From Glandiceps talaboti (taxonomy: Eukaryota; Hemichordata; Enteropneusta; Spengelidae): DNA of 64,000 bases. The notes beneath the pieces were generated by a model. It ran no database searches and was not told where the DNA came from. It was given only the letters and a program-made list of their open reading frames with translations. The DNA is taken from the NCBI RefSeq assembly GCF_964340395.1, contig NC_135570.1, forward strand, positions 1 through 64,000. Reading direction: 5' to 3'. The translations under genes were made by a program, and so were the position numbers. The stretch's first letter is position 1. Each line of letters starts with the position of its first letter. Shown piece after piece: positions 1 to 64,000 of the stretch.

Positions 1-336
1 CAAAGGTTATACCATACATTGTTGAAACAGTTACTAATTTCTAACCCAAATACACAGTTAACAGAATTGTTTTGTAACAAATATGTAAGTGGGCACAGAG
101 GGCGTATGACTATGAGATTACCATTATTGGAGGAGTGCATGTGAGGGAGTGTGTGTTCGTTAGCTGTGGAGAAATGGTACATGGTGAGACTCTAGTGAAA
201 GTGTTTTGCTCGTATGGGGGCAAACTGATATCTTGGCCGTACTTAGAGCGCGAGCGAGGTTTGGGTTGCAGGTAGCTGAACATCGAATAAAAAAAGGCAC
301 ACAACAGAAGAAAATACCCTCAAAATCACAATCGTG

Positions 337-417
337 TTTTGGCGGTGACTTTTTAAGTTTTAGTGTTTAACCCGTTAGGTGTGGGTTAAACACTAAAACT
401 TAAAAAGTCACCAAAAC
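337..417. repeat. Perfect inverted repeat (hairpin)
   Basis: Two 30-bp arms at 344-373 and 383-412 are exact reverse complements around a 9-bp spacer, and similarity continues a few bases outwards (gttttgg / ccaaaac). The right arm is followed by a second partial copy of its end. It is probably the remnant of a small foldback element. No gene is visible in 1-1787. Confidence 0.85.
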
Positions 418-1138
418 AGTCACCAAAACAGACGAAAAAACCCTCAAAACCGCAGCAAGACGCTACAATTATTGCAGCTAGCAGCTAAGTATGTATGTTC
501 GACGTTCATGCAGGGGGTACTAGTGGTACATATGTACATAAATAGATTTTAATATGGACATAAAAACACTCTAGTATGCAGTCACATCATACATGTACAT
601 ATAGAGTCTTCTTAAACTTCCTTAAATAAATATGCCATGAATATTATAAAGTCATACTTTACCTGTAAATACATGTAATTACCAATAAGATGTAGTTGAT
701 TCCATATGTATTGTAATTTGTAAGCTTTTCCTTTCTGTTTGTTGGAATTCTTATGTGTTTTAAACTTCCTTGTAAATGATGACAACATGAGCACCTCAGT
801 ATTTCTAAATTCTGGAGTAGGAAGAGTGAATCAAATATATGGGTGGTTGAGCACAAAGCAGTTTTGTATGGGTTTCAAATTCTGTGATGAAATAGACAAT
901 TCTTTCTGTCACAATGACTGGATCTTCAGGCTGTCTAGTTATGTCTAGTCTGTTCAATGTCTTCCTGTTTGTGTTTCTTTTTCTATCTTAATCTCAAACA
1001 GTGCATTTCTAGAAGTGTTGACCTCCCACGCTGCCACACTGTTGGACTGACCTGTCGATCTGTCTGGCTCTGTATAGATCTAAGATGTCTATTTTCTGAC
1101 ATACATGCACATATACACATTCTATTCCCCCCTCGCCT

Positions 1139-1283
<145 letters not shown>

Positions 1284-1787
1284 GCTTCCCCCCCTGATAA
1301 TCAAGTTTAGAAAATTTCTCTTAGGCCTAATAAAAGTAATTGTTTGGTTTTTCACTGCTGACCTTAAACTATTTTTACATGTTCGAGAGAAAAAAATCAC
1401 AAAAATTGTGAAGTCTCATCAGAAATGAGGAAATAGTGTATTCAGAAACTGACATCATCTTAATCCAATCTGTAACAACTTTACATCTGATGAGAAGAAA
1501 CCAATATAACACAGACGGTTTTGAAAACAATGGAAAACATAACTACTTGAACTTAGAGACACTCGCGCATGAAAAAAATGAAATAAAAGTGCTACCTACC
1601 CCACCTATTCTAAAATTGAGCGTAATCGGAACCACACAATTTTTTTTACTAGGCCTTTAATCATAGGATAAGAAACTAATAACTCATTTTTAGTACTTGT
1701 AATACAGTCAGTTCAACATGTAAGAAGAAGATGAAAGTAGTCATGTGTTTTAGGCTAATTTGTCTGTGAATGTGTTTCAATCTGTAG

Positions 1788-2017
1788 GTATATGCTTGTG
1801 ACCTTACTTGTGGTATGCCTAATCTGGGATCTGGTATTTCACCCGTTACTATGACAAATACAGAAAGATATATCATATTCTTCAAGAAAGATAATAAATT
1901 TGCCAGACTACTCGGAGACAGGGTGAAAAGCGTGGTAGCTGAATTTGTTCACCACGAATCCTTTCAGGGATATATAATTTACAAGATATTGGAATCATCT
2001 GGAAAACCTCTCGAAAA
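1788..2017 (+). CDS. Unrecognised gene, penultimate coding exon
   Basis: Acceptor tctgtag, donor AA|GTAAGT. It encodes about 76 residues in phase 0 plus two bases of a Lys codon. Confidence 0.7.
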
Positions 2018-5000
2018 GTAAGTAGTTTCTATGGTTACACCAAGTTTGTCGGTTTAAAATGTATGGCTTTGAAACATTGTAAATATGAACACTTAATGCA
2101 AAGACAATGCTACAGTAACTTAAAAAAGTAGAACAGTATTATTTGTGGAAAGTTGGGAGGGGTAATTACACATGAAGAATACACATCCAGCCAGACCTAG
2201 AAAGATACACTCTTTTTGTAGTGAGTATCCCTCAGGGGTTATGCTAGACTTTTAAAGCAGTGAGTCCTAGGGACCCATCACTGCTCAAAATATGGGATCT
2301 CTCAAAAACATAACAAAATATGCATAAACCTTAATAATAAACTCACAAACACATGTACAGTGTGTTAATAAACACCTTTTAGTTTCAATGCATTTGTTGT
2401 TACTTGTACAGTCATTGATCAATAAAATACATACTAAAACTAAAGTTACATACTTCAAGTTTCAGCCAAGCTTGAGTTGTCCTAATTTACATAATTAAAG
2501 TTCATGATACAATCAAAGTCATCATAAATTCACAAACAAGTAGTTACACATATGGCCAAAGAAAAAGTTAAAAGGCCAGAGTATTTCTTACTTCTCAACA
2601 TTAGCACCACTAAGAAAATATCTCATTACTGAATTTGTTTTTTTACATATCAATTTTTTTCAATCGGTGTATTCAATTATTTTTCTTAAGAAAGATGACA
2701 ATATTTCAAACTAAATGTTCCCAGATGTAGAGTTAATTGTGTACACTTACTACGTGAATATGGCATGATTGGCCAAAATCTCATATGAGAGACTTACATG
2801 TAGTACAGTACTATACTATTGGGATGCCAAAATCTTGTGATACTTTTGCCGTGGTCTTGGAAAATGCATTCATTCCCATAGGTCAGAAACTTCACGATAT
2901 ACAATATCCAACTCTTAAGTAAAAGTGTTTTTAGAGTAAAATTGAACATGAAACTAATGATAGGTATATGATTCTGTTATACTCTTTTGATGTATAACAG
3001 AATACCCATTGAAAGTCTATAATCACACATTATACTGTACCAGGTCCGTCACTTCACACTTCTTCTGTGTAAATAGTAGAGCATTTGTCAATATTTTAAT
3101 GATGGGTCGTCTACATTGTTCTTTTCACAAAGATTTTTATAATTTCATTGTCTTTTGAAGTAAATTAATAATGCATGTATGGGCAGACAAAATTTGATGA
3201 CAATGTCGTTGCTAAATTGATTGAGACTAAGATTTTAGTGGGTCCCAGGCACTCAATGCAAGGGTGAAAATTGAAGTGGGTCCCATTGAAACATATTGCG
3301 TTCGACACATGGAATAACTTGTTAACGTGAACCCTGCATTTCAAATTGATAGAGTATTGCTCATAATATTTGATGAGATAGCTCAGTACAAATGATAATA
3401 TGATATAGGATAAAGTAAGCCTTCCATCAGGTAATGAAATTGTGTGCTGTTAAGAAAGGGTGTCATTTTTAGCACAACTGAACTGATAAGGTACAGTAGT
3501 GCTATAGGCATGGCCAAGTGTCTGTCTGTCTGTCTGAGTGTGTATCAAAGATCACTGGGCCGATTGCCATGATGTTTGGTGGGTATATTACCTTGGTTGT
3601 CTAGTCACCCAAGTCACCATGTCCACACCCTTAGCAACAGTGAAGTGAATGCATATCACAAAGATAACAACAGGGATTGGTAGGTAAGTGATTAAAGATT
3701 CAAAAATGTTTGCAAATATGCCTAGCAACAGGACCATGCCCACAGCAACAGCTAAATTATGCTATATTCATCATCATTAATTAAAGTCGATTTCTTCAGT
3801 CCCCGACTGTCCTTCTTTCCATGTGGCAATCACATTCCTCTATTTCTGCCTGTTCCCATAGTCATTGATGTTTAATCCTATCTTTTTACATTGTCCTTCC
3901 ACCATACTCTTCCATGTCAGCTTTGGCCGCCCTCTCCCTCTTTTTCCATCCACCTCTAGATTCCATGCCCTCTTCATTCCTTCTCTCTCATCTTTCCTCA
4001 GCACATGTCCACACCATCTCAGACAGCTACCTCTACAATTGACTGACATAGACCTAGCCATTTTACACCACATATCTTTCTAACCATAGCTCTCCTATGG
4101 ATATTGGAAGGACCAACTACAACTACAAAGCACACACATATCTAGGAACAATAGAGTAACAACTAATAGAGATGATGAGACCGAGCTGACCATAAAGGCT
4201 ACACAAGCCTGTGGTCAGAAAGAAACATAACGTTACATAAGGTAACTTTATTAGTTAATAGAGTCATCATTGGGTTATACAAAACCAAACCAAATGGGTG
4301 TCACGATTTCAATTGTGTTCTATGAATTCATAGTTGTATACCTTAAGATGTGGACAGATGTGGACAGTCGACCCTAGGTTAAGATGCCAACCATAAACAT
4401 TTTTTTTACATTCTACCAAGATAAAATAGTGAGAATTTACTTCTATTTCCATGTAAAGTCAGTTCTTTTTAAAATCCCACCCCAGAGAAATCGATTCTTT
4501 GAAACATGTACCGGTAAGTTAAATTTATAGAGTACAGTCTGCATATTGTGTTTGTGTACTCCACCTATAATGTGTCTTCACTTATTTTTTTTATACCTCA
4601 CCAAATTATCGCAGAAGTATTTTTACTCATGAGTATATGATCTTGTGACCCACCTACCCTATTTTCTGAAGCCATGTTATTTGCCTAAGTTATGACTTAA
4701 AAAAATGATAGCAAGTTGAATGAATTGAAATGGGAGTGATGTAAGAAAGGAAATTACATTTATCAATAGCATGTCTTACTGCACCAATGTTTACAAATGT
4801 GGAAAAAAAAGATGACATCTCATGGTACTAATAATACAATAACTTTGGATTGAATCATGGGCCTTTAAACAATAACTTTGGATTGAATCATGGGCCTTTA
4901 AACAATAACTTTGGATTGAATCATGGGCCTTTAAACGATAACTTTGGATTGAATCATGGGCCTTTAAACAATAACTTTGGATTGAATCATGGGCCTTTAA

Positions 5001-5744
5001 ACAATAAAAATGATAACTATGGATTACAGGGAAATTGAAGTTGCCTTGGCTTTTCCTCATCATTCAGGTACATAACATTTTTTTCTTCACACTCAGACAA
5101 CTTCATATGCAAAAATAAATAACTATAGAGATGCTGCATACAGTTTGAATGTAGAAATAGACATAATCATGTTCATTATCATTAAGAAACAAACAAATGA
5201 AGCCCTTAAAATCATCAAGTCCATGTGCAATCTGTTCATCAAAAGCCTTTTTCCACTGTACTGTAAAAGAATAGCAATACTAATTACTGAGTTAATGTAA
5301 CTAGGTAAAGGAACCTTCTGTGTGTATTGTGTCTCTATTATTGTTAATCTAGAGTTGAAATGTGTCTATGCCCCCATAAGTGAATCCCCAATATCAGTTT
5401 CCCTGTAGATTGATTTGTACCTTGGTTAAAATTATTTCTATTCTATTCTAAATATGAAACAACAATTCAGCAAAATGTTCTGGTATTATTCTTTCATTTA
5501 GTCTGTTTTCTTTATCTTCTGTCATTTAGGCTAATTTGATTGGTTGTTTGTTTATTTGTCTATTTCAAGGTATTGTGAATGGGTGTTAGAAATGTTCTTC
5601 TCTGAGGGTGGCCTTCAACCAACTACAATACATATGGGTCACATCGCTGCGGAATTAGACAACGATGGTTATGAAGTAACTTACGCCGGATATCGAGATA
5701 TACTTTATCTGCCAAAACAATCTAACACTGACAAAGATAAATGA
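1788..5744 (+). CDS. 3' end of an unrecognised gene (two last coding exons)
   Basis: Coding exons are 1788-2017 and 5570-5744. The first follows an acceptor (tctgtag) and ends in AA before GTAAGT; the second follows ttcaag and begins with G, so the phases join to a Lys codon and the frame runs to TGA at 5742-5744. Together they encode about 134 C-terminal residues; the gene starts left of the window. The peptide begins VYACDLTCGMPNLG, has the stretch RYIIFFKKDNKFARLLGD, then YCEWVLEMFFSEGG and IHMGHIAAELDNDGYEV, and ends in a charged tail NTDKDK. There is no signal peptide or membrane segment. The composition looks like a folded intracellular domain, but I do not recognise the family and assign no function. 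AATAAA near 6660 and 7081 could end the transcript. Splice fit and a coherent protein support a real gene. Confidence 0.7.
3781..4080 (-). mobile_element. C-terminal remnant of a non-LTR retrotransposon (LINE) reverse transcriptase
   Basis: On the - strand the open frame 4073-3840 carries LRWCGHVLRKDE, then VDGKRGRGRPKLTW. These match the conserved tail found after the reverse-transcriptase domain in many invertebrate LINE ORF2 proteins (an RWxGHVxR motif, then a GxRxRGRPKxxW motif). The frame is stopped by TAG where such proteins usually have the Trp of a KW pair, and coding-like sequence continues beyond the stop (RNVIATWKEGQ). The upstream reverse transcriptase is missing, so this is a 5'-truncated dead copy in the intron of the unrecognised gene. 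Confidence 0.8.
4838..5002. repeat. 33-bp minisatellite, 5 copies
   Basis: Five near-identical copies of a unit containing aactttggattgaatcatgg. The unit is a multiple of three bases, so both strands stay open, but there is no sign of coding use. Confidence 0.95.
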
Positions 5745-7772
5745 TATATAGACGATAAAATCTACATTGTGTTGCATTGTTTTCCTGCAAACAAGGATTT
5801 TATTAATATAGAAGTTATGGTGAGTTCTTGCAGTGCTGAAAATGGCAGTTTTACAGCCTCAGTATAGCAAAGTCTCTACGTCGAATTCCATGTGACTTCA
5901 ATTGACCTTATCTGACCATGACCTCGATTCCCTTTCCTTGGGCCTCCACTGATCTGATTTCATGTCTACAATTCCATGGTGGGTATGTTAAATTCCTGGA
6001 GACAGAATGGAAATAATGCAGAACGTGGTAGCCATAATTGGATTATGTGACGTGAATGACATACATGATGATAACTGTGTTGGACAAATAGAAAATATTG
6101 ATTGTTATGAGGATTGATAGCATCGAATGTGAGACTATAGTGTTATGGATATCATGGCATTTTCTAAACCTGGAGGACACTTGCAATGTGATTAAATATT
6201 AATGTTGCGTTTTGTTGAAAAGCTTATGTAACATAATGTTAAGAACACATTGTACTCAGACTAACTTCCATGACTCTTAGAACTGCTTCACATCTCATCC
6301 ATTTTGTTTTGGTCACAAAACTTCGCTCTGGTACTCAATACAAAATATATCTGAAAGACTAATTTTCCCATATTCTTCAGTCCTGCCATCAATATATGCA
6401 TCCACATCGGGTAGTCCCTATGTGTTGAATTATATAATTTCTAGCAATGCAATTTTGACAATCTATAGACTGTAAAATACACCATGTCATCCAATCCTAA
6501 TCAGGCTTCTCTGATGTGGTATCTGACAGACTACGATGACATGATACATCATATCTTAATTAAGGACTAAACCATATTCTGAGGCGTTAGATTTACTGAA
6601 AACACAATGAAACAAACAGAGTGATTTATTGAATTGAAATTGTGTGGATTTAACTAACATAATAAATGTGTGTTTGTAATGAAACCTTTCTTCTCAGTTT
6701 CAACTCACAAATCGGATAATGTGATGCAGATGCAATGAATATGTCTTGCATTTAAATACGTCAACATAGAGGGCCCTATTAGTGACTTACACCTCCGTAT
6801 CCTTACTTTGTCCACCCATAGACAGTGGAGGGGAAACTGTCTAGGGTCCACTGACAAGAAAAGTAATGTGCTTTCTCAAGAAGTATGTTGAGAAGTAAGA
6901 TTTAGTCGTTTTGTGTATATGCTTTGCGAATGATAATCCTCAATCAGATTTTCTTTTGTAATACCACTTCCCAGGGACTTTAAAATTTCTATATTACATC
7001 CCAAGCCCAAGGGGCATAAGCTTACTGGAAAGCTAGTGTAAGTTGAGAGTTTCTAGGTTGTACTCTTCTATAAAAACGGAATAAAATGGCATTGTCACCA
7101 TGCATATATATAGATCTTGAGTGAATGCTAATGTAGCATTGCTAGTGAATAAATTGAAAGGTTCTAGACTTACTCTGTGTGTATCACTGTGTCTGTCAGA
7201 CTGACTGTCTGTCTCTCTGTCTTGTTTATGAGCATATCAAGAAATCACATTAATAGCTTGGAGCAAGGGAATGGATGCACTTACAAATAATAATTGACAT
7301 TTGAAGTAAGATACTAACTAGTGAATGAGTTATAATTCTGACAGCAATATTCTGAATGGATTGAATGTAGTCAAGTATAAAGTGCTTTGGGATACCATAA
7401 AACAGAATTACAAGAATCAGTGCAGGATATGACAAAGGTATGAATCAGTTTCTCAGTTGCGGATCTTGTTATAAATATTTTGGAACAGGTGCAATACCAT
7501 GTAAATGGAAAAAGGCTGAATGGCGTATGAACTTGTGGGGAGAGCAAAGGAGGCATGGAGAACAAAATTTTGACCAATATATATTCTCCTCAGCATCCTT
7601 CCCACCCCATGGTAAATTATTCTCATCCCCCAAAGTTAGCAGTAATCAATACAATTACAAGTGTACTGTAGGCAAAAATAAGTCTGTTTAGCTTTCTCTG
7701 TTATCTTTCATTTTGTCACTATAGAGGTCTCTCTTCAAATTGCCATTATAGAACTCCACTGATAAATATTAC
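5745..7772. other. 3' flank of the unrecognised gene, no further gene seen
   Basis: AT-rich sequence with possible polyadenylation signals at about 6660 and 7081. I find no convincing exon, RNA gene or clear repeat. Confidence 0.4.
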
Positions 7773-7992
7773 AGTTCATCCCTTCCTGTCCGACTGGTGC
7801 TTTGATCAACCAGTAACAGTCGGCATTATTGTCATAGTTCTGAAAACCATCACAATTCATACCAGTGATGGTACCAGATGAGTTAGTGAGGTAACTAGGT
7901 CCACATGCTGTTGTCTCTGTGTTTGGTTCATCTGTTGTTATAGTAGCGAATTCAATGACAACGTGACAGAGAACAAAGACAGAAATGCACAA
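7773..7992 (-). CDS. Orphan CUB-domain exon (N-terminal half of a CUB domain)
   Basis: On the - strand, after an acceptor-like tttctag, the frame encodes a hydrophobic stretch (CISVFVLCHVVIEFA), a Thr-rich spacer, then CGPSYLTNSSGTITGMNC and NYDNNADCYWLIKAPVGQ. This is the first half of a CUB domain: a Cys-Gly start, the SGTI strand, then a C-W-I-AP-G pattern. A GT donor follows MN. CUB domains are about 110-residue extracellular adhesion modules, and the hydrophobic start suggests the end of a signal peptide. I cannot find the exon with the second half to the left or a start exon to the right, so it is either part of a gene with distant exons or an exon relic. Confidence 0.55.
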
Positions 7993-8175
7993 CTAGAAAC
8001 CACAAATTACTAGAATATACATTTTAGGAATCTATTCAATGGACATAGAATTTAAAATTTCTAACCAATGGCATATGAATAAATAAAGTAAACATGACCA
8101 TTCTTAGATGGAGTGATAGGTAGGTACATGAAGATGGGTAGATAGATTGAGAGAAATAATCGAGGTAGTCAAGAC

Positions 8176-8386
8176 ATACATACATACATACATACATACA
8201 TACATACATTGTACATACATACATTGTACATACATACATACATACATACATACATACATACATACATACATGCATACATACATACATTATACATACATAC
8301 ATACATACATACATTGTACATACATACATACATACATACATACATACATACATACATTGTACATACATACATACATACATACATAC
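8176..8386. repeat. (TACA)n microsatellite
   Basis: About 210 bp of catacata with scattered ttgtacat interruptions. The Met-Tyr-Val-Cys and His-Thr-Tyr-Ile open frames over it are artefacts. Confidence 0.97.
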
Positions 8387-8569
8387 TTGGTCACACACAT
8401 ACACACGGTCATATATATTAATGTCGCTCACCTCCTACTCCAACGTTACCACCAATACAAATGGAAACAATAAGCACAACTGCAGTTGCAATGCACCTAC
8501 ACTTAATCAACCTTACACAATGTATTAAATGTAGACTAGTATAAACTTTCCAACACAATCAATTTTAGA

Positions 8570-8620
8570 AAGCTGTGTCTAAAGCTTTCGTCCTTTCACT
8601 AAGGACTTCATCAGCTGAGA
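8570..8620 (-). ncRNA. Hammerhead-ribozyme-like core
   Basis: On the - strand CTGATGA (8614-8608) is followed by a stem AGTCC/GGAC, then GAAA (8589-8586) and a stem GAAAGCT/AGCTTTC around an 8-base loop. This is the order of a hammerhead core: CUGAUGA, stem II, GAAA, stem III. A CUU triplet sits where cleavage would be expected. Stem I is not convincing: the bases before CTGATGA do not pair well with those after the presumed cleavage site. Small hammerheads are known in Penelope-like retroelements and other animal retroelements, so this is probably the relic of such an element, perhaps inactive. Confidence 0.5.
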
Positions 8621-9414
8621 GAAGTCTTGTTGCTAGACCCCTTGGGTTATTCTGCTCACTGTGAAGGTGACTGAAGGTCGCTACTGAGGACGCTTGGGCA
8701 TTCAGCCACCATTGCACCTTTCAGCTCAGATGCTAAGCGACCTTCGGTCACTTGTCATAATGGAAGAAAGCCCAAGCTAGGCAACAGACTGAAGTAATTA
8801 CCATGCACTAAAACAAAGGTGTTAATTAATAGTTTGAAATAACGTGTGTGTGTGTGATATCAAAAATCTGTAATTCCAGAAGTACTTGGACGATTTGGCT
8901 GAAAATTTCAGGGGGATGTTTTTTGGGATGTACATTTCAAGTGATATTAATTCTAGAGGGCCAACTTGGAACTCTTGATTTACCTGGCACTTGACTTATT
9001 TTCTTGACCAATCACGTGGGGTTTCCCGTACCATGTCCCGCATTGTGGTCTCCACTTATGAAATTGGGTTTTAATACCTAGCGGGTATACTGGACATTGA
9101 AATTGTGATTTATGCCTATTTTATGCATGACTTTTCATTGGGCATGTAGTAATTTTTCCGCTTGTTTTGAGGCAATGAAAGTCAATAGACAATTGGATGG
9201 ATCCTTTTTCAACAATTTTTTTCATTCTACCACCTCCCAGAACACACTGCACTTTCAGCCATGTAACTTTGTTTTGAAGGAGTCATGTTTACAATCAGAA
9301 ATATGAAGTCAGAGCTGCTTAAAGCAATCTAGGCATATCAACGACATTCACATAGGTGGCGATCCCTGGAAAGTCAGTATTTCTATAGGTCTTTTTTGTG
9401 TTCTCTTTGTTTTT

Positions 9415-9465
9415 TTTAGCAAAACTGAATTGATAAGATTCAGTAGTGTTAAAGGTGTCTGTCCA

Positions 9466-9543
<78 letters not shown>

Positions 9544-10380
9544 GATGACTTAAACTAAAAAAATCTTGACTTGGTATTTGGTGGGACATTACTTTAGGTG
9601 TCTAGTTGGGAAATTTTTCCAATATATATATGTGAAATTTGGTGAGATGTTTCCAGAAGTTTTATTCTGCAGATTTACTTCACAACATTTTGACACAATT
9701 GGCTCGAGACATCATGACCACGCCCCTTAGCAACAACCAAATGCCAGTATACTTTACTAAAATAACAACATCATCTGGTAAGCAAGTGAGTAAGCTTTCA
9801 AAAAATGTATGCAAATGAATATCCCTAGCATCCATGACCATGCCCATAGCAACAGCCCAACAGTGAAATATTTCACAAAGATAAAAAGACAAGTGAACAA
9901 ACATTCAAAAAAGTGTAACTATGCAAATATGCCTAGCAACAAGACCACTCATAGTAACAGCCAAATGATCACATATATTGCAAGTTTTTAACTTATGCAG
10001 TAAATTTTGATTATTAACTACAAATATGGCTGCCATACATAATTTGCATATATCAAAAATAGCGAAAACGGCATTGTAGAACAAGTGTAGTTTTTAAAAA
10101 TGTTTACCAGCTGATCCATACTAGGTATAGGTGTTCATTTGCTGAATTATTATCCAGTTCCCATAGCAACAGCCAAATGACCGTGTATATTTCAAGCTAA
10201 CAAAAGAGCTGGATAGGCAAGCATGGTCTTGTTGCTAGGTATATTTGCATACATTTTTTGAATGTTTATTCATTTTATCTATTAACCCCTGTTAGCTTTG
10301 CAAGATATGTCATCACTTGGCTGTTGCCATGGGTATGGTCTTGTAGCTAGGTATATTTACATACATTTTACATGCACACC
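9415..10380. repeat. Dispersed repeat family with internal ~100-bp units (copy)
   Basis: Starts with aactgaattgataagattcagtagtg, then a (GT)n run at about 9469-9541, and continues as degenerate units of about 100 bp containing cctagcaacaagaccatgcc and atagcaacagccaaatg. Other copies lie near 3470-3770, 11865-13000, 14040-14400, 29930-30220, 63065-63280 and 63440-63640. No coding capacity is seen. Confidence 0.75.
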
Positions 10381-10744
10381 ATCAGATCAGTGATCAAACT
10401 TCAGTTTTGAAAATTTAGTACCAAAACTAATCTTTGAGAGGGTGTCCAAATGGTTTCTTTGGGCTAGAAATCATACAAAATCGATTTGAACTTTTCAATT
10501 TAAAAATAATTGCTCCGAACAAAAGACGTGATACTCGTTGTTCACAATATTTCCATCACAGTTAATGTGTTGTAAAAGCAGTAAATGAAAACAATTTTTT
10601 AATTCAGAATTCTAGAAGTAGACGAACACAATATCATCAGACTGTGCTGTTACTGTATAGGCTAAACTGACATCGTTTCTCTCTGGAATGTGATTGATTA
10701 AAAAAAAAGAAACTTTAGCAAGAAAATCTACAGGGAAGTAAATT

Positions 10745-11160
10745 GTTATAATTGTACTTTTTGTGTGTAAAAAATGTTTAGGGTCGGTCAGGCTAGGCGT
10801 AAAAAAAATGTGTGTTTCGGATTACATTCAATTTTAAAATAGGTAGGGTTTGTAGATTTTTTTATTTTATTTTATTATATATTTGCTTTAATGTTTGTGT
10901 GTCTAGTTCAGGTTTACCATTGCTTTCCAAATGGTTTCTGTGTTGCTCATTTCTTCCTATCAGATGTACAGCCTTACAGATTGGAAGAACAGTTTTATAT
11001 TGTCTTTTTAAGTTGATGTCAGTTTTCAAATCCACTATTTCTTGCGAGACTTCACAATTTTCGAGATTTTATTATTATTTTTCTCAAATACATAAAAAAA
11101 AATTTAGGATTGGCGTGAAAAACTAGGTGGGGTCTGGTAACCGGGACCAAACAACTTTTT
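10745..11160. repeat. Dispersed repeat (agatgtacag / ttaagttgatgtcag family), copy 1
   Basis: Shares the order of several blocks with 43740-43995: a gtgtttcggatta-like start, cagatgtacag, tgtctttttaagttgatgtcag, a degenerate cactatttct block and an end tggtaaccgggaccaaacaa. A short piece of the start occurs again near 59325-59395. Confidence 0.75.
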
Positions 11161-11864
11161 GTATTTGGCCAGAACGGATACATGCTATTTTTTTATTTTG
11201 CCGTATTGACAAATCGCGGATTTCGTTTCGATTTGGTTTCATAATGGTCGCGTTTTCAGGAAATTTCGACTTTTTTTTCTGTTTTCTACTGCAAATTTCT
11301 TTCATCGGCATTACTAATGTGCCTGAATTTAAGTAAAGAAATATAGTACCACTATTGTTTTATCTATATTTGTAAACAGGGTTGATTGCGTTGTTTTTTC
11401 ATGCCACGTTATGATCACAGATAAGGAAAGCCGTGTGTGAGCAGACATTTGTCATTGATTCCTCGTTGCATGTACATGTCGTCATCGTCGGTCAGTAAAA
11501 GGCATGACTTTAGAACAAAGTACGTGCTATTTGTGTTTCGTTACTAGTAATTATCCCCTTAGTGTCACGGTATTTATTTGAACTAATAATTCTCAACTAC
11601 TTCACTATAATTTCGTCTAAATCTAAACCTTATAAGTTATGTAGTCGTCATTCTGAAGTTTGTGGAACTGTAATGCGTGTGTTCTCGCCACATGCAGACG
11701 TTGCTGAACTAAGGGAACCTTCAGTATTTGCAGGGGTTGGGGAATTAGGGTCGGTGGGGTAACTTTTTACAAATCGGTTCTCAGGTGACGGTCACATTTT
11801 AGAAAATGCAAATAAGGTGGAGGTTAACATAATATTGTCTAACATTGCATTATTTTGGTGTTTT

Positions 11865-13080
11865 TTTTAGAACTGATAAGGTTCACTACTACTATAGGCA
11901 TGGTGTGGTGTCTGTCTGTCTGTCTGTTTGTTTGTGGATGACTTAAACTCAAAAACCACCAGAGTGATTGCCTTGGTATTTTGTGGGCACATTACTTGTG
12001 TCTAGTTGGAAAATTGTTCAAAGCAAAGTGATTGCATTACAGGTGTGTGATTTTGGTGAAAGAAATGTCATTTTTGGTCAAAAAACTTAAACTCAAAAAG
12101 TACTGAACAGATTGGTGTGAAATTTGGTGGGAACGTTCTTGTAGGTGTGTAGATTGAGAATTGTTCATGACATGATGATCTCATCAGTGATATGCAAATT
12201 AGGTCTAAAATGCGTCTTTTTAGTCAAAAACCTATAATTTCAAAATTACTGAGCAGATTGGGCTGAAATTTAATGGGGATGTATTTGGGGGTGTTTAGGT
12301 GAAGAAGTATTAACCATATAATGATCTCATCAGCAATATGCAAATTAGGTGTAAACATTTGAATTTAAAAAACAACAACTTATATCTCAAAATGTACTTG
12401 GTCAATGAGACTTAAATTTGGTGAGATGTTTCTAGAACTGTTATTCTAGAGATTTTTTTCAAACATTTTGACACAATTGGCCATAGCAACCATGACCCAT
12501 GCCCTTAGCAACGACCAAATGTCAGTATTTGTTGCTAAAATAACATGATAGGCAAGTGAGTAGATATTCAAAAAATGTATGCAAATATCCCTAGCGACCA
12601 TGACCACGCCCATAGCAACAACCAAACAATGGTGTATTTCACAAAGATAACAGGGATTCTTAGACAAGTGAATAAACATTCATAAAATGTATGTAATTGT
12701 GCCTAGCAACAAGACCAAACCCATAGCAACAGCCAAATGATCACGTATATTGCAACGATAACAGGGATTAATATACAAATGAATAAACATTAACAAATGT
12801 ATGCAAATATACCTAGCAACAAGACTACATTCATAGCAACAGCCATAGGATGATGGTATATTGCAAAGATAACATCAGGGATTCATGGAAAAGTGAATGA
12901 ACATTCAATCAAAAAATGTATGCACATACACAATAGCCAAATGGTCACGTATATTGCAAAGATAACAACAGGGCTGGATTGGCAACTTCAACTTCATTCA
13001 GCAAATTAACACCTATACCTACACCTATAACATGTGGATAAACATTTTTTAAAAACTGTACAGTTGTGCTACAACACCAC
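11865..13080. repeat. Dispersed repeat family with internal ~100-bp units (second long copy)
   Basis: Same family as at 9415-10380: the head gaactgataaggttcactac, a (GTCT)n run, phrases such as atgatctcatcagtgatatg, then repeated units with agcaacagccaaatgatcac. Further head-type units follow at 14040-14400. Confidence 0.75.
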
Positions 13081-13149
13081 ATTGAAAGTTCTAAAGGTAT
13101 TCCAGGTTAATTCCCAACTACTAGCACTTCATTAATTGATGCCTGTGTT

Positions 13150-13600
13150 TTGATCTCATTGGCTGAACTGAAGGCCAGAGATGGGCAAACACCCGATATG
13201 TCAGGACCGAGGTCAACAGTTCCACAACATATTATTTTGAAAGATGCTATAACATTAGAAATGCTGTTGTATGAACGGTTTCCAGTGCCCCTCTGGAAAC
13301 CGTACTATAAGTTAACGATAATAGAACAACCCATTAGGACGCCATCAACGGCGGAGGACTCCAACTAGTACACTCTGAACTAGTATAAGCGTAACACCCT
13401 GGAAAATCCCTTGGGACGACATCGATAATAAAGACAGCGCAGCGTTGGTGTTTGACCAGAAGAATTAATATATTCACGACTACACCGTCGCAGCCACATA
13501 AAGACGAAGTTATTTCGCCTGACGATAGTCAGTCAGGTAAGACAACGCCACTTCGGCATTGATTACAACAATTGGCGTAGTCGGCCTCCCGTATCTGAGC
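13150..13600 (+). mobile_element. LTR-retrotransposon remnant: LTR end and primer-binding-like site
   Basis: The sequence is less AT-rich than its surroundings and holds AATAAA near 13420. It is followed at 13572 by tggcgtagtcgg after ...ttacaacaat. A TGGCGNAGTCGG primer-binding site just inside the 5' LTR is familiar from invertebrate Gypsy-type elements. The 72-residue open frame at 13150-13368 could be part of the LTR or of an old polyprotein end; I do not recognise it. No gag-pol sequence follows and I find no second LTR. Confidence 0.4.
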
Positions 13601-14869
13601 GGTCACTAAGAATTTTGCAAACTTTTAGTTGTGGTAAACTTCTTTGTACTGGGGTGGGAACGTCATCTTGATTGACATTTGAAGGAGGGGCCAAACAAAA
13701 AGTCAAACCCCGTACCCGGGTGGCTCCACTCTAGTGCACAGAGAATTACCAGTTTTCATTTAGAATTGTTTGGTGTTGTATATTTCTGTTTGTGGACTTC
13801 GTATTTTGTGAGTTTCAAAGTGTCTTGTGGATTTCAGTTTCCATGTGCTTGTTAATTTATGCATAGCGTCAGTTCCAGCTGATAAGTAAATACGAAACTG
13901 AAAATTGGGGCAAAGTCAGTTTGACGCAGTGTAGTGCTTATCTGTTCTTCGTTTTTTGGTCCAAAAAAATTCTACAAATAGTTGGTGTATAGGACATTTT
14001 TATTTTTGTTGAAACCGTTTTGTAAATTAGACTTCAAAACAATGCTATAGGCATGGTGAAATATGTCTAGCAACAAGACCACAAGAGAGATGTGGCTCAG
14101 ATGTGGTGCACATGGTGGGGGAACATAAGGGGTGTTTAGAGTAAGAGGTATTCTTGGTAAGATGAGCTCATCAGTGATATGCAAATTAGGGCTAAATGTG
14201 TGTCTTTTTAGTCAAAAAAACTATAATTCCAAAACTACTGCGCAGATCTAGATTTAACTGAAATTCGATGGGCGCTTTGTTAGGGGTGTTTAGTTTACGA
14301 ATTGTTCATGATGAGATGATCCCATCAGTGATATGCAAATTAGGGCTAAAATGTGTCTTTTTGGTCAAAAATGTACAATTCAAAACTACTGAGCCGTTTC
14401 GATGAAATTTAATGGGGATGCCTATAGGGATGAAAACTACATAGCGATTGAGGCTGAAACTTATGGCAGGCTTGTTTTGGCCAAATACAGTTGTACTACA
14501 GTGCCATTGGCGCAATTTTGAGATAAAGGGTCAAGGGCATCGTAAATAAACAAAGTCATTGTGGATTCTTTATAAGTTTAAAATATGAACTTCAACTTTC
14601 CAATAAGGAAGTGATCAGTTTTTACGGCCGGTGGTGGGCCGGTGACTTTTTGTTCATGTTGTACTTAAAAATAGTGACCCCCTGCAATTCATTCACAAAA
14701 CAATCCAACCCCCCCTCTGAGTTTACAGCAATTTTAGACTATCTTGGCAAACATTTCACATCTTTAAATCTCAAATTAGAATAGGGTGAAAATATTTAAG
14801 AAAAGTTTAATACCATTATGACAGTAAAAAGGTTGTTGGTGCATCTGATTGTTGGTTGAATGTATGAGT

Positions 14870-15423
14870 GACCTCTGGGGGTGAGGGCTTCCTTGGAGTT
14901 TTCCCCCTGGCAGATCTGCAGTATTTTGCTTCTGTTAAAGCAATGTTTTAATCTGTTCATAGCCTTTGAGGTAAGATTTCCAAGCTTTGAAAAGCTAAAC
15001 GCAAATTTAAGTTTAGAATGAGTTTCCCATGTCACGTAAAAATGGGCCTGTAACATTGGTATAGGAGCATTAATATTGCATGTATAGTAAAGTCACCGGT
15101 ATGTTATAGAACTTTAGGTGGTCATACCTAGTGTATAATAGAAACTGGAATCTGATAAGATGTGGTGATTTGTAGTGTCAATAACATGTAGTGTCCAAAA
15201 TAGAAAGTGTATTAATCCCTTCTGACAATTTCATACTGACAAGTAGAACAATTTAGATTAACCTCTTTTATAAACTATCTATGAAGATTACCATTACGAA
15301 ACCTTCATGTTCACTTTTGCCCCAAAGTGTAATATAAGTGAAACATTGATTGTGAAACAGCCAAGCATTTACATGACATGTTCTGTAACTCGAGTGGTAG
15401 CTAGGTAATACATGTACAAAGTC

Positions 15424-15456
<33 letters not shown>

Positions 15457-15720
15457 TTATGTTTGAACTAATAAGAAATGTTAAAGAATTCATGAAAGAA
15501 ACAGGGACAAGAACAAATATTTACATGTACCACATTTCAGACAAGGCTATATGCTATTGTCTGAAAGGATTTTTTTCTTCCATAACAATCCAAAACACAA
15601 TGACCCCCCCCCCCCCTCCACAATTTTCAAAACAGCATGACCCCTCATCCCCCACTGCCAATTTCAAAAACAGGGTGACCCATCCCCCCCTCCCCCCTCC
15701 CCCAGGCTGAAGACACTGGC
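14870..15720. repeat. ~0.8-kb dispersed repeat, copy 1
   Basis: Aligns by eye with 22975-23770 over most of its length: agtttcccatgtcac, acatgtagtgtccaaaatag, cagccaagcatttacatgac, then a poly-C run with caaaacacaatgacccccc. The two copies differ by many substitutions and small indels, so they are old. Confidence 0.8.
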
Positions 15721-15769
15721 CGGTGCCTGAGTAACAAAAGAGCTAATGAGTATGATGCGATTGTCCTTA

Positions 15770-17456
15770 AATTGGTTTTGAGGGATGGGCTACACATTAG
15801 TTACGTGATATTTTACTGTCCGGACGACTCTCTCAAGTGTAACAACTCATCGTAGGTGATGTTGTTAAACCAGACTCTCTATGCGGTAAAAAATGACTAA
15901 AATACAAATGTACAAGCACGACTCATTTCAAATTTCTTTAATCGTCTCAGAAAATGAAGACGCTGTTGTGCTTTCTTTACAAGGTGTTCAGTATTTGTTT
16001 GCCAAGACAGTCGATGTCAGTCAGACAGTCGACACCACAAATACTATCTAGAAGCAACAGCAGGAGAAGCATTGTCAAAATTCCTTTAACAGTATACATG
16101 TAAAGCCTCAAAATGCGATGTGATCACCTTTTATCTAAAACCGTATGTATAAGTGAGTTGCCAGTAGAGCTTTGAGACCTTGAGAAATACACCATTTTCG
16201 TTTTTTAGATTATGTATCTCGACTATAGTCCTGGTTACACAAACTTTTGTATGTAAGTATCGGGAATGAAATAGACACTGAACTTGAATATACACTGAGC
16301 TTGAGTCAAATGTAGGATCCTGACTGCAATTTACATAACCAATCAAGTTATGTCAAATTAGTTAATCTCAAGTCTAAACAATCTGTACTAACCAATCCTA
16401 TATTTTCCTAATTGACCAATCACATGAAGGTCAATATCAAAATCGAGCCAATATGTACGGAATGTAGGAAAACCTACGATCGAAAAGATCATGCGATACG
16501 TGTGTTGCCCGACCCTTAAAACCAGTATATAGACACTTGCATCATATCTGTAGCACTTTGGTACACTGCGATATTCAGTACCTTCATATTTTGGTGATCT
16601 TGATACCAGTTGTCGTAGTGACAGAAGTTTGTAATAAAAGCAGCTTAGTATATGCCTTTGTTGTATTATCCCGAAAGACTATATAATTTGCTATTTTCTG
16701 AGTGATTTTCATCTGTAAAGATCATGTCTGATGTTAGCTATAGAAAAGATTCCGACGGTATTTTAATAATTACAAAGAATTAAGATGACCTCGAATTTTG
16801 ACAATGACCTTGATCTTGGATCGAAAGGATGATCAGTGAATTGCTTTCCCCAAAACCCTAAATACAAACACTTACATCATGTCAATAGCACTTTCAGGTT
16901 AGTATATTAACACTTTGGTATAATTGGAGATATTAACAGCAGTTGTCTTGGTAACAGCTTTTTGCTACAAAACAACTTAATATATACTAATTTCACGTTT
17001 TTCTGAAAGATTGTATGTTTGGCCATTTTCTGACCGACTTACAGCTTTACCAGTCATATCTGATGGAAGTATACAGAAACGTTTCAATGAATGTTTCGAT
17101 AAAAGTGCAATAAATTAAGTTGACCTTGAATTTTGACTATGACCTGAGCTTGAATCGAAAAGTTCATGTAATTATTGAATTCCCTGTCCCTAAAAAATGT
17201 ATATATAAACATACTTTAATTATGATTATATCATTTCTGGGGCGTGAGATATGACGTTTTTAATGTTTTATCATCCTTCAAAATAATGTCAATGTTACCA
17301 TGGAAACCATCTCCTGTGAGTTTGCCCAAGAGAATCCAGAGGGGCAATATCAGTTTTCTGAAGGCCCAGATGTTACTCTAACCAAATAAACTGCCAAAAT
17401 TTGTACTTCAAGCCAGGCAATTTTTTTCTTCAAAATTTCAGTCTTGGCACCCTGAC
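15770..17456 (+). mobile_element. Copy of the element that forms the 38.5-41.5 kb foldback
   Basis: Begins with ttggttttgagggatgggct and ends with cttggcaccctgac followed by TA, exactly like the right end at 41502. In between are degenerate ~280-bp units with aaaaccctaaatacaaacac, atcatatctgtagcac and accagttgtcgtagtgacag-type sequence. It lacks the inverted left arm seen in the other copy, so it looks left-truncated. No protein is encoded. Confidence 0.7.
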
Positions 17457-17776
17457 TAATAATACAGTTTTGAACAACAATGAGAAAGTGTGGCTATGGA
17501 GTTCTGAAATGGGCGTTTAAAACTTTTATCAAAATTACAGTATGTCAAATAGAATATATTTTGTATCTTGACAGAAAATCATTATGTCAACATAGCACAC
17601 TTTCCTACAATAATTTTGCCAAAAAAGTGTCAAAATTTAGACAAGGTCAGAATAATGTGTGATTTATTGATTTTAATCTGCCCTGGCCCTTACATTGTTT
17701 CATTGCACTAGTTGAAGGAAAATCAGTCACCACTGTTCACAGTCATTTGATAGGTGATTTAAACCAACGTATAAAT

Positions 17777-28969
<11,193 letters not shown>

Positions 28970-29589
28970 AAATACAATGTAATATTGTGTTTGTTCAAAT
29001 ACAGTACACCTTTCCATAATGGTGTCGTGATCAATTTTGTTTAGTGTACAATTTAAAACACTTATATCAAGAAGTGATATATAAAAAATATTGCATCCTA
29101 CCATAAGTATTCAAACCAGACTTGTGTGCCCCAAATGATGAATCTATTGATTTCTTTTCTTTTTTTTACATATACCCACTTCTATAGCTAAGTGGTTTGA
29201 TTCACAAATTGATAGCATACTATTATAAACCAGTACTTATGCAGATTACAGACAATATCTAGTCAACAAATCATTGTATTATTGTATGTTGAAATAGTAT
29301 AAAATTAAATTTGATGCCATGTACACTGAATTTGATACAAAAATTAAGGCTATTCCTGGATGCTAGAAACTCTAGCCTAACCCTATGTATGTGTTCACTT
29401 TCATTTCACTAATACTATCATGGTATCTTGACTCTAGACTTACATTTGTGCATGTGAATAAAATTGGCATCAATAGTGTGTACATCCCTAATTTCATTCT
29501 TGTTTTATATGAGAGAGTGTGAAATATCAACAGATTTCTGTCTTTTCCTATCCATTGTACTCTCACATTAGGATTAAATAGATACGAAG

Positions 29590-30640
29590 GGGAAGAGTTC
29601 AACAAAAACAAACACTTAACGAAACCTATTAATGAGCTATTTACATAATTGATGGTTTTCAGTAATAAGCTATATCTTAGAATGCACGCTTCAAATTTAA
29701 CACAATTTGGCACATACATTCTGAAAAGCATGTTGATATAGGATTAGTTTTAATGAGTCATTTGCATAATGAACGATTTTCTGTAATTAGGCTATATATA
29801 TATGAAAAGTGCAAGCTTCAAGTTCTTATAATTTAGTACATACAATCATCAATTTTGGTCATCTTCAAACTGCATGGGGTTGAAACTTGATAGGGATGTT
29901 TCAGGAGGAGTTAGTCTGCAGTTATTGTTGACAGAATAGGACCAAGCAACCATGCCATGCCCCCAGCAACAGTAAAATGATGATGCATGTTTATACAACA
30001 GGGATGGGTAGGTAATGAATACAGATTCACTTATCATAAATGTATGCAAGTATGCCTGGCAACAGGACCACACCCAGAGCAACAGTTACATGTAAATGAC
30101 AGTTTATATTGCAAAGATGAAAACTGGGAAGGGTAGGAAAGTTAATAAAGATTTCAAAAATATATGCAAATATACCTAACAACAAGACCATGCCCATAGC
30201 AACAGCCAAATACAGTTGTGCTACAATGCTATCGGCACTATTTTCAGTAATTAGTTAAGAATGCACACTTGAAATTCATCATAATTTACTACAGACATTG
30301 ACAATAGTAAAGCGCACAGCTTCTAAAATGTTGCATGATGTGACTTTTAGTTTTAATGAGTTATTTGCATAATTGATGATTTTCAGTAATTAGGCTATAT
30401 CTTCAAAATGCAGAGTTCAATTTCAATATAAAGTGGTACATACTTCAAATATAACTAATTGTACATGTTCTGTAAAGCGTATTGATGTAACTTTAGTTTT
30501 AATGAGTAATTTGCATAATTGATGATTTTCAGTAATTAAGCTATATATATTAAAAATGCATAATTAACGATTTTCAGTAATATGGCTATTATAATAATGC
30601 ATTTATCAAATTCAATTCAACTTGGTACATATTTCTATTT
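29590..30640. repeat. Tandem-like ~100-bp repeat family (ttgcataattgatgattttc)
   Basis: Degenerate units with taatgagt, tttgcataattgatgatttt, cagtaattaagctatat and ttggtacata recur about every 100-130 bp. The run is interrupted by agcaacag-type units at 29930-30220. Related sequence is at 41770-42345 in the same orientation and at 32690-33060 inverted. Confidence 0.7.
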
Positions 30641-30685
30641 CAATAATAACTAATTGCATACTTTCTGTTCCATTTGAAAAATTAT

Positions 30686-30925
30686 TGTGTGTAGGAATGA
30701 AAATCAAAAGACTTGCCCTTACGGAAGGTATTCAGTTTGAATCTGGTTATCTTTCCCCCATCATGGTTAGACTCGTACAATACTTTGTGTTAACTCATAG
30801 AATACCTTTACATTCTGGACAGACCCATACCTTGCTCACATACCTGTTTGCAAATATAGCAAAGACAAGAACCACCAGATTTAAACTGAATGCCTCCCAT
30901 AAGGGTATTTTTGGGCCTACACACA
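30686..30925. mobile_element. ~240-bp MITE-like element with terminal inverted repeats
   Basis: The left end tgtgtgtagg...attcagtttgaatctggtt and the right end, read on the - strand as tgtgtgtaggcc...attcagtttaaatctggtgg, match imperfectly over about 55-60 bp. It has no coding capacity. I could not settle the target-site duplication. Confidence 0.6.
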
Positions 30926-31069
30926 TTGTTTGAATGCAAAATTCTGAGTTATAGATGTACCATTTAATTTGAAAATTAATTATATGAAACTGTATGGAAT
31001 TAAATTTGAAGCTTGTATAGTGAACATGTTGACTAATTGTCAAAATTGATTATATACATCACAATAAAG

Positions 31070-32677
31070 CATTCCCCGTCTCGCGGCAGATCTCGCGAGA
31101 TATGCAAATAACCTAGCAACGGTTGCTATGAGGGTCAAGCTTTGCGGATTGGCCATGTTGTTTATATGAAAATCAACGCATTAGTCTGAAAAAAATACTA
31201 CCGTTTGTGACCATCTACAATCGTAAGTCGTCATGGAAGACATTGAAATATTGAAAGTACACGAACTAAATAGCATGTTACGAAAATATGGTGTGTCAAC
31301 AACAAATTAAAAGAAAGATATGTCACAGTGTCACACCGTCATTATATTTCCGGGAATACGTTGTCAGTGCCAAACTTATGCAGCATACTAGATGGCTATA
31401 ATATTTCAATCTTGAGAAATGGTAATTAATGACAAGCAAAATCGAGTAGTTTTGATTATTAGTACACATGTACATGGTGGAAACATTTCCCGTCACCAAT
31501 TTTCAATAGAAGTATATTAGAATGCAATGCACATGAAGTGTGGCGTAGTACTACACATCCACTGGCCCTAAGCCCTTATGAACCGTTGACATTTACACTG
31601 TTGACAAATACGGACGAAAGCTAAAAGTCTTACTCATTTTTAGAGTGCAAATGTCCCGTTTTGGTCCTAGAGTTCAGAATTGAAAAGTTCTAAGTTATCG
31701 TCACAGGTCGGGAAATCATAGTCAGTTCCTGACAATCGTATTCCGATTTTACCATATGTTATCTTCATACAATACGTACCAGTCTAGTTCCCGACGACCG
31801 TATTCCGATTTTACCCTACCGTAATAACGTAGAGTAGAATCGGAATATGGTCGTCAGGAACTAGACTGGGGAATCACCGGCGATGCGTGAAACACGTGTA
31901 TGTGTCAGCCATGTTTATACTTGAGTTCGATGAACATGTTGTAGAACTCATAGTCCAAATTCGTAAAATAAAACGACATAGTATCTCTGAATTTTAATTT
32001 TAAATACATATATATAGCACATTTATAAATTTATATGATAAAATCAAAGACAGTGAAAAAAAATTCTCAATCGCTTTCAAAGTTTTTAGCGGACCCGGAC
32101 GAATTTAGCCGACGAATTACAGACTAAGAATTACATCATTGCCAACTATTAACAGCACGTTATACAGTAAAGTGATCCCGTACACTTTGTTGTGTTGGTT
32201 TTTAGACGACGCTACGCGACGTATAAAAAGTCTATGGAAAAGTTATGACATTGTATCAAATTTTAGACGTTGGTTAAAAATAGGAATACAATATTTGCAA
32301 CCTGATATGCAAGTTTTCAACCATAGGGCCTGCGATCCTCGAGTGGATCCAACTCTAATATTTTCAAGTTCATGTTGAAACTGATTTCAAAGGTAACACT
32401 GTCAATCTCAAACGCTCTTCATCTGCGCCCTGACGGCCAAAAAATCACCGTCACGTCTTATGGCTAGTTATGAAACCCCTGCCGGCGAATTTTACATACG
32501 CACATCGTTTTTATAACCATACTTTAAAAGTTTGCTTCCCTTGATCTATCATACATGCTGCACTGTACATACGATGACATTGAGAACAATAGTGTTGCTA
32601 AGTGTTTAACACTTCAGCTTGACCACCCGAACATGGTTGCTGTGCACTCAATGGTGTCTCCCGCGAGACGGATAATG
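31070..32677. mobile_element. ~1.6-kb element with 21-bp terminal inverted repeats
   Basis: The left end cattccccgtctcgcggcaga and the reverse complement of the right end, cattatccgtctcgcgggaga, agree at 18 of 21 bases. The element is less AT-rich than its flanks and interrupts the ~100-bp repeat family. No transposase frame is visible, so it would be non-autonomous. An internal hairpin is listed separately. Confidence 0.55.
31779..31869. repeat. 41-bp-arm hairpin
   Basis: Arms 31779-31819 and 31829-31869 are inverted copies with four mismatches around a 9-bp loop (outer bases ccagtctagttcc / ggaactagactgg). A third degenerate copy of the arm lies just upstream near 31722-31758. Confidence 0.85.
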
Positions 32678-33189
32678 GTCTATTGAAAACTACAACTACA
32701 TCAAACATGTATGATTTGTTATGGTTGATGGATGTACCAAGTTAATTGAAATTTGAAGCATGCATTCCAAAGATATAGCTTAATTACTGAAGATCATTAA
32801 TTATTCAAATTACTCATTAAAAGTGAAATCTACATAAAAAACCTTCATGAAACACATGCATTATGATTGATATATGTACCAAATCATATGAAATTTGAAG
32901 CTTGCATTCTTAAGATATAGCGTAATTACCAAAAATCATTATGAAAATTACTCATTAAAGGTTTAAGCTTATCAACAAACTTTATAGAACACGTGTTAAG
33001 GTTAGCATATGTACCAAATTACATTGAATTTTTGAAATATGTGTTCCAAAGTTATTATAATCCACTAGATGTTAATCTTATGACTATATTTTTTCTAAGT
33101 CATGTGTGTTTGTCATTTGTCAGGCTGTGGTCTTCCCTTTCACAAAAATTTTGTTATTTTAGGACAATAATGGAACATTAAACAAATTA

Positions 33190-34205
33190 AGAAGTATGAC
33201 CTAAACCAATCTGATTAAAATCTGATGTAGTGTACATGTCACAATTTGTTTTTGGCTGTACGTTTGAACGTTTACTGTCGTTTGTTCTTATGTGAGAGCT
33301 TGTTACATCTGACACAATACCATAGGTTTTCCCAAATCCAATCTCATACTTGTGATTAGCCAACCAGAATCCGTCTTATAACACTCAACGTTCAAAATTG
33401 AAAGAAAAGAATGACTAAACAATAACGATAACATCGTTGTCTATGCTCTGTGCTCATGCTCTTTTCAAAGTGCTCTGAAGTACTGTCTGTACTCGTATGT
33501 TTCAGCATATTACGCGTTTTCATTGGTCGAGTGAATTCATTCAGTACTCTCGTGCACCGTCGCACGGCAATGTTCTTAACAAGCCTCCCACAGGCCGTAT
33601 ATGCATTCATATACTATATCGTTATTTAGGGCATAGCTAATTTATTCGTTTTGTACATAAACACTGCAACCAATCAGATTGCCCCTTGCATACCATATGA
33701 TATACTGCTAATGCCTTGGCAAGAGCCTAGTACGTACACTAAAAACTGACTTGGCCAAGTTGGGTTCTTGTACCTGAAATTCATGTTTGCCATTCTACAG
33801 ACAAGATTGGATTGATACATGTATGAACATAAAATAATGATCTATAAATCTTGCCTGTAAGTGTCAAGCAGGGTCTGTGAAAGCATGGATTTGTTGTACC
33901 GTCAGACCAGGCGTCCGATACAATCGTGAGTTTGTAGCAAGTACTGAAGTAGGTTACAATGTGTATTATCTCAATAGGGCCATGGTTACAACAAGGCAAG
34001 ATTAGTTATTTCGAAATGAAGTGGTAGAAATAATAACTCTGGTTTGTGAGAATGCTCTCATGTGGCTTGGGAAAACTTATAGTGCTGTGTCAGATGTATG
34101 TAATTAGTGCTCACAAAAGAACAAATGGCAGTAAACGACAGTAAACATAACAGCCAAAAAGAAATTGCGACATGTACACTACATCGGATTTAAATCAGAC
34201 ACAGA
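33190..34205. mobile_element. ~1-kb foldback element with ~150-bp inverted ends
   Basis: The left arm holds atgtagtgtacatgtcacaa, gtttactgtcgtttgttctt and catctgacacaatacc. The right arm at about 34060-34200 holds their reverse complements with scattered changes. A smaller inverted pair (caataacgata / tatcgttatttagg) at 33405-33630 may be a nested element. Confidence 0.65.
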
Positions 34206-36634
34206 ATCAAACACAAAATACCAGACAAAAATTCAGTTAGTTTATTAAGTAAGTGAATATTTTAATTACATGGATTCATTTTTATGTACAAATTCTGTCA
34301 TTATATTTTTTACAATGTTCACTTACTCTTTGCTACTTTCTACCTCCTACATGTTAAATGACTGATTCCAAATACATATAACTTACAATCTATAGTAATG
34401 AGTTAGTTTCCATATCATGTACATGTATACAGTACTTGTGGTATTCTGTTCAACTCTCACACACTGTACTACATGTGTGTTGATCGAGAATGTGAAAGCA
34501 AGCCACATCCCTAAAAGTCATCAAATGTGTGTATGTTAAATTTACATAATTACATGCATACTTCACATGCTTCATGTATTAACTCCTGTGCTCATCTCTA
34601 CTGTGTATGTACATTTTAATACATAATGACTTCATTTAAATAATGTTGTCATGGTTGCATAGTTTTCAATCATAATTACTAACATTTACACATTCTTAAC
34701 ACAAGCAATAGCATGAGTGATAAACTGAGTACCACTGTCACCATAAGCAGGCTATGGTTTTCGTAATATACATGTTATAACTTCTGAAACCCTTCCTTTG
34801 AAAAAAAAGAATTCTTATACTATATTATATATAAAAAGTATGTAATTATTATATAATCTTTGAACTTCTAACAATGTCTACATGATATGAAATATACAAT
34901 ATTTTTTATATTTATTTGTGCAAGTCTTCACAACATCTTCATATTAAATTGTAGTAAAATGAGGGTAAAGTGAGTTGGAAAGTCATTAATTTAAATTGTT
35001 TGTGCACCCCTCATTTTGTACTTAAAAAATTGTAATTCCATTTGTAAAATTCTGACATTACTATAAACAAACTGAAAACAACTCGACATCACTGTCGGAT
35101 GAAACAAGGAAGATTCACACACAGAACCGTTTATCACAGTAAGATAAAATGTAAACATTTTGAGTGCATACATGCTATCAATGCCTGTATCTTCTTGTTT
35201 AATGTAATTCCAAGCTAAAAATGTCATGTAAGCTGCCTAATTTAAACTCCTTTTGGTGTGGTTGTAAAGTGGCACAGTCAGTAACTTTACAGTTTTTGAT
35301 GCTTACTGTTTTCACTTGATGTACCCTTATACTATACTAACAACTGTTAGGGCTCTCATAAGATATTCAGATATGAAGTCAAAATTACATAAAATACAAT
35401 TTTCCGTCTACCTCAGTCAAGGCAAAATGCTACAGCCTCAGTTACCAAGCCTCTCTGTGCATATTTTACTGCCTTCATAAACTGCCTGTCTAGCTTTCAC
35501 TAAAGAACTCTTTTATGTACTAATACATTCTTTATCATTGTCACAGACACCTCATTATTGTATTTTCTTGCTAAACAGGAAGCAATCACTGTATGTAACA
35601 TATTTTTATACATTTATGATCAAGATGAGGTTGTTGTTCTACTTGACAGATAGTAACACCTTAGTTACTGAACACCTCAGGATTGAAAGTTGAGAATAGT
35701 CGTCCTGGCAGAATGAATTTTCTAAAAACCTTTCTTGTCATTAGTTGAAATGCTGTTATCTCTCAAGTAAAAACAATCTCAAATGGTCATGTGATTAGCT
35801 CACCTAACATTCTATTCTATTTGTGATGCAATGTACCTGTATATAACACTCACCTCTGCCTAACTATGCCCAGTACTCTTTCTTTACCAAACTGTCACTT
35901 GCAGGAGAACAACATTGACACTGGAGTTGCCTATTTAGTATTAAAGCCCAGAATGTGATTCTCTAAAATAGAGTTATAAATCTTGCATAAACAGACCTGT
36001 TGTACACTAGGATGAAGTATCATGGGTAGAGTATGGCCAAATAAAAAAAACAATATTGTGTTTCCAATAACATCACAGTCTGCATAATATGTTTGTCTAC
36101 CTAAGTTATGATTGCCTTCATTTACACCTTATCAAACTCTCACAGAAATATTGTTACCAACGACTCTCTTATTTTGGGGTCAAAGTATTTTTTGAAAAAT
36201 TTAAAGTAAAATAAAGTAAAATTCCGACGTACCTACCCTATTTTCTGAAGTCATGTTATCGGAAACAATTTTTTTTTTTTGCCTAAAGAATGATAGGAGC
36301 TTCATAGTTGACCTAAATATTATTTATGTAGGGTTTCTAGAGCAGCAAAGCTGCCAACATTGTTTTACATTCTCATGATGCTTCAGCCTGGAGTAAAACA
36401 GCTTTTTTTGGGTAAGATTGGATCCATTTTACAGCTCATTCTATCTCTCCCCTATAAAGATGTCTAAAATACTAAGCAATTTCAAAATGGCAGCATCTTC
36501 CTGGACAAACCTTGCGTAATATAGTTCTTCAAAAATCAGAAGAAGATTACACAACAGATATGATAGTCATTGTCTAACAGTTGTAACATAAAATTCACAA
36601 GGTCAGTGTGTTATATGTCATGAAATACAGCATA

Positions 36635-37669
36635 TTAGAGAAATGTTTCTGTTTCTCCTTCAAGTGCAACTAAACGTAATGAATCTCTTTTACTGTCTTC
36701 TGATCCTGTAACACTTAATGCTTTGATGGTATCCCTAGAACTACTTGATTTTACTTCATCACTAACACCATCAAGGAAAGAGAATTCTCTGGCTCCATAT
36801 CCTTCACTTTCATCTGACACTTCTCCCAGTGAATCTGGAAGTGAATTTTCATCCTCCATAAAGGCATTATTTATGAGTCCTTGTTTAGGCTCTAAGTCTA
36901 AGTCATCACCTCTTGTGATGATGTGAAGGGGCATGTCATCGCTATCAGCTTCATTGTCAATGGGAATATTTAACCCAATTTCTTCAGTAACTGGGTTTAC
37001 ATGATAAATCTGACAGGCTCCATCTGATCCAGATGATGAAGACAGTGAATCTGACAGTGAATCTGAATCATTGTTATTTTCTAATAGTGATATATATCCA
37101 TTGTTGGTCACATGGTTTCCAGGCAGAGAATTTGCAACTGGTTTTGAATCTCCCAAGGTTTCTTTTTCCTCCCTTCCTAGAACAACTGTGAATTGTTGAT
37201 TGCTGTCTCTTGGCAGGCTCCCATACTCTGCCTCATCATCAGCATTTGTTCCAGATGTTCTGGAGCAAACAGTTTTTACAGTATCTGTTTTGGAAACAGA
37301 AGACAATGAGCTGGAATCTTCCTCAAATATTGGTGTCAAAACCCTCCGAGATGAAAACTCTGGTGCGAATTCTCTCATTGGAACAATGTCTCCATTCAGT
37401 TCTGGTTCTGAGAGGCTGGTGCTGCTAGTTCCACTCAGTAAACCTGGTGAATCTATATCTGTGTCCGAGTCACCACTAGGGGGCAGCATTTCTATTTCAA
37501 TATCACTATTTGTTGGTGACCGAGTATTGATAAAAAGTGGTAAAACAGATCGTTTTCCACCTGTACCGTTGGGATGTGAGAACGTCACCAATGATGTTTT
37601 ACCATTTGGTTTAGACATACCTCTATGAGAACGTTCGTCTTCATCATGAAAGAAGTCCATGGTCAACTC
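36635..37669 (-). CDS. CDH23: CDH23 last exon: cytoplasmic tail and stop
   Basis: Acceptor catacag, then ELTMDFFHDEDE and 344 residues in all. The tail is rich in Ser, Asp and Glu, low in hydrophobics, and probably unfolded: SDSLSDSLSSSSGSDG, FEEDSSSLSSVSKTD, SLPDSLGEVSDESEGYG. It ends GETETFL; T-x-L at the C-terminus is a class I PDZ ligand, in line with harmonin binding by vertebrate CDH23. This region shows little resemblance to the vertebrate tail apart from that end. Confidence 0.95.
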   Translation of the reverse strand, partial: ELTMDFFHDEDERSHRGMSKPNGKTSLVTFSHPNGTGGKRSVLPLFINTRSPTNSDIEIEMLPPSGDSDTDIDSPGLLSGTSSTSLSEPELNGDIVPMREFAPEFSSRRVLTPIFEEDSSSLSSVSKTDTVKTVCSRTSGTNADDEAEYGSLPRDSNQQFTVVLGREEKETLGDSKPVANSLPGNHVTNNGYISLLENNNDSDSLSDSLSSSSGSDGACQIYHVNPVTEEIGLNIPIDNEADSDDMPLHIITRGDDLDLEPKQGLINNAFMEDENSLPDSLGEVSDESEGYGAREFSFLDGVSDEVKSSSSRDTIKALSVTGSEDSKRDSLRLVALEGETETFL

Positions 37670-40600
37670 CTGTATGTAGTAAAGTAAATATGAAAAACTT
37701 TTTAGGAATTGTACATATCAGCAAATTTGAAATCATTCTGATTCAGTCTCTAAAAACAGCGCACAATTTTGCAACTATATTTTCTGTGTATGTTCATTTT
37801 TACAACACACTTCACTCTGTTAGGGACGATCAAATAATATCACACAAGCTCAATAAATATAAGTGGTTTATTTACCCAAGCGTATAAAATTGATTACAAA
37901 ATATTGTAATTTTGTTTGTTTAGGGGGCAGCAGGTTTGGTATCAATACAATTGTTGAACACCATTTTCAAACTTCAACCAAATATTGAAAACTTGTCCGC
38001 CTTCAACAATAACATGTTTTGTTATTTACTGCCAAGATGTTGACTAGTTGATTAAAATTCAGTGCTAATTTGACAATACAGAGCTAGGTTTCTGATTAGT
38101 ACTTTAACGTAGGTGTGACTGCTGCAATTTTCACCATGGTTTTACATCATATATAAACATGTCAATGTCAGACCAGTGAATGTTTGTTTATTGTGTGACA
38201 TTTTGCAATCGTCCCTTAGTTTTTCAGTCTGTACTCTACAGTGCCAGTGACAAGGTATAGCGCCCTCAACATAGAAACTGGTAATAACGTTTGTTTTGCT
38301 AAGTGACCAAACAAAGACCTGCAGCAGCTTACCTGAGCTTCATACTCTCTTTCAAAGTGAGACATTCCGTCCGGCCAATCACTGACCCAACTGTAGTTAT
38401 CTATCCACAGAGGATTGGATCTGTAAGGTAAGTTGTACATAAAATTACTTACTATGTCTCACTTCCTGATATAAGGTACAACACTGTAATAGTAACAGTA
38501 TCGATACTCTAGTCAGGACACCAAGGTCCAAAAAGTGGCGTAAAACAAAAGTTACCTTACATGGTTTGAAGTACAATTTTTGACATGACATTTGGCTAGA
38601 GTAATATCTGGGCCTTCAGAAAACACTGATGTTGCCCCTCTGGATTCTCTTGTGCAAACTCACAGGAGGCAGTTTCCATGGTAACAGTGACATTATTTAG
38701 AAGGATGTTAAACATTAAAAAACGTCATATTTCTGGCTCCAGAAGTGCTATAATTATAATCAAAGTCTGTATATATATGTTTGGGGTGATGGGCAACTTA
38801 TTGATCACATGACCTTCCGATCTTACATAGTCAAAATTCAAGGTTATCTTATTTTTTCTATAGTCTTACTAAAACTCTGGTGGAAAGTTGTAACTAACTT
38901 CAGGCATAGTTGTTATGGCTGAAATCAGTCATAAAATAGCAAATGATATATGTAGTCTTTCAGAAAAAATACAGTAAAAAGCCTTTTTGGAGATGCTTTA
39001 TTACAAAATCCTGTTACCAAAACAACTGATATCTAGATCCGCAATTATGAAATATATGGCAATACTTAAGATCTCAAGGTCCCAAGTGCTATAGATATGA
39101 CGGAAGTGTCTGTACATAGGTTTTAGGGGACGGGCAACTCAGTGAATACATGATCATTTTGATCCAAAGTCATCATAATTTTTCAGTTTTTATCAACAAA
39201 TCACCGAAACATTACAATAATTACAATTAAAACATAAACGTTATATGATTCAAAGAGGTCATAATAGAAAGATTATGACAAAAATCTATTGTAAGTTGCT
39301 TTGAAATTACCAGGTCAACAAATTTGATATCTTGAATAATTCTGGAACATTTTAATGCTGTATATCTTGGTGTCTGGAAGAGCCATATGTCAGTATGATA
39401 CAATTGGTTTTGAGGGATGGGCTACACATTGGTTACGTGACATTGTAGGTATGAGGGCAGGCATTTCATGGGGGTGGTTCATACAGTAATATGAAAATGT
39501 TCAGTGCTGGCACATTACCACTGAGGAAGAATCCTATCAGATATCATTGCTTAAATGGCTACAAACTCAACATAGAAGAGGAATCACAACTAAACTTGAA
39601 ATTAATCATCCAGTATGGGTAAATAAAGAGACAAACATATCTCAGAAACGACTTATTACATCAAGGGAAGAAATCTACTAAACACAGCAGACAAAATTAT
39701 CAATATGATTCAAAGAAATATGCTTGAAGTATTGCCAAAAATCCTTTAAAAATGCCATATGATAACCCATTATCTAAAACGTATGTATCACTGAGTAGCC
39801 AGTCCACTAAGACATATGTACAGACACTTGCATCATATCTATAGCACTTTGAGACCTTGAGATATACACCATTCTCGTTTTTTGCATGATTCTGTATCTC
39901 GAATTTAGTCCTGGTTACAAACTTTTGTAAGTACAGGTGTAAGTATTGGGAATGAAATTTACAAAACCAATCAAGTTATGTCAAATTAGTTAATGTCAAA
40001 TTCAAATAATCTCTACTAACCAATCCTTTCTCTTCATATTGACCAATCAAATAAAGGTAAATATCAAATTTGAGCCAATATGTATGGGATGTAGGCACGT
40101 TTTTTTTTGTTAGGTGTCAATAAAGTATGAGTAGCTGTCTCTATAGTACTTAGTTGTACAGGTGTCATTCCTTTCTCGAACCCATTTCTAGACAATTACC
40201 TTATACCATAGTAAACTTACCCTAAACATACCTTGGCTACAAAATTTATGACAGACTATATAATTTGCTATCTGATTTGCAGCCTTACAGGTCATGTCTG
40301 CAGTAGTTTATAGCAAAAAACTACTGTAGGTTTTTCCATAAAAGTGAAAATTGAGGTGACCTTATACTTGGATCAAAAAGATCATGTGATAAGTGAGTTG
40401 CCCATCCTCTAAAAGCAATATATGGACACTTCCATCATATCTATAGCACTTTGGGACCATGAGATATTCAGTATTTTCATATTTTGGTATAATCACTGAT
40501 CTCAATACCAGTTGTCGTGGGAACAGAATTTTGTACCACTATACAGGCTTACACATTATGTCTTGGTGGTAGTTAGGGAAAACACCTGTGAATGTTTTGA

Positions 40601-43600
40601 TTAAAAAGTGAAAATATTGCGGTGTCCTTGTAATTAGACTATGACCCTGACCTTAGATCGAAAAGATCATGTGATAGGTGAGTTGCCCGTCCCCTAAAAC
40701 CTATATATAGACATTTGCATCATATCTTTAGTACTTTCATATTTTGGTGATCTTGATACCAGTTGTCTTGGTAACAGAAGTTTGTAATAAATACAACTCC
40801 GCATATGGCTATCTGCTGTATTTTCCCTGAATGATTTTCATCTGTAAAGATCATGTCTGATGTTAGCTATAGAAAAGATTCTGACAGTGTTTTAATAATA
40901 AAAAAAAAATAAGATGGCTTTGAATTTTGACAATGACCTTGAATCGAAATGATCATGTAATCAGTGAATTGCTTGTCCCCCAAAACCCTATATACAAACA
41001 GTTACATCATATCAATAGCATTTTTAGATTAGTATATTAACACGTTGTATAATTGGGGATACTGATAGCAGTTGTCTTGGTAAGTTTTTTACTACAAAGC
41101 AACTTCATATATACTGTTTTTCAGATTGTATATTTGGCTATTTTCTGACCGACTTACAGCTTCACAAGTCATATCTGATGGTGGAGTATACTGAAAAGTT
41201 CAACAAATTAAGATGACCTTGAATCGAAGAGGTCATGTGATCACTGAGTTCCCTGTCCCCTCAAATATATATACATATACTTTAATTATGATTATACCAT
41301 TTCTGGGGCACGGGATATGTCATTTTTAATATTTTAGCATCATTCAAAATAAGGTCAATGTTACCATGGAAACCGTCTCCTGTGAGTTTGCGCAATAGAA
41401 TCCAGAGGGGCAACATCAGTTTTCTGAAGGCTATAAGATGTTACTCTAACCCAATACACTGCCAAAAATTGTACTTCACAATTTCAGGCTTGGCACCCTG
41501 ACTATCTATGTATGGGCACATGTAAGTCTCCAAATTATCAATTATGTCTAAAAGTACTTGAAGACTTCCTAAACTTTTTTGACATTAACAGAACACATAT
41601 ACACAAATGATTTACTTGTCCTAGATTGCAAATATTCTTTCATGCCAAGAACAATCCTTGAATATCAAGGAAACAGTGCTTACAAACCAGCTACCAGATT
41701 CAGTATGTGATAATCCATTTTTACCTCCTGTAATGGAGTGTATGTGTCTATGGACACGATATCTAAAAAATTGTAATGAAAATCGCTATACATCCAATGA
41801 AACTTAATTAGGCTGTATCTTAAGAATGCAAGTTTCAAATACAATATAATTTGGTATATACATGTAGCCTATAGTTTTAGTTGATCATTTTCGGTAATTA
41901 CTTAGACTATATGTTATGAATGTATATTTCATATTCAATGTAATTGGTACATACATTAAACATAACAAAGCACTTATGTGTTATAATGCTTGTTCGCATA
42001 GCTTATAGTCTTAAATGAGAAATTTGCATAATTAATGATTTTCAGTAATTAAGCTATATCTAAAGAATAAATACTTCAACTTCTACAACATTTGGTACAT
42101 ATATCAATCATAACAAAGCACACATGTCCTAGTTTTTTAAGTGTTAATGAGTAACTAGCATAATTGATAATTATCAGTAATTAAGTCATATCTAAAGAAT
42201 GCAAACATATCTGTTGGCATATTATTTAGTTTAAAAAGAGCGATTTCGGTAATATTAAGAATGTAATCTTCAAATTCAATATAATTTGGCACAGTCATCA
42301 ACTACATGTATAACAAAGCACACATATCCTATATAAAGCCACGTAATAGAATCACGTAATAAATCTAATGTTAACTTACCCCTGATAGCTAGAATCACGT
42401 AATAAATCTGATGTTGAAGCACCATACGAAAATGTAGCTATGGCTTCAAGTTTACTTCTGTGCCTGTAAAAAAAAAAACTAATTTTTTTAGTAAAAGTTG
42501 ATTCACAAGTTCCTTTAAATTGGTGTCTGTAACTCACTTATCAAAAGTTTATGCAATTGATTAATAACAATGATCTGATTTAGGAATCTGTCCCTATAAA
42601 TAAATAAAGTCTAAATTTGATTTATAATATTGGCCACTTACTTTATCTTGAATTATTAAGGACTATTAGTTTATTTGAATTCATTACAAACCCTTGAATA
42701 CACTGATGTGATTTATATGTATGTAACATGCCCATATTTTATACAGACCATTTTTTTTAGAAGTTGTAGCTTTGCATACATTACAGTTTGAAATGGCAGC
42801 CTACATAATGAACTAACATTTTTGACAATGTATTGTTGATTACCAACAATCGTAAAAGATTTTGTGTGAGGGATACATGAAAGTCATTCAGTGTTCTTCA
42901 TGGGTCTGTATGGAATTCACATGCAATAAATTCCATTGATTAATTCATATAAGAGGTCTAGCCACAATAATACCAATTCTCTCTTCTATGTAAAACTTTT
43001 GGAGTTCTTATGTTCAAATGGTTGGAATGCTAGTGACTCAGAATCAGCAGGTTGTTTGTTTGTGAATGGTCACGATTTGAACTATGACTATGCCCCAGTC
43101 AACCCAGCTGTATAATTTGGAACCTGATATCACAGAGGACTTCAGTGTCATGCAAGCCTCAATGGTTGTGGGGATTGCGTATACCCATTAAGAAAGTTAT
43201 GCTGTTATGCTGTAACTTTGTGGTTTCAAACTAACCTGGAACAAAAATGTTTATATACATGTAGATGTTGTTAAATAACATGTATTTGGATTCATAGTTT
43301 GTGTCTCCACATAATACTACAAAAAGTCATAGACGTTGAATTTACAGTGAAAATCAAACTGATGATATCACCTATAAACACTAGGGTGCACAGAACAGGT
43401 ATTTGTTATTGTTTGTATAGCAGTAAAATGTGTTAGCTAGACTGCTACTTTTACCATTTCTTTCACAATTTCTTACATTCATTTATACTGTACCAGGACA
43501 TTGCTACATGTATGATCTCAAAATGATACACTGTACAAGTGTTCAAAAAGTTTTATTTCATTTAATTGTGAGCACCCAAATGTCTATAGTCAACATTTGA

Positions 43601-46600
43601 GTTGTACCATAACTTCAACAATGTGTATTCCTATTGTAGTAAATGTAAAGACAAACTAAACAACAATACATGTAACACCTACATGTATATAAATATTGTT
43701 GGTTTGGGGCTGGGTTGAAATTGTAATGTTCTTCACCCAGGGTAATGTGTTGGAAAGTGCTATTAGGTCTAAAAAAAATTGTGTGGTTCCGATTACGCTC
43801 AATTTTACAATAGGTGGGATAAATAGATTTTTTGTTGTTTTTTCCCATCAGATGTACAGTTTTATACTGTCTTTTTAAGTTGATGTCAGTTTCCACTATT
43901 TCTCGCAAGACTTTACAATTTTTGTGATTTTTTTTTCAAATAGGTATGATGAAAAACTAGATATGATCAGGTAACCGGAACCAAACAAATTTCTTTTAGG
44001 CCTTATAAGAAATCATATTGTAACTTACTTGTATTTAATCCAGCATATACACACAATATAGATGAAGACACCAATGAAGAGTAATATACCAATAGTTACC
44101 AGTGCTGCTTCTAACAATGAGATGTCTTCCTCAACTCTTGGTGGTATAGCAGGCTGTCAATGAATTAACATAAGTCAGTTAATATATACATACTGTGCAA
44201 GCATTTATTTTGATGCACACAATTAAGCTGAACAAAAAGTTTTCACATTTTGTCTCCACTATTCATTTGTTAAATAAACCATTTTTTTTACTACAGTGTA
44301 CTCATAGCTCCATCATATTTGTTAGTAAATATATTGATTTCAAATAAATCTACCTTTGGTTATTCAGAATTTACTGGTGAACAAGATTTTCAATTATCAC
44401 ACTGACTTATTTTTGCACAAACATTGCTAGTGAAAATACGTTTAGAGTCTAAATTAGCAAGTTGACAATGTAATAGATGTGATATTTTATAATAAACACT
44501 ACACCTCAAATGAGTCCCTAGTGTGAGTTTTTCTATATACATTTTCTCTATAGTTTTTCTATACTCATTTTCTCTATTCATGTACATCAAAATTATGTTG
44601 GTCAGACAATCCCTATTTTATGGAATTCATACTTACCACTATTTCTATAACGTTATAAATCTTAAACAAGTTGACTAAACTTGCATAGTTTTCATCTATG
44701 ATTCTGTAAAATAGACAAAGGAATCAAAAATAGTAAGTATAGATCACACAAATCACAAAACTTCACACTGAATTCTTGGTACCTGCAACAGTATTTTACA
44801 TCGTGCTAGAGAGTCAAAATAGTATAAGATGGACACTTTATTCTCACACATGCCTATAATATGTGTAACGTGTGGAGTAGGAGTTGTGGCATCAACCAAG
44901 AAATTGTCAATGAGTGGTCATTATTTTATGACAAACAGTAGGAGGTACCTGATAGAATTCTATTGCAGGTGCCAAAATTAAAGTACTCTCTATGTTCAAC
45001 ACTCTGAATTAAAGCACACTCCTGCTCTCTCTGTCAATATGTGCCACACTCATTTATTGTGTCCATATCAAGTTTAAAAGAATACTCTTCCAATTGCTTT
45101 AATCATAAGCATACTGCTGCATAGTATAGATGTGGCCTTTCTAACAGGGTCAATTTGTAAAGTATGTTTTCTGCTAACAAACAGCAAACTGATTACAGTG
45201 AATGATAGAAGTCTGATTATATTTAGCTCTCAATGACATCTAGACGATGGTTTAGGACATCTACGTTTACACTCACATTATTGACTATCTACTTGCTTTG
45301 AACTGCTAACATTGTTTCCACTCACATTATTGACTATCTTACTTGCTTTGAACTGCTAATATTGTTAACAGATTGATTACAATGAGAGACAACACATACT
45401 GGGATCAATTCAAACAGTATACTTGTACACTTGATATAGATACTATAAATGATGGTAGGAAATCATGCAAATGTTTTACTTGAGTTGTTAATCTATAGAA
45501 CCATCCATACCACTACTAGAATCGTCATCATCACACCAATTCCAACATTGCATGCATTTATTACTATCATCATCAAGACTGTCATCAACACAACCAGTGT
45601 TATCATCATGGTAACGTCCATAAAAAACATCAATACTATCAACATCATCTCCCACCAATAACTACTATCATAATATCATAATTATAACCATATCCCATTC
45701 CTTCTCCAACACAGGCATTTTAATATCAACAAAAAAGTGGGTTTTGTTGACAGAGTGTATAAAAACGTAGACTTACTGAATAACATGAGTGACATCCATT
45801 ATAGCATTGGTATGTGGATCTACAGCATGTATTAACATATCGGTTTTACCAAAATCTACATCACTGCTATCACTTATATGATACTGTATATCATCAACAT
45901 GTATTAGGGCGCCAGTCACGTTAGATATCAAACTACAGTAGACAAACAAACAATCACAAATAATTAGTTATTCACAGAATCAGAAAAAGCTGTCATCAAA
46001 AAATACACTATACACAGAGATTTGACAACAAATCCTGGTACTTCCATCCTCCTTAGTGTACATCCACTGTAATGGCTAATTTAAAATCAACAAATGCTAT
46101 GGGAAAATTAAGTGATGTTGGGTGACAAAACAGTCCTGACAGCAAAGCTGAAATTGGAGAACATTGTGCTTATTTGTATGTAAATTTACACCTGTCCAAC
46201 AACATATTTGATGTCAAACTAACATACATATTGATACAGCTAAAACAGGGAGTGTTTGACAGAAGACTACATAATATATATATATTTAAGCCAATTGTTT
46301 GGCAAGCTGAGGTTTGTATATTGCTCAATAGCAGGACTGAGATTGAAGAGAGTTTTGATTCTCCAGTGTTCAGCAGTAAAAGTGATGTTATTTATCAAGT
46401 GAAACAACCACCTAAACTAACAAAACTATCGACTTTGATCACAAATGTACATGTTACATATAGTCTTTTTGGCAAACACTGCCTGTTTTAGCTGTACATA
46501 CCTTATAAGCTGTTCTTTGAAATCTTTGACAGTATCAGGATCATGGTTAAAGACTATCTTCACTCTTTGATTGTCTTTCAGCATATAAATCTGTGTAAAA

Positions 46601-49600
46601 AAAGTACATTTCTTTGTTTCAAGTATTTATTTTGATTTCAGTCTGATTGTGAAAGAACCATCTCAGTAACAACCTTCAGTTTTTGACTTGGTTAATGGGC
46701 CAACAGAATTACAAATAAAAAATTTGTTGGTAAACTGTTTTGAAAACCATTTAAACTTGCATCCCATTTTTAGGATGTTTTTACATACTAGAGTTAAAAA
46801 AAAACAAGTTATGCAGGGTTAAGAATTGGGAATCATGGCAACAGAGGGGGAAAATCTGTTAAAACCCACATATACCATTTCTTGTAAAATATTTTGTAGA
46901 GAAGAACCCAGTAAATTATGTAGGGGAACTCAGGTAGATTTCACTTATTTATCACCCTCAACAAAAATACAGAATAATTAATATGTATGATCAGTTTTGA
47001 TTAGATCAATATTTAAATTTGAACCCTTCATACAGAGGACTGATAGATAACAAAGGACATACAACATCTTACAATTATTCAAAAATGTCACGCAGAGAAT
47101 CTGAAAAATAACACTTACCTTGATGATGGCAGAGTCATTATGATGGCTGATATCTTCAGCTTGTATTTCAAGCTGAAAATAACCATGGTAGAATGTGACG
47201 AAAAGTTCATTTGTACGCACTGTGCCATCAAGTCGGCCTATCTTAAATGCATCAGGCTCAGGACGTTCTGATCCGTCATTAGTTGTATCAATGTGAATGC
47301 TGTTTAAGATCGTGTAGACCACTATACTGTTGTTACCAGAATCATCATCTCTTGCTACCATGGTGATTAGCTCCGACTCATACTTGGCATCCACTGACAG
47401 ACCTGTACCAGAAAAATTCATTAATTGACTGAAAATAATATTTCCAAAATATAGAAAATAAAGTACATGACATTTTTCTGGCAATGACTTGCCCAGAATA
47501 CAAGGATCAGGATAATGGATAGAATGTGTAACAAACTGATGAATCACACAAGTTACCTCCTATTATTTGACTTACCTGCAGTGTACTCTTTCTTTTTAAA
47601 TCTTGGTCCATTATCATTGATATCAGCCACTTCAATAACAACTTTCTTGATACTGCCATCATTACTTAGATTATCATTAGTTATGTTAACATCTCTTCTG
47701 TGTCTTCCATTCAAGTCTTCCATGAAATGCGACTCGTTTGTAGCTTTGACTGTCAGTACAAACTGCTGAGTTTTCTCTCTATCTAATTCCTTGATTTGTA
47801 TTATGGTTCCATTGTTCTTTAAAATGTAGAAATAACCATCTTGGTTTCCATCTGGCAGGAAAGTATAAAACAAGAATTTTTGTATAAACAATAATATTTG
47901 CTTTATGCCTCATATACACATACTATTGTAGTAAACAAGGTGTGAAGTTGGCCAGATTCAGGAACATTTGTTCACTAGACAGACTACTGGTATTAGCACT
48001 ACCAGTCATGCTACCCAGACCAACTTCCACTGACTTTACCACACTCCCCTCCCTCCTGAACTTTGGGAAACTCACTCAAACCACAAGCTACAACTCTACA
48101 GATGCTGTACACCAATGCATGCCCAGTTTTCCTCATCACCAAATGTGGTAAACAGGGAGAAAAGTTGGGACCTTTCGATCACTATCAGCCACACTACCTA
48201 CACTGATGTGTCATCAAACATAGACAAAGAAGATGGGTCAGTTTGACAATAGCCACTCACAGTCTCAGATTTCAATATGTTGATTATCTATCATATGTAT
48301 GCCCCACATACACTATATGGAATGCAGTATACCAATATAGTGTTTAATATTTATGTTTTTTATTTGTCAACATACAAGCTGACATGATAATAGAATGTAC
48401 AACTACACTATTCAATGAAGCAACTATAATGTAAATTAGTTTGATTCTCAATAAGGGCATTTGATTTTTTTCCAGTGTAACTCATCATATGCAAAAATTC
48501 TGTTTCAGTAAAGTGAACTGCTGATTTACATAATGTACATTGATAAATGTTATCATTTTCTAAAAGCTTAAATAATCACCACTTAGAGGCAACCATGTAT
48601 CAGACTTACCAATGATAAAGTAAAAGATTTTGGCATTGTCTCCCATATCCATGTCAACAGCTGGCATCACATGACCCACTACACTGCCATTGGCTGAATG
48701 TTCTAATATTGACATAGTTTGGGCAATCTATTTCAAGAAATAATATATAAAGCAACAAATTGCCATTATAGGGATGACACAATAGAATTGAAAGTAATGC
48801 TAGGACCTTATAACAAGGGGTGTACAGAAATAGAATTGAAAGTAATGCTAGGACCTTATAACAAGGGGTGTACAGAAATAGAATTGATAGTAATGCTAGG
48901 ACCTTATAACAAGGGGTGTACAGAAATAGAATTGAAAGTAATGCTAGGACCTTATAACAAGGGGTGTACAGAAATAGAATTGAAAGTAATGCTAGGACCT
49001 TATAACAAGGGGTGTACAGAAATAGAATTGATAGTAATACTAGGACCTTATAACAAGGGGTGTACAGAAATAGAATTGATAGTAATACTAGGACCTTATA
49101 ACAAGGGGTGTACAGAAATAGAATTGATAGTAATACTAGGACCTTATAACAAGGGGTGTACAGAAATAGAATTGAAAGTAATGCTAGGACCTTATAACAA
49201 GGGGTGTACAGAAATAGAATTGATAGTAATGCTAGGACCTTATAACAAGGGGTGTACAGAAATAGAATTGAAAGTAATGCTAGGACCTTATAACAAGGGG
49301 TGTACAGAAATAGAATTGATAGTAATACTAGGACCTTATAACAAGGGGTGTACAGAAATAGAATTGATAGTAATACTGGAACCTTATAAAAAGGGGTGTA
49401 CAGAAATAGAATTGAAAGTAATGCTAGGACCTTATAACAAGGGGTGTACAGAAATAGAATTGAAAATAATCAACTTACATTACTGTTTGGAAATAGTGGA
49501 ACATTGTCATCTTCATCCTCTACATGTATAACCACGGTCTGTGTAGTTTCAAACTGTGGTTCACCAAGATCCTTGGCTAACAACACAATCTAAGAGAGAG

Positions 49601-50822
49601 TATATACAAACATGAAATATGTGTGAGGATTATTCATTTGTCATATTTAAAGTGGCACAAGCTGAGTTTATTACTATTTCACACAAGTCAAAACACTTGC
49701 ATAAAACTTTGATAGAACTAGTCTAGTATAATTTTAATGATGGTGAATGCCTTCTATGACATTACAGTTGTCTTCTCACATGATCGATACAGGGCATTGT
49801 GTGTGTAGTGGAGATTACCGTAACAGTTTTATCCATTCCATATCATAAATTTCATCATCAGCTCTTTTATATCCTGATAGGAGGTTGACTAAAGTCCCTA
49901 GCAAGTGATGGTGCAATGTTGTGTTACAGCCTCAAGGTGCAATGTTGTGCTACAGCCTCAAGGTGCAATGTTGTGCTACAGCCTCAAGGTGCAATGTTGT
50001 GCTACAGCCTCAAGATGCAATGTTGTGCTACAGCCTCAAGATGCAATGTTGTGCTACTGCCTCAAGGTGCAATGTTGTGTTATAGCCTCAAGGTGCTATG
50101 TTGTGCTACAGCCTCAAGGTGCTATGTTGTGTTACAGCCTCAAGGTGCTATGTTGTGCTACAGCCTCAAGGTGCTATGTTGTGTTACAACCTCAAGGTGC
50201 AATGTTATGTTACAGCTAAGAACAGTTTGCAAGTAAACCAAAAAAGACAAATGCATTTTTCTTAACCTGTTTTATAATACCCACTAGTAAATATGTTGGA
50301 TCTCATTGTTGGTGGAAATGACAAATCATGATTGCATATCCCAATTTACACACATGAAGTTTAGCAATCAAAACAAAACCCTTAAATGAAAGGATTTTGC
50401 CTTTTGAGCTTATATTATGACATTCTGAGATTATTCCTTACCGTATAGGCTGCTTTTAGTTCTCTATCAGCTTTAAATGTAGTATACAAGTTTCCATTAA
50501 CTTCATCAATATAGAAATATTGCCAATCTTCATTGTTGCCTTCAGTTCTAAAGAAATCATAGCGTACAATACCATTGTCACCAAGATCTCCATCATTAGC
50601 TTGGATCTGTGCAATGTAGAAACCTGGTTCATGGTTCTAAAATGAAAACAAAGTCTTACATTAATATACAACTTGAGAACTTACTCTGTATGGATATTTG
50701 AAAAGGGGCACTATTGACTATACTATACCTAATCAGTTTCACTACTATAGAGTTTCAATCAGGTGATATGATGTTTCCTACATCTCATTCTCACACAAAG
50801 TTTTTTTCTGTTATGAAATACA

Positions 50823-50857
<35 letters not shown>

Positions 50858-53800
50858 ATACTGGCACTGATAGCATACACATACGACAAATGTTACATTA
50901 TTTTTATCCAGCGAGGCTGTGAACACAAATAAACTACAGCAGTTGTGTGTTTGAATCTTCCCTGTTTCATCCAACAGTGATGTTGATATAGTGTTCACAA
51001 CGAGATAACTAGTGGTACATTATGGTGCAAGTATAGTGCCCAAACATCAATGCTTAACACTTTAGTTTTACTTCTAATAAAATGACTGAAAACATTTGAC
51101 AAACCTCTGGTATAGAGAGTGATTGATTGCCTACTGGAAATAGAAAGATGGGTTTTCTATCATTGACATCTGTTATTCTCAAGGCAACAGTGGTATTACT
51201 AGATAATGTTGGTGAGCCATAATCTGATGCCTGTACTATCAGTTCATACTGGTAGTCTATCTGTATATTCCTTTGAAATAACTTGGCTAACATCACAGCT
51301 CCAGAGTCCTGCTCAATTTGGAATTGGTCTGAAAAATCAAGATAGACTGAAACTAAATTCTTACTCTTTGTAATTAAATCACAATTGTATGTGTATTGTG
51401 AGTGTGATGCCATCATGTAAATCTGTTACAGCACTGTTTGTACATTTTCAGTACTGTCAAAGAACTTTTTCCAATGCCTGTTTCTGGTAACTTGTGAGTC
51501 ACATACAACCCTAACACTCAAGAAAACAACCTTTCCAATGCTTGTTTCTGGAAACTTGTAGGTCACAAACAACCCTAACACTAAAGTAAAGAACTTTCTG
51601 TATTTATCAGTCATTTAATGTGCCCACATTAACTGTAATATTATACCCTTTCAATTGCTTTAATTAAAGGCCTAGTATGTAGCATATTTCTACCATAGTT
51701 AATTTGTAAAGTACGTTTTCTGTTCACAAACAGCAAAATGATTACAATGAATATAGTTGCCACAACTATGATTCTATTTATCTCTTAATGACATCTAGAC
51801 AATGTTTTATGGCATCCATCTTTACACTCTAATCATTGACTATTTACATGCTTTGAACTGCTAACATTGTTTACACTCTAGTCAATGACTATTTACATAC
51901 TTTAAACACAGACCCTCCACATGGTGGAGGGTCTATGCTTTGAACTGCTAACATTGTTTACACTCTAGTCAATGATTATTTACATATACCACATACTGGA
52001 CTGATGATCAAATCAAATGAAAGAGACTGGAATACTTTTACAGTTGATAAAGATGCTATAATTGATTCAATTGTAGCAAATCATGTGATCGGTTTACATG
52101 TACTTGAGTGTTACTAGTTGTAGAAGCAATTGATGCTAGATAAATTCTGATTTATTTGGAAGTAGAACTGTCAAGATTAAAGACAATAAGGAAATGCTTT
52201 GTATTGCATTTCCATTCTTGTTTGGTCAAAACAACAAAGACTAATATGGAATTTGTACATTGGTTGTTCAGTTTTACATCATGATATTTCTACATCTGAC
52301 TCATTGGTTCTGCAGTACTAGAAAGAAGTCAAACCATTTAAAGTCATAATTATTTTTCACAATTTCCATAAATCATGCTGGGCAAGTACAATCATATTAT
52401 GCCCCAATATTTTTCTTTATTCAGTTGGACAATAGTCTTTGTCACTTGTCTTCAACTTGTAGTGACAAGACCCCTTAGGTTACTCCTTACTTACCATTGT
52501 GATTACCCCCTATGATACTGTAGCGAACACGTCCATTATCGCCTTCATCCAAATCAACAGCAGTGACTGTGATGATGGAGGTTCCAATTTGTTCATTTTC
52601 TAATACTCTCCTTGTATACACAGTTTTAGTAAATATGGGTGCAACGTCATTGATGTCTTCGATGTTAACCACCATCTATTAATAACAGTAAAAATAGTTT
52701 TAATTACATACAACTGACATTATATAATATACAATTTACAAAAGAGTATTTAGAAGAATTATAGAATTGAATTTTGAGATTCTAGTTATCTTTCTATTTT
52801 TCTCATTTTTTTACAATACTAATAAATCATCAAGTTCATCAAGACTTTAAACAAATGTACAATTTATGAGTTGCAACTTACAGTAGCAAAATCATTAAGT
52901 GTATTATTATATCCAACACTGCTACTGATTGGTAGGTTCCTAGCTTCTATTTCAAGTTCATATTCTGCTCGTTGTTCTCGATCTAACAATTTGTTTGTTT
53001 TCACTTCTCCAGTTTGTTCATCCACTCTAAATGCCATATCATGATTTCCATCCACGATGTAGTAAAGAATGACAGTGTTTTCCCGGATTGAGTCGGAATC
53101 TGTGGCTATGACTGTACCAACACTTGTACCTATAAACATACCATACAAATTAGTTGACAAGTTAGTTTACCAATGAAAATTAGATGTTACTACTAGTTTG
53201 CCATATCAACTGATATATACTAGTTTGTCATATCAACTGATATATACTAGTTTGTCATATCAACTGATATACACTAGTTTGCCATATCAACTGATATACA
53301 CTAGTTTGTCATATCAACTGATATACACTAGTTTGTCATATCAACTGATACACACTAGTTTGTCATATCAACTGATATACACTAGTTTGCCATATCAACT
53401 GATATACACTAGTTTGTCATATCAACTGATATATACTAGTTTGTCATATCAACTGATATACACTAGTTTGTCATATCAACTGATATACACTAGTTTGCCA
53501 TATCAACTGATATACACTAGTTTGCCATATTTACTGATATATACTAGTTTGTCATATCAACTGATATACACTAGTTTGTCATATCAACTGATACACACTA
53601 GTTTGTCATATCAACTGATATACACTAGTTTGTCATATCAACTGATATACACTAGTTTGTCATATCAACTGATATACACTAGTTTGTCATATCAACTGAT
53701 ATACACTAGTTTGTCATATCAACTGATATATACTAGTTTGTCATATCAACTGATATACACTAGTTTGTCATATCAACTGATACACACTAGTTTGTCATAT

Positions 53801-55801
53801 CAACTGATATACACTAGTTTGCCATATCAACTGATATACACTAGTTTGTCATATCAACTGATATACACTAGTTTGTCATATCAACTGATATACACTAGTT
53901 TGCCATATCAACTGATATACACTAGTTTGCCATATCAACTGATATATACTAGTTTGTCATATCAACTGATATATACTAGTTTGTCATATCAACTGATATA
54001 CACTAGTTTGTCATATCATTTGATATACACTAGTTTGTCATATCAACTGATATACACTAGTTTGTCATATCAACTGATATATACTAGTTTGTCATATCAA
54101 CTGATATATACTAGTTTGTCATATCAACTGATATACACTAGTTTGCCATATCAACTGACATATACTAGTTTGTCATATCAACTGATATATACTAGTTTGT
54201 CATATCAACTGATATACACTAGTTTGTCATATCATTTGATATACACTAGTTTGCCATATCAACTGATATACACTAGTTTGTCATATCAACTGATATATAC
54301 TAGTTTGTCATATCAACTGATATACACTAGTTTGTCATATCATTTGATATACACTAGTTTGTCATATCATTTGATATACACTAGTTTGCCATATCAACTG
54401 ATATACACTAGTTTGCCATATTTACTGATCTACACTAGTTTGCCATATTTACTGATATATACTAGTTTGCCATATCAACTGATATACACGAGTTTGCCAT
54501 ATCAACTGATATATACTGATATACATTTTTTTTTTTTAATTTTGCCAGATTAAAGAAATATAGGGTCAGTTGAGAAACATAGCAGTAACTACACTGCCCT
54601 AAGCAGGTGGCCACAGTGGTGATCAAATGTGCTATCACCATCATATAAAATGCATCATTTAACATGTCAATGTATAGGCTACAGATACAAAAGATATTCA
54701 TGGATAGGTTTGGGTTCAGCAAAGTGATGCCAAACTTATCTATGATGATAACAATAATAATACTAATGTTAATTTTTATGTAGCACTTTCCCACACTGTG
54801 CTCAAAGTGCTTTACAATTATTACCCCTAGCATGGATTTATATCGGCACAACGGCCCTTTATACTTCCTCAACTCCCTGGGGAGCATACAATCCATTGCA
54901 GCCTTTATAAGTGCATAGGATAAAAGCATTCACATTGCAACCTCTATCCCCAATTTAGCAATTATACAGCTTGGTTGACTAAGGGACAGTCATGGTTCAA
55001 ATCTTGCCCAAGGACTTTAACCACTCAGAAACAAACGGCAGCGATGCAGCTCAAACCTGCAACCTGCAGATTCCAAGCTGGGCACTCTAACTAATCACAC
55101 ATCATGACTCCATGATCTGTCTTAATGAACTCTAATAAACTCAGAAGTCAACCATCGGTTGGTTTCATTATTGACAACATAAAAATTGTCACTCAGAGAC
55201 ATGGATATAATAAGACTCACTTTGATATACAATAGTGTTGCAAATACACACTTAGCATGTCAGTGTGTTAGGGAGAGGATGGAGTCTTATTCATTATTCA
55301 ACTGCTCTTAGCAAGACATTTAAGAAAATTGTAGGAATGAGTGCAGAAGATTTCTAGCGGTCGATTGGGAGTCAAACTCAGTCAAACTTTAAAAGAAGAC
55401 ACAAGTCCTGTACTTACCAATAGATACATTTTCTGTGACAGAAGTCTGGTAAAATTTGATATCAAACAATGGTGCTTGGTCATTGGTATCTAATATTATA
55501 ATTTGTAACTGTGTAGATCCAATTTTACCATCCTGATCTGTGGCTCTGATGGTTAGTAGATAATCTGGTCGACTTTCATGATCTAAGGATTTCACTGTTG
55601 TAAGGGCCCCAGTTTGTTCTTTAATGAAAAATTAAAAACAATGATGACATCATTTTATTTTATTTGACTCCTTGAAAGAAAGTGTGAAGAAACAAAAATA
55701 AACTATGCTATTTGCTTGCAGAATCTACAATAATGGAGAGACAAACTGAGACAGAGAACGATGACAGAAACAGAGAGAAAAAGAGACAGACCGACCGACA
55801 G

Positions 55802-55876
<75 letters not shown>

Positions 55877-58800
55877 TTTCTAGTCATTACCATATGACTT
55901 AGAATTTTGAATGGCAAGAAATCTCTTAAATTTAGTTTCATAAGGTTTAGAAATTGAACTAAAAGAGAGGTAAAATGTCACAAAATTCAAACTATAGTTA
56001 TATATCCATGGACGATTTTTAAAAAAATGGTGATAAAAGTATGGGAACTTAGATTTCACCAGCACCAATTTCATAAACATCCTTGACAAACAAAGTCACA
56101 CAGAGGTGATAGCGGATACATGTATGCAATGTTACTTCTCACTTCAACTTTAGTATTGCAATGAATGGAGTATCTTTTGAGTTATGTAGTAAACATTGAT
56201 TTTTAACTACAAATATGGCTGCCATTGTCAAATTTGCATATATTGCAAAACAAAGTGACATGCATATGTCCCATATGATGTGTCACCTTTGTACCAGGTT
56301 TGATTGAATTTGGATATTGTATGTTACTTAGAGAAATGGCACATTATGGATGGACTCATGGACAGACACACACACATGCGTGCATGCATGCATGCATGCA
56401 TGCACACACAGACTGACACATGTATGGACAGACTGATGGAGCCCATTGTACACCCCCTTCAGGGGGCTAACGAAACATCACAAGAATATTGCTGACCAAT
56501 ATGGAAATTGAACTCTCAATGTATAATTCTATTGAGTTGTGCATAGCTATTAAACTTACCTGATATAGTGAATTCTGGATAAAGGTGACTTTCATGAATA
56601 GAATATGATAGAGTTTGATCCTGGTCAATGTCAATAGCTCTGAACTGGTAAACCTAATGTAGGTAATGATGGCAGTACTATTAGTTTTATATTTATCATA
56701 CATGTAGATAGTGCTCAAAACACTGAACAATTATTACCCCTGGCACATACCTATGACAGCACAATAGCCCTTTATACTTTCTCAACTCACTGGGGAGCAT
56801 ACAATCCACTGCAGCCTCTTGAAGCACATAGGACTAATATTCACATCAGAATCTATATCCTACCAGTCCACAATTATACAGGTAGATTGATTGGGACACA
56901 ATCATGGTTCGAATGTTTCCCAATCATGGACTTTAGCTCTTCAGAAACTAGTCAGTGGTGAGACTCAAATATGTAAAACATGTATCCACTCTGTAACCAT
57001 TTGACCACCATGAATATGCATCTCAAGGCACATATCAACATAAATATATACTTGATGAAGTTTATGAAACCACATTGAAAACTGACTCTCAAGTTGGTCA
57101 TGTTCCTTTGAAATTTCCAATTCAATAAAACTGAGTGAATTCAATAACAATGAAAACATAAATAAACTTACCAGTGTTCCACCAAAGTCATCTTCACTTA
57201 GTGTCACATTGTATCTGGTTTCTTCAAAGTATGGACTGTTATCATTGACATCTAACACTGTAACTTCTACTGTCACATCAACATGCTTAGGTGGATTTCC
57301 ACGATCTGCAATCTATGACATGGTCATATCAAACTTAGAGTTATGTCAACTGCACCCTTTGGTGGTTAAGTTACACACTAGTTGCTTAAGTTACACAGTA
57401 CATTGTAGTTGCTTAAGTTACATGGTCATTGCTTAGTAAGTTAGTTACCTTATTTGCTTAGTAATGTGGTGACTGACTATAGACTGACATTGGTCAATCT
57501 GAAAATGTAATGTCCAAAGGGATATACGGTAGCATAACTTTGTATGGGCATCCCAGAAAGATAATTTTTCGAGTAGCAAACCCTGGTAAAATGACAGGGA
57601 AACTGGCAATCACCCAGTGACTATATAAACCACTCACCTGGACTGTCATTACCATACTTCCATCATTACCAATAACTTCTCTGTCTAATGGTTCCACAGT
57701 AAATATTTCTCCTGTCCCTGGATCAATTTCAAACATCTCAGCTGGTGAGGAAAGCAAAGAACAGAATTTCCTTATTTAAACTAACAACTGATAATAATTA
57801 AACTTACAATGACAGCAAAACACAGACTCTGGATAATTTGTTCTTCTGCTTCCTCCTAATTGATAAGTAACTTATTCACATTTATTTCAAGTCCATCATA
57901 TCAAAAAGTAATGAGTTTGACACAAATAGATATACCAAATGTTTGTTACAGTAACAGTAATATATATCAAACATTAGTGCTTTATTTCATAAATTTGTTT
58001 TCAAACATATGTGGGTTGTCGGTGGCCGAGTGGTTAAACCACTTGCCTCTTAATACTGTGGTCAGTATTTGAATCCATTCAGGGTTTGATTAAATTTACC
58101 ACGCTGTAAGTAAGAAGATGTCGTTCAGTTTGACTCTACCGAACATAGGTTCCCCCCCCCCCCCCCCCCCACCCACCTCCGAGTCCTCCAGTTTCCTCCT
58201 GCATTAACACTGAATCCATGAGGGATCGATGGCCCTCACTGGACTTCTTGGGTGATAAGTGTTTATATACTTTAAGAACTATCCACTATAAATAAAAAAA
58301 ATCAACTTATTTCACTTGCACAATTTAGGAAGTGATGCAGTTAAGTTGCCATGCAGAAATTATTGCCAAAGTGGTAAGTTCTGTTATATTGAAACTAAAC
58401 ACAGTATTGTATGTGCATATACTTAGTAATCCCCATACCATATGCTCTTTCTACTATGCTGTAAAGTACAAGTCCATTGGCTCCACCATCTGCATCACTT
58501 GCTGTTACTATGCCAACAAGGTGATACGGTCCTCTGTTCTCCATGATATCAAATCTGTAGATTGATGCTGTGGGTACTGGTGTGTTATCATTTACATCTA
58601 CAACAGCCACTATCACCTGAAATATCAAAAACTAAATTTGAGAATTGCTGTCCTCTTCCTTCCAAGTTGTATGATGTGTCAAGGGCATTGCATTGGGGGA
58701 GAGAGAGAGAGAGAGTTAATTTACCCAATTTCACACTACTACAAATATTAAAAGCACTGCTGACAACTTTTGACTAGGACCTCTAGTCTTATTCACTAAG

Positions 58801-61800
58801 CACCAGATTGGAAATTAATAAGATGTACCCAATGTGGTAAACTTGGGCATAAAATAGATGATTGTAGATTCCAGGTAATTGGTATTGTCCTCCATCTCTG
58901 TTCTAGCTCATATAGATTCATGAAATGTTTACCAAAACCTAATCAGTTCTAGCCATTACCCTAAAGAATATGTGCACAAAATGTCATTTAAATTGAGTCA
59001 ACCATTTTTCTACCAGTCTTAACTTACCAAAACTGAATTCTCTCTTCTATTACTTGGTATTCCTGTGGGGTTATCTTTAGCTGTTACTGTCAGTGTATAC
59101 TCAGACTTAGATTCTCTGTCTAGTAAGTTTGCAAGGATAATACTCCCCTGAAATATAACACACAAAGATATGATCAATGTGCCCTTTTCATACAATCATT
59201 AATCATTACAATTATCATAATTACTGGCATCTTATCTTAATCAGATTAGATTAGATTAGATTAGATTGGATTAGATTAGATTAGATTAGATTAGATTAGA
59301 ATAGAATACTTAATAACCAAAACGACTGTAAGGCCAAAAAAAAACCGTGTGGTTCCAGTTACGCTAAATTTTAGAATAGCTGGGGTAAATCTTGATCATG
59401 GTGAACACTCTAATGTGATAATGTCTTATTAAATGATTTTTTAATAATTCTAATTATACTTACAGTGATCTCATCAATTAGGAATTTTCCTCCACCACCT
59501 GCCAAAGTGTACAGAATGTCTCCAAAACTTCCACTATCCGGATCTGTTGCTTTGACAACTAACACTTCAGTACCAACAGTGGCATTCTCCAAGATGGCTG
59601 CCTGGTATTCAATCTCTTCAAATTCTGGGTTGTTGTCGTTGACTTCTATCACCTCTATATATATTGGTATTTGTGTAGATCTAGATGGATTGCCAAGATC
59701 TGTGGCTCTGATACTAAAATTTAACCACTTGTAGTCCTCTCTGTCAATTCTGCCACTGATTGTCACAACTCCTGTAAAACATTAAGCCACTGATTGTCAC
59801 AACTCCTGTAAAACATTAAGCCACTGATTGTCACAACTCCTGTAAAACATTAAGCCACTGATTGTCACAACTCCTGTAAAACATTAAGCCACTGATTGTC
59901 ACAACTCCTGTAAAACATTAAGCCACTGATTGTCACAACTCCTGTAAAACATTAAGCCACTTATTGTCACAACTCCTGTAAAACATTAAGCCACTGATTG
60001 TCACAACTCCTGTAAAACATTAAGCCACTGATTGTCACAACTCCTGTAAAACATTAAGCCACTGATTGTCACAACTCCTGTAAAACATTAAGCCACTGAT
60101 TGTCACAACTCCTGTAAAACATTAAGCCACTTATTGTCACAACTCCTGTAAAACATTAAGCCACTTATTGTCACAACTCCTATAAAACATTAACACTACA
60201 AAAATTTAAGAAAAGAATACTTACCAGCATTAGGGTCCTTGACTTCCACCATATCAGTAATGTTGTCTATAATTTGATATGTTACCATACCATTTGATCC
60301 TTTATCAGCATCAACAGCAATAACTGTAGTCACAACAGTATCAACTGGTGTGTGTTCTACCAGCTGTTCAAGTACATATGTCACACCATCAGGTTGAAAT
60401 ACAGGACCATTATCATTGACATCCAGTAGACGTATTGTCAGCACAGCTATGGAGAAATCAGTCAGTAATTTAGTCAGTATTTCTATCAGTATTTTAGTCA
60501 ATATTTCTGTCAGTGTTTTGTCAGTAATTTAGTTACTAGTTCTAGTTAGTATTATAGTTTAGTTACTTCATGTTGGGCCTGTTTAGAACCCAAGGCACTT
60601 TCTAATTACCTACATTCTTTAAAGTGGCCATATGGATGAGAATTTGGTATTTATTTTGGATTTTTATTTGATAAAACAGCTTCACTATGTTTTTCTACTT
60701 GAAAAAATAATGTGAAAGAACATATACCAAGTCCATGTTCATAACTCAATAAATGACAAAACATTAAACAATGTGTAAAATGTTTGTTATTGTACGTACA
60801 ATAACAAACTTTTTACACTTTGTGCATCTTTTTGCAATGTATTGAGTTATAAACATGGACTTGGTATATGTTCTTTCACATTATTTTTCCAAGTAGAAAA
60901 ATATGGTGAAGCTGTTTTATCAAATAAAAATCCAAAATAAATACCAAATTCTCATCCATATGGCCACTTTAATATGGGTCGAGCACTTACAAAGCACCCC
61001 ACTCTCATCTAAGGATCTTTTCACTTGCTTTAGTAACTATCAGGTACATTCTATTAGGGGAATGGTGAAGGGTTTGGATATGGATCTAGCCTAAATATAA
61101 GGATAGGCCCTTAGCTGAATAATGGCTTGGTACAGCAATGGATAGTATAGTTCACTAGATGTGGAGGGCAATGGATAGTCTGTATTGTACACAAGTCATC
61201 ATACTGAAATTTATAATATTTCAAAAATCTAATCAAATTTACAAGAAGTAGTAGTTATAAATTTGATTGCAGTTCACTTTTAACCACAGTAACTGCTTTA
61301 TATGCATTGTCATTCTCGGCAATAGTATGGTGTATATGCTGTTTATTTTTCAGTATATTTCCCTTCTGTGTCTATTGTCATATTTGGAGGTATGGTGATA
61401 CTGGCAGTGATGAGGGTGATGGTGGTGATGATGATGGTGGTGGTGGTGGTGGTGGTGGTGGTGGTGGTGGTTGTGGGGAGGTGATAAGTGATTATGTTGT
61501 ATCTATATGTAGTTATTGCAGTTGTGTGACTTACCATTTGGATCACTGCTACTCATTTCTGGAGACACAGAAAGTAGATCAGATGCTGCAATAGTGAGTG
61601 TAAGTGTTGATACCATCTCTCTATCTAACTGATGAGACACTACTATTTCACCAGAATTAATGTTGATTACAAACCATTGAAGAAATACAACATCATGAAC
61701 TTCATTCTCCTCCTCATCAAATCCAGACACAGTTACTATGGAGTACTGCAACATACTGTCAACATCTGGATCTGCTGCTGTTACCAAGGCAACAAAAGAT

Positions 61801-63923
61801 CCCACAGCAGAGTCTTCATAGACCTCAACAGTTTGCATCACTCTTTCAAAATGTGGTGGCGTATCATTAATGTCGTCAACTAGAATAGTCACAATTCCTG
61901 CGCCTGATTGTGGTGGATTGCCTCTATCTGTTGCTATGACAACAAGTGTGTATGTGTCTTTCTCTTCTCTGTCAAGAGTTTGTCCTGGAGCAATCTGAAA
62001 ACACATAAAAACAAATGATGAAATTTGAATAAATGTGTTCACTCTGAATAAAGGAAATATGCCAGTAAGAGTTTATCATGCTTATTCAGATCACCTCTGA
62101 GTTTTAACCAACATTTGCAGCTGATTCACAAGTCTACACCCCCCTCCTATGTAAATTTACCCTCTACACCACCTTTCTTTGTCACATGTTGTGTAATAGT
62201 GAAGACTCACCTTAATAAGTCCTGTATTTGGATTGATTGTAAATTTATCTTGTCCACCATTACGTCACATGTTGTGTAATAGTGAAGGCTCACCTTAATA
62301 AGTCCTGTATTTGGATTGATTGTAAATTTATCTTGTCCACCATTACGTCACATGTTGTGTAATAGTGAAGACTCACCTTAATAAGTCCTGTATTTGGATT
62401 GATTGTAAATTTATCTTGTCCACCATTGTGTCACATGTTGTGTAATAGTGAAGACTCACCTTAATAAGTCCTGTATTTGGATTGATTGTAAATTTATCTT
62501 GTCCACCATTACGTCACATGTTGTGTAATAGTGAAGACTCACCTTAATAAGTCCTGTATTTGGATTGATTGTAAATTTATCTTGTCCACCATTACGTCAC
62601 ATGTTGTGTAATAGTGAAGACTCACCTTAATAAGTCCTGTATTTGGATTGACTGTAAATTTATCTTGTCCACCATTATGTCACATGTTGTGCAATAGTGA
62701 AGACTCACCTTAATAAGTCCTGTATTTGGATTGATTGTAAATTTATCTTGTCCACCATTACGTCACATGTTGTGCAATAGTGAAGACTCACCTTAATAAG
62801 TCCTGTATTTGGATTGATTGTAAATTTATCTTGTCCACCATTATGTCACATGTTGTGTAATAGTGAAGACTCACCTTAATAAGTCCTGTATTTGGATTGA
62901 TTGTAAATTTATCTTGTCCACCACTCTCTATACGATATGTCACATGTTGGTTGATGTCAGCATCCTTATCACTGGCTGAGACCTGTGTCAACTCCTCTCC
63001 TAGATTATAAAATGGAATAGTAACATATATTTATCTTGTATGTCACTATAATCATTAAGTATTTTATTTGCACAACTGAACTGAGGTTCAGTATACTGCA
63101 GTAGTGCTATAGCCATGGTGAAATATCTGTGTGTGTGTGTGTGGTGGTGGTGGTGGGGGGGTTGTATGTAAATGACTTAAAGTCAAAAACCACCACACCG
63201 ATTGGCTTGGTATTTGGTGGCGACATTGCAGAGGGCGTGTAGATGGAAAATTGTTCAAATGAAAATGATCACATCAGAGATGTGAGAAAATACTTTGACT
63301 CAGCCTAGAAATCTAGAAATGAAAGGTTGTTGCTTTATTGATGCCATGATATCATTAGATCTTTCATGGGCTACTTCACACCTTAATGTCAATGGCAACA
63401 AGATTAACCTCTGTTTGATGTTGCTTGGAAACACTGTTTTAGCACAGCTGAATTAAATGATAGACACTGTCAGGTTCATTCATGCTACAGACATGATAAA
63501 GAGTCTTGTCCATCTATATATCTGTCTGTCTGTCTGTCTGCCTTTCTGTGGTTGACTTAAACTTAAAGAAACTCAAAAACCACCTGGAAGGATATTTTGG
63601 GGTGGTCAGAAAAGTGACAAGTTGTGATTTCATTTACAATTCATCTAGATGTTTAGGAAAGGAAGAAGATGTGATTTTAGAAGTAACCTACATGTGTGGG
63701 TAAAATATTTCAAAGACCTGCTTACCTTCTCTTGCAGTCTCAGCTATATGTGTTGTGATTTCATTTGGAATGAATACTGGGCTGTTATCATTTTCATCAA
63801 GTATCTCTATGCTAACCTCTGCTGAGCTGTTCAATCTACCAATATCTGATGCTGTGACTGTAAATGTGTAGTTATCTTCAGTCTCTCTGTCCAACAAACT
63901 GGTTGAGTTCACCATCAAAACAG
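36635..63923 (-). CDS. CDH23: Cadherin-23 orthologue, C-terminal part (26 coding exons, 5' end outside the window)
   Basis: Twenty-six exons with GT-AG borders chain without a phase error into about 1,809 residues ending at TAA 36637-36635. Order: end of one EC repeat, ten full ECs, a last EC, the membrane-adjacent domain, one membrane helix (about 1380-1403) and a 400-residue cytoplasmic part. ECs show the Ca2+ motifs LDRE, DxD and DxNDN at each linker. The stretches RVKIVFNHDP, SNVTGALIHVDDI, THVIQIIDENYASLVNLF and SNPLWID correspond to the membrane-proximal and juxtamembrane parts of vertebrate CDH23, which separates it from other long cadherins. If it has 27 ECs as in vertebrates, the window starts in EC16. 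In vertebrates CDH23 forms hair-cell tip links with PCDH15 and binds harmonin through its C-terminus; the ETFL end here is a class I PDZ ligand. Sensory-cell use in this animal is an inference. Confidence 0.95.
38333..38420 (-). CDS. CDH23: CDH23 exon: juxtamembrane, part 2
   Basis: Acceptor cttacag, donor CAG|GTAAGC. SNPLWIDNYSWVSDWP, FEREYEAQ; the NPLWID motif aligns with NPVWLD in vertebrate CDH23. Confidence 0.95.
38512..41502. mobile_element. ~3-kb foldback element with >300-bp inverted arms and TA flanks
   Basis: The left arm (38512-~38900) begins gtcaggacaccaag and holds tgttgcccctctggattctc and tttccatggtaacagtgac. The right arm (~41200-41502) is its diverged reverse complement and ends cttggcaccctgac. 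TA stands on both outer sides (38510-38511, 41503-41504). The interior, from ttggttttgagggatgggct at about 39404, is made of degenerate ~280-bp units shared with 15770-17456. No transposase. It lies in a CDH23 intron. Confidence 0.75.
41770..42345. repeat. ~100-bp-unit repeat family (third site)
   Basis: Units with ttgcataattaatgattttc, agtaattaagctatatctaa and aacaaagcacacatgtcc, as at 29590-30640, between the foldback element and a CDH23 exon. Confidence 0.7.
42380..42463 (-). CDS. CDH23: CDH23 exon: juxtamembrane, part 1
   Basis: Acceptor tttacag, donor CAGGG|GTAAGT (GG before the donor). HRSKLEAIATFSYG, DLLRDSSYQG; basic, then serine-rich. Confidence 0.94.
43740..43995. repeat. Dispersed repeat, copy 2 (see 10745-11160)
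   Basis: Blocks gtgtggttccgattacgct, catcagatgtacag, tgtctttttaagttgatgtc and aggtaaccggaaccaaacaa, in the same order as copy 1, just downstream of the transmembrane exon in gene sense. Confidence 0.75.
44029..44153 (-). CDS. CDH23: CDH23 exon: transmembrane helix
   Basis: Acceptor gacag, donor ACAA|GTAAGT. Starts PAIPPRVEEDIS outside the cell, then the helix ALVTIGILLFIGVFIYIVCI and the basic stop-transfer WIKYK. Confidence 0.96.
44637..44703 (-). CDS. CDH23: CDH23 exon: membrane-adjacent domain, end
   Basis: Acceptor tttacag, donor GTG|GTAAGT. IIDENYASLVNLFKIYNVIE; phase 0 at its 3' end. Confidence 0.95.
45060..45440. repeat. Dispersed repeat, copy 1 (see 51640-52110)
   Basis: Contains caattgctttaatcataagc, gtaaagtatgttttctgcta and atgacatctagacgatgg. 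An internal ~60-bp piece (actcacattattgactatct) is tandemly duplicated. Confidence 0.75.
45777..45932 (-). CDS. CDH23: CDH23 exon: membrane-adjacent domain, part 2
   Basis: Acceptor ctgtag, donor TTCA|GTAAGT. ISNVTGALIHVDDIQYHI, KTDMLIHAVDPHTNAIMDVT; one of the stretches most like vertebrate CDH23. Confidence 0.96.
46502..46590 (-). CDS. CDH23: CDH23 exon: membrane-adjacent domain, part 1
   Basis: Acceptor acacag, donor ATAAG|GTATGT. YMLKDNQRVKIVFNHDPDTV, FKEQLIR. This matches the start of the ferredoxin-like membrane-adjacent domain known in CDH23 and PCDH15. Confidence 0.95.
47119..47402 (-). CDS. CDH23: CDH23 exon: last cadherin repeat (EC27)
   Basis: Acceptor tacag, donor AAG|GTAAGT. 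Holds VARDDDSGNNSIVVYTIL and YFQLEIQAEDISHHNDSAII. The usual LDRE motif and the closing DxNDN are absent, as expected for a last repeat. Confidence 0.94.
47576..47851 (-). CDS. CDH23: CDH23 exon: rest of EC26
   Basis: Acceptor tgccag, donor GCAG|GTAAGT. GNQDGYFYILKNNGTI, KELDREKTQQFVLTVKATN, then a long polar loop with GRHRRDVN, and the linker VADINDNGPRF. The RHRR motif (47694-47705) fits a furin-type site. Confidence 0.95.
48610..48727 (-). CDS. CDH23: CDH23 exon: first part of EC26
   Basis: Acceptor aaatag, donor ATTG|GTAAGT. TMSILEHSANGSVVGHVM, AVDMDMGDNAKIFYFI. Confidence 0.95.
48781..49466. repeat. 48-bp minisatellite, 14 copies
   Basis: The unit contains gctaggaccttataacaagg plus ggtgtacagaaatagaatt; variants are gaaagtaatgc, gatagtaatgc and gatagtaatac. 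It fills the intron between two CDH23 exons almost from border to border. Confidence 0.97.
49479..49589 (-). CDS. CDH23: CDH23 exon: end of EC25
   Basis: Acceptor tcttag, donor AAT|GTAAGT. IVLLAKDLGEPQFETTQ, linker VEDEDDNVPLF (a DEDDN variant of DxNDN). Confidence 0.95.
49909..50215. repeat. 26-bp minisatellite, about 12 copies
   Basis: The unit contains gtgcaatgttgtgctacagc plus ctcaag; later copies read gtgctatg. It lies in a CDH23 intron. Confidence 0.96.
50442..50636 (-). CDS. CDH23: CDH23 exon: most of EC25
   Basis: Acceptor ttttag, donor ACG|GTAAGG. HEPGFYIAQIQANDGDLGDN, FYIDEVNGNLYT, ADRELKAAYT; phase 0 on both sides. Confidence 0.94.
50818..50862. repeat. (AAAT)n microsatellite
   Basis: About eleven copies in a CDH23 intron. 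Confidence 0.95.
51105..51328 (-). CDS. CDH23: CDH23 exon: second half of EC24, start of EC25
   Basis: Acceptor ttcag, donor GAG|GTTTGT (unusual +3 T). QFQIEQDSGAVMLAK, linker ITDVNDRKPIF (Arg replaces Asn). Confidence 0.94.
51430..51600. repeat. Two-copy tandem duplication (~65 bp)
   Basis: The phrase ccaatgcctgtttctggtaa...aaccctaacact is repeated with changes as ccaatgcttgtttctggaaa...aaccctaacact. Confidence 0.8.
51640..52110. repeat. Dispersed repeat, copy 2 (see 45060-45440)
   Basis: Shares caattgctttaat, aatttgtaaagtacgttttc, aacagcaaaatgattacaat, atgacatctagacaatg and ctttgaactgctaacattgt with 45060-45440, in the same orientation. Both copies lie in CDH23 introns. Confidence 0.75.
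52495..52675 (-). CDS. CDH23: CDH23 exon: end of EC23, first half of EC24
   Basis: Acceptor taatag, donor AATG|GTAAGT. Linker IEDINDVAPIF (Val replaces Asn), VTAVDLDEGDNGRVRYSI. Confidence 0.95.
52882..53129 (-). CDS. CDH23: CDH23 exon: most of EC23
   Basis: Acceptor ttatag, donor ACT|GTAAGT. TSVGTVIATDSDS, VDEQTGEVKTNKLLDREQRA, YELEIEARN. Confidence 0.95.
53191..54520. repeat. 27-bp minisatellite, about 49 copies
   Basis: Units read actagtttgtcatatcaact plus gatatac. The main variants are gtcat/gccat, gatatac/gatatat, and a few tcatttg or tttact units. It fills most of one CDH23 intron. The unit length is a multiple of three, so a false 451-codon frame runs through it. Confidence 0.97.
54740..55130. 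repeat. Dispersed repeat with B-box-like segment, copy 1
   Basis: Blocks shared with 56700-57000 include ggccctttatacttcctcaa, ggggagcatacaatcc and catggttcaaatc (a fair B box). No coding. Confidence 0.6.
55418..55618 (-). CDS. CDH23: CDH23 exon: end of EC22, start of EC23
   Basis: Acceptor ttaaag, donor ATTG|GTAAGT. EQTGALTTVKSLDHESRP, linker ILDTNDQAPLF (Gln replaces the usual Asn), then VTENVSI. Confidence 0.95.
55805..55874. repeat. (GA)n microsatellite
   Basis: About 35 GA dinucleotides in a CDH23 intron. Confidence 0.97.
56560..56653 (-). CDS. CDH23: CDH23 exon: middle of EC22
   Basis: Acceptor cattag, donor TCAG|GTAAGT. VYQFRAIDIDQDQTLSYSIH; the usual D-D-N loop is shortened. Confidence 0.93.
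56700..57000. repeat. Dispersed repeat with B-box-like segment, copy 2
   Basis: Matches 54740-55080 in blocks: agccctttatacttt, ctggggagcatacaatcca, then atggttcgaatg-type sequence resembling a polymerase III B box. Both copies may be old SINEs in CDH23 introns. Confidence 0.6.
57172..57312 (-). CDS. CDH23: CDH23 exon: end of EC21, start of EC22
   Basis: Acceptor catag, donor CTG|GTAAGT. IADRGNPPKHV, linker VLDVNDNSPYF, then YNVTLSEDDFGGTL. Confidence 0.95.
57638..57741 (-). CDS. CDH23: CDH23 exon: middle of EC21
   Basis: Acceptor caccag, donor CAG|GTGAGT. MFEIDPGTGEIF, PLDREVIGNDGSMVMTVQ. Confidence 0.95.
58015..58305 (+). mobile_element. tRNA-derived SINE
   Basis: The head reads gtcggtggccgagtggttaa, a tRNA-Ser/Leu-like A box (TGGCCGAGTGG). 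It is followed by a B-box-like ttgaatccattc about 45 bases on, a unique body with gatcgatggccctcactgg, and an A-rich end (actataaataaaaaaaatc). A C run at 58151-58170 interrupts the body. It is not a functional tRNA, since the acceptor stem and arms do not close. It lies in a CDH23 intron, opposite to the gene. Confidence 0.7.
58439..58616 (-). CDS. CDH23: CDH23 exon: linker and first half of EC21
   Basis: Acceptor tttcag, donor TATG|GTATGG (weaker than its neighbours). Linker VVDVNDNTPVP, then VTASDADGGANGLVLYSI. Confidence 0.92.
59028..59147 (-). CDS. CDH23: CDH23 exon: end of EC20
   Basis: Acceptor tttcag, donor TTG|GTAAGT. GSIILANLLDRESKSEYTLT, then VTAKDNPTG and NSVL; phase 0 on both sides. 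Confidence 0.95.
59243..59305. repeat. (TTAGA)n pentanucleotide array
   Basis: About eleven copies of attag/gatta in a CDH23 intron, beside a short piece of the 10.7-kb dispersed repeat at 59325-59395. Confidence 0.9.
59464..59771 (-). CDS. CDH23: CDH23 exon: second half of EC19, most of EC20
   Basis: Acceptor tttacag (the proximal one of the repeated set), donor ATCACT|GTAAGT. GRIDREDYKWLNFSIRATD, linker VIEVNDNNPEF, VVKATDPDSGSFGDILYT and FLIDEIT. Confidence 0.94.
59754..60192. repeat. 34-bp minisatellite carrying a splice acceptor (about 13 copies including the real one)
   Basis: The unit holds gattgtcacaactcctgtaa; on the - strand this is TTACAG|GAGTTGTGACAATC, the acceptor of the next CDH23 exon. 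Copies start at 59771 and every 34 bp up to 60179. All keep the AG; the most distant copy has ATAG. About 19 bases of each unit are exonic and 15 intronic. Confidence 0.97.
60225..60446 (-). CDS. CDH23: CDH23 exon: end of EC18, first half of EC19
   Basis: Acceptor ccatag, donor GCTG|GTAAGT. Linker LLDVNDNGPVF, then VTTVIAVDADKGSNGMVTYQ and VEVKDPNA. Confidence 0.95.
60619..60972. mobile_element. 354-bp palindromic MITE-like element without spacer
   Basis: Two ~177-bp arms are inverted copies with few mismatches and meet at tgtac|gtaca (60795/60796) with no loop. Outer ends are TTAAAGTGGCC / GGCCACTTTAA, so TTAA may be the target duplication. It lies in a CDH23 intron. Confidence 0.85.
61425..61478. 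repeat. (GGT)n microsatellite in a CDH23 intron
   Basis: About 13 GGT/GAT-type triplets next to the preceding exon's donor. Confidence 0.93.
61535..61994 (-). CDS. CDH23: CDH23 exon: second half of EC17, most of EC18
   Basis: Acceptor ttcag, donor AATG|GTAAGT; the longest EC exon. Has LDREEKDTYTLVVIATDRG, linker DDINDTPPHF, VTAADPDVDS, and a loop FDEEENEVHDVV before WFVININSGEI and LDREMVSTLTLTIAASD. Confidence 0.95.
62181..62923. repeat. 83-bp minisatellite carrying an exon end and splice donor (9 copies including the real one)
   Basis: Sequence cttaataagtcctgtatttg recurs at 62211, 62294, 62377, 62460, 62543, 62626, 62709, 62792 and 62875, exactly 83 bp apart. The copy at 62875 is the true 3' end of the CDH23 exon. 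Every copy repeats about 49 exonic bases (GQDKFTINPNTGLIK) and keeps a GT donor (GGTGAG). Copies are almost identical (acgtcac / atgtcac / gtgtcac variants), so the expansion is recent. Confidence 0.97.
62875..62999 (-). CDS. CDH23: CDH23 exon: first half of EC17
   Basis: Acceptor aatctag, donor AAG|GTGAGT. Holds SASDKDADINQHVTYRIE and INPNTGLIK. Its last ~49 bases and the donor are the source of the adjoining 83-bp repeat array. Confidence 0.93.
63065..63640. repeat. Two heads of the actgataaggttcagtagtgc repeat family in a CDH23 intron
   Basis: One copy at 63065-63280 (acaactgaactgaggttcag, then (TG)n, then aaaaaccaccacaccgattg) and a second partial copy at 63440-63640 with a (GTCT)n run. 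Confidence 0.7.
63726..63923 (-). CDS. CDH23: CDH23 exon: end of EC16, start of EC17
   Basis: Acceptor ctgtag, donor GAAG|GTAAGC. Residues 1-65: LLDRETEDNYTFTVTASD, linker ILDENDNSPVF, then the first strand of the next repeat up to HIAETARE. EC numbers here and below count back from the last repeat, taken as EC27. Confidence 0.92.
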
Positions 63924-64000
63924 CTACAGAAATAAATTAAAATTATATTAAAGATGGAAAAAAGAAATGGTATGGTGAAAAGCCAAAAAAGTAGAATGAT

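Follow-up and report, generated by a model that had tools for sequence, protein, structure and literature searches.

Six predicted exon–intron borders of a single cadherin gene, four donor and two acceptor, lie within minisatellites whose units range from 26 to 133 bp. These arrays are an unusually dense set of 'mirages', and they place dozens of decoy splice sites in one gene. They probably arose as minisatellites grew neutrally across splice borders of a gene rich in such repeats, and were tolerated since splicing uses the exon-proximal site. The window is the whole 64,000-nt stretch of DNA that was analysed, and the features with coordinates below are read on its minus strand.

RESULTS

The host gene

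Judged by its sequence, the host gene is a giant multi-repeat cadherin. Pfam Cadherin (PF00028) matches it with an E-value of 2.7e-70, in five stretches within 473 aa, and the match falls on the spliced stretch around the exons at 62999–62875 and 61994–61535, both of which are also recovered in a separately built gene model. Ranked by E-value, the best solved relative is CELSR1 (5.6e-91), followed by Cadherin-23 (6.2e-71). The gene model is a prediction that keeps 49 of 53 predicted exons, spans 57 kb and contains 98 borders; across 52 exons, matching phases join the exons into an uninterrupted run of cadherin repeats.

There are 26 minisatellites in these 57 kb, of which six span a border, 20 lie wholly in predicted introns and none is inside an exon, where 3.2 would be expected by chance (P of none = 0.03). 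The pattern is as if array growth within exons had been purged and growth across borders tolerated.

Arrays over a donor and an acceptor border

The array at 62181–62923 covers an exon end, its GT donor and the adjoining intron start, as the preliminary description had reported. Its period is 83 bp (Tandem Repeats Finder, TRF: 9.0 copies, 98% matches, 0% indels, score 1430), and a sequence search that skips very common words found it at a single place in the one assembly. The exon is a predicted coding exon of 125 nt (62875–62999; phase 1 in, phase 0 out) within a cadherin repeat, and it contributes its last 49 nt to the first copy. All nine copies carry a donor at an exact spacing of 83 bp (GT at 62874, 62791, 62708, 62625, 62542, 62459, 62376, 62293 and 62210), with the letters AAG/GTGAGT in eight copies and GTGAGC in copy 8. 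The exon-proximal donor, AAG/GTGAGTCTT, occupies 62866–62877, and the other eight lie in the intronic part of the array (62181–62874).

The exon-derived part of the unit had been put at about 49 bases. That 49-nt part is indeed identical in eight of the nine copies, but the unit appears to contain more exon than this: roughly 63 of its 83 nt seem to come from the exon, 12 nt of which are absent, because the 14-mer CAACATGTGACATA recurs at the intron-side end of the copies. Its exon copy (62936–62949, offset 50 from 62999) is separated from the 49-nt part by 12 nt; the recurrence is exact in copies 1 and 3 and has one or two bases changed in the remaining copies. The exon copy and its recurrence in the unit are a possible footprint of the first duplication.

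Consistent with the earlier claims on reading frame, only the exon-proximal donor among the nine keeps the predicted frame. Use of the second donor leads to a premature stop in the next predicted coding exon (61535–61994; 460 nt, phase 0 in, cadherin repeats), and the remaining seven decoys lead to earlier stops. When the exon's frame instead reads on into the intron, it ends at a TGA overlapping the second donor (open reading frame 62788–63030).

The acceptor-side array reported in the same gene is likewise present. It lies at 59752–60193, downstream of a predicted coding exon of 222 nt (60225–60446) and overlapping the start of another at 59464–59771, and repeats the border TTAATGTTTTACAG/GAGTTGTGACAATCAGTGGC with a 34-bp unit in 13.0 copies (TRF, 99% match); the first 20 nt of the downstream exon form the exonic portion of the last copy. 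In the predicted model, the frame survives with no acceptor but the last (exon start 59771), and 12 decoys lie upstream of it.

Six border arrays and 56 decoys

Four further border arrays lie upstream of these two in the same gene (TRF units × copies: 26 × 18.5, 37 × 17.7, 58 × 2.2 and 133 × 3.5). Together the six contain 62 splice sites, including 56 decoys; the largest donor series has 18 members and the largest acceptor series 13. In the predicted model, 55 of the 56 decoys produce a premature stop; the predicted protein therefore needs the exon-proximal site. The decoys are intact, and 53 of the 56 have the same score as the real site of their own array. Splice columns are variable among array copies about as often as other columns (4 of 38 versus 8 of 142, Fisher P = 0.28), which agrees with the earlier view that selection for splice-site redundancy is unlikely.

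Are splice borders favoured?

The preliminary description also proposed a shared cause, replication slippage favoured at borders. A minisatellite-rich gene as the shared cause is supported by the data: the host gene holds 26 minisatellites per 57 kb, compared with 24 per 120 kb in 12 comparison loci. A preference for borders is not established. Six border-spanning seeds were seen in the host gene where 2.1 were expected (P = 0.020; an uncollapsed simulation gave P = 0.006), but 20 of the 26 arrays are wholly intronic, and the excess loses significance when the two arrays first reported are left out (4 versus 1.9 expected, P = 0.127), when the overlap margin is set to zero (6 versus 2.9, P = 0.072) and when the 12 loci are pooled with the gene (6 versus 3.1, P = 0.097).

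None of the 24 minisatellites in the comparison loci overlaps a kept exon. Both the share of borders inside arrays (6 of 98 in the host gene versus 0 of about 104; Fisher P = 0.013, for which 102 was used) and the share of arrays spanning borders (6 of 26 versus 0 of 24, P = 0.023) differ between the gene and these loci. Clustering in the host gene exceeds what a uniform process would give, and the higher minisatellite density may not be its whole cause.

DISCUSSION

We infer that splicing uses the exon-proximal site, and that the arrays were amplified neutrally and without regard to the border. The founding segment of a minisatellite would have straddled a splice border by chance, so that a short tandem duplication included exon end, donor and intron start. 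The array would then have enlarged and been homogenised into the intron via unequal exchange or slippage. The gene would have kept working because the copy adjoining the exon body was unchanged and is the one spliced; the other eight donors of the 83-bp array would therefore have been left in the intron as decoys. The same process would have acted at five more borders of this minisatellite-rich gene.

Borders could instead be preferred seeds, at which junction traits such as transcription-linked breaks, R-loops or base skew start tandem duplication more often. We consider this improbable. The host-gene excess speaks for it, as do donor triples, which are about threefold more frequent genome-wide than a reversed-pattern control (2723 versus 896 and 510 versus 184), although these figures count matches, most of them from a few long arrays, and not arrays. 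The single donor motif exceeds its reverse only slightly (21 versus 17 in 224 kb of sequence). Against it stand the fragility of the excess, the comparison loci without a border array and the first five donor-bearing arrays of the genome-wide list, of which one (C1:2934484) lies behind a plausible coding exon, whereas in four the first donor is not preceded by coding sequence.

It is less probable still that the arrays are regulatory, with decoys diverting some transcripts to premature stops and so tuning the amount of cadherin, or with repeats binding proteins or pairing to steer splicing. The premature stops and well-scoring decoys would suit such a role, and the available part of one report describes a Caenorhabditis elegans minisatellite over-represented near alternative splicing regions (PMC4039745). 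However, frame loss from most border-spanning arrays is expected by arithmetic alone, splice columns are kept no better than others, and the six units are unrelated, sharing only a border. Tandem arrays are error-prone in assembly, and because the gene model is built to bar in-frame stops, the open reading frame it contains is no independent proof of a working gene; yet an assembly artefact, or a dying gene whose splice borders ceased to matter, is highly implausible given copies that bear their own variants, six arrays with different units and the unbroken, phase-matched cadherin series.

Border-spanning minisatellites are already described, in the available portions of the reports, as amphioxus mirages in Adh3, the globins BflGb6 and BflGb9, and TnC, where RT-PCR suggests that regular splicing is undisturbed (PMC3087553, PMC3902484). 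The arrays described here show the mirage traits in their sequence: a minisatellite-size tandem unit, a predicted coding border spanned, and AG/GT signals kept in many units, as in amphioxus. Units there measure 10–72 and 150–160 bp, compared with 26–133 bp here; the present case also differs in coming probably from an acorn worm and not a cephalochordate, in having six arrays in one gene with up to 18 donors per array, and in resting on the genome sequence of one assembly.

As far as their available text goes, two other systems are comparable. Human tandem repeats in segmental duplications are also of minisatellite size, lie at exon–intron borders and may create new splice choices, but they are tied to those duplications and often accompany alternative transcripts, whereas here one gene is involved and only the outer site keeps the predicted frame (PMC2812944). 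In intron gain by tandem duplication, tandem copies likewise join AG and GT as raw material for a new intron (PMC4974935); here, in contrast, an existing intron appears to be enlarged, and the gene model keeps one intron at each array border.

Identical competing splice sites are usually built in minigenes. The host gene offers six natural series of them, on donor and acceptor sides, each with a clear right answer, and array density multiplied by border density supplies a quantitative null for border specialness. More tentatively, and with considerable doubt, minisatellites may have recurrently swallowed this lineage's splice borders, with splice choice set by the exon body, for donors and acceptors, against identical sites nearer the intron's other end; borders might also be preferred seeds. 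If so, the set would be the first of its kind found outside cephalochordates in the literature searched, and the known range of mirages may widen. The mitochondrial code suggests a hemichordate and not a cephalochordate, although the gene order departs from that of published hemichordates.

Minisatellites that span predicted exon borders of a cadherin gene

Exons were obtained with a purpose-built Viterbi gene model, so that all of them are predicted and in-frame stops are barred by construction; its splice matrices are generic metazoan ones. Keeping exons with a coding score >2.5 (49 of 53), we obtained a predicted cadherin gene on the minus strand of C24 (contig NC_135570.1), from C24:93884 to about 36910; the window corresponds to C24:1–64000. 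A cadherin profile was built from 30 domain hits in the same genome. The 473-aa stretch around the arrays holds five Pfam cadherin stretches (E = 2.7e-70); among relatives with solved structures, CELSR1 has the best E-value (5.6e-91, over a long chain), followed by Cadherin-23 (6.2e-71). By sequence the host gene is a predicted multi-repeat cadherin, which we name above the subfamily level. We set aside a pseudogene on the long in-phase chain of cadherin exons, though the ban on stops belongs to the model.

Inside this gene lie 26 minisatellites (period 20–300, score ≥100, match ≥80%), and six of them contain a predicted exon border. The 83-bp array (62181–62923, minus strand) has 9.0 copies at 98% match, and its unit comprises 49 nt of exon end with the GT donor and the 34 nt after it. 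Its nine donors run from 62874, next to the exon body, down to 62210 at exact 83-bp spacing, as the preliminary description had read them. The exon also carries a 14-mer, CAACATGTGACATA, separated by 12 nt from the 49-nt part that follows it; the tails of copies 1 and 3 hold this 14-mer exactly and the other copies near-exactly. The founding duplication therefore probably reached further into the exon, with 12 nt lost. A genome search, which passes over very common words, found the array in a single place, and we set aside a dispersed element. About 2 kb downstream, the 34-bp array (59752–60193, minus strand; exon start 59771) repeats an acceptor border in 13 copies with 13 acceptors, and so the same gene does carry a second, acceptor-side array, as had been described.

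The other four border arrays, also on the minus strand, lie upstream in the gene within L037–L039 (C24:64001–94000), which is rich in minisatellites. They are a 133-bp array at C24:64075–64544 (donor at 64477, three intact donors), a 58-bp array at C24:68517–68641 (exon start 68559, two acceptors), a 37-bp array at C24:88070–88723 (donor at 88702, 17 donors) and a 26-bp array at C24:93166–93643 (donor at 93631, 18 donors). A 48-bp array of 14 copies (48781–49470) begins 8 nt into an intron, and the adjacent donor at 49478 is unrepeated.

Splice-site copies and their proposed use

Together the six arrays contain 62 splice sites, of which 56 are decoys, that is, copies other than the exon-proximal one. 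Judged against the predicted CDS, 55 decoys lead to a premature stop, including every non-proximal donor of the 83-bp array, where this outcome had been foreseen. In the 26-bp array the second donor (C24:93607, in L039) is the sole tolerated decoy and would add 24 nt, or eight residues, in frame and without a stop. In 53 of the 56 cases the decoy's score equals that of the real site in the same array. If redundant splice sites were selected for, their columns might be expected to be better preserved; across the four larger arrays, variable columns number 4/38 at the splice site and 8/142 elsewhere (P = 0.28), so that splice columns are neither better preserved nor more decayed than the others, and on this comparison we set such selection aside.

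The arrays, their predicted borders and intact decoys, the frame consequences and the density are observed; beyond them we propose a history in which each array would have been founded by a tandem duplication across the border and then enlarged by slippage or unequal exchange. Growth into the intron would be tolerated, with the copy at the exon body remaining unchanged and spliced. Most likely each array is an ordinary minisatellite, and what is extraordinary is where it sits. When identical donors compete in mammalian minigenes, the preferred site is often the one closer to the far end of the intron, and scanning for an acceptor settles on the first AG past the branch point. In the host gene the opposite copy must win at donors and acceptors alike, unless the exon anchors splice choice. 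The gene is thus a useful test object for splice choice.

In amphioxus, passages of PMC3087553 and PMC3902484 describe such border-spanning repeats, called mirages, on both sides of exons, with units of 10–72 and 150–160 bp; array lengths there are unstable, and RT-PCR results suggest that splicing is regular. Border repeats in human are discussed in PMC2812944. Among the matches listed, titles and abstracts of the open-licence literature yielded no hemichordate border minisatellite.

Exon borders as possible seeds of arrays

The preliminary description proposed a shared cause favouring slippage at exon borders. Seeds that keep the unit lengths seen in the host gene but fall at random would give 2.1 border-spanning arrays there, against six observed (P = 0.020). 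When the uncollapsed locus is simulated, the expectation is 1.6 (P = 0.006), and that for minisatellites wholly inside exons is 3.2, where the gene has none (P = 0.03). Under random seed placement the excess fades when the two arrays originally described are left out (1.9 expected, four observed, P = 0.127), when the overlap margin is set to zero (2.9 versus six, P = 0.072) or with both changes (2.6 versus four, P = 0.27). The comparison set comprised 12 loci of 10 kb, covering eight myosin, two ABC transporter and two cadherin regions, with 52 of 80 exons kept (score >4); exons were clearly missed in places, and a few low-complexity exons were kept (L042, L051). None of its 24 minisatellites overlaps a kept exon, against 1.0 border-spanning array expected; this absence of border arrays applies to the kept exons. 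In L051 an array that comes within 6 nt of the edge of a kept exon was excluded from the border count. Pooling host gene and comparison loci gives 3.1 expected against six observed (P = 0.097), and to that extent the proposal of favoured slippage weakens.

The clustering of border arrays in the host gene is probably real, because an array occupies 6/98 borders there against 0/~104 in the comparison loci (P = 0.013, computed with 102; a recount of the 52 kept exons gives 104, with negligible effect) and 6/26 arrays span a border against 0/24 (P = 0.023). Its simplest cause is that minisatellites are denser in the host gene, at 26 per 57 kb versus 24 per 120 kb in the comparison loci.

Other repeats in the same contig include a 66-bp minisatellite (18517–22052; 53 copies, 97%) that is open for ~840–850 codons in three frames, because 66 is divisible by three, and could mislead gene callers. 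A tandem family with a ~150-bp unit occurs at 25263–25997 and at C24:97260–97785, 100347–100751 and 100911–101553, apparently, by eye, in both orientations.

Donor arrays genome-wide

Counting matches rather than arrays, triples of AGGTAAGT at 25–55 bp spacing occur 2723 times genome-wide versus 896 for the reversed pattern, and triples of CAGGTAAGT 510 versus 184 times. The single AGGTAAGT motif occurs 21 times within 224 kb of genome sequence versus 17 for its reverse, so that the excess of triples may not be due to base rate alone. On another, chromosome-size contig, a 50-bp-unit donor array at C1:2934484 (locus L056, C1:2934080–2934580) joins 25 nt of exon to 25 nt of intron and is preceded by an acceptor-bounded 136-nt stretch, open throughout; it is likely a seventh mirage. 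It is one of the first five AGGTAAGT-triple arrays among the matches listed; in the other four, the ~400 nt leading up to the first donor show no coding sequence.

Assembly and mitochondrial DNA

The assembly comprises 590 Mb in 47 contigs, and matches as far as C26 past 10.8 Mb suggest more than 23 large contigs. In two published acorn-worm assemblies the chromosomes number 23, according to PMC11175523. In contig C40 (51 kb) a mitochondrial DNA of 15,435 bp and 53% GC, which reads TGA as Trp, is repeated head to tail. ATA falls largely at consensus isoleucine sites of COX1 and cytochrome b. AAA, AGA and AGG codons are absent from the eight mitochondrial genes scanned, one of them partly. Passages of PMC2697986 give ATA as Ile as common to echinoderms and hemichordates, and AAA as absent in the hemichordate Balanoglossus carnosus. 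On the ATA sites and the unused AAA and AGR codons we set aside amphioxus as the source; a hemichordate, probably an acorn worm, is the likely one, and an echinoderm or another deuterostome is less probable. The gene order speaks against this reading: in both hemichordates compared in PMC2697986, nd5 and cob adjoin, unlike the order here, where cytochrome b follows ATP6.
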